From assembly GCA_963924555.1 (NCBI GenBank), contig OZ004588.1, positions 2,914,001-2,978,000 of the forward strand: a stretch of 64,000 nt of DNA. Reading direction: 5' to 3'. The first letter of the stretch is position 1. Each line of letters begins with the position of its first letter. The translations under genes were made by a program, and so were the position numbers. This stretch comes from Crambe crambe (taxonomy: Eukaryota; Porifera; Demospongiae; Poecilosclerida; Crambeidae). Shown here piece after piece: positions 1 through 64,000 of the stretch. The notes beneath the pieces were generated by a model that was not told the DNA's origin, did not search any database, and saw nothing but the letters and a program-made list of their open reading frames with translations.

Positions 1-35
1 ATCTCTATCTAGCAGATGAAATAAGTAAAATATAA
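1..35 (+). CDS. 3' end of an upstream gene X copy (partial)
   Basis: The first 35 bases read in frame as the last codons of the gene X terminal exon (ending ADEISKI, then TAA) and match 54779-54813. The rest of this copy must lie upstream of the window. An AATAAA signal follows at 169-174, as it does after the other copy. The exact match of frame and stop shows that the upstream copy still ends at the same codon. Whether its transmembrane, SRCR and 2A exons are intact cannot be seen here. Confidence 0.7.
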   Translation, partial: LYLADEISKI

Positions 36-168
36 TCGAAATTCATCACTTTATTTGAAGACATAGGGAGTCTTTCTTGAGTAGAGAAAGTGAAACAGAA
101 TTCCAAAAACATGTTAGAGCATCAGCCATATTTCCTTTCAAGAAGCTACAATGAATGAAATCAAAAAG

Positions 169-174
169 AATAAA
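169..174 (+). promoter_or_regulatory. Candidate polyadenylation signal for the upstream gene X
   Basis: AATAAA lies about 135 bases after the stop at 33-35. The same signal is found at 54929-54934 after the complete gene X. Confidence 0.5.
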
Positions 175-229
175 GACAGGGGTTTTTGCAGCTAATTTTT
201 GATCATCAATCTTACATGAATTTTAATTA

Positions 230-552
230 GCTACAGCTGCATTTGTCTCTAGACTGGAGACAAATTTGTGATGTCACAAGCACCATGTGGCCTCGTTAGT
301 TTGCCACCATTTCCCACTGTAGTTTTGCTTGCAGCTACAGATCTGTAAAAAGATGACAATCGACATGTTAGCAAGTCTAAGACAGGGGTCTGTATCTTAG
401 TATTTTCTTTCTACAAGTCTGCAAACTTACAGCCACGAAAATGGTGGTAAACTAGCAAGGTCAGCACGTGGTGCTTGTGACATCACATCCTGCTACAATT
501 CATTGCTGAATCTGAGCTTTTACGCCAGTCTAGCAACAAACACAGCTGTAAC
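230..552. mobile_element. Fold-back MITE-like element, copy A
   Basis: The left part (from 230, GCTACAGCTGCATTTG) is an imperfect reverse complement of the right part ending at 552. An inner block around 281-310 (GTGATGTCACAAGCACCA) pairs with 462-487. There is no coding potential. The same element is at 54990-55312, so it was in place before the segmental duplication. It lies between the gene X stop and the gene Y start, in the likely gene Y promoter region. Confidence 0.6.
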
Positions 553-756
553 GTAACTGTTGGAGGATGGAACTCAATTTTAGGAACCATTTAAACTAGG
601 CACTAGCTGGAGATGCTTTTCACATAATAAATCTTAACTACAATATTTGGTCAAACACATTAGGACCTAAAATATGAAAAAAAATGGCTTCTACTGAATA
701 TTGTTGAAGTTTACCTTGTGCTATAGGATGGCAAAAAAACTGTAGAGGTGATACTA

Positions 757-850
757 ATGCTAGTGGAAAAAATGTTCAAGATTGTAGGCCTTGATTACAT
801 GAATTATGGAAATTATGAGCTAAAGAAAATGAATCCCACACCTGTTTTAG
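757..850 (+). CDS. Gene Y exon 1 (copy A): leader
   Basis: The open stretch starts at ATG 757 (MLVEKMFKIVG...) and ends TTA G at 850 before a GTACCT donor, in phase 1. The 31-residue product is identical in copy B (55519-55612) despite one synonymous change, which supports coding. An earlier ATG in copy B (ATGGCAAAG) is frameshifted in copy A by one missing base in an A run, so the ATG at 757 was preferred. Alternatively this is an internal exon using the AG just before TGGAAAA (about 764), which is also phase 1. Confidence 0.5.
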
Positions 851-3800
851 GTACCTTTGTGTAGAGTTGTTTATAAGCAATACTGTTTCATTTTCAACAT
901 TGATATTTGTACTGTAGTTTGAGTGACAGCTGAATTATCCATGCTGAGTTTCAGACAATTCTGACCTGTAGCATAGAAAATACAAACTCTAACTCAAGCT
1001 TCCTTTTGCCTGCTTTGTTCCCTGCCAGTATCAGGGTTGACTGCACTATATATAGTGCCACAGGCTTAAAGAGTAGAACTTTTGTAATTTTTGTTTCTGT
1101 CTTCACCAAATCAGATTCCTCAGGGAACGATCTTCCTTCAAATTACAGTCCCCAAAGCTATGAATCAAGTAACCCTCGGATAGAGATCCCGGAACCTACC
1201 CTTCCTCTGTTTTCTCAAGACATTGGACCTGATAAGGAGAGTGATCCTCCCCCTGATGATCCTCCAAACCTTCCTAGGAGTGAGCTTCACCTTGGTGATT
1301 TTCCTCTTAATGAGTCCTTTGATCCTCCAGACCCTCCTAGTATAGCTGAGTCCAGACAGGAAAGGAGAAGAAAACAAAGGATGAAGCGCAAGTTCAAAGG
1401 TACCTTAACTAGCTACACATTTGTACTTGTCCACAGGAATAGAGAGGTTGCAATATCCATGACTTTTTACAAGAAGCTTTACATTGGTGTACACCTGTAA
1501 AGTGTAAAGTACATTGCTATTTTACTTCTTGATGGGGTATAAATGGCTCAATTCTGTATACATCTGGAACAATCTCTTGCTGATCCTTAGTTTATTCTGC
1601 AAGACTATTTATTGTCAAAATTTCACAGGGAGGGTTGGGAAACTGGGAATTTTCCCACCCAAAAAATCCCTCTCCTCCAAAGAAATTACTTCATCTGAAG
1701 TTTCACATCTCTTAGGTCTTGCTGATACTTATGCCCCCGAATTAGTAGTATGAAACCCTGATAGTTAACTTTGGTGTTAGTCAACTGCCAAATGAAATCG
1801 TCCACTGAATTTTTCCAACCATGTAGTACATTGGTGGGAGTTGTCATAGTCAGGAGTGACTACCTCCATTGATGACTCCCAGGTGACTCCTGACTAGGTG
1901 TGGTATAATGTATGCTCATGAATTAATGAGACCAGTAGTAACTAACTAGGCTTCACCCTAATATACTAATTTTTACGCATATTTTCTACAACTGAAAATA
2001 TATGGTAGGAAGCACATTACATACTAGCTCTCGAGCTTGCATTGTATTTAAAGCAGAAGTATGGATTTCAGATGCCAAGGGATCTTTGTCTGAGCTAGCA
2101 ATGCTGAATTTAGTAGCGAAATTTTAATTGTTAAAAATAATTCGCAGGTGATTCAAAAAAATAAGAAATAAACACATCAAGAAATTTTCTGCAAAATTTT
2201 CCCAATTTACGGTTTTATGTTTCGAGCAATTGCTGAATAAGCTACCACGAAATTATGCCCATTATGCTCAAGTTATGGTCACAATTTATTGAAATTTGGT
2301 TGCCCAAAAGTATATTAGTTGTAGATTTATCTTTTTTCGGTCAGTTAGTCACAAACTATACACATGACTAGTCAGTGGCAGTTGTATTGGAGTAGGAGTG
2401 ATAACTTTATAAGGATTGATCTTGTTAAGATTGATAATGCACATTCCCAGACAGTTGCTCCCAGAAGGTTATCTTTGAGTGATTGCTTACACTGCATGCA
2501 TAGGGACTTTACTTACTATTTTAATATTCTAGCTTTATGCCTGATGGTAGGGAGTACCTATTATGCTCAAGATTATGCCAGTATATTAAGTTCGAGCCTA
2601 GTAGTAACACCAACTATGAGATACTGGGGTAAGGTGCCCAAACTTGTGTGCTGTATTATATAGATAGTGACGTAAAATGGGCATGGCTAGGCTGGTTATT
2701 TCTGGGGCACTACAGTCCACCATTGTCTGGCTGCTTTGGGAATGAGATGGCAGTGGTGGTTTCTTTTTACTTCTTAAGAAGTACCCATCTTAATTGCACA
2801 GCCAGGGCCGGATCCAGGATTTTTAGATAGGTGGGGTTGCAGGACTAGGAGCACACACACACTGGGCCATGGGGAAGGGTCAAGAAAGAACAAGTTATTT
2901 GAAGGATCCATGTTGGCTTCACTTGCAGGCTGCCACTTCTTGAGCATTTGCTTCATAATGCACAAATTTGGATCCAAGAAGTCCAAAATTTTCCCCAAAT
3001 TTCCCTAAATGGCACATATTTGTGTGCATTATATGACAGCATGAGTATAGGCAAAGGTGTGAACCATCTCAAAAATTGCTAGCTAGCTATTACACTCAAA
3101 CTCTGAAGTGACACATGCAAGGTCACAGGTGTTCATGAAGGAAATCACAGTTAGTATGCACTGAGTTATCTAATGTGTGACCTTGCAAATGAAAGCCAAA
3201 GTGTTCCAAAATTTAAAGTGCAAGTTCACAGGTGTGAAATAAGGAAGTCTCAGTTAGTATCCACTAAGTTATCTAATGTGTGAACTTGCCAAACATATAC
3301 ATAGACTTGACCATAGCCTTAGATTATGATGGCAGTAGTAACCACATTAGTTAAGTTAGTTCATAATATGTTCCTCTAATTATACTACTTTAGAGCAGAA
3401 ACACAAGAAAATAGATACGGCTAAGCAAGTAGGCATGATCAAATTGCATTAGCTATTATAGCTAGTGTATCATTTCATAGCTTGGGAACAAAGGGGGGGG
3501 GGGGGTTGCAACCCCCTCAACCCCACCCCTGGATCTAGCCTTGACAGCATTAGCAATGAAAATATAAAAATGGGTGTGGTTATGGGAGTGGTAGTAGGAG
3601 ACCCACTATTAAGAAGTACCCTTTAGAAAATCCTGGATCCGCCACTGGATGGGGGATCTCAACTTCACCCCTGGATCCAGGGATCCAGCCATGTGCTTGT
3701 TATAAGATGCCGCCATGTTGGTGTATAGGTGAAGGGTGTGTCTATGAGTATGAAGTGTCTGCTACAAGTCAACTCTGACTTCTTTTTAGTGTTAAAACAT

Positions 3801-6800
3801 AATCTAACACACCAGCAACAGGACTCCTAAAGGCAAACTAGTACATTTCCCCTATGCCATGTACACCAATATGGACAAGTCCAACGTTATAGAAAGCCAC
3901 ACCTATTGCAACCTCTCTATAGGAACTAAGGAGACAGAAATATCATACTGTCTGGAATTCATAGGCTCCAGCAGATTATGCTCAGATTTATACACAAGAT
4001 TCTATTCTCAGATTCTCACTCTAGCCTATTATTCTTTCAATTGTACCCATTATTCCCAAAGACTCTCTTATACATAGCTATGGCAACAGGGCTGGATTTG
4101 GATTATTAAATAGATGGGGTTGCATTACTAGGGACACACACTGGACTATGGGGAAGGGTGTGGGAAAGGGCATATATGGCATGGGAATTATTTGGAGGAC
4201 CATGTATGTTGGCTTCACTGATAGTTTGCCACATTTTGAGCTTTTAAAGTTTGTGCATAAAATTGAATAATCCAAGTAGAGTAGTCTCCTATACCATAGA
4301 TACATTTGTGTATGGTGTTACATTCCTGTGGGTTGTTATAAACTAATGGTTTGTAACCTCAATACATAATCAAACCACGATAATAACATTGAGCTGCATG
4401 CCTATACCAACTATCCCTAATAATGTAGCAGTTATTTTTGCTGGCTTCTTCAAGCTTCTTCTTCAATCTTGTTCAGCTTCTTGCCCTATTCCACCACCTC
4501 TAAATGGCATGTGTGGTCAGTCATATGCTAGCATTTGTGTAGGTAAGGGGTGGACCACACCAAAATTATGACATCTTTGAAGTGACATATGCATGGAAAT
4601 CAGTTTTTATGTACTAAGTTATAAAATGTGTGTCCTTGAAAGTGCAAGTCACTGTTTCTTACCACTTTGATGAAGTATGAAGTATATATAATTATTATGA
4701 AGTATTATTATTGTCAAAGTAGAAATGCACATGACCAAGCAAGTAGGTATGGTCAAAATCACTGTGCACCATTTTAGGGGAGTGGGGGCCAACCACCCCC
4801 CCCCCCCCGAATATGTTAGGGAAAGTCCAACTTTTGAACTTTGTGGATGTCACCATCTTATTCACCCATAATCTCGACTGTGGGGTGTGTTGGGGTGTGC
4901 CAAATTAAACAGCTGTGGGTCCCTTTCCATAGGAGCTGCTGAGTCAGTTTGGGGAGTCCAAAACTCACGGATTTTCACCTGCTGAGCAATATGTATTGAT
5001 ATATTTCCACTAAGTTGTGGTTAATATGGGTACATCCTTGCTGATATCTATTAATTAGTGTGTCATTGATATTTTGTTTGTAGCTCCTCCACTCAGCTTA
5101 AGAAATGTTGTTGCAGTCCTAAACAAACTTTCGTGGAGCCGTGTTGGTGAAATACTGAAAATCCCCGAGACTAAGTTAAATACTATCGAAGACGAGTGTG
5201 ATACGGATGAGGAAAGACTTTTAGCCACTGTTAATTATTTTTTATTAAATGATCCGAATGCGTCCTGGAGGAGACTTATACGTCGGCTTGACATGTATAG
5301 CCATTCAGATATAGCAAACAGGATACGGAAGTATGCAGAGAAACTAACAGGTTAGTGAGAGCTTCAAACATATTGACATATGTACATGAATAGGTTGCAT
5401 GTGCAGTTAAAACATTGCTGCTGTTCTGTTCCACAGGACTCAGTTGTATTATCTCTAATCTCCATGACGTTTTACATAATTACATAATTATATCTGCTGA
5501 GTCAGCTATATCATTGTAACTACTTGACTGCTGCACATGCTGAGATCCATGCCCAGTTAATAAGAGTAGAGACTCAAAGTCTGTAGTACATGTAACAAAG
5601 TTTAATTTTTTGCTTGTCAATTTCATTGCACTATTACATTCACTCTGACCCTTGAAGTTAATGAGTTATGTATGTAACTCTTTACTGGTATAAAATAGAG
5701 TCTTATAGTAGCCACCATTAGAACCAACATGTATATAATCAGCTCTCTGCTGATGTCTGAAATCAGTCTGGAATCAACAAAGTAATACTGTAGTTCCAGA
5801 AATTTCCAAGTTGAAATATTTCACATTTTTATTTTTTAATTTCGGAAACATTATATACAGCATCCAAAAATTTTCAACAATGAATTGTTATTGCATCCAG
5901 ATGTGCGTGAATTAGAGTTCGACTAGTTACTGCATGTATGTATGTAATGGCAGAGTCCGTGGCTGAGTCACAATGTGAGATGGATTCCTGCATCAGAGGC
6001 TATCATGAATACAGAGCAATATGGACAGCAGCTATTGGAGAGTCTCTTTGTTGTATTAGGGGAGCCTACTAATACAATAGATCAATACACTGTTGCTGTA
6101 ATTAGAAGTGGACTAGTTGTTGGACATTTGCCTAAGAAGATTTCAAGAGTTTGCTCACTTTTTTTGAGGAGAGGAGGTACCATATATTGTATAGTCACCA
6201 ACACCAGGAGATATTCCACAGACCTCCCTCAAGGTGGATTAGAGATCCCCTGCACTTTGCATTTTGAAGGGATCAATTCTTTGAGAAGACGCTTAAAAAA
6301 TGCATGCCCAATCTCAATTCATAATCAGTACTTAAATCATTGTTTTCATCTGCTAAAATTATACCGTACAGTGGTTTTTTTATATTTCGTTAATCATCAA
6401 AGGACAATACAGATGAAGAATTACGGTAGTCTTTTATTCAGTATGGTATGATTATTTTTGCGCATGTAAAACAATATCTACGGACTTCGATTCACAGCTG
6501 CTTTTTCACTGGCTTGCATACTATTCTTTGCCTTCATTTCTTCAGGTATAGCCCTCTTCGCAATCGTGGCGACTTCTTAAGTGATGGAATCTAGCTAGCT
6601 AAGAAAGTGGACCAGAAAGTTATGTAAGTTACATATAGTGCATGCTGTAGTTGAATGTACGAACGTCTACATGTGGCTAAATGGTGGTTTTATATTGGAA
6701 ATAGAAAAATTTTCGATAGACTGATTACTGAAATTACCGAATTTTTATTCCCACCAAGATTATCCCGCTGTAAGGTACACATTAAGTACATCAATCAATC

Positions 6801-9800
6801 ACCGTTCACATCCACTTCTTCTATCTCTGAATCTTCCACACCAAGTGCTTTATTGTCAATATCAAGTGCTTGACATATTCCAGCTTCGTTCACTATGAAT
6901 GACGGATTATCAGCAATGTGCTGAACTGTCTTGACAAGCCATTTGGCACCAAGTTCTTTCATAGCTGGTAAACATAGGTCAGCAGGTTCCAATCTTGATC
7001 CAACTGCTCTGCTATATGACTTGAATACCAGTCTTGAAATTTTCGCTGAAGAAAATCCTTCACAGGCTTATTAACAGAGAGGTCCATTGGCTGTAATAAA
7101 TCTGTGGTATTAGCAGGCAACAAACAAACATGAATCAAATTCTCTTCAAGAATAGCATTAACATATGGAGTGATTTGACCTTTAAAATTATCCATAATCA
7201 CAAGGGCAGACTTGTCTTCCCCCAAATTGTCTCTTTGCTTTTCAACATATGGAATGATTATGGCTTTGATGTATTGAAACATCGTTTCTTCATTTGACCA
7301 ATGTTTGGGTGAATGTGTAATATCCCAGTCACTTGGAAATTGAAATGGGGGTGTTGAATGGGGGTGACAACGGTTTGTCTTGACAGTGGAAGTGACATCA
7401 TTTAGAAATTCAAATGTGAAAAATTGGCAACACTAAATTTGTTCTTTGTTGTGGTGGCTTTTCACTGGACAAATTCCATCCACACAAGAAGTGAATTTGC
7501 CCATGGTCTGTAGCCACCAAACTCTTCTAACTTGAACTTGTCATATGCCATCACAATACCTCGAGCAGCAGCAACAACAATACATGCAGATACAACACCT
7601 CCAGTTTCTCTCAGTTTCAGCAAATATGCTTGCACAACCATTGTCATAGGGTGGAATGTCCCCCTCTTAGAATGACCCGGGGGTCATTTTACCCTAGGGT
7701 GAAGTGACCTGGGGTCACTCTAACCTAGGCTGGAATGACCCCCCTGGGTCACTCAGCCCTAGGGTATATTGACCCCTCTAGGATGTAGTGACCCCCTGGG
7801 TCACTTTGCCCTTTGGTATAATGACCCCTCCCTCCCCGTCTCTACATAGGATGTGGAATTAGACAATCAAATCAATTATTTTGGTGAACATCAAAACCAC
7901 TTGATACTTTTTTTTTCTTCCATGCTGCTGCTGGTGCTGTGACACATTGCTTATGAAACCACTGAGTCTTGGCATGAGCTGCAACTGATCATTTTCCATA
8001 TTCAGTTACAAATAAATCTCACTGCCGAACTTGAGCTTTTTTCTGGTTTTTCTGCTGTGGAAATGATGTCAGTGCTGATTTTCTAACAGTTGAAAAGATG
8101 CTTCCGAAACTTGTGTAATATATGCAACAGAGCAAACAATCACTGCCATTACCCTGAATTTTTGTACATTGACGAAACATATATCCAGTGGAGTAGGAAT
8201 AGGAAATTTATCGGGGGGAGGGGGGCAGGGACAATAATAAGTTAATCACAGTAATAGCAACAAAATTCAATCCTTGGTCTTACTTTCAATATACTCATAT
8301 TTGGGGGGGGGGGCAGTGCCTCTCCATCTATAGTATTGGGGGCAGTGGCCCCCCTGCCGCCCCTCTCCCCCCATTCCTACTCCACTGTCTGATATCATAA
8401 ATATAGTCTCGCGGGCCAATCCTTTACCAAAATACACCTCCCGCCGCGCTGATATCAACGGAAACTGTTGATATTAAATTAGCCAGGGGCTGCTAAAAAA
8501 ACTATAAAGAAATATTGTTCTATGATCATGAAGTGCTGAATACTTATTAGAGCATGCGCAACTCACATGTACACTTTACTTATGTGGGGGTCACTTGACC
8601 CTGAGGGGGGTCATTTAACCCTAGATTAGAGTGACCTCAGGGTCACTACACCCTAGGGTAGAATGACCGGGGGTCACTATACCCTCCGACACCGTATCTA
8701 AATAGTCCCCCAGCAAAAGTGGCCTACCACGCTTTCTTTCGGGAAGCTCATCCACTCATTATTATCTGTTTTCCGTTTCTCTCTCACACTTTCAAGGTAG
8801 TCCTTGATCGAGATGGTACTACTGTTGATTTTCACCCTCAACTTTCAAGAGAAATGTGCAGCAGCTGCTGAAACTCCATGCTGACTGCATATCTGCCCAT
8901 ATCAGCACAATCCTTAGGACTATATTAATAGAATTGTCATCTTTTCCCTGAGCTAGCTTAGCTACGTACCTACGTAAGTATATACTTCATATATGGACCA
9001 CGTTTTTTCTGTTTCTTAGCTTCAGCCATCACTTTGTCCACTTCCTTATTAGCGAGCACTACTGCCCTCAAGGTTATAATGTTGGATAAAGATCCACTGG
9101 GGCTTGGAAGTCCATCCTTAGCCTTGAAATACTTCCCTAAAGACATGTCTCGAGTATGTCAGAGCCACGTGTTACCATAATTTCAATTTTCATACAAATA
9201 TAATTTCTGGTAAGTAGCAATTTCGGAATACTTCCAACTTCCAAAAATAGTTTTGAATTCTTCTGGAACTACAGTAACTAGTATCAATACTCTAAGTGCT
9301 AAGTAGATTTTTTCTAGATCTTGGGGTTAGTAGGTGAATGCACTGCACATATAGAAAGAGAGCAAAGAGCATTATAGAAATGTAACAGTCACTGAAAGGA
9401 CAACATAGAGGTTCCATGTAACTGATGTAATGTATGGAAATGAGTTGTCTCACATAGCAAGCCTCTTGATTGCAACACTGAGATCACTAGCATATGTTAG
9501 GAAAGGCTATCGTATCGTAGAGGTTTTGTCCATAGGACCAGAAGGGGTGTGATTAAGTGAATTAGACTCTTGCTCTCTAATACAATTTCTTTCTTTTTTC
9601 TTGGCTAGCAATAATCATGCAATAATGTGAACAAACTACGTATAGTAGTAAGAGACTTGCTGTATTCTATATTCTGGGGGAAAGTTTAGTATTATTTTGG
9701 ACAACATCTAGGGGAAGTTTCCCCTATGCCCCCCCCCCCCCCCCCCTTATGGTTAGTTAGACACAAGAATTAGGTAGTTTGAGGTTTCCATGCAATGGTT

Positions 9801-12800
9801 AACAGTGACTTCTAAATATTTGACTTCATAACTTCCCCTCCAAGTCGAAAATCCTCTTATCTGTATGCTTTGGTACATTATGAAAGAGCCAACTTTGGAA
9901 AAGTTGGACCATCCACAGCTACTTTAATTAGGTATTGTGTCTCTGAGAGTTTGAGTTGAGCATTTGCATGTGATGATTATTTTACATATACACCATAGAA
10001 TATGTGGTTCATGATTGGAAGACTGTCAGTTCAGCAGACTAGATCCACCCTTACATGCTCTTACCTGTACAGAAACTATTATGTGTGTCTATAATTGATT
10101 TTGTATTTAAAATCATTGAGTGGGAAATGGGAGTGGTTATGGGAGGAGTATTTTAGTTCCTCCTCAAAGAAGAATCATATGCCTTCATTTTTTTCTAGAT
10201 TCACCTACTGAGCATACAAAGTCACAAAAATGGCATACAGTATGAGTGCAAAATTTGTTTACTGTGCAATGAAGACATGTGAACTTGACAGAACCCATTT
10301 TTTGCATGTTAGTGATGCAACCATGGTGCTTGACTAGTACTGTAAATTCTGTGTGTATGTCTTATCTGAGGTAATAGAAGTGTTTATGTCCTCCCTAGAC
10401 CCCAGCCTCACCACTCACAGTTTGCTGGCTGCTCTGGACACTGTGAGGAATGCAAAGAACATGGGTATGACTAGTATTGGTGACTTGGAGGAAGTACTTC
10501 AAATACCATCTCCTAAGAGGAAGGAGATGAGATCACAACATTCTGCAGAGGTTGATTATCGCTATCATCTAATCGAATATTATCTAAAAAGTCATGAGTG
10601 TGCTGGGTGGAATCACCTGGCTGGGAGACTTCTCTATTATGAACAACACAACGCTCTTGAGAGAGTGAAGATGAATGTTACTGCTGATAAAGGTAGGTGT
10701 GTCGTGTAGATAACACATACTAAGTGAGGCAAGGGTGAGTATAAACATTTTTCACTCATACGAAATATATCCACCACTACCAGAGTGTCCATAGTCCAAA
10801 ATACACTTTTCCTAATTAAGTATGGGGTTTTTTTAAAGATCCCTCTCTGCCCCTTAAAATAATAATTACTTAATGTGTCTTAAAATAGTAATCCTGAAAA
10901 GGAGACTATCTTCCCTTCCATAACTAAATGTATGTAAATTGGGATTCATTACACAGTCACAACTTTGCTTTGAATTAAGTGCACATGACAGTAAGTGTGT
11001 GTGGTTACTTTTTTCTCACACAAGAATGCCAATACGCATAGTCCACCCTCTATCCAAAAATCGTGTATGACAGTGTGTCCACCACTATGTGGAGGTCCCA
11101 GTGTGTCCACCACTATGTGGAGGTTCCAGTGTGTCCACCACTACGTATGTGGAGGTCCCAGTGTGTCCACCACTATGTGGATGTCCCAGTGTGTCCGCCA
11201 CTATGTGGAGGTTCCAGTGTGTCCACCGCTATGTGGAGGTCCCAGTGTGTCCACCACTCCACCACTATGTGGAGGTTCCAGTGTGTCCACCACTATGTGG
11301 AGGTTCCAGTGTGTGTGGAGGTCCCAGTGTGTCCACCACTATGGGGAGGTCCCAGTGTGTCCACCACTATATGTGGAGGTCCCAGTGTGTCCACAACTAT
11401 GTTGAGGTCCCAGTGTGTCCACCACTGTGTGGAGGTTCCAGTGTGTCCACCACTGTGTGGAGGTTCCAGTGTGTCCACCACTATGTGGAGGTCCCAGTGT
11501 GTCCAGCACTATGTGGATGTCCCAGTGTGTCCACCACTATGTGGATGTCCCAGTGTGTCCACCACTATGTGGAGGTCCCAGTGTGTCCATCACTATGTGG
11601 ATGTCCCAGTGTGTCCACCACTATGTGGATGTCCCAGTGTGTTCACCACTATGTGGATGTCCCAGTGTGTCCACCACTATGTGGATGTCCCAGTGTGTCC
11701 GCCACTATGTGGAGGTTCCAGTGTACTTGTATATAGCAGTGGAATTGATGTGTATGTGTTGTCTACTCATAATTATGTTCATTTGGAGGAAATGTGTTTA
11801 AGTTTTGAAAACTACATAAATGTGGTCTGTGGCATGTAGTGTTGTTGGTCAAATGTAAACAGTCTCTATGGCATGACATCTTGTAACTATACATTCCTAT
11901 TTGACATTAAGCATGCATGCCATTATGGATATCCCAGGGTTGCAATTGTAATGTGTATAAGGAAGAATCTTAGGCTTTTGGGGAAGAGTTAGTACGTAGG
12001 GGATGTCCCATTCAGCCAAGAAAATAAGCAATCAGGAAGTTACGCAATAGTAGCGTAGTGATCGAAATAACAACCTGACACGACATTCTAATCAAGTATA
12101 TCAGGTACATGCATAACACCAGTAAAGGCATGTAGTCTTAGTGTTCACAATGCGAAGTCATCCTGACCAAAGTGGACTTCAAATTTCAGCTCTACAATGC
12201 TATACATTCCTATTTGACATGAACTTTCACATTCTCCCAGTCTAACATAATGTACTGTTGCCTCTGTATTACTTTTTTTCCTGATGCAGTGCATTGGTTT
12301 TCAGTAAATCTAACCAAAAGTTATTTTTAGTGTTGATACAATATTTAACAGTTCCCATTGGTTGGTTATTTCCACTAATTCATCAGTAAATTTTGAGAGA
12401 GGAAACCCTACTGTGATTACCCCTGTTAAAGCTGCTGAATTGAAGACAATTTATATATCTCAAATTAAAGAACTCTATTCGTTGCTCGAGGTTGGGGCTA
12501 TAACAGATGGTGACTTTCAAAAAGTATTTTAGAACTGATGGATAAATTGTAAGGCTATGTTGCTTTTGATATTACCATACATTCCAATCTTAGCACCCAC
12601 TAAGATTATGGAGCAAGCAATTGCTTAAATGGAAAGAATAAATTAGGGGTCTTAATTTGTTATGCACTATTCTATTTAAGAACTGCTTTCTCATGGTGGG
12701 TTTTACCCAAAACTGGCAAGATCTAGACTAGCTGTAATTTGAAATGATCCTGCAACTTCAGTCTGGTCATAATGCTACGTCAGAATATCAGTCTCTAAAA

Positions 12801-15800
12801 ATATATTATTGCATATAACCTGCATGTTTAATATAATTTACACAATCTAATGGAGTAATTGAAGCAAATGCTTCAGCGAATATGATTCTAGGTGTGTTTG
12901 TGGATTGATAACTTAGTTCATTATCTCTAAGATATGACTTCACTTGACTAAATGCTTCCTCAATGGGGTTCAAGTCAGGGGAGTAAGGTGGTAAAAATTG
13001 TACTAAAGCACCAGTGGCTGAAATCAATTGAGTTACTGCTTCTACATGGTGGATAGATGCATTATCAAGTATGACTACAGAACAGGGATTGTCGCCACCA
13101 TCAAATGGAAGTAGTATAGGAAGTAAGCACCGTTGTACAAAAATTCATGAAAAACATCCGAGTTCACATTTCCCTCTGCAATATAAACATCTTCTATTCC
13201 CCGAAAAGTCAGTATCCCTATGGCTGACAACCTCTTACCATATAAAGTAAATTAGTGGGAAACAGGTGTCATGCCTTGAAGACCATATCCATATTTACGT
13301 ATTGTATTACGGTGGTTTGATCCTGTTTCATCGATGAAAATTAAATTTTTGGGGTTAAATTCCATTATTTCAGAGATATATTTTGCTCTCTGAACATCAC
13401 ACCTTTGTCTTGCTACTTTTCTATCTAGTCATACCCAGTCTTTTGATGGTACGGCAAATAGTAGCACAATCATACCGGGATCCTGTTATATGTAACAGCT
13501 TTTGTTATATCTCACGAAGATACATGCTGGGTGTACTCAGCAGCGTCTCTAAAATGGTGATTTCCTCAAACTCACTCATTTGTGGTAATGGACCATGCCT
13601 TTGGCATTCAGGTGATACATCCTAAGTTGTATAAAAAAGATAGATGTATCTCTCAATTGACCTGATGTTTACATACAGTTCCCTAGAAATCTCTTTTATT
13701 CTCTTCTTTTGTAGAAGATACTTCCAAATTATCCGCCATCTAAGGTCTTTTGAGTATCCTTTTGGCATTTTGACTGCTTCTTGTACTGTACAGTAGTTAT
13801 TTTGAATTTGAATTCTGAGCATGCTCACCTGTGTCTGCTAGCTAGATAGTACATACAGTGTACACAAGGGCTATGGTACTACTGAATTTCACTACACTAT
13901 ATATATTGGTGTCTTAAAATTCATTCTTGTTTGCAGTTAAAATTTGCTACTGAATGGAATGGGAATTTCTGCAAAGTGCAGATTTTAGCTGCCGAAACCA
14001 AATCATGCACTACAAGTAGAAGTCCTGGGTTCCTGGGTTAGAAGTCCTGAGAACATAGTTTCTTACAATTATATGATGTAAATCTGGGCCATGGGGACCA
14101 TGATAATTTTAGTAATTATTAAACAAGTTCAACATAAAATTATAACCCTGATTATGCATGAGATTCACAGATCTATTTCTATTCAGCTTACTACATTGTT
14201 GATTTAGTTGTCACAACTTTTGTATTAGCATTTTGCAATGTGACAAGCAACTTGCAAACTCTGTATGTGTTGTCTACTCATAATTATGTTCATTTGGAGG
14301 AAATGTGTTTAAGTTTTGAGAACTACATAAATGTGGTCTGTGGCATGTAGTGTTGTTGATCAAATGTAAACAGTCTCTATGGCATGACATCTTGTAACTA
14401 TACATTCCTATTTGACATTAAGCATGCGTGCCATTGTGGATATCCCAGGGTTCCAATTGTAATGTGTTATAGGCTTTTGGGGAAGTGTTAGTACGTAGAT
14501 GTCCCATTCAGCCAAGGAAATAAGCAATCAGGAAGTTACGCAATAGTAGTGTAGTGATCAAAATAACAACCTGACACGACATTCTAATCAAGTATATCAG
14601 GTACATGCATAACACCAATAAAGGCATGTAGTCTTAGTGTTCACAATGCATAGTCATCCTGAAGAAAATCTAACCAAAGTGGACTATATTAATATGCCCA
14701 AATTTCAGCTCTACAATGTTATACATTCCTATTTGACATGAACTTTCACATTCTCCCAGTCTAACATAATGTACTGTTGCCTCTGTATTACTTTTTTTCC
14801 TGATGCAGTGCATTGGTTTTCAGTAAATCTAACCAAAAATTGTTTTTAGTGTTGATACAATATTGTAACAGTTCCCATTGCTGACTGGTTGGTTATTTCC
14901 ACCAATTTTATTAAAGTACTACTTACCTGATGACTATCCATTAACTTTCACACGTGAAATATACCACAATACAATTTAGTAAGCAACCACAAAATTAAGT
15001 GAGTGATTGTTCCAGGAAATTCCGTATACTTTTACGTGTTCACTTGCGTTTCACATCCATATGGAGTATCTATATTATCTATGGCCGCTGTAGAAAACAA
15101 TCTAGCTCAATTACAATTGGAGCATGTGCATTATGCACACACACATATGGCACCATACATATGCCTGGGGCATTTTGTATTGTAGACATATATATATTAC
15201 AATTTCAATGAGTCATGACCTGAGAGTCAGCTCACTCACTCTACTCACTCACTTAATTAAGATATCTGTAATTTAGGTCCTTATTTATAGGAATTATGTA
15301 ATCTGTACGGCATATCTGATTATTGTATATGACCACATGAATTCTTTTGCCAACGGATACAGTTGTTAGTACAACTGATAGTAATTTTGTTTGAGTGATT
15401 TTAGTCCACTGAGGTCCCAGTGTACTTTTAAATAGCAGTGGAATTAATGTGTATTACACAGAAGATACTTTTTGTGCTCTGTGTTGTTTCCTGCCCATAT
15501 ATTAGCTAGCATATATTCATTTGTTAGACAATAACATGAGTAATTGCCTTTGATATAATGAGGTAACTATCATGTAGTAACCACTTGTTCAGCATACAAG
15601 TGATCAGGTATCTAAGTGTCACTCACTGTCATGATCTAACCTATACATAGGGGAAAATGTTGATGACTGTCATAAATACCGTAGATTGTCAGTGGTATCT
15701 TGTGTGGTTGGTCGGGTATAAACAATCTCTATGGCATATATCTGTTAGTTCTGACTTGATCCATCGTATTGCTATTGGTCAAGAATATCTAGGCAAGTGT

Positions 15801-16369
15801 GCTTTAATTTTCATTTCATAGTTTCTTTGTTTTCATATGATTTCCTTGTTTGGATGACTATTTCACCTTTTTGTATTCAATGAAGATACCTGATGGAGGT
15901 TTTAATATATGGGAATTGTGATATTTTGAACATTCAAATAGCAATTATTAAAGGGGGTGGTTAGATTGTTCCTATCTGTTTCATTAAAGTGGCATAAGCT
16001 TCTCTATAGTCATGGCTATGAGATACTGTATATGGAAATGGTGCATACCTACATCAAGGTCAGAGCATGCATACTACAACAGGGGTCAAAGGTCGGATAT
16101 CTAATGTTGGTGGCAATCTTCAAACTATAGGAGTTCAGTTTTTCTTCTTTTCTTTTTGTGTATTTGTGTAAGAATATTATTAAAGGTGTCATATCTATCA
16201 CTCCATTGATTCTTTTGCCAACAGATACAGTTCTTAGTACAACTGATTTTTTCGGAGGGTTTTTTTGTGTTTTTTCTATTTTACACTTAAGTCCAATTAT
16301 GCACTCCTTGTTGAGTGTACATATGGCTAGAGGGTGTGAACCAGGATAGGTAAGGTTGTGCATCAGTGT

Positions 16370-16400
<31 letters not shown>

Positions 16401-19400
16401 GGGGGGGGGTAAAAGCTGAAAGTTTATGGAAGGCATTATTTCATTATTATTATTATTGAAATGTGCAACACAAGTCTTTTTATGTCAAAGCAATTCCCAC
16501 TATATACAGTACCTGTCATTCATCTCTTGATGTTAACACTAAGTGCATGCATACACCTCATATTGTCTTTAGAGCATAAACTATAGTTGACTGAAGTAAT
16601 ACATGCTCATACTATTTCCATTTGTTCCTGTTACTTGTTGAATGTACTTGTTCAGTTGCTCAGCTCATGTTTTATTCTCTATGTTCTCTCCCACAGACCC
16701 CTCCCTCACCCTCACTAATCTCACTCAGCTGCTGGAGGATGTGAGGGATTTGGTTTTTGTGACTGGTAATCTAGACATCCCCTTCTCAGTGTATAATAGT
16801 ATTACAACACAACAGTCCAGTGAGTCTGAAGGTAGGAAGGCTTTTTGGGAGTGGTACCTGAACAACCACCCATGCCCTTCATGGCGTCACATTGCTAATG
16901 CTCTGTATAAGAGTAAGGAGCATGGAATGCTAGAAGTGTTGAAGAGTCGCTACCTTAAAGGTGAGTGTGGTTCTCTGTGATGATTACTGGAATGGTTGAT
17001 TTGCATGTGTCCTGTCCCCAACTATGTAAAAACATCATCCTATATGCCACTGTTATTAATTAAATTTGTTCTCTCATAATCGATTGTTGTTGTTATTGTT
17101 GTTGTTGTTGTGATTGTTGTTATTTTTGTTTGTTTTAATTAATTGGGTAGATGATATGAATATCGTGTATTAGTCATCGCAAGAAGTTACATATAAAATA
17201 CAATATTCTTTTGCCAGAAATATTATTAATTCAGTGTATTTTCTGCTGGTATTTAAGCCACTCTGTTCTTAGGAAAGGAACCATTTGTAGTAGAAAATGG
17301 TAGTCCTTATGAAGAGATGCAGTCTTGCTGATATAGCTACTTACATTCAAGAAGGAGCCTTCAACAAGAAAACAGTGTTCTAGCATACTCCAGTGACAGT
17401 TGATAAAATTCTTTCTCTGTGTACCTATCTCAGTTTTATAGGCAGAGCTGTAACAAGTACAGCTTGGACATGAAGCTGGTTGCCAAAATTTGTCAGCTGA
17501 TTCAACCTGTGCCTAATTGCTTCAACCAGTTAGCAGACATTGCGGTTATAGTGACTACTTCAGCTTCAAGGTTGGATAAGCAGTGCTTCTACATAGCAGA
17601 GGGTCATCACGGGCTCTAACTGAGCTACATTAAACATCTTTACATACTAAGTGCTTAATGTGAGACGATCGGTCATTTTCCGAGGGCCATATTTTTTGTA
17701 TGTTGTCCCAACAAGAATGGATTAACAAATCTACATGAGGTCTTTACCATATGCAGGGTAACTTACCATGACAGTAGCAATAAATTTGAAGGCTCTCAAT
17801 ATACTGCTCTGAAAGCCTTGCAAATCGGCAGAAAACAGCTATTGGGCCTCTGAATACCTTCTTATCAGACTATGCAGATTAACTCATTAACAGCATTACA
17901 TAACCACATACCTCAATATCTACAACACATTACAAGCATGCATGACACTTTTACAAGCTATTTGAAATAGGATTACAAGAAGATACGAAGACAACAAGAT
18001 GTCAGTCTAGGTGAATCTGGTTCTCTGTGATGATTACTGGAATTATTGATTTGCATGATAGCCTCCCCAAGGAAGTGTTATTAAAGGAAGTTTTAATTGG
18101 TTCTCGATTATCGTTATTATTGTTGTTGTTATTATTGTTATTGTGATTGTTGTTGTTAATATTTGTTTTGATTCATGGGGTAAGTTGTATGAATGTCATA
18201 TATATTTGACATCTGCTATGGCTAGAATACTGGCAGGAAGTTGAAGAACTCTTGCTGTTTTGCTACAACAAAAATTAATGACCAATTTCCTATGGCCATA
18301 AACCAAGGATTTGCTAAATTCATGAATGATTTGCTAAATTCATAAATTCATGAAGAATTCTGAGGCCAATCTATTTATAATCCAGCTAAGCCTAAAATCT
18401 TGATAGCTTTACTATCTAACGATAGGCAGCTCCGATACTATCTGCTGCTAGGCTAGCAAAGCGTAGTAACACTCGAATTCAGTGGCAGCTCAATGCCTCT
18501 TCTCTTTGTTAGGCCTAGTTGGTCATGTGCTCGTGCATGGTTGTAGCACCAATTCGTCATGGTGATGTATGTATTTCCTTGGACTCACGGGTTTCTATGG
18601 TCTTGCGATATTTTCGAGTACCAGGCCCTCCACAATCATAATTGAAAAAGAGGGCCGGGGGACAAGGCTAATCATGATAAATTTTTGATTTTGATTTATT
18701 TTCAGGGTCATTAAAATTAATCACATGACATTTAATTACCTTGTACAAAATGGAGTAAAAGGTAATTACAAGTATAAGCTGTAACAAAGAAAATAAACAA
18801 ATTAAAAGCATGAATTATTATTTAAGGGTGCAGGCACATAGTAACCAAGGCATGCGCTAGTACTAGCACTAATTAACCACAAACACTACCGCGCTAAAAT
18901 AACAGATAGTAAACACAATAGCAGCTGCTGCTTTGGCACATATAAAATCCATGCTAGCATGAATAATGAACAAGTCATTGCAACTCAGGAACTATGCATG
19001 GGAATGGGCCAATATTTTGCATATGGCAACTACTTGATAAGGTCTAAAAAGTTACATTTTGCTTTAGTTTATAGCTAGTACAGAATGTGCAGGACACTAG
19101 ATCCTATATGGATAAATTAAAAAGTAAAATGTGAATTGATAAAAACTAAATGTAATTTTTATGGCAATAAGTATAAGAAGCTGTATATCAAAAATCAGCC
19201 ATTGATTCCAAGTGGTCATTGAGATGTAACGCAGTTTACCTTGAGAATGGAATCAGTCATAACATCAGTCATTTTGATTGGTCCTCCTTTATTTTTTGTG
19301 TATGTGGTACTATTCTGATACTTAATAATGTGGTGCAAGTTAGAAATTTCTATCATGAATAGTTTTTAAGTTAATTTTCCCTAGCAACCATGCGTGGGCG

Positions 19401-22400
19401 GAGTGTGCCTGCACCCTTAAACTGAAAATTTCCCAATTTATGGTAGCTACTTACATTCAAGAATGAGCCTTCAACAAGAGAACAATGTTCTAGCATAGCT
19501 GTACTACTCCACTGACTGTTAAAGATCGATACTCTGCATATCTAATTCATGTTTTTATATCCAAATAAGACAAGTCCAAACTTTATTAGCTGATTCCACA
19601 GTCTTCTGTGCCTAATTGCTTCAGCCAATTAACAAATATTGTGGTTATGTTTGACTACTTCAGGTTCAAAGTTGGATGAGCAGTGCTTGTAGGATGCTAT
19701 AACTGAGCTAGATTCATTTACAAGTAAAGGGAAAATATCTATTCTGAATAAAGAAGGAAAGTTAGGGGTGGCCGTGTGTGATTCAAAAAGTTCAGCAACA
19801 AGAGAGTAGGATAAGATAATATAAAGGGAGTGAAGTAGCTCGTAGTTTGGCTTACTTGACTGAAGTTCGCTCTCTTAACAGCATTACATAACCACATACC
19901 TCAACTACAAGCACATTACAAGCTTATATGTACATGACATTTTTTAAGCTATTTTATGAGGACCCCAAGTGGCATCAACCAGGCCCAAATTTTTGTGAGG
20001 TAGAATTAGTGAAAAAAAAAGTTTTCTGCACTAATTTTCATGAATTCCATACCCAACAAAATTTCGCACTATACGATAATGGAACTTCAGCACAATAATT
20101 ATAATTTATTAGCACTTTGTTGGCTACAGCAGAATTTGCTATAAGAATCAAAGTAGTTTGAACAGAGTCACTTAATATGGAAGCCGAGAAGGGCACTTTT
20201 TCCGCGTAAACCGAATAACTTTTTATATGTTCCACCTGATCGGCTGGATAGTGTGACTACTACCTTTAGGCGAAGTTACCTTCACATATCACATAAATAA
20301 TTATGATTTGCATTAATCATACCCACCAGACTTCCAGCAAGTTTTCTTCTCAAGTGAATAACCTCTGCCTTCAAGCAACACTGACCTCTTTCAGTTTTGC
20401 TTGATCGACCACATACCCATTATTTAACTGGGTATAAGTTACGTATGAGCTCACTTTACTTACCCGAGTAGCCAATCACTTAATGAGTGATGAAAGAGTG
20501 ATGTAGGCTGGAGTACAAAGTACGGAAACAAGGTGTACTGCATTTGAGAATTGACAAACCCTACATCGCTGCATGGACTGCCTTTGTCACTGTGCTCTGC
20601 TAACTGTCATGAAATTGACATAAACCCTACATCGCTGCTGCCATATTATCCTTTTTGGCTACACCTTGCAGTGATGTAGGGTTTATGTCAACTCTATGTC
20701 CAATTGGGCAGTCTGTGCCATCCCTAGCTACTTATCGTACTCTCTCATACTTTACTTAAATTTTTTTTCAGTATTTTCAAAAATTCCTGTCAAATTAAAA
20801 AATACTAATGAGTCGATATGGTGGGAAAGCACTACATTCATAATAGCATATCTCACCTGAACTATGATAACATGCATGTGTGACAGTTGAGGGTAGAAAT
20901 CAAGCTTCATTCACGCTTTCTACTATTGAAAAAAAGTTTGAAAGGCAGAAAATTTTGACAAAAGTAAACTTTGACTAAAACGTTGGGCTTGTCCCCAGAA
21001 AATAAAAGTAGAGCAGTAAATTGTGTCACTGCGCATGCATGTAATCGATCGCGCACAAGATCGTCGGTCAGTACAGTGCAGTAGCCTCGTCCCCAGGCTC
21101 TAATTTTACAGCTATAGGATAGCTCTCATGTACCAGTTCTTTCTCAGTGTGCGGATGGTGTGTTTGTTTAGCTGGGACAACCCCACCTAGTACTGAACAA
21201 GGATCAGCAGCAAGTTTGTTGGTGAATAGGATGCCTGCTTCCTATGGAGCAATTCAATTATTGCAAAACAGAAAATGGATGATTTTAGAGTGAGACTTCA
21301 AACCAAGCTCTAAAGCTATCTATATATAGTCTCACGAGGGTCTTGGTTCAGCTAGCTAGTGAATGGAGAGAATCCAGCGCAACAGCTATGAGGTAGGCTT
21401 TTAAGCTTATGGACTTGGAATAATGAACTAACTAAGCTATTTTCACTACCTCTTCAATACCGTTTTGCAACAACTGAATTCAATTGGACACATTGAAGGT
21501 TTTTCATCTACAATGAACTTGCTATTACCTCATAGAAAAGAATCACCTCTTCCTTGCATTGATGAATTTGAGCATTTAATTTAACAATAATTCATGAGGT
21601 TTGTATGATAAAGCACTAGCTATTGAAATATCAAAATCTCATAGAACCAATTAGCTCTTTGTGGAATCAGTGTACATAACATTGTGTGTAAGTGGTTGAA
21701 CTTTCAATGTTATTACGATTTTCAGGAATGTGATAAGTAAATGTTTGTATGGTGTTAGTTTTATAGGAAGGCACTTCAGGAGTTGAATAGCATTATCTGG
21801 TTTTCTGTTTTGGTACTTAACCATTGGCTGACACTGAAGTCAGCAGCTCCAGCTGAAGTGGTACTAGGTAGCTAGCCTGTGAATGGCTAGCAAACTATTG
21901 ATTGCTGATTGAATACATAACCATTCTTGACCTTCCGTAATTCAGCTGACTACTACTAAAGTGAGTAGCACTTACTTTCCTAGGTCCAATGCACTTGGCA
22001 ACTAGTGAGCATAAAGAAAGAAGAAAATAAATTGTTTACTTATCATTCCACTAATATAGTAGAATGTTCTTACATGTGCATGCAAAAAAAGTATTCATAT
22101 AGCTATTAAATTTTCAATCCCATGGTACAAATTATTCATGGTGTATGCAATGATGTTCTATGTCAGTTGTGTGCATGACACATACCAAGTAGAAAAAAAT
22201 TAATTTCAGTGGGTATATTAATATAATTTGATGTTTATACATGCATAATAGCCTCGTACCCAGGCCCGCTTTTTTCGCGAGGCAGTGGAAAAGTGAAGGG
22301 CCTAGTATAAGTTGCATGTGCATGCACTTAATTAGACACGAGATAATATGTAAAATTTCATCCATGATGAATGATGTAATCATAAAAACGTATGTAGCAC

Positions 22401-25400
22401 GTGCGCATTCAATCAGTGCATGCAGCTAAGGTAAAGCGGGGCTATTTCGAACGGCGGGGCTATTCCATAGGGTCAAATATTTTCAAAATTTCATGACTCT
22501 ATTTTGAAAGATATATTCTACCATTATAGTAGATTATATCCTCCAACATTGAGCTCAGTGGTTTCAGAAACGTTTGAACCTACGGAATAGCCCCGCCGTT
22601 CGAAATAGCCTCGCTTTACTTTATCTATGCTTAAAGCTAGCAAGTTAGCTAGCTAGATCTGACTCCAGACCTTATCCACATCAGTGAAATAAACTAAGAC
22701 ACAGCAAGAATAACACCATCCCTCTCAACCCAATATGGTCAAAAAAGGTAAGACATGATATTTTGATAGCAGCGACTCTTCTCGTCTAACCAGTTGGTAA
22801 CGACACACAAACAGCTTACACAGAATGCTTCTGGGAGTGAGGTGAGTTGAATCTAGAGCAGAAAGACAGAACAGTCTAGAGCTAGCTGCTGACTCAGCTC
22901 TCAAAATTACGATGATGTAATGTTTATTACAATTTGTGTAACAGACATGCCCGAAAGTATAGTGAATCCCCCCCTAATTGGGTGGATGGATCGCATGCAC
23001 ATGCAAGTTATACCAGGCCCTTTGCTTTTCCACCGCTCCGCGAAAAAAGGGGGCCTGGGTACGAGGCTAACATGCATAATAACATTCATCCGGTTTTTTC
23101 ATTGACTACCTGTAGGTTCCGCTGAGTCACGTCGACTGTATAACGAGGCAATGAAGCAGGGACATGTAAAGTCCCAGATCAACAAAGCCCTCCTTTATGG
23201 GGCTCCAGGAACCGGAAAATCGAGTTCGATCGACCTTTTCGTTGGTAACCCTCCAAGGGAAGCCAGAATAAGCACTCCTCTAGCTGCTCGTCCAATTACA
23301 ATGATACATATGGGTGTAACCAAGAAGGAGTGGAAAAAGCTTTCCTCAAAAGAACAGAAAAAAATTCTAGCGAGGGCCATATATGCTCAGCTTCATGCCA
23401 ATGACAAAGATTCTGGCGAGGATTCTGTCTCTGATGAGGGATCTGGTGAGGATTCTGAATCTGGCGAAAATTTAAGTTCTGATACGACTCTTGAGCACAA
23501 AGAAGCTCATAGTAAAGAAGATAAGTCGACACGTGACGTACATCCACAAGTACACCCAGCAACTCATTCCAGTCCAACACCTGCTAGAAAACCAAAGAAA
23601 GGTTCTCAATCAAAGGAAAAGATTTCACTGCCATCCATTAGCACACATGAGGAACTAATGGAACTATTGGATGAGATCTCCAAATCAGATGAAGCCTTAC
23701 CTGTCTTCCGGAAGGTCAAATTGATCGACTCTGGTGGACAACCACAATTTCATGAGGTGTTACCTGTATTTCTTCGTCGCATGTCCCTCTACATATTCGT
23801 CTTCAAGCTGTCAGAAGAACTCGCCACCAAGCCCATGGTAGAGTATTTTGGGGAGGATGGGAAGCGTGTGGGGACACCTTACCGATCAGCTCAGTCCAAC
23901 GAGCAGCTATTGAAGCACTGCCTTCGCACTTTGCATACCCACAGATCGTCTCCCGATACTAAAGGTGAGTGCTCCAAAATCATGATCGTAGGGACCCACA
24001 GGGACGAAGAACACCTGTGCACGACCGAAACACGAGAGCAGAAGAACAAGAAGTTAGAAGAGCTGTTACTTCCGATGTTCCAAGAGGAAGTCGTCTATTA
24101 CAACCTGGCAGAAAACGAGGTGATCTTTCCAGTCAATGCCAAAAATCCTGAAGAGCTTGATAAGGATACAGCTAGAGATATCCAAAGTGTAGTCCTAACA
24201 AAGTGTATGCCTGATCCCATTGATGTGCCCCTTCAGTATTTCTCTTTGGAAATTATCCTTGAAGAGCTCAGCCTTTCTTTTAAAAGAGGGATATTGAGCA
24301 AAGAAGAATGCCTTCGAGCAGCAGATAAGCTTTTCTTTAATGAGCATACACTGGATGCAGCTCTCCAGTTCCTAGATGAAATTTCATCAGTCTTTTATTT
24401 CCCCGAGGTTCTGGGTGGTGTTGTATTCACTAACCCTCAAGTCCTCTTGGATAAGGTAACCGAGTTGGTAGAAATGACCTATTGCTTGAGAGAAAATGTT
24501 GGTGGTAAAACACTTCATGCACTTTCTGGAGGCTGGAAGAAGTTTAAAGATCATGGCATTGTTAGCTTAAAGCTTCTGCAAGAGAAAGAGTTTAATAAGC
24601 ATTATGTGCCTGATATCTTTACTCCTGTTGATCTGGTCAAGCTCTTTAGAAAGCTTCTGATCATAGCTGACTTTAGTGCTTCAGAGTACATCATGCCTGC
24701 CCTCCTTCCTGTCCTTGAAAATGAGAAGGTTCATAAATATCGTTTATCTAATGATTCACTTGTAGCTCCTCTTGCTCTGGACTTCCCACTTGGAGGTCCT
24801 CGTCTTGGAACTTACTGCAGTCTCACTTGCTTTCTTGTCTCCAATGACAACCAGTTTCCTTGTCCTTGGAAAATAGTATTGCTTCCTCGTTCCAAAACTC
24901 CAGCTTGCCTGAATCGAAACTGCACCAAATTCAAGGTGCCAGGCTTTCCTGGCTCTGTCATTCTGATTGACACATTTACACATTTTGAAATACATATGCA
25001 CACTGCTGAAAAAGTATGCAGTAAAATGTGTTCCTTTGTCTCTCATGCCATAATTGCGGGTCTGAAGAAAGCAACAGTGGTTCTTGGCTACAACAACTCC
25101 ATCCCATCAAAGGCATTGCTCTGTCCGTGTGATGGTAGTGACCCTCATGTTGCCACATTTGGAGATGGAGTCTGGACCTGCAGTCGAGACTGTAGTGTGT
25201 TTGGAGACTTAACTCCTAGGCAATCCCAATGGTGTGATCAAGCTACTATGAAAGGTTGGCCAAATTTTAAACACTAGCTAATGTTACATCCTTGACTTAT
25301 TGATGTTATTATTTATTTAGCTAGTGCCTTCCTCCACTACTTTACTTTTGATAATTTTAGTCTTATCTTTATCATGGAATTTGTGATTATTTCATTTGCA

Positions 25401-25721
25401 GGAGCTTCTGCCTCTTCAACTCCTACTATGATGGAAATCATTCACTTCCCTCTAAAAGATTCCAAAGTGAACTTGGCTCAAGAAATTGGAACTAAGTATT
25501 TCGAATTTGGAACTTTCTTGCTTGAAGATGCCACTGGCACTCGTATCAGTGCCTTGGAAGAAGAGCTGAGACATAATGCACAAAATATCAATCGCCAGAT
25601 CTTCCGAGAATGGCTGAGTGGGGGAGGGAAGAAGCCTGTTTCATGGGAGACTCTAATTGCTGTACTTGAAGATATTGGATTGAGTGAACTAGCAAAATCG
25701 ATAGCAGAAGTCAAGCAATAA
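757..25721 (+). CDS. Gene Y copy A: multi-death-domain P-loop GTPase (Roco-like), 7 exons
   Basis: Reconstructed coding exons are 757-850, 1115-1399, 5084-5350, 10399-10692, 16697-16960, 23116-25254 and 25402-25721. Every junction has AG/GT ends and splits a codon after its first base. The total is 3663 nt, giving 1220 residues and a stop. Domain order: leader (1-31), acidic Pro-rich linker (32-126), three death-domain-like modules (127-215, 216-313, 314-401), GTPase plus COR-like region (402-1114), C-terminal death domain (1115-1220). The Roco/death-domain combination is known from animal scaffold kinases and innate-immune proteins; here there is no kinase and no visible LRR. It is likely a cytosolic signalling GTPase. 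Additional or alternative exons in the long introns cannot be excluded, and the start ATG is the weakest part. Confidence 0.72.
1115..1399 (+). CDS. Gene Y exon 2 (copy A): acidic proline-rich linker
   Basis: The 285-nt exon lies between ...AAATCAG and a GTACCT donor, phase 1 at both ends. It encodes a low-complexity segment rich in Asp, Pro, Ser and Glu (repeated DPP), followed by a basic end (RQERRRKQRMK). No folded domain is recognisable. Copy B (55877-56161) has six amino-acid replacements and one synonymous change, and gives the background divergence against which the neighbouring death-domain exon stands out. The basic tail could be a nuclear-localisation or membrane-binding patch (inference). 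Confidence 0.68.
1400..5083 (+). other. Gene Y intron 2 (copy A)
   Basis: No convincing exon is seen. The intron holds an ~0.9-kb hAT-like insertion (2751-3647), remnants resembling it near 4087-4140, G and C homopolymer runs near 3492 and 4795, and AT-rich unique sequence. Most of it aligns with 56162-59248 in copy B. Confidence 0.6.
2751..3647. mobile_element. hAT-like nonautonomous insertion, present only in copy A
   Basis: The element begins CAGTGG and ends CCACTG. Blocks near both ends pair (TACTTCTTAAGAAGTACC on the left, AAGAAGTACC and ATCCTGGATCCGCC on the right). A second inner pair, GGCCGGATCCAGG near 2806 and CTGGATCTAGCC near 3528, suggests a nested insertion. Flanks share GATGG. 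Copy B lacks the whole block near 57798, so it is either a post-duplication insertion here or a loss there. No transposase is encoded. Confidence 0.55.
5084..5350 (+). CDS. Gene Y exon 3 (copy A): death domain 1
   Basis: The 267-nt exon lies between TTTGTAG and GTTAGT, phase 1-1, 89 residues. Death-fold signs are the helix-1 region (NVVAVLNKLSW), a conserved acidic helix (CDTDEERL), the helix-5 tryptophan in ASWRRLIRRL and a C-terminal RIRKYAEKL helix. Death domains mediate homotypic assembly, here probably with gene Y or gene X partners (inference). The copy B exon (59249-59518) differs at about 30 positions and by one extra codon, whereas the adjacent intron is nearly identical. Confidence 0.8.
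7649..8697. mobile_element. Insertion with palindromic TGACC/GGTCA arrays inside the pogo relic (copy A)
   Basis: Both ends (7649-7835 and 8585-8697) consist of short degenerate repeats that combine ACCCTAGGGT with near-palindromes such as TGACCTGGGGTCA. They face each other like long subterminal repeats. The block separates GDYLDTV from VVQAYLL of the transposase, so it inserted after that frame was formed. It is present at the same place in copy B (62404-63556). No gene is seen in it. Confidence 0.62.
8186..8386. mobile_element. Small hAT-like MITE (copy A)
   Basis: It starts CAGTGGAGTAGGAATAGG and ends CCATTCCTACTCCACTG, forming a ~17-bp terminal inverted repeat around G- and C-rich runs. 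It sits within the insertion at 7649-8697. A longer version is at 62948-63256. Confidence 0.6.
10399..10692 (+). CDS. Gene Y exon 4: death domain 2
   Basis: The 294-nt exon lies between CTCCCTAG and GTAGGT, phase 1-1, 98 residues beginning DPSLTTHSLLAALDTVR. Death-fold features are an amphipathic helix 1, IGDLEEVLQIPSP at helix 2-3, and the helix-5 Trp in CAGWNHLAGRL. It starts with the same DPSLT peptide as exon 5, suggesting the two arose by exon duplication. It is likely a protein-protein interaction module. The fold is assigned by pattern only, since death-fold modules diverge strongly. Confidence 0.7.
11072..11722. repeat. 28-bp minisatellite, about 23 units
   Basis: The repeated unit reads GTGTGTCCACCACTATGTGG then AGGTCCCA, with TCC/TTC, AGG/ATG and small length variants. 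Each unit contains CCAC...GTGG, able to form a small hairpin. The unit lacks stops in every + frame, so long open stretches in all three frames are a by-product of the repeat. It lies in the intron between death-domain exons 2 and 3. Confidence 0.95.
11744..12380. repeat. Direct repeat block, copy 1 of 2
   Basis: This block (starting near GTGTTGTCTACTCATAATTA) recurs at 14262-14900 with about 95% identity by eye and small indels. It has no coding content. Its proximal end abuts the minisatellite; a short piece of that flank (CAGTGTACTT...TAGCAGTGGAATT) is also found near 15417. Confidence 0.85.
12806..13828 (-). pseudogene. Tc1/mariner-IS630-like transposase pseudogene
   Basis: On the minus strand the fragments are in family order: an HTH region (MPKGYSKDLRWRIIWKYLL, near 13768), the first catalytic Asp in LIFIDETGSNHRNT (near 13345), the second in VVILDNASIHHVEAV (near 13070), and the glutamate in PYSPDLNPIEEAF (near 12975). 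A stop near 13252 and frameshifts interrupt it, so it cannot make protein. It sits between the two copies of the 630-bp block, which may have been duplicated along with the insertion history. The motif set identifies the DDE/D superfamily with confidence; the exact family is less certain. Confidence 0.85.
14262..14900. repeat. Direct repeat block, copy 2 of 2
   Basis: Partner of 11744-12380. It carries extra short insertions (for example near 14662-14700) relative to copy 1. Confidence 0.85.
15110..15245. repeat. Solo end of the long-inverted-repeat element family
   Basis: It matches the outer ~150 bases of the arms at 32509 and 36348, including CCTGGGGCATTTTG, a TA run and GAGTCATGACCTGAGAGTCA. 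Only one arm is present here, so it is a truncated copy. Confidence 0.65.
16364..16410. repeat. TG dinucleotide run followed by a long G homopolymer
   Basis: (TG)n runs directly into about 26 consecutive G, about 290 bases upstream of the exon 5 acceptor. The + strand RNA could form a G-quadruplex. Homopolymer length is often unreliable in assemblies. Confidence 0.9.
16697..16960 (+). CDS. Gene Y exon 5: death domain 3
   Basis: The 264-nt exon lies between CTCCCACAG and GTGAGTG (both strong sites), phase 1-1, 88 residues. It begins DPSLTLTNLTQLLEDVR, has a central LDIPFSVY helix, and the helix-5 Trp in CPSWRHIANAL. The arrangement matches a death domain and resembles exon 4 at its start. The homopolymer upstream and an ~1-kb intron duplication immediately downstream do not touch the coding sequence. 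Confidence 0.75.
16961..17990. repeat. Intronic duplication, unit 1
   Basis: Landmarks here recur in the same order at 18004-19960: GTTCTCTGTGATGATTACTG, a TTG-rich microsatellite, GCCTAATTGCTTCA with a GGTTGGATAAGCAGTGCTT block, and AACAGCATTACATAACCACA. Unit 1 starts right at the exon 5 donor. No additional death-domain exon is seen in either unit. Confidence 0.7.
18613..18668. repeat. Decayed solo end of the TAGCCTCGTACCC family
   Basis: ACCAGGCCCT, GAGGGCC and a final CAAGGCTA resemble the terminal inverted repeats of the elements at 22249-23069 and 59702-60416. It is degenerate. Confidence 0.45.
18826..19416. mobile_element. piggyBac-type MITE with TTAA flanks
   Basis: The 591-bp element starts GGGTGCAGGCACA and ends TGTGCCTGCACCC, and is flanked on both sides by TTAA (18822-18825 and 19417-19420). 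A TTAA target duplication with terminal GGG/CCC is the piggyBac signature. No transposase is encoded. Confidence 0.75.
20555..20715. repeat. Fold-back with GTAGGGTTTATGTCAA arms
   Basis: TTGACATAAACCCTACATCG (about 20615) is mirrored by TGATGTAGGGTTTATGTCAA (ending about 20691). A further partial copy of the arm is near 20560, and GGACTGCC/GGGCAGTC form an outer pair. No gene is present. Confidence 0.6.
20716..22248. other. Gene Y intron 5, unannotated part
   Basis: AT-rich intronic sequence without a supported exon or a clear repeat. Confidence 0.5.
22249..23069. mobile_element. TIR element with 10-bp target duplication (MULE-like), 821 bp
   Basis: Ends are TAGCCTCGTACCCAGGCC and GGCCTGGGTACGAGGCTA, with the inverted repeat extending about 75 bases to GCATGTGCATGC/GCATGCACATGC. 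The direct repeat ACATGCATAA flanks both sides (22239-22248 and 23070-23079). The second family member (59702-60416) also has a 10-bp duplication. A TA-flanked MITE is nested at 22429-22621. The element ends only 46 bases before the acceptor of the GTPase exon. It encodes no transposase. Confidence 0.82.
22429..22621. mobile_element. TA-flanked palindromic MITE (Tc1/mariner type)
   Basis: AGGTAAAGCGGGGCTATTTC on the left pairs with CGAAATAGCCTCGCTTTACTT on the right. The inverted repeat continues through CGAACGGCGGGGCTATTCC. TA dinucleotides flank both ends (22427-22428 and 22622-22623). A truncated relative is at 32410-32508. Confidence 0.75.
23116..25254 (+). CDS. Gene Y exon 6: P-loop GTPase with COR-like region
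   Basis: The 713-codon exon (protein 402-1114) lies between CCTGTAG and GTTGGC, phase 1-1. Walker A is GAPGTGKS (430-437). A long acidic, Ser-rich insert follows (about 490-570). The G3 motif is DSGGQPQF (606-613) and the G4-like motif is GTHRD (694-698), both as in Roc-type GTPases. Downstream, QYFSLEIILEEL, a FLDEISSVFYFPEV helix-turn, FTNPQVLLDKVTELV and ADFSASEYIMPALLPVL follow the layout of a COR winged-helix region. A Cys-rich end (CPCDGSD...CSRDCS) could bind metal (inference). It probably binds and hydrolyses GTP and dimerises through COR. NACHT is less likely, because DxGGQ and THRD fit Roc. An internal AAAG/GTGAGT at 23964/23965 is a strong in-phase cryptic donor. Confidence 0.85.
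25402..25721 (+). CDS. Gene Y exon 7: C-terminal death domain and stop
   Basis: The exon starts after TTTGCAG in phase 1, joining the preceding AAA G as Gly, and ends with TAA at 25721. It is 147 bases after the end of the GTPase exon. The protein end (1115-1220) has the death-fold pattern: LAQEIGTKYFEFGTFLL, then a long helix with RHNAQNINRQIFREWL, the helix-5 Trp in VSWETLIAVLEDIG, and ELAKSIAEVKQ at the end. Residues WETLIAVLEDIGLSELAK resemble the gene X death domain (WESVLTVLND). An AATAAA signal follows at 25795. Confidence 0.85.
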
Positions 25722-25794
25722 GCACATTATTGTATCTATCTTTATTCTGTGTGTACATTTCACTTCTGTACTCATACTAGCTATAGCACTGTTC

Positions 25795-25800
25795 AATAAA
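25795..25800 (+). promoter_or_regulatory. Polyadenylation signal of gene Y copy A
   Basis: AATAAA lies 74 bases after the stop codon and is followed by an A run. It is at the usual place for the 3' end of the transcript. Confidence 0.75.
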
Positions 25801-25879
25801 AAAATTTTGCACATTAAATATAATGGACACCAACAGGAATAATAATAGATCATGTATATCCTCTTTATAATAATCTTCT

Positions 25880-26480
25880 AATTCCAGTGTCTTCCTCTCC
25901 TCCAACTATGATAGACATCCTGTGTCTCTATAAGACTCTCTAACAGAAGTGAACTTGGCTCAAGATTTATTATAGCTATACTCTGAACATTTCTTCATTT
26001 CTAACACATTCATTGGGCTGATCCAAAAGATGTTACATCCAGTACACCTTTGCAAAAAGGATATTATGTCTTTGATTCTTTCCCAGATTTCTACTTATAG
26101 CTATAGAGCCTGCAATCCCATAATGTGCCAAAGTCTCTAAGTCAAAGCCATCTTCCTATATGCTTCCAAACAATCTCCACCTTTATGATTTCATAGTTAC
26201 TTCCTCAACACCCTGTGGTGTGGTTGGTACCAAACTCTGCTTCCAAGTGGTGATACTAGTTTACAAGTGTACAACTGATTCTACATCATCTATTATACGA
26301 TATCCAATGTTTTCTCTCTCATCCAATGGATGACCAACCTCCTCTCCAGGATACCCATTATCAGTGTTGGAGAAATGTTTCAGTCATCTAAAACCCCAGC
26401 CTGCTTGCAGAATTTGCCCAAACTGATACCACGTTCTTCTCAATTTTTACATGCATCAAACAAGAAGCACATAAGAAGCA
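25880..26480 (+). pseudogene. Decayed relic of a gene Y 3' end
   Basis: The stretch 25888-25965 matches the start of gene Y exon 7, including CTCCAACTATGAT and GTGAACTTGGCTCAAG. The stretch near 26390-26440 (TCTAAAACCCCAGCCTGC) resembles the Cys-rich part of exon 6 (about 24893). Stops and indels are frequent. It is probably the worn-out remnant of an older duplication. The order of pieces differs from the intact gene, so it may be rearranged. Confidence 0.45.
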
Positions 26481-26699
26481 CATAAGAAGCGCACACAAGT
26501 CTCAATCACTGATCTCACAGAAAGAGGACTCAGATCACCAAGAAAAGCCCTAATAACTTACATCCTTTTACATCCTCTTTGATGGAGTTAGTGACCAAAA
26601 GATTATGTCTCTACCAATAGCCACAACTCATTAATGTGGAAACCGTCTCTAGTTAGCACTCTAAAATGGACCAACTGAATCACTGTGCACAATCATGAG

Positions 26700-26913
26700 T
26701 CAGGATTCTCATTCGCGCATGAGCATTCTCAATTTTAGGGGGTGGGGCAGGCTGGTTGCATGGTGGGCATTATTTGCATCTGTAGTTAGCACATGTTCTG
26801 ACCGACCGCGAGGACTCTGAAGATAGCGGTACCTGTTGAGTGTCTGCAGTTAGCGCCATTGAACGAGGTTTCATTCGGAGGGAAGTGTTCTGCATTCAAA
26901 ACTGGCATCTGTG
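26700..26913 (+). promoter_or_regulatory. Promoter/first-exon-like block, copy 1
   Basis: GGGGCAGGCTGGTTGCATGG and TGGGCATTATTTGCAT are followed by a CpG-containing segment and a GTAAGTAC donor at 26914. Near copies are at 37745-37960 and, more divergent, 34095-34275. Conservation of the donor and upstream block suggests a 5' exon with its promoter. There is no TATA box. Confidence 0.4.
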
Positions 26914-27607
26914 TAAGTACCTGCAGCCTTTGGACATTTAGGTTTAACAAGCAATGATAATCAGTCAACTTGTAAAGATCATCCATTGATCCACCCGTCT
27001 TTAGCAAAGACATGTTTTCTTGGAGTCAGGTATGATGTATTACATTGTATTAGGGTATATACCTATATGATGTCATGTGACAGCTATGGGCAGTACCCTG
27101 CTTGTCAATGTCTACTCATATGGTACTGTTTCCTTACTGAATATGATGTAACCTTGATCAAGTTGTTTAAATTATGTGCTGGGTTCATATTTTATGGAAG
27201 CATCGAAGGCTGGCTTGGTATCATCTTTATACAAATATTCCTTAGCAATATGTGGATTTACAGTGTACACCCTTCCTCTCCCCCTCCACCTCTATAAGTT
27301 ATTCCTCACTTGTTTACACTTCCATACCTTTATTTCAACTGCTGCATGCTTTTCATTTTAAAGTTGCACTTCCAGCGCAGTTGATCACATTACTTTCAGA
27401 AAAAAGTTTCTGAGCATCTGGTAGGTTGGAGATATAGTGACCCCTTCACCCCCAATACAATAAACTAACATGTTGCATTTCCATGCAATCACTGGTGGTA
27501 GTAAAGCACTGATGTTTGTATATACAGATAGAGCAAACACACCCCCCACCCCCTCCATACTTCTTTTTGTTCTAACTAATCACTGTATGTTGTGTATGCA
27601 ATTACAG

Positions 27608-27678
27608 AATGAGATGATGAAGTCCTCAAGGAAGAGGAGCAGTCGTAATTGTCCCTCTAAGAGACCAAACCCTTACAG
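27608..27678 (+). CDS. 71-nt exon-like module, copy 1
   Basis: The stretch between GCAATTACAG and GTAACC reads NEMMKSSRKRSSRNCPSKRP and on to PYR, very basic. Copies at 30772-30842 and 41527-41597 have exactly the same length, the same splice ends and similar coding. It could begin translation at ATGATG or be internal. The protein family is unknown; the basic run could be a nuclear localisation signal. Confidence 0.42.
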
Positions 27679-27979
27679 GTAACCATCAATCCTTCTCTGT
27701 TGGATCCAAGCAGCCCTTACTTGCTTTCACATATGATTTTCTTTGATGTGGTTTTAAAACATTGATATTATATCTTAACCACCCCCACCCTCTGCTCAAG
27801 CCTCTTTGTGATTGTATGTACTAGCATGTGTGTGGATTCATGTCCTCTATGCCTCCCCTTTATAAGCTGCCGGTGCTTTATGTGGAATTGCCTCAGAAGG
27901 TATAAATATTCCTATTGCTTAACAATAAGGTGTTGATATGCCACCTATGTGCAGTGCATCACATTTTCTTAGGTACATA

Positions 27980-28110
27980 CAGTGTTGCCAGGTTGCTCTC
28001 TTAAAAAATCCATAGACAGATAGACATCCATAGACATCCATAGATATTCATAGACATTTTTCTTATCCAAAAATCCACAGATTGTGGATAGATCCATGAT
28101 GGCAACACTG
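27980..28110. mobile_element. TA-flanked MITE, 131 bp
   Basis: It begins CAGTGTTGCCA and ends TGGCAACACTG, with TA on both sides. This is the Tc1/mariner MITE layout. ATAGACATCCATAGA repeats lie inside. Confidence 0.75.
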
Positions 28111-28174
28111 TACATATGTCTTCTGATTGCCCCTCCCTCTCTCTATATATTGTCCCATCGCACTTAGTCCCTAG

Positions 28175-28240
28175 CATGGATAGTGCTGAGGGAGAGTTCG
28201 TAGACCTGAACACCTCATGGCCCACCACTGTCAATCTATG
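28175..28240 (+). CDS. DLNTSW exon-like module, best copy
   Basis: Between CCCTAG and GTAAGT, the stretch reads MDSAEGEFVDLNTSWPTTVN from an ATG at 28176. Related copies, many without splice sites or with stops, are near 28755, 29880, 34636, 34948, 36541, 39665, 40389, 41875, 42475 and 43085. No domain is recognised. Confidence 0.4.
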
Positions 28241-29603
28241 GTAAGTTTTGAGATTGACTATTCTGTTCTCGACTTTCTGGTGTTGAGATCCTTTACCCAT
28301 TTTTGATCTTTTTGAACCTTCTCTTGCTTAAATTCATGTAGTCGCTTGTGACATTATATAATTAAGCATAATTGCAAACCACCAAATTATCCATCCACAT
28401 GGAAATCTGTGCATCATAATTATGACTTTAGCTTCTCCATTGAAAAAACTTCCACCTCTGTACTGACATCAGTTTCATATTGATTAATTCCTCTTTCCCT
28501 TGATAGGGATCTTGTACCATTAGAATGTCTGGGAACCTACCCACATGCAAATTCAACTCCCTTCACCCCTTAAATACGAGTTGCGTGCATGAATGAAGGA
28601 GTCAGGTACATCTTCTAATTGCCCCTCCCCTATCATCTTTGTTTATCAGTTGTGAGGTGAATAGGAGTTGCTTGCATGAAGGAAGGTCTCTCTGTTTGGT
28701 ATAATTGATACATCTTCTAATTGTTCCTCCCTCCCCTATATATTCAGTTTGTCCCTAGCATGGAAGTGCTGATGGAGTTAGTAGATGTGAACACCTCATG
28801 GTCCACCACTCTCATTCTATTCTGTACGTATGACACTCTAATGTTGAGACCCTTTACCCAGCTGATGTGCATGGAGTGGCAGTATAGGAACTTGACTTGT
28901 TCCTTTCTGTTTCATAATGGCTCCCTTTATCAAGCCAGTATGTTTTTAGGCTGAGAATGAATTTGTTTTAGGAGGGTGTGCTCTAATATGAATCCATGCA
29001 TAGTCCGAGCATGTTTCAACTAACCTTAATTAAACCCAGAAAGTGCTGAAGTCACGGGAATGTAGAACCTTGAGTATTAGATGCTCTGTGTCCCCCCCAG
29101 ATCAGGTTTTACTCTGGGGCTATCACATGTTTAACACACACACACACACTCTATAGGGTTTCATACGAATCTTCCAAAAAGGGGGGAACCACTTGAAGCC
29201 CCTCTCCCTTCAAAATAATTAGTAGCAAAGCCATTAAGAGACCACCTCTATTTAAAGACTACATTTTCCACTGTATAGCTACATGAATTCTTATCACCAC
29301 ATCATCTCAAGAGAGAATGCAAGTATCAGACATCATGCAATAAGCTTCAGTCCCAAGTTGTATGTATCAATGGGGCATACAGACAATACACTTATTAACC
29401 CCCTTTGCTTGGTAAAGTCTTGATGAAGTACGTATGGTGGGCATTATTATGTGACAGTATCAGGTAGAAATCCTTAAATCATGCTTTTAATAATGAAACT
29501 GTCACAAGCTTTGTCATTTAAGTGTGGTGTGAATGACCATCAATCCCTTACTTGGTCACTTTCCTTCCACTTGTGATTTTCTTTTGATATTTTTTCTTGA
29601 GCA

Positions 29604-29644
29604 TTGATATTGTATTTCAACCTCTCTCTTTCTCTCTCTCTCTC

Positions 29645-29676
<32 letters not shown>
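29604..29676. repeat. CT run followed by about 31 C
   Basis: (TC)n leads into a long C homopolymer. An open stretch giving poly-Pro is a by-product. Confidence 0.9.
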
Positions 29677-29677
<1 letters not shown>

Positions 29678-30495
29678 CCTCTTTGAGGTCGTAATGAACT
29701 ATATATGTACCAACATGTGGAATCATGTCCTCTATGCCTCTTTTCCAGCTCCCCCCTTTAGAATACAGAAGGTATCAATATGCCAACTTTACATCCCAGT
29801 CAGAGGTACATAAAATCAATACGTCTTTTGATTGTCCCTCCCTCCCCCTATAATGCTGTCCCATCTCACTTTATCCCCTGCATGCATGTATAGTGCCTAT
29901 GCAGAGTTTATAGACCTGAGCACCTCATGGCTGGCCGGCTCACCCCTGTCATCTGGATGACTATATTCTGCACTTGTGACTTTCTAAAGTTTGCCCACTA
30001 TAGCCTAACTTGCTAAGGAAATGGAGTGGTGTATCCTCATAATAGCACTTTCAGTCAGTATGAGTTTCTATTTCAATATGAATCCCTTTCTATTGTCCTG
30101 TATCAAACCATATTAGTTGAGCTTAGCCTAGGAGGGTGTGTGTAGGCCAAGCATGTTTAATATCAGCCTGTCTGTCATGAATCACAAAATCATTCTGTTT
30201 CAGCTGTCATGCAATGTAAGTAAAATTATCAATTTTTTTTTTTTTAGACCTAATCAGCTGATTAAGATCTTTAAGTAAGCACTGTGTGTGTTCCAGACAG
30301 ATCCTGTTATTCCATAGAAGACTGCAAACCGAATAAAGTGTGTGATATTATCTGATAAGCAACTCTGAGACGTTGCATTTTTCAGTAAAATTGTATGCTC
30401 TTTGTATATATAGAACCTTCCTCCATTTAAAGATCAGACATGTGTGTTAGTGAACTGGAAGAGGTTAGAATCTCTTCCAGAATTGCATGCTCAGC

Positions 30496-30666
30496 TGTGG
30501 ATTGCAGTGATCTTGCAACATGAAATTCAGAACACCAAACCAAAATTTAGATAGCTTCCTTTTAAGTAGCCCAACTTTAAAGCCACAATTAAGTCCTTTA
30601 AAGGAGGCTATGTAAATTTTGGTTTGGTGTTCTGAATTTCATGTTGCAAGATCACTGGAATCCACA
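30496..30666. mobile_element. Fold-back MITE, 171 bp, ~55-bp arms
   Basis: TGTGGATTGCAGTGATCTTG and onward is mirrored almost perfectly by the sequence ending CACTGGAATCCACA at 30666. The arms differ at about two positions. Confidence 0.8.
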
Positions 30667-30771
30667 TTTACAAATCAATTTTTTGGCCAAACACACCCCC
30701 CACCCCACCACCTCCACATTTTTTTTTTCATTGTTCTAACTAATCACTGTATGTTGTGTATGCAATTACAG

Positions 30772-30842
30772 AATGAGATGATGAAGTCCTCAAGGAAGAG
30801 GAGCAGTTGTAATCATCGCTCTAAAAGAACAAACCCTTACAG
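30772..30842 (+). CDS. 71-nt exon-like module, copy 2
   Basis: Same splice ends and length as 27608-27678, with four amino-acid differences (C, H, R, T replacing R, C, P, P). The preceding 30 bases (CTAACTAATCAC and the acceptor) are also conserved. Confidence 0.4.
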
Positions 30843-31581
30843 GTAACCATCAATCCTTCTCACCTTATGATGCTTGTACTGTGTTTCTTTAAGGTCCATA
30901 AAGGAATTCCTTTTTGATGTGGTTTTTTTAGAGCATTGTTATTGTATTTCAATCACCTTCCCTCCCTACAAGCCTCTTTGTGTACTATAATGTGGAATCA
31001 TGCTCTTATCCTGCCTTTTTAGAAGGTGCCAGTACATTAAGTTTTCCAAGTCTCAAATGATATCAATACACCATCTTTTTCCATCGTAAACTCCTGTGCA
31101 GACCATAAAAAAAAATTTATTTTTGGTGGTTGTACTATGTCTAGTATTGGACTTTAGACTGAAGTTAAGGGTCCCTATGGGTATGTCAACCATGTGGTCC
31201 CATAACTATCACATTTGTACACATTAATACAACATCTTATATAAAAGTAGCACCCTACGCTGGTGGAAACTATTTTGTCCTGCACTTACTGGGTATGTAT
31301 TGTTTGATTCTTTATTCATTACTGATGCAGTCACCTAATCCAATGTCCTATACAACAGTTCCATTGCACAGAGAATGCCTTTGAAGTGGTTACAGGACAA
31401 ACATGTCTAGAAATAAATGACTCCCATGATAGTACCTGACACTCTGTAGTGGTATAATGTACATGTGTGGTATTCCCCTCTGTTTTCTTTACAGATGCTT
31501 CAGCTAAAGGAAAACTGAAACATTTCAAACTTGGTTGCTGCTGATTTTGTTGACTCTACCTCCTCTCCCCTCCTCCCTCAG

Positions 31582-31660
31582 AGATTGCCTCCTCAATAAA
31601 AGGGTCCAGCTGGTCCTTACTGAAGAGCACTTGCACCCATGGATTCTGGATCAACTAAAG
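31582..31660 (+). pseudogene. RLPP exon-like module, frameshifted copy
   Basis: It matches 44830-44910 but is 2 nt shorter, which breaks the frame after RLPPQ. The GTACGT donor is intact. Confidence 0.4.
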
Positions 31661-32409
31661 GTACGTACATGGGGACTATTTAGAGTTATTCATGTGCAGA
31701 AAGGTTTTACGTAATTTGGACCCTTCTATATCAATGTTGTGGTTAATGAGCCTTTGATGTGTGAGATAATCCCCACTCGCTTATATACCTCAGCCTATTT
31801 CAATTCCAGTGTCCTCCCTCACACCTCCCAATCACTATGACTTGTAACTATAGGCTGTGAATTGATTAGTCAATAATGACCCTTCGACCTTTGCCCTTTC
31901 TAGGAGAGATGAGGGGTTGGTGTATCGTCACAAGAATCTGAAAATGACAAAGTCTCTCACTTATGGAGATTGTAACTCTACCAAGAACCAGTGGTGACTG
32001 ATTAGCCACACCCATGTGGCAACACCCATTATATTGTAGTGGGTGTTGTCTTTTATAAAATATATCCATTATTTTGTATGAGAGTTCAGTATCATTATTT
32101 GATGTGACCAGTTGATACTTCATTGTCAAATTAATACTACACAATATCTAATACTTACACAAAAAGTTACAATAAAGTCAAAAATAGCACTCCAGCAATG
32201 CAGTTCAATTTCAGTGTGGTATGAATTCATCAGATGGTGTGGCAGAACAGATTGATTAGGCTGAATGTAAAAGGTCATCACCCTCAGTCGAATTGGATAT
32301 CAGGTCATGTAGAAGCTCTATAGTGTGATTCATGCAAAGTAACACTTTTATTGTCTGGAGATGATCTGATAGCACTTTTGAATGAACGAGCCAGAATGAT
32401 AATGCTGTA

Positions 32410-32508
32410 AGGTAAAGCGGGGCTATTTCGAACGGCGGGTAATTCCGTATTGTTCAAATATTTCTGAAACTACTCAGGCTTTTGAGCTCAATGTTGGAGG
32501 ATATAAAT
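32410..32508. mobile_element. Truncated copy of the AGGTAAAGC MITE
   Basis: It matches one end of the element at 22429-22621 (AGGTAAAGCGGGGCTATTTC onward, then ATGTTGGAGGATATA) and breaks off where the long-inverted-repeat element begins. Confidence 0.6.
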
Positions 32509-33142
32509 AATTGCAGCGAGCGAGCGAAGCGAGTGAGCTGACTCTCAGGTCATGACTCATTGAAATTTTAAATATATATATATATATCTAGGTCTACACT
32601 CCAAAATGCCCCAGGCGTACGTACGTACGTACGTGTCGTGCAATAGTAGCGCCCCTGCGCGTGCATTTATGCGCATGCTCCAGTTGCAATTGCTTGATTG
32701 ATTTCTACATTGCTTTGTATATAGCATGGTGGATAGTATGGCTAGGCTTATCTAAGTGGATTGTAGGCACTAGACATATCCAAGTGCTTTGTGGTAAGTA
32801 CTTAGCTTTCTATGCATGCAGCTGCCTGCCACTTAGCTACATAACACAACAGCAAAGCAAGCTCAACATTTCTACAGCCTTTTGGGCAGCAGGCACAAGA
32901 GGCTTATCTAAGCGGCTTGTAGGCACTAGGCTTATCTAAGTGCTTTGAGGTAAGCATGTATGCAGCTGCCTGCCACCACTTACATGATTCTTAGCAATAT
33001 CAAGCACTGAAGCCTATCAGCTACTTTAATTGCTCACTGTCAAATGCTGCACATTGCTATAGATACTCAACAGCAAATGAAAATCGTTGAAGAATACTTG
33101 CTTGCTCGCTCGCTGTCAACTGAATGTTGAACATTGCCCTAG

Positions 33143-33606
33143 TAGTTAGACAACGAGACCGAGGGATCTACCGTCTGTATAAACCCGAAGGCCCTGGGCT
33201 GTAGCGTCCCGAGCGTAGCGAGGGCGCTACTACTAGGGCAGGGGCGGATTCAGAGAAGGTTCGACTTAGTTCGTCCGAACCCCCCTTTTTAGGGCAATAA
33301 TCTATATTTTATCGACTAAGAATGCCGACAGCTAGACTCAGACTCTGCCTACTTGCATATTTATAACTGTTGCTCGATCGGTCGGACCGTACTATTCTAA
33401 TTAACGCACGCTCTTAGGTACGTCCGTCAGTGCATACTTACCGATAAAGGGGCGGGCGTGGTTACGTAAAAGTGGGCGTGGTTTCCAGCTCGCGCGCTAC
33501 GCGCGCGGTAGAAAACAACCCCCCTTTTCATTTTTCTAGATCCGCCCCTGTAGGGGCCTGAGGGTTTATACAGACGGTAGATCCCGTTGGTCGAGGTGTC
33601 TAACTA
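33143..33606. mobile_element. Nested TIR element holding a second hAT-like MITE
   Basis: The outer pair includes GGGATCTACCGTCTGTATAA on the left and its reverse complement near 33566-33585. Inside, CAGGGGCGGATT (33240) and ATCCGCCCCTG (ending 33550) form a second, hAT-like pair with TAGGG on both flanks. Confidence 0.7.
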
Positions 33607-33682
33607 ATTTAGAACATGGCAATAACCTTGACAACCTAGCGCTATAGCTAGCTAGCTAGTTTCAAATACTCGGCGACTCGCC

Positions 33683-33896
33683 ATGCTTAGACTATTTGAC
33701 GTGAACAACCGAGACATAGCAGACGAGCTAGACTACTGTAGCAACCCAAGCTGCCCTCTACCTCACTCGAGCTCCATCCCTGGTCCTGGCCCTGGCCTTA
33801 CCTTAGAATACGCTGGGGTTGTTCAGTTCATCTGTGATGTCTACGTTGTTCTTGCCATAAAATCTCAGCGCTACAGCTACTTCCTTGGAAACGGTT
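33683..33896 (+). CDS. Possible first exon inside the long-inverted-repeat element
   Basis: The open stretch starts ATG (MLRLFDVNNRDIADELDYC), has a Pro/Gly-rich middle (SIPGPGPGLTL) and a hydrophobic stretch (FICDVYVVLAI), and ends near GGAAACG/GTTAGT, which could be a donor. The start resembles the N-terminus of a death-domain module (LRLFDV, IADEL), but this is a weak impression. It sits inside a mobile element, so it may be captured host sequence. No partner exon was identified. Confidence 0.3.
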
Positions 33897-34094
33897 AGTG
33901 CGTTGCTAAGTTCTAATCAGGCACGGAGTGAATATATGTAGACTTACCTATGCCCTGAGAGGAGGTAAGTATATATGTAGACACCTCCCAGTAAATAAGT
34001 GAACTAGTCTACCTCTAACTGACCAATCAGATTGCAGGAATCAATCAAGCCATGTTCTAAAATTCAATATACATGTAGCTATATTATTGCCAGG

Positions 34095-34275
34095 AGCAGT
34101 TTGCGCATGCGCATTTTTTGCAACCGGTTGCAAAGTGGCGGGCATTATTTAGCGTAGTAGACTGCGGAGTTTTTCTGAGGAGTGACTGTCGTCAACCCAA
34201 TTGAACGATCGCGTAGGGCAGTGCTGTGAATAAGAAAACTAGTCTTGAGTCTTTGTGTACCTGCCTTTGGATCGG
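34095..34275 (+). promoter_or_regulatory. Promoter/first-exon-like block, divergent copy
   Basis: GCGCATGCGCA, TGGCGGGCATTATTTAGCG and a downstream CTGCCTTTGG block parallel the copies at 26700 and 37745. Confidence 0.35.
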
Positions 34276-37193
34276 TAAGCAATGAAAACTCTTGCTTCAG
34301 TGATAACAGATCCACCCATCATAGAGCCATAGATAATCTATGATGTAGGAGATTCACCTCCCCATCCCCTCTCAACACAATACACATAATTTGTTGCATT
34401 TTTGAGATCACTGAAGCACTGATATAGGTAACCATCAATCCTTTTCATATTTGTCTGTTTGATCTTACTCGGTTACTTTCCTTTCACATGTGATTTCCTT
34501 TTGATGTGGTTTTGAGCATTTCTATTGTACTTCCCCTCCCCCCAAGCCTCTTTGTGATTGTATGTACTAGCATGTGTGTGGATTCATGTCCTCTATGTCC
34601 CTTCCCCTTTAGGTGCTTTATGTGTAACTGGCTCAGGAGGTTATAGACCTGAACACCTCATGGCCCACCACTGTCACTTTAGATTTAGATGGTGTGTTTT
34701 GACATTGACTGTTCTGTTTTTGACTTTCTAGTCTTGAGACCCTTTACACATTTAATGTATTTGATATTGTAGTTATTCTCTTGTAGTTGTTTGTGACTTT
34801 GTCAATCTTTACCAATTATTCCATTATTCAGCATAATGAACTTAGGTAGTTGAAGAGCCACATGTAAATCTGTGTATCATAATTATAACTTCTGATTGGT
34901 CTAATTGGTACATCTTCTAATTGCCCCTCCCTCCCCTACATATTCCATGTGTCCCTAGCATGGAAGTGCTGATAGATGTCATGCCCACCACTATTCTGTA
35001 CTTATGACTTTCTAATGTGGACCCAACTAATGTGTATAGAGCGGCAGTACAGGAACTTGACTTTGAATGTTGAAGTGTCTCTCCAGAGAGGTTGTAGCAT
35101 ATAATTGTTTACTTTCTGTTTCGTAATGGCTCCCTCTCTATTGTCCTGTATCAAGCCAATATGTTTTTAAGCTGGAAATAACTTTATTTCGGGAGGGTGT
35201 GCTCTAATAGTCTGTGCATGTTTCAACTAGCCTTAAATCCAGGATTGTTGAAGTCACGGGAATGTAATTACTGTGCATTATTTAGAACCTTGAGCATTAG
35301 ATGCTAGTATGTGTGTGCCCTAATATTATGCCCATAGATCCTTTTGTGCATAATATTGTGTTGTTTATTAGCAATGTGTGGATTCACTTTCCTTGAGTAT
35401 CCTCTAAGATTGAAAGCAAGTACATTTGAACATTAGTTTATTCTTAGATTCTGTTTGCATTTTAGCAATTCTATCTCACAATTGTTACTTGGAAATTTCA
35501 TTTAATGTATCACTTTCTTGAATATTTAATTTTGTGTTGCCAAAATCTACACAGAGTACACACTGTTACCTTATAATGTGATGTGAGCTTATAATGAAGC
35601 TGTTTGCTTGTTGGGTGTGCATCATAATGTGAGATTTATAGAGCCCTTCAAGCATCAGACTGAGAGTCTTGAAATGACAATGTATTAACAGGATCAATAC
35701 ATGTACTAGGGCAATGTTCAACATTCAGTTGACAGCGAGCGAGCAAGCAAGTATTCTTCAACGATTTTCATTTGCTGTTGAGTATCTATAGCAATGTGCA
35801 GCATTTGACAGTGAGCAATTAAAGTAGCTGATAGGCTTCAGTGCTTGATATTGCTAAGAATCATGTAAGTGGTGGCAGGCAGCTGCATACATGCTTACCT
35901 CAAAGCACTTAGATAAGCCTAGTGCCTACAAGCCGCTTAGATAAGCCTCTTGTGCCTGCTGCCCAAAAGGCTGTAGAAATGTTGAGCTTGCTTTGCTGTT
36001 GTGTTATGTAGCTAAGTGGCAGGCAGCTGCATGCATAGAAAGCTAAGTACTTACCACAAAGCACTTGGATATGTCTAGTGCATACAATCCACTTAGATAA
36101 GCCTAGCCATACTATCCACCATGCTATATACAAAGCGATGTAGAAATCAATCAAGCAATTGCAACTGGAGCATGCGCATAAATGCACGCGCAGGGGCGCT
36201 ACTATTGCACGACGACGTAGGTAGGTACGTACGTATGTAAGCCTGGGGCATTTTGGAGTGTAGACCTAGATATATATATATATATTTAAAATTTCAATGA
36301 GTCATGACCTGAGAGTCAGCTCACTCGCTTCGCTCGCTCGCTGCAATTAAGTTAATTAATCAAGATCACCTCCCATCCATTCAAGCCAGTGTTGAAGGTA
36401 CATGTTGAATGCACAACCAAAAGAATGGTGGTTGGTGACTAAGTGCTTTCAGAGGTTAGCGGGTCAGACTTATTAAGTGTGTGAGGACACATAATTCACT
36501 TTCACCACCAAAGACTAATTACGTATTTACTGTATACTGTAGACCTGAGCACTTCATGCCCCCCTGTCATTCTAGACAGTTGATATCAACTATTCTGTAC
36601 TTGATGTTGAGACCCTTTACCCACTTCAGCTTAGTTAATGTGTATAGAGTTGTATAATGTTGAGGTGTGTATCCAGAGAGGTTGTCATATTAGTTGATAT
36701 GATCGTTTATTTTCTGTTTCGCTATATGGTCCCTTTTATTATGTATGGGGTTTTTGAATGGACCATTGGAAAGCATTTCTGGTGATTTCAAGTGGGATCT
36801 ATAAGAATCAAATTATTGATCATGAATCATAATATTAATTATCACATAGTTGGTTAATGCCCTCAGCCTCGGAGTTCCACATAGGACGGTTATAATGACC
36901 TCAAGCTTTGCCCTCGGTCACCGTAATAGCAACAACTCTCAGGTTCCTAAACTAGTGAAACTCCTTGACTTTGTGGAATGACCTTTATACTCAAGTGGTT
37001 AAATGACTGTTGTATAATGTACATACATATGAAGTGTTTCCCTCTGTTTTCCATGTAGATGCTTCAACTTAAGGAATGCAAAGACAATGGAGCACTGACA
37101 TTCTGTGGTGATCTGCAAATTCAGAACTGGGTGCTGTTTGTTTTGTTGACTCCACCTCCTCTCCCCTCCTCTCCCCTGATGTGACACCCACAG

Positions 37194-37268
37194 AGATTGC
37201 GTCCCCCCATGAAGGGATCCAGCTGCTCCTTATTTAAGACCACTTTCACTCACTATCGGATTCTGAAG
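37194..37268 (+). CDS. RLPP exon-like module, copy 2
   Basis: 75 nt between CCACAG and GTATGC, open and phase 0-0, reading RLRPPMKGSSCSLF then KTTFTHYRILK. Followed 222 bases later by the terminal block at 37491. Confidence 0.35.
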
Positions 37269-37490
37269 GTATGCAGAAAAGTCACTTTCTTATTCTGCAG
37301 TTTCCTGTTTTGGTTATCTTGGACATGTGTCTTTTGAATATTTGACCTTGATGTGGCTAATGGAATGTTAATTACCCTTTGATGGATGAGATGATCCCTA
37401 CATAACACTCCCAATCACTATGACCTAAACCTATGGGGTGTCCCTGTAATTAGTCCATGAATGACCTTTTGACCTTTCCAATGTACATAG

Positions 37491-37626
37491 GAGAGGGAAC
37501 AGAAATGGACGTCATCGATGTATTCTCACCAGAGTCTGAAGATGACACGTCAGAAACACTTCTGCCAGCCCGTACAGTGATGACTACAGGGCCACACCCA
37601 CTTATGTCTCACCTTTCATCTTTTTG
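37491..37626 (+). CDS. Terminal exon-like block of the module array
   Basis: Follows ACATAG. One frame reads DVIDVFSPESEDDTSETLLP and continues to a TGA at 37624-37626; phase-0 joining from the preceding module gives a different, shorter open frame. Related blocks at 31903 and 45158 retain QESEDD-like coding but differ in length. The correct frame cannot be decided here. Confidence 0.3.
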
Positions 37627-37744
37627 AACTATTATGTGTACATATTAATATGTGTATGTTGGGTTGAGAGAGTTCAGTATCATTGTTGGTCATGTGATCA
37701 GTTGTATCATCATTCTTGATAATATCCTCCACTAGGCTGTTAAT

Positions 37745-37965
37745 CAATTTTGCGCATGGGCATTGTGATTTTAGGGGGTGGGGCAGGCTGGTTGCATGGT
37801 GGGCATTATTTGCATCAGTGATAGCACATGCATTGAATATTCTGACCAAGAGATCTGTTTGAAGATCGAGATGGAGACAGCTTGCTTGTTGAGAGTCTGC
37901 AGTCGGCGACGAGGTTTCATTCATTCAGATGGAAGTGTTCTGCATTAATAACTGGCATCTGTGTA
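37745..37965 (+). promoter_or_regulatory. Promoter/first-exon-like block, copy 2
   Basis: Closely matches 26720-26915, including the GGTTGCATGGTGGGCATTAT block and the GTAAGTAC donor. Confidence 0.4.
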
Positions 37966-39337
37966 AGTACCTGCAGCCTTTGGACATTTAGGTTAACAAG
38001 TCTTGAATCAGTGATAGCGTCCAACTTGTAAACATCATCCATTGATCCACCCATCTTTAGCAAAAGACATGTTTCACCTGTAGGTGTCTGATTGACATGT
38101 CCAAATAAGAGCCAGTTGCTACATACATATGGTGGGCATTATATGTGACAGTCCCAGTCAGCACATTAGATTATTCATTTCTCAAATCACGCTTTATAAT
38201 TATGAAACACCCTGTTATTATAGATGATTGACATTGACCACTCCTTTACCCAATGTACGTAGTACTTTCTAAATGTTGACACCCTTTACCCACTTAAATT
38301 TAGCAAGAAATTGACTTTTTTCACTTTTTGTTTCACTATGGTCCCCTTTCTATCATCCAACTATTAACCCATAAATATATTGTATGAATTTGATTGTATT
38401 GAGCAAAGAGGAGAATATGGATTCATAATCTGAGCATGTTACTGAAGACCTTTCACCCAGTGCTCACTCGTTCTGAGTGAGTCTGTCTTTCATAAACTAC
38501 TCTGTATAGTTTTTGAATACTGGTTGCCTATGGAGAGCTGAGTTGCTGTTAAGTTTGCCAGTATTTTACATTTTAAGTTGGTGAGTATTAGGACTAGAGC
38601 AGTTGCACTAAATCTATGTAGCCATACCAGCTGTGTGTATGGACAGGTGGTACCATCATACTGGTACTGGCAAGCTGTGGACTGCTCCAAGCCCTTCAGT
38701 GTTCCATAAGACCAGGTAGCACTGGCACACTACTTAAAGACCTTCAATTAGAAATACTGTCCTGGCTCTGTTCCTCTGACATAATGTATTCAGAACTGGT
38801 GGGATTACCTTTCCACAGCAGATTGCTCCAACCACATCATAATGAAGGGGAGACTCCCTAAATTAGTGTTGTGTGTACTAACTGATCCTGTTATGTGTTT
38901 CATTATGCACACTATCACATGTTAATTTCCTCTGGATACCACATATGTACATGCATGCACATCCACTGGCTTGACTAATATCTGTGTGGCAATAGCATAT
39001 CATGCGCATAATTTCTTATGATCCAGGGACTGATTTTTTTGGTAGAGTTGTACTATGTCTAGTATTGGACTTTAGACTGAAGTCCAGGTAAAGGGTCCCT
39101 ATGGGTATGTTAACCATGTGGTCATTACTTGGGGGAATGATAATACTCTTGAGAGTTTTTGCATTGGGAGCATTTAATTTTATATTCCATACAACATGTG
39201 ATATATTAATAACTCACAATCTTCTAGAGAAGAGTAGGGATCTATACATACTAGTATGAGTTACATGATTGCTTGGTGGGTGTGGCTTATTTGATTGACT
39301 CCACCTCCTCTCCCCTCCCCTTATACGATACCAACAG

Positions 39338-39421
39338 AGACTGCCTCCCCTGATGAAGGGATCCAACTGGAACAGTGCTTACACTCACTATCTTCACCCA
39401 AGGATTCTTGATCAACTGATG
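39338..39421 (+). CDS. RLPP exon-like module, copy 3
   Basis: 84 nt between CCAACAG and GTACGT, open in phase 0-0: RLPPLMKGSNWNSAYTHYLH then PRILDQLM. Best preserved of the four for length and frame together with 44830. Confidence 0.38.
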
Positions 39422-41526
39422 GTACGTACTTTAGAGTTATTTGGGTGCAGAAAGGTTGCATTTATATTCTGTGCAATTACCTCCATATCTGAATATTTCA
39501 TCTTATGTGGTTAATGGATTGGTGAGGTATTTACCTCAGCCTGTTTTGATTCCAGGGCCTTCCCTCACACCTCCCAATCACTATGGCTTATATGTTAATT
39601 GATTATGGCCCTTAGTGGATTGACCCTTTGACCTTTGTCCCATCTCATTTTATCACTGGCATAGATAAGTGACACATGGATAGTGTTGAGAGGTGGTTTA
39701 TAGACCTGAGCACCTCATTATTATTCTCAATGGTTGACGTGTGTACGTATCATTCTAATGTTGAAACCCTTTACCCACTCTGGTGTCTAGGTTATTATGT
39801 TAGCACACTTTCAGTCAATAATTATGATCGTTCACTTTCTGTTTCAGTATGGTCCCTTTATAAAGTATTGTAAAACATGAGCTTAGCTTTGATAGGGATT
39901 TGAGAAGGGTGTGCTACAATATGGATTCACAATCCAAGCATGTTAGTGTTACCAGGTAAGTTTTCAGACTGAACCATGTGAATTACAAGTGTTTTCCATG
40001 TAACTGTTGTCAACTATGAAGTGAAATAGAACAGGGACTTGTGTGTGGGTGGGTGGGTGTGTGTGTGATAAGATCTCCCCTCCCAAAATTGCTTTAATGG
40101 TATTGTTTAAGAAGTAATTCTACAGCCTAATGTGTGTATTAAAATTGAAACTATCAAGGATGTCATTAAAGCTTGTTCTGGACTCTCAGTGACAATTCTC
40201 ATCGTATGGCTGTGCTAATTGAGAAGTTACCATGGTACAGGCATTAGACTGCTGCACTTAGTGAGTTTTGAATATCTTGCACTCTCATGTGTACATACCA
40301 TAATGTACTTAACTGTACATTATTTAGAAGTTTCATGTTAACAACCCCAGACAGAAATGAAATACACAATCTCACTTTGTCCCTAGCATGGATAGTGCTG
40401 AGAGTTTATAGACCTGAACACCTCATGCATGCTGTCTTTCTAGACCATTGCTTCAAATGTTTCGTATTCTGATGATGCCATGTGTGCTGGGTGTGCATGA
40501 TAATGAGATAATGTCGAGCATAACCATTGAAGGCCCTTCCTCTGGCTGTGAACTGTCTCTGATTGCTCCCCTCCCTCCCTCTATATATTGTACCATCTCA
40601 CTTCGACCTGACACCACCCACTGTCAATCTAGATATGTTTTTGACTTCCTAGTAACACGCTTTACCCATTTTAGCTTGTACAATTCATCTCTTAATTGCT
40701 TAAATTCATGTAGTCAATCCTTACCAGTTACTCTAAAATGTTATTATTCTTGAACCTTGACAGTTGAAATCCTTAATTGCCAAACCACCAAATTATCCAG
40801 CCACATGATTTTACGACTTTTCCCTGCTGATGGAGTTAGTAGACACAATCATTCTATTCTGTACTCATGCATGACTTTCTAATGTAGAGACCCTTTACCC
40901 AGCTAATGTGTATAGAGTGGCAGTACAGGAACGTGACTTTAAACGTTGAGGTGTCTCTCCAGAGAGGTTGTAGCATATGATTGTTTGTGTTTACTCTCTG
41001 TTTCACAATGGCTCCCATTTAGAGACTGACACATTCTGCCAGCATAGTTTTGGGTCTATCAAAGCAGGAAGCATAATGCTGGCATAATAAGCTATGGTGA
41101 ACTCCATGGTTGATCTTGATTCTTGAATGTATATATCATGTGTGCCTAAACTAGCTATAGCCACTTGACCAAAAGTGAGATTGCAAATAGCGTCATCTTT
41201 CAATACAGTCAAGAGCATAATTGAAGAATAATAGGTCAGTAAAAAAAGAATAATGACTTTATAATTATACAGCTGGAATTAGAGTTGAATAATAGGGAAG
41301 CAAAAAAGCATAATGTGCCAGTCCCTTTTCTGTTTCAATTTGGATCCCTTTCTATTGTCCTGTGAGGTAGCCTCTAGAAGAGGGTGTGCTTAGATTTGTG
41401 AGATCACTAAAACACTGATGTTCGTATACATTGCAGATAGAGCTGTTTTTGACAAACACACCCCCCACCCCCTCCATACTTCTTTTTATTCTAACTAATC
41501 ACTGTATGTTGTGTATGCAATTACAG

Positions 41527-41597
41527 AATGAGATGATGAAGTCCTCAAGGAAGAGGAACAGTCATAATCATTCCTCCAGGAGGCCAAACCCTTACAG
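41527..41597 (+). CDS. 71-nt exon-like module, copy 3
   Basis: Same length and splice ends as copies 1 and 2; reads NEMMKSSRKRNSHNHSSRRP then NPYR. Confidence 0.4.
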
Positions 41598-44500
41598 GTA
41601 ACCATCAATCCTTCTCAATTTTGTCTGTTGGATCCAAGCAGCCCTTACTCGGTTACTTTCTTTTAATTTGATGTGGATTTTGAACATTGCAAATTGTATT
41701 TCTACCATCCCTTGCTCAAGCCTTTTTGTGGGGAACTGGCTCAGAATGCAAGTTCGACAATAAGACCACATATGTGCAGTGGATACCAGTTGCATAGGAT
41801 ACATATAATCAGTACATCTTCTGATTGTCCCTCCCTCCCCTATATATTGCACCATCTCACTTTGTCCCTAGAGTGGATAGTGCTGAGAGAGAGTTCATTG
41901 ACCTGACACCTCATGTGTCAATCTAGATATAGTGAGATGTTTTTGAGTGTTGAGACCCCTTACCTTGTTGAATTAGTGAAATCATTTTGAGCCATGGGTC
42001 ATTCCATATCAATTCAACGAAAGTTGAAATGTGACCCTTTCAGAATTGGATAAAATTTGGTTTGTATGTGAGGAATGATATAATAACCTCTTGTGAAAAA
42101 TGTTTAGTGTGGATACTGTATGGCTTCTCAGCTAGAGCCAATAAAAACCGATAAAATCCGCAATTTTTGGAGCAGTGGCTACTGTTTATTGCACTGTAAC
42201 TTTTGGACCATAAACATTTAGGACTATTAATGAATATCCTGTTATAGAGTGAAATTTTTTTATTTTATTTGATGTTTTATGGCTTCATCCGATAAAAATT
42301 TTGGTGTTGTGCTTAATTAGTAACCTTTGAACCCTGACCAGTTGAAAAATGCTGTTTAGATTTTTTTAAATTTTCACAGACATTCTCTTTGTAACATCCT
42401 CTTGTGATCCTACAAGACAGCCTGTCCTAGACAGGCTATCAGTATGTCCCCCTCCCCCCTCTACTAGTATGGATAGTGTTGAGAGGAGGTTTGTAGACCT
42501 GAACATCTCATGGCATATCCCTGTTGATCTAGAGGTTGACATTGACTATTCTGAACTTGTGATTTTCTAATGTTGAAACTCTTTACCCACTCAGCAGTTG
42601 TGCAGGAATTTGACTTCAAATATTAAGGTGTTTGAGAATCGAATGGGAGACATGCTGCACTTAGTAAGTATTGTCTGAATTTTTTAATGTCTTGATCAGC
42701 ACTCTCGTGTACCATATTTAGTCACATGATATCTTAACACTATGTCATACTTTACGTATGTGCTGTAGTCATTAATTGTGACAGTCCCAACCTGGCAGGA
42801 ATTTCACATACGTACATACCAACCAATGGAGGATATGCTCTAAAGGGTTGTGTCCAATCTGTCTGGGACTATCACACACACTAGCATCATAATACTCAAA
42901 CTTCTAAATAATGGACAGCAGATGGGTTGCATAACATCTCTACAGAGGACAAAAGGTTGGGTCCCAAGTGTGTCAGGTTCCACTGCAATAATCTCTATCC
43001 CAGTCCCAATATGTCTTCTGATTGCCCCTCCCCCCTCCCCCTAATAATTACATTGTCCCATCTCACTTTGTCCCTAGCATCACTTTGCATCTAGCATTGA
43101 TAGTGAACACTTCATGCCCCACCCTTTTCTTTCTAGATGGTTTAACTTTCTATTGATTATATGTGGCTTTATATCATCCATTAAAATTAATTGGAGTAGT
43201 AGCTTTGATAGAGATTTGAGGAGTGTGTGCTACTTTATGGATTCATAATACGAGCATGTTACTGATGGCCTTTTCCCCATGGTAGTTTCATGGTAATTGT
43301 TGTCAACCATGTAGTGGAGTAAATCCATAGTGGACCTTGTATTTTTTATTCTCTATCCATATGTAATCAATGGTCTTAAATTGTATGTTCTATATAGAAC
43401 AGGGATTAATACTGAGGGGGAGACTCACCCATAGTAGTAATATACAATGGCTGATGTTCATGCACCCCCTTTCCCATATTACATATTGGTTCTTAATGAT
43501 GCTCACTCTTGGAGGTATATAATACATTGGATGCTGCTCACCCACCTTCCTGTACTATTACATTGATGCTCACCACTTTTCCCATATTGATTAATGTATG
43601 GTAGTAACACATTGGATGTTGCTCACCACCCATCCTGTATTGCATTCTTAATGATGTGTAACTCTTTGCTTGTCTAGAACATAGCATAAGGCAAATCGAC
43701 CGTATTAATGACACGGAAAGTGTACTGTAGTAAACAAACGTAAACGGAGTCTAAAGAAATGGCTGTATTGAAAAATGTATGGGAAAAGCTTTAAAAAGAT
43801 TTCCAGAGAACTACGTATTTATCAGCTGTAGTATGAAAGTAAGTTACTAGCTCACGTTATCCATCCCTATGGCTCTGGAAGATTACTCAAAAGCTACAAA
43901 AACTGTCGACTAATGGTAGAATGGTAACTGCTACAGAAGTTCTCCTTTTTGTTGGATTCAGATAATAATTCTCAGAAACAGTCTTCATTGGTCTGTGTTT
44001 CATATTGTTAGAAAATCTAGTCGTATCCATCCATACAGTCCTCGCTATAACAAGGAGCAAATTTGACCAAAATTGTGAAGCAGTTTATGACAGAAAAGCT
44101 TGGCTCATGTTTTATAAACTTTGTTATGATCATGTATTTTATGCTATAAAATAGTCTAAAAGTATCTTTCCTGACATATAGTGGAGCAAAAGTTTAATAA
44201 AAGAATGGGATGGACGATTGCTGATATTTGATTTTCAATAGGTGGTCGAAAATAAGTAACGGTGGTCGATTGATGGTGCTTTAGTTGATGTAGTAGATTC
44301 AGGGTTACAAAATTTCAATTATGAGAGAAATGATTTATATGATGTTAAGGAGTTACTTTTCCTATGGTTGTTGTTTGAGGCTTTGACGACCATTATGGTA
44401 CGATGTTAATAGTCTGGTCGAAAGACGATGGTAATATGTTTTGAATACGTTTTGAATACCAGTTGCCTGAGTTGTTGCCAGTATTTTTTAAGTTTACCGT

Positions 44501-44829
44501 ATCAGCATTTAGTAGGACTAGAGCAGTTGCACTAAAGCTAGCCATACCAGCTGTGTGTATGGACAGATGGTACCATCTCGTACTGGTACTGGCAAGCTGT
44601 AGACTGCTCAAGCCCTATAAGGCCTGGTATAACCTTATTCATACCACTAAGGTGTGCAATTACCATTGTTCAGTGATTGTTGAAACTATTTTGTCCTGCA
44701 CTTACTGGGTATTCATTACTCTCTGTTTTCTGCTGCAGCTAAAGGAAAACTGAGATCTGCATTTCGTCCTTGTAAAACTTGGTTGCTGCTGATTTTGTTG
44801 ACTCCACCTCTTCTTCCCTCTTCCCACAG

Positions 44830-44910
44830 AGATTACCTCACCCCAATAAATGGGTCCAGCTGGTCCTTACTGAAGAGCACTTACACACATGGATTCTGGA
44901 TCAATTGAAG
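44830..44910 (+). CDS. RLPP exon-like module, copy 4
   Basis: 81 nt between TCCCACAG and GTATGT, open in phase 0-0: RLPHPNKWVQLVLTEEHLHT then WILDQLK. The terminal block follows at 45158. Confidence 0.4.
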
Positions 44911-45709
44911 GTATGTACATGGAGTTATTCATATGCAGAAAGGTTACTTATTTGCATAATTTGGACCCTTCTATATCAATGATGTGGTTAATGAACCTTT
45001 GATGTGTGAGATAATCCCTACACACTTACCTCAGCCTATTTCAATTCCAGTGTCTTCCCTCACACCTCCCAATCACTATGACTTGTAACTATAGGCTGTG
45101 AATTGATTATGGCCCTGTAAAGTCAATAATGATCCTTTGACCTTTGCCCTTTCTAGGAGAGATGAGGGTTGATGTATCATCACAAGAATCTGAAGATGAC
45201 AAACTCTATCACTTCATGAATTTATGGAGGCTTTAACTCTACCGAGAACCAGTGGTGACTGATCAGCCCACCCATGTGGCAACACCCACTTATATTGTAG
45301 TGGGGTGTTGTCTAATTTTATCATCATTATTTTGTATGAGAGTTCAGTATCATTATTTGATGTGACCAGTTGATACTTTATTGTCAAAATTAATAATACA
45401 CAATAGCTACAAAAAGAAGTTACAACAAAGTCCAAAATAGCACTCCAGTAGGTCCAGTACAGTTCAATTTCAATGTGGTATCAATTCATCAGGTGGTGAG
45501 GCCGTTTGCAACTGAACACTCGATTAGAAAGGAGAAGAAGAGTACTGGATGACATATACACCATATTATTGCTCTCAGGGTGGTGGCACATCCCGCCCAC
45601 ACATGGTTGCTAAGGGGTCATATACTTGCACCATAGATTTTTAACTGCACATGGCTATAAAGCAGCTTAGTAATACCACACACACAAAAAAAAGAAGAAA
45701 GGTCTGAAC

Positions 45710-46040
45710 AGTTTTCGAATTCAAAGTAAAAAGCATTACTTCTCATCAACCACCAAGCTTCACTGGCTGATTTTTGGTTTGTATATAGCTTTCTAGCATC
45801 ACTCTCTAAAAAATTTCAGAAGGGTTTGTTGATATCTATTTTACTTCTTGATTTGGCCCAGAAACTTAAATACTCACTTTTGGGAACTCAAAAAGTAAAG
45901 TAGCTAGATACCAACAAATCCTTCTGTAATTTTGTAGAGAGGGCTAGCTACTAAGAAGCTTTAGGCCAAAAATCAGCCACTTAATTTCAGCAGTCAGTGA
46001 GAAACAATGCCTTTTATCTCTAGAGTAAAAAGATTCAGAT
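45710..46040. mobile_element. Fold-back element, ~120-bp arms
   Basis: The left arm (including GGCTGATTTTTGG and TTTGTTGATATC) is mirrored by the right arm (CCAAAAATCAGCC, near 45966), with moderate divergence. Confidence 0.6.
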
Positions 46041-46319
46041 TCATATCACCTGTAAGAATTAACCATTTTAGTGTGTGTATTAGTGATATAGCTACTACCA
46101 TAATAACACTGTGCAATTTGAAGTCCATATATAGCTATAGTAATTTTGGAGTTTTTAATATTTAACTGTTAGCACGTGCATTGCTATGTGCCACCACTAG
46201 GCCTCGATAAATTATGCTAGCATTATTTTTGAGCATTTTAGGTATGTCAAAGCATAAGCATAATAGGCATCATTTTGAGAATTTTAGGTAATTAATTGCT
46301 TATTAATTTTTATGCCTGT

Positions 46320-46797
46320 AGCCATAGAGTCTGCATGCACAGCAGCATGCAAAGTGGAGTTAGCTAAATGTATACAGGGCTCAATTGCAAGGTTGAGTCT
46401 CTCAGCACTGTCAGGTATTCTGAGCACATGTTATACAGCTGGAATGGCTGAAGCAAGTGACCTTGTTGTTTTTGGTACTGACAGCTCACTGAGCTCAGAA
46501 TTGGAAACAGTAATTATGACATCACTAGACCTATCATTCAAGTACCAGTAGTTAGTCTTCTAGATAAGCTCAGAAAAGCATCCTATAGGAGAGGGCCTTT
46601 CAGATGCAGCAGCTCGTGTTGATCAAGTGAAAGTAGTCACTCGCATAGAAGCTACTAAGACATTGGAACCAATGTCTAGCTCAGTGGAAAGGGAAATGAT
46701 TAATTGGCGTGCAACTATAAAGCCTGCAAAATTGCTTTACTCATGCAACCTTCATCAGCAACAGCAGAGTGCATTTTTCACTGTTATCAAATAGTTT
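46320..46797 (+). pseudogene. Unrecognised coding-like fragment
   Basis: After a CTGTAG acceptor, an open stretch reads AIESACTAACKVELAKCIQG and on to a stop at 46551. After an interruption, a second open part reads EGLSDAAARVDQVKVVTRIE and on to a stop near 46795. Composition is protein-like and not simple repeat, but no family is recognised. It is interrupted, so it is listed as a fragment. Confidence 0.3.
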
Positions 46798-47239
46798 TAA
46801 TTCTCAGCAAACTTCTTCTTTGGAAGACTACATTGAAACATCAACTACAGAAAAGTAGCTAACAGTTTCGTAACAGTGAATGGGAATAATGAGTATAATG
46901 AGTCTCATTTTGTCACAATGTGAATGGGAATAATTAGCATAATGGGTTCAATTTTTTAGCACAATAGGTAGATTTCAAAGCATAATAGGCACTGTGCATG
47001 GGAATTTGAGAATAACATAATAGGGAGAAAAGCTAGCATAATTTATCGAGGCCTAGCCACCACCCTTAAAGAAAGGTTTGAAACATCTGGAGTGGAGATA
47101 ATGTGGGAAATCCCCCTCCCTCAGCAAAATATCGTGGTGCTGCAATCACTGATAGTTGATGTTGTATACATTATAGATGGAGTTTTGTGCCTTTCCATTT
47201 CTTTTGCATCATTACTATATATAGTGTATACAATTGCAG

Positions 47240-47304
47240 AACGAGATGATGAAGTACTCAATGAAGAGGAGCAGTTGTAATTGTAAGAGACCAAACCCTT
47301 ACAG
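47240..47304 (+). pseudogene. 71-nt module, degraded copy 4
   Basis: It has a 6-nt deletion and has lost the donor GT (ACAGTAACC). In another frame it extends a hydrophobic open stretch (47092-47280), which may be chance. Confidence 0.4.
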
Positions 47305-47698
47305 TAACCAAATCATCATCTGTATAATAGTTTCTTTAAGATCCATTTGATCCTATAAGAGGTATGCATATGTGGTAAAATGATATGGCAGCAAGCAACC
47401 CTTACTTGGTTATCACATGTGATTTCCTTTTAATGTGGTCTTATGGAGGATTGTCAATTACCTCCCCCCTCTTTGTGGTTGTATGTACTACTAGCATGTG
47501 GAATCATGCTCTTACAGAGGATTGCAGGTTGGAGGGAGAAAATTTTGCTTATTGACATAATATACCACTAGCCATTGTTCAGGACAATAGCTGGTAGCCT
47601 CTTATATGAAGCCTTCTCCCTATGCATAGCTACATACATGAAAGAGAGAGAGAAAAACAGACCAGGAACAAGTAAGGGAAAAACATTTCTATGAAATC

Positions 47699-47929
47699 AA
47701 AAAAATGTAGGGATGACCATTGCTCAAAAGGTAAGGAAACAATGGTAGGGAGTGGAAATGGGATCAATCTTTGTTCTGTATATCCAGCCAACGATCCCTA
47801 CATATACGTGTATTTCTGCACTCTAATCTGTTAATACATATGTAGGGATTGTTGGCTGATATACAGGACAAAGATTGATCCCATTTCCCTTGTTTCCTTT
47901 TTTGAGCAATGGTCATCCCTACATTTTTT
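47699..47929. mobile_element. Fold-back MITE, ~95-bp arms
   Basis: ATGTAGGGATGACCATTGCT at the left is mirrored by the sequence ending AGCAATGGTCATCCCTACAT at the right. The inner arms include AAATGGGATCAATCTTTGT. The arms are almost identical. Confidence 0.8.
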
Positions 47930-48539
47930 TTAATTTTTTTATTGCACGGATCTGATCCTTGATAATTTTTTGGCTTTTTGTAGTCTGAAGTGGGCATCCA
48001 GTATTCAAAGCTTCACGCTTCGTGTGGGAGGGGGTACACTCTCCCCCTCGAAGCAGCCTCTGGCCACACATTACAGATAACCTTGTCAGTATTGCTCCCA
48101 TACTAAAAATCCTCTTCCTCTGCCTATGTTTATGCCACCCCTTTCTATGTTGAGGATAGACCTCCTTTTTACATCAACCTTAATACATTTTAAATACACA
48201 TCCACCACCTCAATTATGTACTTTATAGCATATTGTAAAATTATTTTGGTACATTTTATCATTTTTTTTAAATTATAACCAGTGAGCTAAAAAGGGGCCT
48301 ATATGTAAAAACTATGGTATCCTATTACTAGCTAATTTTTTACTATAATTATAATTTCTTATTTCGCTATAATTCCATTTTGACACTACATGTAGCAACC
48401 ACCCAATGGTGGAAATCCGTTCTTTTGACAATACTTCCAATATCCCCGGCCCTATAACACATGTGTAGTGTGCACACACTGAGCATGAGTTAGTAAACAT
48501 TAATTTTAATTAGTTTTTGTGGTCAGATTAACATGAGTA

Positions 48540-48784
48540 ATTCTAAATCAACTGCGCATGCGTAGTTCTCATGATTGCATATCATCACGGCAATATAGAG
48601 AGCTTTTTCTCTTATCATCGGGTTTGATTTGCGTGAGTGTTGGAGTCAGTTTGCTGTCTAAACTAGTGCTAGAGTACTAGTTTCTCTTCTAAGAGTACTC
48701 GGCGTAACTAACTAGTTGAAGTAGCGCCAGCTTACTTTGGTCATTTTGGGAGGGCGGGGTTCGCTCTTGATCTCCAAAGCAAAG
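48540..48784 (+). promoter_or_regulatory. Probable promoter and 5' UTR exon of gene X
   Basis: A locally CpG-richer stretch (GCGCATGCG, GAGGGCGGGGTTCGC) ends in CAAAG/GTACGT at 48784/48785, a good donor. The next acceptor on the same strand in a plausible position is the gene X coding exon at 50653. The exact transcription start cannot be read from sequence. Confidence 0.45.
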
Positions 48785-49425
48785 GTACGTATGATAATCA
48801 TCACTAAATAGCTACACTAGCTGTTGCAAATACAGACTCTTGAGCGGTCAGCACAGTCAAGCAGCTGAAGTTCTAGGGCTCAATAAATTATGCTCCAAAT
48901 TCTCCCTATAATGCTATTCCCTAATTCTCATGCACATAATGCACAAAATTCTTGATCATAGTTTTAAAAAGTTATCTAGCTATAGCTAGTTGTATTGGAG
49001 CATAGAAGTTTAAATATTGTCATCCAAACCAGAAGTTTGCTGGTCTGAAAAGTGAAAAACAAAAAACAAAACAAAAACAAAAAAAAAACAAAAACGAAAC
49101 AAAACAAAGCACTCTGCTGCAGTTGAGGAGGGCTGTACTAACAGAATCTGTCTGCAAGTAACAGACCAATGAGGGAGCTGATTAGCATATTTCTTCCACC
49201 ATTCAAGCTTATCCACTTCAGAAGAAATCACCATCCACTTTTAAGTTGGAAGTTCTAAATCCTCTATTTGATCACTGAAAAAACTTGTTGTAGTCAATTA
49301 GTAAACTTGCAATGAACAGTCTCTGTGACTTAGTAGTGATTGTAATGGCCAAAATGTTCATATCTTAGGCTATTTCAGTCTCCTATCTCTTTATGTTGCA
49401 AAGTTGATGTTTAGCTAGCTAGCTA

Positions 49426-49536
49426 CACTGTAATAATAAATGTGTAAAAACAACCCATTTTTAGGTTATCTGAGTTGCAATTTGCAACTCAGATAACCTA
49501 AAAATGGGTTGTTTTTACACATTAGTTCTTACAGTG
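49426..49536. mobile_element. TA-flanked palindromic MITE with a perfect 42-bp stem
   Basis: 49439-49480 and 49482-49523 are exact reverse complements separated by one base; ends CACTGTAA/TTACAGTG and flanking TA on both sides give the Tc1/mariner MITE layout. Confidence 0.85.
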
Positions 49537-49733
49537 TATAATGTGTAATGATGTCCAAATTCTACTTAAAATGCTAAAAAATGCTGCAGCACACCTAAAA
49601 TGCTCAGAATGCTTCAGTGTGCGTGCACTCATAATGCGCTTAAAAAATGCTGGCACAATTATTAAGGCCTATGAAGTTATTTCGATATCTCAAGATTTTC
49701 ATTGGCAAATTTTAATAGCTAGTTATGTGTAAA

Positions 49734-50017
49734 CAGGGGCGTAACTACCATTGAGGCAGAGGAGGCCGCTGCCTCCTCGCTTGCTAGCACTAAATTATAA
49801 CACTTATTAAATTCTAGTTCTAAAAACGAACATGTCAAGGCTTCCAAGCCTGTAACAGGTTATTTCTAGTTGCTGGCTAGCTGTTAGTGTCGACGAAAAT
49901 GCATTATTTATGATTAAAGTGGGCGTGGTTGGGCAAAATTTTTTCCCGCGCGCAAGCGCGCGGATATTTTTTTTCTATCTCTGCCTCCTCAGTATTCAAA
50001 TCCTAGTTACGCCCTTG
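49734..50017. mobile_element. hAT-like MITE (CAGGGGCGTAACT)
   Basis: CAGGGGCGTAACT at the left and AGTTACGCCCTTG at the right; GAGGCAGAGGAGGC and CTCTGCCTCCTC form a second inner pair. GTAAA flanks both ends. Confidence 0.7.
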
Positions 50018-50662
50018 GTAAATCTCAAGAAAAATGTCATATGATCTCAACACTATCATAGCTAGCTAGTACCTGATGGATAAAAACAGATGAAGGAATG
50101 CTTTGAAGCCTGTGGTCAATGTATAAAGGAAATCTTCATACTAGCAGCTATAGCTAATACAACTTATAAAAAGGCTGGACTCGATTTGTAACTATTAGCC
50201 TTAGCTGTTTTATTTTATGCATCAGCAGTTGAAATAGGAATATGAATAACAGGAGTAGTAGCTAATTCAGAATGTCTTCAACTCTGTGTAATAGCTAAAT
50301 ATCAATAAAAGCAGTCTGCATTAAGAGTATAATAGGAATAGGAATCAGACTTTGTGTAGCATGCTATGAATTATATATCAATATGTATAGCATGCTATGA
50401 ATAATTCATAACTAACTACATGTATAATTTCCAGCCATTCTCATATTATCTGACTGCATGTGAATCAGATACAAGAAGAGAGAAATAATTGCTTTTGATG
50501 GCTTTACATTTTGAATGGCTGAGCATTTACCTTCAATATTAAAAGTAGGATGAGAATCGTGAGATTTATCGGCATAGTGGCAGTCCTTAGCTACTTTAAA
50601 TCAACTAGCTTTGATTCCTGTTGGAAAGGCAGTGATGAGCTTATCATTTTAGGTGTGAGAGG

Positions 50663-50873
50663 ATGATCAGGTCTGAACTGGTGCAGTTGTGGAAGTCTCG
50701 GGTCCAGTACCTGAGGCAATATTATTGCTTCAATGGCCATAGACCAAAGCAGAGAGGCTACCCCGTCCTTTCCCGCCATGTCTGGTTCATCCCTTTCATT
50801 TTGACTGCATGGTGGTTGTTGATAGCTGTCATCTTTTTATACAAGCTCAAAATGCAGGATTTATTAAACAACG
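50663..50873 (+). CDS. Gene X exon 1 (coding): N-terminus and TM helix
   Basis: The exon begins after TCATTTTAG at 50653, with ATG at 50663 and a GTGAGA donor at 50874 (phase 1). A basic N-terminus (RPKQRG, KSR) precedes WFIPFILTAWWLLIAVIFLY, a TM helix. By the positive-inside rule the N-terminus is cytosolic, so the following SRCR part would be outside: a signal-anchor (type II) start. Confidence 0.68.
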
Positions 50874-53800
50874 GTGAGAATTATGTATAATTTATATTAA
50901 GTGTAATGGATAGTTAACCACTATGAATAAAATTGGTAGAATTACTTTGAAGTGTCTAAATGAGCACCTAAATGAAGTGTCTCTACAAAGATTACCATAT
51001 ACCTTGGTCTGTTCATTACAGAGAGTTAGAATGTGTTGTTATAGTTACTTATAAGTTTGATCTTATTATAACTAGGGTATTTTGACAAGCATTGGGTAGA
51101 CTTTGCCAGTTCCTGATCCTAAGAAAGCAAGCGATTATGTCCTGTCTTGGTGTGTCTAGCTACCAGGTAGCTCTATAGCTATGATGTTCCATTAAATCAC
51201 TTCCTGTGTAAAGCTATAAACTTAACTAGTTGCCTATAGTTAGTAAAATCTGAAGTATTAAAAGTCCATTCTTGGTGGTGTTGTTTACGCAATTAAACTT
51301 TGATGACATTTAGGTTGCACAGAAGGTGATTTCAGACTTGTAAATGGAACTGGTACTGAGGGTTGTGTGGAGATATGTCTCAATGGAACTGTGTGTGACC
51401 AGATGTGGAGTGACACTGATGCCAGTGTGGTCTACAAGCAACTGGGAATGTCATCTACAGGTAGCACTATAACCTAAACTGAATATTTGAGAAGTGGAAA
51501 TGCAAAATAATTAGTCCATAATAAATTATTTAATATTGCATATAAGAGAGAGAGAGAGAGAGCAGTAGCTCTCTCTTACCCCTCCTCCTTAGAAAAAAAA
51601 TAAAGTCAAAAATTATGGTACTCATTATTCATAATGCATTCTATAATTCTACAGTATTGAAAGAAAGACGGAGCTTACATAATTATATTTTTGAACTGGA
51701 TTTTAAAGCTAATAATTTCACATAGCCCTACTCAGACTTGATGATTGTCAAAACTCCAAATTGCATGACTGGGACTTTGTACCCACAACCCAATGCTCCA
51801 TGCTTGCATAAAAAATTCCATCCAGTCTCTGTGATATATTTTTTCTTCTTCATCATCATCTTCTTTTGGCCAACAGCACTATAAGTGTAAATGAACCTAT
51901 AATATAGAGTTGACATCACACTAGCCTGCTGAGCTGTCTGCGTTTAACTTTTCTGAGCATGGCTTAGAAATAGGACATGGGTTATAATTATGATAGCAGC
52001 AAAGTACATAATCTAGTAGTTAGTATTGAGATGGGAAGAATAAACTAAAGTGCTTGTAAATCAGAAACCTTATATTACATCATAGAAAATTTCTTTGAGC
52101 TATTAAATTTTTTTTTTCTACTAATGAGATAAAATTGAAATACTTATACTTAACTCTTTTAATACTCTGTTTTTCTATAGGTGATATCACAAGATACTTG
52201 CTTGCTTTGAACTTCCTGCTGGTATTGTTGTGGTGGAAGCTTGCCATAACTGAATCTGAAGGAACGCTTAGACCTCACCTATATAAAGGCCCCTGTGGTT
52301 CTATGTGCACCAATCACAAGCTTCAATATGGCTGCACTACTGCATACAAGAATGCTTCCATAAACACTTTACCACCCCTTCGTGATGACTGGAAGTGGTA
52401 TCAAAGAAGATCTCTTTTCACTATCCATTATTCTGACCTTCAAGTGTTGGCGCCATTAACATTATTATTGTGTGGTGATATTGAAACTAATCCTGGTCCT
52501 GGTGAGTATGTTACTTTATATTCAGTGTGTATTCAAGCAAGTGTATGTGAATCAAGTGTCTATATACGTACACAGTATGTGGGCTAATAATATACCAGAG
52601 AAAATTAATAGTATTCATGGCCACAAATGGCTGATTTTGTAACCTGATAGCTACTGTATGTCATAATATGCTAGTATGTGCATTGTACTAGACTGTATAT
52701 CAACTATGTGGTAATAATGTACCAACTAAAACTCTTAATGCTATTTCATGTATTCTGAATTCATAATTCGGTGAGTGAGCGTAGCAATCAAGCTGACTCT
52801 GAGGCTAACCCTCAGCGTATGTGCAAGGGTTATAGTATGTGTCGTATGTGTATCTGTTACATCCATTACGAAGCCAGTAGTGGTTATAGTGCTTCAATTT
52901 CAGCATTAACAATGTCTAGACGATACTCTTCAGTGCTTAAATTTTTTGATAAAGGCTTTATTCCTGAAACTATATGTTTGTCGACCATTAGCTACCTACT
53001 CATCTATAGGTGAGCTCTGTGTCTGTGGTACTCATTCATGAGTGTTATGATTTAAATAAATAGACTATTATATAATCATGATGGGTGGAGTTTCATACTG
53101 ATGTTATGATTTTATACATTAGGAGTTAAAGATAGCAATGGTTCAGATAACCATAGTTAGTGTTTAGTAATCAATAGCTTAAAAATTGCCTTAGTACTTC
53201 CACAAATTTCATTGTTAAATTTTTGTGGTCTGTTCAACAATTATTAACCCTGCACTATAAAAAGTAACATGAATTTCCCAATTTACAGTAACTAATTACT
53301 TGGTTTATCTACTAATCAAAATTCCTAGTTCAGAGTTGCTTTACAGCTAGCTATGGAATGACATCTGCTGATGGAGATAGAACGATACTTTTACCTAGAA
53401 ATGAATGAACATAATATGAACAGTTAATGAAGATTCATCTTATTCAGTGAAAAACAAGGTTCACTTCCCTTCCTGCTCCAAAAGAGCTGGATGAGGCTAG
53501 AGTATAGATAGATCTGTTTAATCAGGTATTTTAATGATGGAATCTTTGTTTTCATAGATATCGATGAAAAGACTCTGCTAAGTGAACTAGTTGCAGTGGA
53601 GATCAAGTGGCTTCAAATAGGCATCCAGTTTGGCATCAAAAGAGACCAACTTAAAACATTTGAAGAAAATTACTCTTCCACTTTCAGATGTTTGATGGAA
53701 ACTGTGAGCTATTGGTTGGATGGGAATACAAATGTTCCAGTATCCTGGGAATCTGTACTCACAGTTCTTAATGATCCTTCTGTTGATGAGTCAGGAATAG

Positions 53801-54813
53801 CAAAGCAAATAAAGGAAAAGTACTGCTCCAAGAAAGGTATATTTTTGTGACCACATAATATTTAAAGCTTAGTGCTATACATTAATATGGCATGATATGA
53901 GGGGAATATGGGGAAATATTTAGTTTAAGGCTGGCTGTATTGGCCCAACTGCAGGGAGGGACAATATACAACCCGAGAACTGAATATTATTTTAATACTT
54001 ATTGTACACTCGTGCATTGATATTTCTAGGCCTAGAAGCATCATGAGATAAACTGCTGCAGAATTCAATTAAGCTTAACTATCACCTTCAGAAATTTCAG
54101 CCAATAACTCTACTAGGCTATTCCATGCATGTGTAGCCAAGGTGTTGATAATGCCATTGAATATCATGTGAAAATTAAAACTTCCAGATATACAGAAAAA
54201 GGAAAATGTGTTTCAAGGTTGCATGTGGAGAGGTGGTATGTGACCTCTTTGTCAAATACTTGCCTAGCTAGCAATCAAGTAACAAATTTTAGCTAGAGAT
54301 TAGCCGATTGACAATGCTATTTTCATATTTCATGAATATAGCCTGTTTGCAGAATTCATATGAATTACTACTAACTATAGAAGACATGGCATTTTTTTAA
54401 AAAGCCTTCCCCATTTTTCATCTGTTAACACAAGCCTTTCTCTGAACTATTACTGTTACAAAACTGCTCACTTACTTGATAGCTAACCTTTTCATTGATA
54501 CCAGTTCTCTAGACATTAACACTTCTTGCATGGTGGAAGTGTCAAAACTCTTGATGTAGCTACATCATCTGGTCCAAACTCCAAGATATCATCTGCTAAC
54601 ACAAATCAAAACACTTTTGTGGATGAGCCTGATAGTAGCACTATGAAATCCACTGCTGTCTCTCCATGTGAACCTTCTTTGCATACTCAAAGAGACAGTA
54701 TTACAAAATTATCACAAGGAGATTCGGTTGTGCTATGTACAAAACTACCCAAATGGCCACCAGTGTGTGATAATTATAATCTCTATCTAGCAGATGAAAT
54801 AAGTAAAATATAA
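50663..54813 (+). CDS. Gene X: membrane/half-SRCR protein, 2A-like motif and death domain
   Basis: Coding exons 50663-50873, 51314-51460, 52181-52501, 53558-53836 and 54560-54813 join in frame, all phase 1, to 1212 nt (403 residues and a stop). N-terminus: basic cytoplasmic-type segment, TM helix (about 40-60), half an SRCR domain (71-119), second hydrophobic segment (125-142), then LTLLLCGDIETNPGP with the skip expected between G225 and P226. The death domain starts immediately after (227-319), followed by a Ser/Thr-rich tail. If the 2A-like motif works, one mRNA yields a membrane protein and a separate 178-residue cytosolic death-domain protein. It is followed by gene Y. The 2A and death-domain calls are strong as motifs; splicing and function are predicted. 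Confidence 0.72.
51314..51460 (+). CDS. Gene X exon 2: N-terminal half of an SRCR domain
   Basis: 147 nt, phase 1-1. The pattern FRLVNGTGTEGCVEICLNGT then VCDQMW, TDASVVYKQLG is the first half of a scavenger-receptor cysteine-rich domain. The second half, which normally supplies the remaining cysteines and the WLDDV-like strand, is not found in the 720 bases to the next exon. It is a truncated domain or the missing exon lies elsewhere. Confidence 0.8.
51461..52180 (+). other. Gene X intron 2
   Basis: Contains an AG dinucleotide run (51547-51562). A minus-strand open stretch at 51728-51919 has no recognised domain. No second SRCR half is seen. Confidence 0.5.
52181..52501 (+). CDS. Gene X exon 3: hydrophobic segment and 2A-like motif
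   Basis: 321 nt, phase 1-1, starting GDITRYLLALNFLLVLLWW (possible second TM) and ending at a 2A-like motif: GDIETNPGP fits the D-[VI]-E-x-N-P-G-P consensus. A Cys-containing region (CGSMCTN, YGC) and hydrophobic LAPLTLLLC precede it. The donor GTGAGT follows one base after the final Pro codon, so the motif is exactly at the exon end. 2A-like motifs are known at the N-terminus of some non-LTR retrotransposon proteins and of some sea urchin NLR-type proteins; the exon may derive from such an element (inference). Confidence 0.78.
52502..53557 (+). other. Gene X intron 3
   Basis: An open stretch at 52771-53013 begins in sequence resembling the arms of the long-inverted-repeat family (GTGAGTGAGCG, AGCTGACTCTGAGG); it has no recognised domain. 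The rest is AT-rich without support for an exon. Confidence 0.45.
53558..53836 (+). CDS. Gene X exon 4: death domain
   Basis: 279 nt, phase 1-1, between TTCATAG and GTATAT. Death-fold pattern: LLSELVAVEIKWLQIGIQFG (helices 1-2), RDQLKTFEENY, LMETVSYWLDG (helix 4), VSWESVLTVLND (helix 5 with Trp), ESGIAKQIKEKYC (helix 6). Spliced to exon 3 it begins two residues after the 2A glycine, so the released product would be Pro followed by this domain. Similar to gene Y exon 7 in helix 5. Confidence 0.82.
53837..54559 (+). other. Gene X intron 4
   Basis: AT-rich, no clear element. Some splice alternatives near 54513 end in an early stop. Confidence 0.5.
54560..54813 (+). CDS. Gene X exon 5: Ser/Thr-rich tail and stop
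   Basis: Starts after GATGTAG in phase 1 (matching the preceding exon) and ends with TAA at 54813. The tail (ATSSGPNSKISSANTNQNTF and on to ADEISKI) is polar and probably disordered, with many potential phosphorylation sites. The same end lies at 1-35. Other acceptors upstream (54505, 54513) bring in stops. Confidence 0.6.
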
Positions 54814-54928
54814 TCGAAATTCATCACTTTATTTGAAGACATAGGGAGTCTTTCTTGAGTAGAGAAAGTGAAACAGAATTCCAAAAGCATCAGCCATATT
54901 TCCTTTCAAGAAAGCTACAATGAAAAAG

Positions 54929-54934
54929 AATAAA
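54929..54934 (+). promoter_or_regulatory. Candidate polyadenylation signal of gene X
   Basis: AATAAA about 115 bases after the stop, conserved at 169-174. Confidence 0.5.
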
Positions 54935-54989
54935 GACAGGAGTTTTTGCAGCTAATTTTTGATCATCAATCTTACATGAATTTTAATTA

Positions 54990-55312
54990 GCTACAGCTGC
55001 ATTTGTCTCTAGACTGGAGACAAATTTGTGATGTCACAAGCACCATGTGGCCTCGTTAGTTTGCCACCATTTCCCACTGTAGTTTTGCTTGCAGCTACAG
55101 ATCTGTAAAAAGATGACAATCGACATGTTAGCAAGTCTAAGACAGGGGTCTGTATCTTAGTATTTTCTTTCTACAAGTCTGCAAACTTACAGCCACGAAA
55201 ATGGTGGTAAACTAGCAAGGTCAGCACGTGGTGCTTGTGATATCACATCCTGCTACAATTCATTGCTGAATCTGAGCTTTTACGCCAGTCTAGCAACAAA
55301 CACAGCTGTAAC
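54990..55312. mobile_element. Fold-back MITE-like element, copy B
   Basis: Same as 230-552, in the 705-bp gap between gene X and gene Y. Confidence 0.6.
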
Positions 55313-55518
55313 GCAGAAACTGTTGGAGGATGGAACTCAATTTTAGGAACCATTTAAACTGGGCACTAGCTGGAGATGCTTTTCACATAATAAATCTTAA
55401 CTACAATATTTGGACAAACACATTAGGACCTAAAATATGAAAAAAAATGGCTTCTACTGAATATTGTTGAAGTTTACCTTGTGCTAGGATGGCAAAGAAA
55501 ACTGTAGAGGTGATACTA

Positions 55519-58500
55519 ATGCTAGTGGAAAAAATGTTCAAGATTGTAGGCCTTGACTACATGAATTATGGAAATTATGAGCTAAAGAAAATGAATCCCA
55601 CACCTGTTTTAGGTACCTTTGTGTAGAGTTGTTTATAAGCAATACTGTTTCATTTTCAACATTGATATTTGTACTGTAGTTTGAGTGACAGCTGAATTAT
55701 CCATGCTGAGTTTCAGACAATTCTGACCTGTAGCATAGAAAATACAAACTCTAACTCAAGCTTCCTTTTGCCTGCTTTGTTCCCTGCCAGTATCAGGGTT
55801 GACTGCACTATATATAGTGCCACAGGCTTAAAGAGTAGAACTTTTGTAATTTTTGTTTCTGTCTTCACCAAATCAGATTCCTCAGGGAACGATCTTCCTT
55901 CAAATTACAGTCCCCAAAGCTATGAATCAAGTAACCTTCGGATAGAGATCCCGGAACCTGCCCTTCCTCTGTTTTCTCAAGACATTGGACCTGATAAGGA
56001 GAGTGATCCTCCCTCTGATGATCCTCCAAACCTTCCTAGGAGTGAGCTTCACCTTGGTGATCTTCCTTTTAATGAGTCCTTTGATCCTCCAGACCCTCCT
56101 AGTATAGCTGAGTCCAGACAGGAAAGGAGAAGAAAACAAAGGATGAAACACAAGTTCAAAGGTACCTTAGCTAGCTACATATTTGTACTTGTCCACAGGA
56201 ATAAAGAGGTTGCTATAGCCATGGCTTTTTACAAGAAGCTTTTTTTTTGGTGTACACCTGTAGAGTCTGTCTAATGAGTATGAAGTACATTGTTATTTTA
56301 CTTCTATGGGGTATAAATGGCTCCCCTTCTTCAATTCTACATCTGTAGCCATCTCTTTGTTTATTCTGCAAGACTTTTATAGTCAGAGTTTTACGGAGGG
56401 GATGGATTTTCCCACCCAAAAAAATCCACTCCAAAGAAATTATAATTATACAAACAAAATTATATAAGCAAAAACAATAAATAAAGTACAATTGTATTTT
56501 AAGTCTTGCTGATACTTATGCCCCCCCCCCCCCTTAAAAAATTATGAAACCCTGATAGTTAGTCTTGGTGTTAGTCAAACTGCCAAATGAAGTCCTCCAC
56601 TGAATTTTTCCATCCATGTAGTATGTGTGTGGGAGGTGTCATAGTCAGGAGTGACTCCCTCCTCCCAGGTGACTCCTGACTAGGTGTGGTATAATGTATG
56701 CTCATGACTAACTAGGCTTCACTCTAATATGCTATTTTTCCTGCCTACCATATTATTGGGAAATTTTTGCTGTTAATTATTTGCGGTTGGTTCAAACAAA
56801 AATTAAACATGTGAAATATTTTCAAACATTGGTAGGAAGCACATTGCGTACTTGCTAGTGAGCTTGCATTGTAGTCATGTCTCTCCTAAGTATTTGAAGC
56901 AGAAGGATGGTCTTCCAGATCAGGGATCTTTGTCTGACGCTGTTCTCTCTCTGAGCAAATTGTGAAATTGAGGCAGAGTTACAGTCCTACAATCGTACCA
57001 GATTACTTCACTGCCACCGCATACCTGTCCTTTTTATTCATTGGCTCCCTCTCTCACACTCTAGCATTTCACCTAGATTAGCATCCCATATGTCACGGTG
57101 CACATGGTAGCCATGAACACAGCAGTAAGTGATCAGGAACTCTGAACTAGCAGTAGCAAAATTTTCATTGTTGAAAATAAGTCATGGAGTGATTCAAAAA
57201 CGAATAATAAACACATCAAGAAATAAAATGCAAAGATATTTTATGCGAAATGTTTCCAATTTACGCTTTTGAGCAATTCCTGAATAAGCTACCATGAAAT
57301 TATGCCCATTATGCTCAAGTTATGCCCACAGTTTATTGAAATTTGGTTCATTAAACAAAGCCCAAAAGTCCATTAGTTGTAGATTTATTTTTTGAGTCAG
57401 TAAGTCACAAATTGTACACATGACTAGTCAGTGGCAGTTGTATTGGAGTAGGAGTGATAACTTTATAAGGATTGATTTTGTTAAGATTGATAATGCACAT
57501 TCCCAGACAGTTGTACAAGTAGGAGCTACTTGAGCCCCAAAAGGTTATCTTGACCTTTGAGGGATTGCTTACACTGCATGCATAGGGACTTTACTTACTA
57601 TTTTTCCAAAATTAATATTCCAACTTTATGCCTGATCCTAGGGAGTACCAAGTAGTAACACTGACTATGAGATACTGGGGTAAGGTGCCCCCAAACTTGT
57701 GTGCTGTATTATATAGATAGTGACGTAAAATGGGCATGGCTAGGCTGGTCATTTGTGGGGCACTACAGTACACCATTGTCTGGCTGGCTTGGGAATGAAG
57801 TGTCACCAGGATCCAGGGATCCAGCCATGAGCTTGTTACAGGATGTTGCATTGTTGGTATATAGGTGAAGGGTGTGTCTTTGAGTATGAAGTGTCTGTTA
57901 TTTCATAAACCTCATGCAAATGCAAGTCAACTCTGACTTCTTTTTAGTGTTAAAACATAATCTAACATACCAGCAACAGGACTCCTAAAGGCACATTTCC
58001 CCTATACCATGTACACCAATATGGACAAGTCCAATGTTATAGAAAGCCACACCTATTGCAACCTCTCTATAGGAACTAAGGGGACTGAAATATCATACTG
58101 TATATATTGCCTGGAATTAATAGGCTCCTGCAGATTATGCTTAAATTTATACACAAGATTCTATTCTCATATTCTCACTCTAGCCCCTATTATTCTTTCA
58201 ATTTGTGCCCATATTCTCTTATACATAGATATATGGCAACAAGGCTGGTTCCAGATTATTAAATAGATGGGGTTGCATGACTAGGACTAGGGCCACACAG
58301 GGGAGGGTGTGGGAAAGGGCATATGGCATGGGAATTATTTGGAGGACCATGTATGTTGGCTTCACTGATAGTTTGCCACATTTTGAGCTTTTAAATAATA
58401 ATCCGAGTAGAGTAGTCTCCTATACCATAGATACATTTGTGTATGATGTTACATTCCTGTGGGTTGTTATAAACTAACGGTTTGTAACCTCAATACATAA

Positions 58501-61500
58501 TCAGGAACTGCATGCCTATACCAACTATCCCTAATAGTGTCTGTATGTAGCAGTTATTTTTCCTGGCTTCTTCAAGCTTCTTCTTCCCCACTTCTTCAGT
58601 TTATCAATCTTGTTCAGCTTCTTGCCCTGGGTATGACACCTCTAATTGGCATGCTTTGTGTGCTGTGTGGTCAGTCATATGCTAGCATTTGTGTTGAAGC
58701 ACACCAAAATTGTGACATCATTGAAGTGACACATGCATGGTCACAGGTGTGGAAATCATAATTCAAAATGTGTGTGCAAGTCAAAGTACAGTGCAATATG
58801 GATGTGTCATGTATACATAGACTGTTTCTTACCACTTTGATGAAGTATGAAGTATGTATAATTATTATGAAGTATTATTATTGTCAAAGTAGAAATGAAC
58901 ACGTAGGTATGGTCAAAATTACTGTGCACCATTTTAGGGGGGTTGGGGGGGACCACCCCCCTGGATATAGCCCCAAGCATGTAGGGAAAGTCTAAATAGA
59001 ATGGGTTAATACCTTTTGTGGATGTCACCATCTTATTCACCCTGTGGGGTATGTTGGGGTGTGTTAGGTGTGCCAAATTAAACAGCTGTGGGTCCCTTTC
59101 CTGTCTATTATAGCAGCTGCTGAGTCAGTTTAGGGAATCCAAAACTCAATGTGTATAGGCTGGATTTTCACATATGAGTATTGACATTTTTTCACTAAGT
59201 TGTGGTTAATATGGGTAGATATCTATTAATTAGTGTGTTTGTTTGTAGCTCCTCCACTCAGTGTAAAGAATGTTGTGGCAGTCATAAACATGCTTCCGTG
59301 GTGGAATGTTGGTGAATACCACCTAAGAGTCCCCAGGTCTAAGTTAGATGCTATCAATGCGGAGTGTGATACGGATGAGGAAAGACTTGTAGCCATTGTT
59401 AGGTATTGGTTACTAAATGATCCGAATGCGTCCTGGAGGAAACTTATACATCAGTTTGACCGGTATGGCAATTCAGATACAGCAGACAGGATACGGAAGT
59501 ATGCAGAGAAACTAACAGGTTAGTGAGAGCTTCAAACATATTGACATATGTACATGAATAGGTTGCATGTGGAGTTAAAACATTGCTGCTGTTCTGTTCC
59601 ACAGGACTCAGTTGTATTATCTCTAATCTCCATGACGTTTTAAATTACATAATTATATCTGCTGAGTCAGCTATATCATTGTAACTACTTGACTGCTGCA
59701 CTAGCCTCGTACCCAGGCCTTATTGAAATAAGGGCCTGGTATCCACTGTTTGCGCGTGCGCGACCCCAGCATCTATGAATATCATTATAGTGTGCCGATG
59801 ACGATGTAGAGTGGGCGGTACTAATTAGATGACTCGATCTTTGCCGCAAGAACAAAACTCTTTCTTCTTGGAAGCAGATTTTAAAGAAGTGATTAGATTA
59901 TGGAGGGTTCACACACTTCTTTCTCAATCCTCTGACCTGATCCTCCATCCGGAACAAGAACTGTGCTTCTCTTCCCAGCTACCACCTTTTTTCTTATTAA
60001 GAATCTCGCGCGACCAGACCTTTCTGAGACTAATAGAAGTTCTGGTGGTCCACTACAAACGGCAGAACTTGGCTCTTTCCAGTTGGCAGTCAGACGTACA
60101 AATACTTCGTTTTTTTTAACAGACCTGATGGGCCAGGCTCTGTTCTCTACATAAGGCAAGCCCGACGTCTCCAAGGGAATGCGACGGGAAAAACAAGTAA
60201 CTATCGTCTGTAGCTGTAGCTGAAGCTAGAGAAGCACCTTCCATTGTTCTAACTATCAGCCGTCATAGAAACAAGGCCCCGCCCAATTATTGTGACATTT
60301 ACGTATCCTAAAAATATCCGAAAGTGCACAAATTCACGGAAAAGCGTGAAAAACCAGCACATGCACAAACAGTGGATACCAGGCCCTTATTTTAATAAGG
60401 CCTGGGTACGAGGCTAACTGCTGCACATGCTGAGACCCATGCCCAGTTGTTAAGAGTAGAGACTCAAAGTCTGTAGTACATGTAACAAAGTTTAATTTTT
60501 TGCTTGTCAATTTCATTGCACTATTCCAACAAACCCTATTATAGTCTATTTACATTCATTCTGACACCTTAAAGTTAATGAGTCATGTGATCAGCTCTCT
60601 ACTGATGTCTGAAATCAGTCTGGAATCGACAAAGTTATACTGTAGTTCCAGAAATTTCCAAGTTGAAATATTTCACTTTTTTTTTAAAATTTTGGAAACA
60701 TTATATACAACATCCAAAAATTTTCAACAATGAATTGTTATTGCATCAGATGTGCGTGAATTAGAGTTCGACTAGTTACTACATGTATGTATGTAATGGC
60801 AGAGTCCGTGGCTGAGTCACAATGTGAGGTGGATTCCTGCATCAGAGACTATCATGAATACAGAGCAATATGGACAGCAGCTATTGGAGAGTCTCTTTGT
60901 TGTATTAGGGGAGCCTACTAATACAATACGCTGTTGCTGTAATTAGAAGTGGACTAGTTGTTGGACATTTGCCTAAGAAGATTTCAAGAGTTTGCTCACT
61001 TTTTTTGAGGAGAGTAGGTACCATAATAAATATTGTATAGTCACCAACACCAGGAGATATTCCGCAGACCTCCCTCAAGGTGGATTAGAGATCCCCTGTA
61101 CTTTGCATTTTGAAGGGATCAATTCTTTGAGAAGACGCTTAAAAAAATGCATGCCCAATCTCAATTCATAATCAGTACTTAAATCATTGTTTTCATCTGC
61201 TAATAAAAGTTACTACCGTACAGCGGTTTAAAAAAATATATTTCGTTATGTAAAGAATTACGCAAAGAATTATGGTAGTCTTTTATTCGGTATGGTACGA
61301 TTATTTTAGCGCATGTACAACAATATCTTCGCAATCGTGGTGACTTCTTAAGTGATGGAATCTAGCTAGCTAAGAAGAAAGTGGACCAGAAGGTTATGTA
61401 AGTCACATATATTGCATGCTGTAGTTGAATGTACGAACATCTACATGTGGCTAAATGGTGGCTTTTTATTGGAAATAGAAAAATTTTCGATAGACTGATT

Positions 61501-64000
61501 ACTGAACCGAATTTTTATTCCCACCAAGATTATCCCGCTGAAAGGTACACATTAAGTACATCAATCAATCAATCACTGTTCACATCCACTTCTTCTATCT
61601 CTGAATCTTCCACACCAAGTGCTTTATTGTCAACATCAAATGCTTGACATATTCCAGCTTCGTTCACTATGAATGACGGATTATCAGCAATGTGCCGAAC
61701 ACTCTTGACAAGCCATTTGGCACCAAGTTCTTTCATACGTAGCTGGTAAACATAGGTCAGCAGATTCCAACAACTGCTCTGCTATATGACTTGAATACCA
61801 GTCTTGAAATTTTCGCCGAAGAAATCCTTCACAGGCTTATTAACAGAGAGGTCCATTGGCTGTAATAAATCTGTGGTATTAGCAGGCAACAAACAAACAC
61901 GAATCAAATTCTCTTCAAGAATAGCATTAACACATGGAGTGATTTGACCTTTAAAATTATCCATAATCACAAGGGCAGACTTGTCTTCCCCCAAATTGTC
62001 TCTTTGCTTTTCAACATATGGAATGATTATGGCTTTGATGTATCGAAACATCGTTTCTTCATTTGACCAATGTTTGGGTGAATGTGTAATATCCAAGTCA
62101 CTTGGAAATTTGAAATGGGGGTGTTGAATGGGGGTGACAACGGTTTGTCTTGACAGTGGAAGTGACATCATTTAGAAATTCCTGTGAAAAATTGGCAACA
62201 CTAAATTTCTTTGTTGTGGTGGCTTTTCACAGGACAAATTCCATCCACACAAGAAGTGAATTTGCCCATGGTCTGTAGCCACCAAACTCTTCTAACTTGA
62301 ACTTATCGTATGCCATCACAATACCTTGAGCAGCAGCAACAACAATACATGCAGATACAACACCTCCAGCTTCAGCAAATATGCTTGCACAACCATTGTC
62401 ATAGGGTGGAATGTCCCCCGCTTAGAATGACCCGGGGGTCATTTTACCCTAGGGTGAAGTGACCTGGGGTCACTCTAACCTAGGCTGGAATGACCCCCCT
62501 GGGTCACTCAGCCCTAGGGTATATTGACCCCTCTAGGATTTAGTGACCCCCTGGGTCACTTTGCCCTTTGGTATAATGACCCCTCCCTCCCCGTCTCTAC
62601 ATAGGATGTGGAATTAGACAATCAAATCAATTACTTTGGTGAACATCAAAACCACTTGATACTTTATTTTTCTTCCATGCTGCTGCTGGTGCTGTGACAC
62701 ATTGCTTATGAAACCACTGAGTCTTGGCATGAGCTGCAACTGATCATTTTCCATATTCAGTTACAAAAAATCTCAAAGGTAATTGCTGCCAAACTTGAGG
62801 TTTTTTCTTGTTTTTCTGCTGTGGTCAGCGCCAATTTTCTAACATTTGAAAAGATGCTTCCGATACTTGTGTAATATATGCAACAGAGTGACGCTGCAAA
62901 CAATCACTGCCATTACCCTGAATTTTTGCACATTGACGAAACATATCCAGTGGAGTAGGAATAGGGAATTTATCGGGGAGAGGGGGGCAGGGACAATAAT
63001 AAGTTAATCACAGTAATAGCAACTAAATTCAATCCTTCTGTCATTAAATTGAACATATGCATTAGATAATAGTCAGCAAGCCGCAGTGAAATTGCTGACA
63101 TCACACTGCAATGACATGTAATTGCTTGGTGCTTGGTCTTACTTTCAATATACTGTTCATAATTTTTTTTTTTGGGGGGGGGGCAGTGCCTCTTCATCTA
63201 TAGTATTGGGGGGCAGTGGCCCCCTGCCCCCCTCTCCCACCATTCCTACTCCACTGTCTGATATCATAAATATAGTCTCGCAGGCCAATCCTTTACCAAA
63301 ATACACCTCCTGCCGCGCTGATATCAACGGAAACTGTTGATATTAAATTAGCCAGGGGCTGCTAAAAAAACTGTAAAGAAATATTGTTCTGTGATCATGA
63401 AGTGCCGAATACTTATTAGAGCATGCACAACTCACATGTACACTTTACTTATGTGGGGGTCACTTGACCCTGAGGGGGGTCATTCAACCCTAGATTGGAG
63501 TGACCTCCGGGTCACTACACCCTAGGGTAGAATGACCGGGGGTCACTCTACCCTCCGACACCGTATCTAAATAGTCCCCCAGCAAAGATGGCCTACCACG
63601 CTTTCTTTCAGGAAGCTCATCCACTCTGTTTTCCGTTTCTCTCTCACACTTTCAAGGTAGTCCTTGATCGAGATGGTACTACTGTTGATTTTCACCCTAA
63701 ACTTTCAAGAAAAATGTGCAGCAGCTGCTGAAACTCCATGCTGACTGCATATCTACCCATATCAGCACAATCCTTAGGACTATATCTGAATTAATAGAAT
63801 TATCATCTTTTTCCTAAGCTAGCTTAGCTACCTACGTAAGTATATACTTCATGTATGGACCACGATTTTTCTGTTTCTTAGCTTCACCCATCACTTTGTC
63901 CACTTCCTTATTAGCAAGCGCTACTGCCCTCAAGGTCATAATGTTGGATAAAGATCCACTGGGGCTTGGAAGTCCATCCTTAGCCTTGAAATACTTCTGT
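55519..64000 (+). CDS. Gene Y copy B (5' part; continues past the window)
   Basis: Exons 55519-55612, 55877-56161 and 59249-59518 match copy A exons 1-3 with the same splice ends and phases. The next exon is expected about 1.3 kb beyond the window. Exon 1 protein is identical to copy A, exon 2 has six replacements, and exon 3 (death domain 1) about thirty plus one added codon. The frames are open throughout, so this copy looks functional as far as visible. Confidence 0.68.
55877..56161 (+). CDS. Gene Y exon 2 (copy B): acidic linker
   Basis: 285 nt, same boundaries as 1115-1399. Changes relative to copy A include P to L, T to A, P to S, an F/L swap pair and R to H. Confidence 0.68.
56162..59248 (+). 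other. Gene Y intron 2 (copy B)
   Basis: Matches 1400-5083 without the 0.9-kb insertion, and with ~200 bases near 56930-57130 absent from copy A. No exon is supported. Confidence 0.55.
59249..59518 (+). CDS. Gene Y exon 3 (copy B): death domain 1, diverged
   Basis: 270 nt, phase 1-1, between TTTGTAG and GTTAGT. It keeps CDTDEERL, LLNDPNASWR and RIRKYAEKLTG unchanged, but differs from copy A elsewhere (for example SWSRVGE versus PWWNVGEY, and RRLDMYSHSDIAN versus HQFDRYGNSDTAD). By hand count 29 codons change the amino acid and four are synonymous only. A likely altered binding specificity is inferred. Confidence 0.8.
59702..60416. mobile_element. TIR element with 10-bp target duplication, 715 bp
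   Basis: The ends TAGCCTCGTACCCAGGCC/GGCCTGGGTACGAGGCTA have ~52-bp arms. ACTGCTGCAC is duplicated on each side (59692-59701 and 60417-60426) and is single in copy A near 5530, which proves insertion after the duplication. The interior is GC-richer, with open stretches but no recognisable protein. Confidence 0.88.
62404..63556. mobile_element. Insertion with palindromic TGACC/GGTCA arrays (copy B)
   Basis: Counterpart of 7649-8697, containing the hAT-like MITE at 62948-63256, which here carries about 110 additional bases. Confidence 0.6.
62948..63256. mobile_element. hAT-like MITE, longer version (copy B)
   Basis: Same ends as 8186-8386 (CAGTGGAGTAGGAATAGG and CCTACTCCACTG) but longer inside; the copy A version looks internally deleted. 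Confidence 0.55.

What the first reader, a model, noticed from the sequence alone, without database searches (positions are those of the whole stretch)
52181..53836. 2A-like ribosome-skipping motif placed exactly between a membrane/SRCR half and a death domain
Exon 3 of gene X ends LLLCGDIETNPGP, a full match to the D-[VI]-E-x-N-P-G-P consensus. After the predicted splice, the death domain begins one residue after the final Pro. A working motif would make two proteins from one mRNA in equal amounts: a membrane protein with half an SRCR domain, and a free cytosolic death-domain protein with a Ser/Thr tail. 2A-like motifs are known mainly in viruses, some retrotransposons and some sea urchin NLR-type proteins; a receptor/adaptor pair joined this way would be unusual.
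Basis: partly seen in the sequence, partly recalled or inferred. Interest (0 to 1): 0.92.

Follow-up and report, generated by a model that had tools for sequence, protein, structure and literature searches.

The report
Ribosome-skipping exon before death domain
This genome has a large set of genes in which a membrane-leader exon ends in a virus-like ribosome-skipping (2A) motif just before an exon for a death domain, so that one mRNA probably yields a membrane piece and a separate cell-death signalling protein; the gene in the window is one copy among dozens.

Summary
Exon 3 (52181-52501) ends LTLLLCG-DIETNPGP at a phase-1 donor; splicing to 53558 puts a death domain directly after the final Pro. 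It is not a one-off. The 2A-core DNA pattern occurs 208 times in the own genome, against 0 for the reversed pattern. Exon 3 has 81 matches there; 29 of 29 full-length copies fetched without regard to the motif keep it, as the slowest-evolving stretch of the exon. The fetched leaders form 16 sequence clusters, and 83 of 84 loci have the L-rich (S/A/C)G lead-in known from active 2A sites. Strict GTRAG donors after the motif are phase 1 at 57 of 57 sites; best acceptors before death domains at 39 of 39. Listed death-domain hits lie within 1.5 kb downstream, same strand, at 28 of 200 sites; none lie upstream or antisense. No link to reverse transcriptases was seen. Nearest known: sea-urchin NLR 2A leaders (PMC4981915). 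Corrections: the SRCR half-exon is optional, the Ser/Thr tail is a shortened exon, and equal output and skipping itself are unproven.

The parts
50663..50873 (+). Exon 1: basic N-terminus and first hydrophobic (transmembrane-like) stretch (about 50783-50845); ends in phase 1
   Evidence: found in 25 of 84 fetched 2A loci (short flanks miss it in others)
51314..51460 (+). Exon 2: half SRCR domain with two N-G-T sequons; symmetric 1-1 exon, present only in a subgroup
   Evidence: PF00530 25.0 bits, profile 7-44/100; 17 of 84 loci
52181..52501 (+). Exon 3: second hydrophobic stretch (about 52195-52245), Cys-containing spacer, 2A motif at its end; symmetric 1-1 exon
   Evidence: 81 matches in own genome, itself included
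52456..52476 (+). LTLLLCG, the LLLLSG-like context just upstream of the 2A core
   Evidence: context class described in PMC12846837 section 10
52477..52500 (+). 2A / StopGo core DIETNPGP; predicted skipped bond between the last Gly and Pro
53558..53836 (+). Exon 4: death domain, starting directly after the 2A Pro; symmetric 1-1 exon
54560..54813 (+). Exon 5: Ser/Thr-rich tail and stop; shortened compared with paralog P0001; acceptor chosen by frame
54814..54987 (+). Decayed continuation of exon 5 with in-frame stops, similar to P0001 up to its residue 169

Best explanation
The gene belongs to a large host gene family that carries a modular '2A-leader' exon. Translation first makes a membrane-anchored leader (residues 1-225). 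The nascent peptide ...TLLLCG-DIETNPG in the exit tunnel makes the ribosome skip the Gly-Pro bond in most rounds and releases the leader. The same ribosome then makes a second protein (residues 226-403, starting Pro-Asp) that is a free death-domain adaptor; in other 2A genes of this genome the death domain is followed by more modules, for example NACHT. Rounds in which the bond forms give a leader-death fusion. So one mRNA would yield a tethered and a free form of a death-domain signalling protein, in a ratio set by the 2A context. Shown: motif, exon layout, splice-phase fit, conservation, death fold (predicted), genome-wide polarity. Inferred: transcription, splicing, skipping, membrane topology, and an immune or cell-death role.
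For: 208 core matches genome-wide vs 0 for the reversed pattern. 29 of 29 full-length exon copies fetched by exon homology keep D(V/I)ExNPGP, and the motif window has the lowest pN of 104 windows (0.012 vs 0.159 for the rest) although synonymous changes occur there. 79 of 81 exon matches hold the motif in place (78, plus C21:4397269). 83 of 84 loci have an L-rich lead-in ending (S/A/C)G; in PMC12846837 a viral example of the L-rich motif 6 was active in vitro. 81 leaders form 16 clusters. Over 78 distinct sites, strict GTRAG donors are phase 1 in 57 of 57 found; with a wider donor pattern 75 of 76 found. Best acceptors are phase 1 in 39 of 39 distinct cases. A death profile made from 9 exons of the window family hits 40 of 84 loci (38 sites) among 2574 ORFs of both strands, always downstream on the same strand. 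The family profile matches FADD, PIDD and RIPK1 chains.
Against: No RNA or protein data. Many 2A exons are related, so part of the agreement is common descent. The window copy has a shortened, decayed tail and could be a declining paralog. A sequon between the second hydrophobic stretch and the 2A is kept in 27 of 28 unique copies, which fits poorly with a cytosolic spacer, so topology is open. For 155 of 200 listed sites no listed death-domain hit lies within 15 kb downstream; the hit lists were capped, but some sites do lead to PDZ or Ig exons. One site has its nearest donor in another phase and two have none matching even the wider pattern. One locus (L040) lacks the L-rich lead-in because an insertion splits the exon. 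Activity of the context rests on other organisms' assays.
Confidence: 0.75

Rival explanations
1. The 2A exon acts mainly as a dual-targeting leader as in sea urchin: the fused product enters the secretory route or membrane, the skipped product is cytosolic, and the upstream piece has no function beyond carrying the 2A.
For: Several leaders end in one strongly hydrophobic stretch right at the 2A (for example L010, L012, L066). Sea-urchin NLR 2A leaders work this way in mammalian and plant cells (PMC4981915: abstract, passages, assay section and discussion seen). L075 has leader-2A-Death-NACHT, and its unnamed near relative P0010 continues with what I read as LRRs.
Against: In the window family the upstream half is about 225 aa over several exons, with pN/pS about 0.5 in exon 3 outside the motif, more than a simple signal would need.
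Confidence: 0.35
2. The exon is derived from a retrotransposon or viral 2A and is still mobile or a passive relic.
For: 2A of this context class is common in viruses and 2A is known in APE-type non-LTR retrotransposons (Odon 2013, seen only as a cited title). Many copies exist.
Against: RVT_1 hits: 0 of 200 sites within 1.5 kb in any direction; within 6 kb 1 site each downstream and upstream on the same strand and 1 each on the other (143 of 150 listed places used, of 801 candidates, so capped). Copies sit in local arrays with the same phase-1 borders and the motif is under protein-level constraint. A remote origin from such an element is not excluded.
Confidence: 0.08
3. The motif is conserved only as part of a hydrophobic or structural segment and skipping is weak or absent; the product is one membrane-bound death-domain receptor.
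For: No translation data here. Sponge NLRs with transmembrane domains have been called putatively membrane-bound (PMC12909245, passages seen).
Against: The core residues are those that define StopGo, are the most constrained of the exon, and recur behind leaders of 16 clusters with the active-type context.
Confidence: 0.12
4. The window copy itself is a pseudogene or untranscribed, whatever its relatives do.
For: Exon 5 is cut short and followed by decayed similar sequence; the tail at window 3-227 shows the same kind of shortened form.
Against: Exons 1-4 are intact with good splice sites, and close copies also keep intact 2A and death exons.
Confidence: 0.25

Closest known systems
Sea-urchin NLR N-terminal 2A-like signal sequences (Roulston et al. 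2016, PMC4981915)
   Same: Host immune-type genes; a 2A with hydrophobic lead-in ahead of a death-domain protein; many paralogs (85 of 241 NLRs stated there). L075 here has the same order: leader, 2A, Death, NACHT.
   Different: There a 26-aa leader at the N-terminus of NLRs. Here the window family has a long membrane half, sometimes with an SRCR piece; 16 leader clusters; the 2A lies at the end of an exon with a phase-1 border; Death without NACHT in the exons seen, and Roc, PDZ and Ig downstream of other leaders.
Viral StopGo/2A elements (Li et al. 2026, PMC12846837; significance, sections 9-10 and passages seen)
   Same: D(V/I)ExNPGP core, Gly before Asp, LLLLSG-like upstream hexapeptide.
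   Different: Intron-bearing host-type genes; the motif ends within about 28 nt of the donor. [quoted passage not shown]
2A in APE-type non-LTR retrotransposons (Odon 2013; seen only as a cited title; not held)
   Same: 2A motif in animal genomes.
   Different: No reverse-transcriptase neighbourhood here.
Survey of eukaryotic and viral 2A sequences (Rao 2025, Cell Reports; seen only as a citation and one describing passage)
   Same: Profile search for 2A in cellular proteomes.
   Different: Not held; it may already list some of these genes.

Membership tests
StopGo/2A elements | Core D(V/I)ExNPGP | tested here: met
   DIETNPGP at 52477-52500
StopGo/2A elements | Known active upstream context | tested here: met
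   TLLLCG before the core: L-rich, ending (A/S/C)G as described for motifs 2/6 in PMC12846837; judged by eye and a simple pattern, not with their models
StopGo/2A elements | In-frame coding sequence on both sides in one mRNA | tested here: inconclusive
   Frame and splice phases fit; no transcript
StopGo/2A elements | Skipping of the Gly-Pro bond | not testable with these tools
   needs a translation assay
Sea-urchin-type NLR 2A leaders | 2A in the N-terminal region before Death-NACHT-LRR | tested here: not met
   Window gene: no NACHT in exons 1-5. Another gene, L075, has 2A then Death and NACHT; LRRs only by eye in its relative P0010
Sea-urchin-type NLR 2A leaders | 2A segment doubles as a short N-terminal signal sequence | tested here: not met
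   In the window gene 218 residues precede the core
Non-LTR retrotransposon 2A | Endonuclease/reverse transcriptase downstream | tested here: not met
   (capped list); no RT hit in the ORFs scanned
Death domain | Helical death fold and profile match | tested here: met
   AF2 pLDDT 95.7, five helices of 4 or more residues by DSSP; family profile to FADD 6.5e-7; 10 of 18 family members hit PF00531 at E 0.1, the window exon itself does not
SRCR domain | Complete domain over the cut-off | tested here: not met
   25.0 of 26.1 bits, profile 7-44 of 100

The most novel reading that the evidence does not exclude
A genome-wide, exon-based translational switch: interchangeable leader exons ending in 2A, all with phase-1 borders, are plugged in front of death-domain exons in many gene families, so that the ribosome itself sets the ratio of membrane-tethered to free death-domain signalling proteins, perhaps tuned by translational stress. 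The same order (leader, 2A, Death, NACHT) here and in sea urchin would make it an ancient or repeatedly evolved animal device, and NLRs called membrane-bound because of a transmembrane stretch may really be made as two separate proteins.
Probability: 0.4. Interest if true: 0.92.

Novelty: new variant of a known kind. Interest (0 to 1): 0.8.

Why it matters
StopGo is described as rare in cellular genes (PMC12846837). Here it appears as a repeatedly used exon type ahead of death-domain exons in host-type gene families. If it works, it is a natural system for co-translational control of tethered versus free signalling protein, a test bed for the published idea that stress acts through 2A sites (PMC4981915), and a reason to re-read 'membrane-bound' NLR predictions in early animals.

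Tried and rejected
Single-gene oddity: rejected, 81 exon matches and 208 motif sites. Chance motif: rejected. Retrotransposon cargo: not supported (7 RVT_1 places on small contigs were left out). A kinase-like fold in the long paralog P0001 was my own reading of the sequence; no Pfam hit and a poor model (pLDDT 43.5), so dropped. pN/pS on motif-selected copies (motif 0.066) is biased by that selection; the set, fetched by exon similarity, is used instead.

Protein searches returned only unnamed ENA records, which look like the same or a very close genome, so no other species could be compared. Paper searches showed me no paper on 2A in sponges or on 2A before death domains other than the sea-urchin NLR work; I judged most hits by listing only, and the two papers were not opened. 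Rao 2025 and Odon 2013 are not held.

Limits of the counts: searches list 200 of 208 sites. The death-domain lists hold 150 scored of 965 and 150 of 561 candidates. The 84 loci are 78 distinct sites (L001/L068, L022/L051, L026/L057, L027/L042, L030/L058 and L047/L064 are pairs). Loci hold about 120 kb upstream and 146 kb downstream of the motif in all. In one search three leaders shorter than 20 aa after trimming (L040, L074, L084) were left out; its wider donor pattern was set, and all 78 donors it found are phase 1; counted over distinct sites with the short leaders back in, 75 of 76 are. In one search acceptors are the best by a simple pyrimidine score; 50 hits, 11 duplicates removed, none without a candidate. 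One search was given 92 of the 200 sites.
Full report
What was claimed and what is there. The sequence confirms it. The motif DNA pattern is found once in the window at 52477-52499, and in none of 100 dinucleotide shuffles. A five-exon model reads without a stop as 403 aa: 50663-50873, 51314-51460, 52181-52501, 53558-53836, 54560-54813. All four introns are phase 1, so exons 2, 3 and 4 are symmetric. The join reads ...LAPLTLLLCG-DIETNPG-P-DIDEKTLLSEL..., giving a predicted upstream product of 225 residues and a downstream product of 178 residues starting with Pro.

The death exon. Alone it gets no Pfam Death hit. Its alignment with 17 relatives (A1) gives a profile that finds FADD (6.5e-7), PIDD, RIPK1 and other death-domain chains; a few unrelated chains such as MuB also appear at weaker scores. 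Ten of the 18 members hit PF00531 at E up to 0.1. The model has mean pLDDT 95.7 and pTM 0.86. Foldseek lists p84, TNFR1, FADD, DR3 and ankyrin death domains first, with probability mostly above 0.9 and TM about 0.55-0.77, though the E-values are 0.06 or worse.

It is one copy of a gene family. Exon 3 has 81 protein-level matches in the own genome, itself included, none with a stop inside. Many lie in local arrays on large contigs. The motif is in place in 79 of 81: 78, and C21:4397269, which lies beyond the cut list but shows it. One exception is an exon split by an insertion just before the motif (L040), the other a partial match (C11:7085906, not looked into). In 30 loci fetched by exon similarity and not by motif, 29 are full length and 29 of 29 end D(V/I)ExNPGP. 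Of 104 eight-codon windows the motif has the lowest amino-acid change (pN 0.012; rest of the exon 0.159), while synonymous change occurs there (0.16; rest 0.33).

It is a genome-wide exon type. The 2A core pattern occurs 208 times in the 143-Mb genome (91 forward, 117 reverse), and the reversed pattern 0 times. The 84 fetched loci are 78 distinct sites. Of these loci, 81 leaders of at least 20 aa fall into 16 BLAST clusters; some clusters may still be remotely related. In 83 of 84 loci the core is preceded by a hydrophobic, mostly L-rich stretch ending (S/A/C)G; the exception is the split exon of L040. This is the 'LLLLSG-like' context of viral StopGo; Li et al. report that all four upstream motif classes they tested, one of them the L-rich motif 6, supported activity in vitro. 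Codons of the core differ between clusters, so the constraint is on the peptide. Strict GTRAG donors within 36 nt after the motif were found at 57 of 78 sites, all phase 1; a wider donor pattern, set after seeing the data, finds 76, of which 75 are phase 1. The best-scoring acceptor before each downstream death domain is phase 1 in 39 of 39 distinct cases. In-frame splicing of leader to death domain therefore looks built in.

What lies downstream. For the 200 listed sites, listed death-domain hits within 1.5 kb are downstream on the same strand at 28 sites, and at 0 sites upstream or on the other strand; within 15 kb the figures are 45 downstream and 13 upstream on the same strand, 1 and 1 on the other. 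A profile made only from 9 death exons of the window family, run against 2574 ORFs of both strands of all 84 loci, hits 40 loci (38 sites), all downstream on the same strand; 14 of the 40 loci outside the exon-3 family are among them. Single ORFs add detail: Death (weak, 14 bits) plus NACHT in L075, whose death part also scores with the family profile and whose unnamed close relative P0010 carries PF05729 and then what I read as LRRs; Roc in L081; PDZ in L082; Ig in L068. NACHT hits within 3 kb are downstream on the same strand at 3 of 200 sites and upstream at 0; within 6 kb 5 and 1. Reverse transcriptases show no link.

The window copy in its family. Exon 1 is found in 25 of 84 loci and the SRCR half-exon in 17 (16 sites, on C11, C10 and one C5 place). 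In L064, exon 1 and the 2A exon are present and the SRCR exon was not found. The tail exon is cut short: paralog P0001 continues to 574 aa, the window is similar only up to its residue 169, with stops from 54811 on, and the tail at window 3-227 shows the same kind of shortened form. So the 'Ser/Thr tail' is what remains of a longer exon, and this copy could be a specialised short adaptor or a declining gene.

How it most likely works. Exon 1 has many basic residues before its hydrophobic stretch, and exon 3 a second hydrophobic stretch; the SRCR piece between them carries two sequons. The simplest topology (my reading, no topology program was run) is a hairpin with both ends in the cytosol, so that the death domain is cytosolic whether or not the bond is skipped, and the 2A sets tethered versus free. 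Against this, a sequon between the second stretch and the 2A is kept in 27 of 28 unique copies, which would suit a lumenal spacer and the sea-urchin scheme in which only the skipped product is cytosolic. This is left open.

Comparison. Roulston et al. 2016 (abstract, passages, recoding assay section and discussion seen) show 2A-like leaders on sea-urchin NLRs, qualitatively about 80% active in vitro for the one tested, that act as signal sequences when not skipped. L075 has the same order. The window family may work like this but is not a member by layout: it has a long membrane half and no NACHT follows in the exons found. Li et al. 2026 (significance, sections 9-10 and passages seen; [quoted passage not shown] A Dysidea avara NLR paper (passages only) holds neither NPGP nor 2A-like in its main text and reports transmembrane NLRs. 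I found no paper on 2A in sponges or on 2A with death domains beyond the sea-urchin work, but Rao 2025 is not held, so priority cannot be judged.

Verdict. Real, not chance, not a retroelement by the test made, and larger than reported: a new variant of the host 2A-leader kind. Skipping, expression and the organism's identity remain to be shown.

Noticed in passing
window 3-227: Tail of what is probably the preceding gene copy (2A exon at C11:2910965, death exon at C11:2912320), with a shortened end and frame breaks like the window gene's tail.
   Followed up: partly
window 49424-49538: Inverted repeat of two 57-nt arms, 95% complementary, 1 nt apart, like a small foldback element.
   Followed up: partly
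L040 (C11:2665928-2666744): A 2A exon interrupted right before the motif by an insertion; LCG is repeated on the far side, like a target-site duplication.
   Followed up: partly
exon 3 family, spacer between second hydrophobic stretch and 2A: N-x-S sequon kept in 27 of 28 unique copies, unexplained under a cytosolic topology.
   Followed up: partly
L062, L067, L069, L070, L071 and P0001: A shared region after the death domain, poorly known: aligned; no convincing Pfam hit in the members scanned (L062, L067, L071, P0001). Found behind several 2A leader types.
   Followed up: partly
L082 (C5:9226800-9229400): A 2A leader followed by PDZ exons instead of a death domain in the stretch held.
   Followed up: no
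L013 (C3:8137480-8140502): Long repetitive frame (GGGQMMGGQRQ...) downstream of a 2A-Death gene.
   Followed up: no
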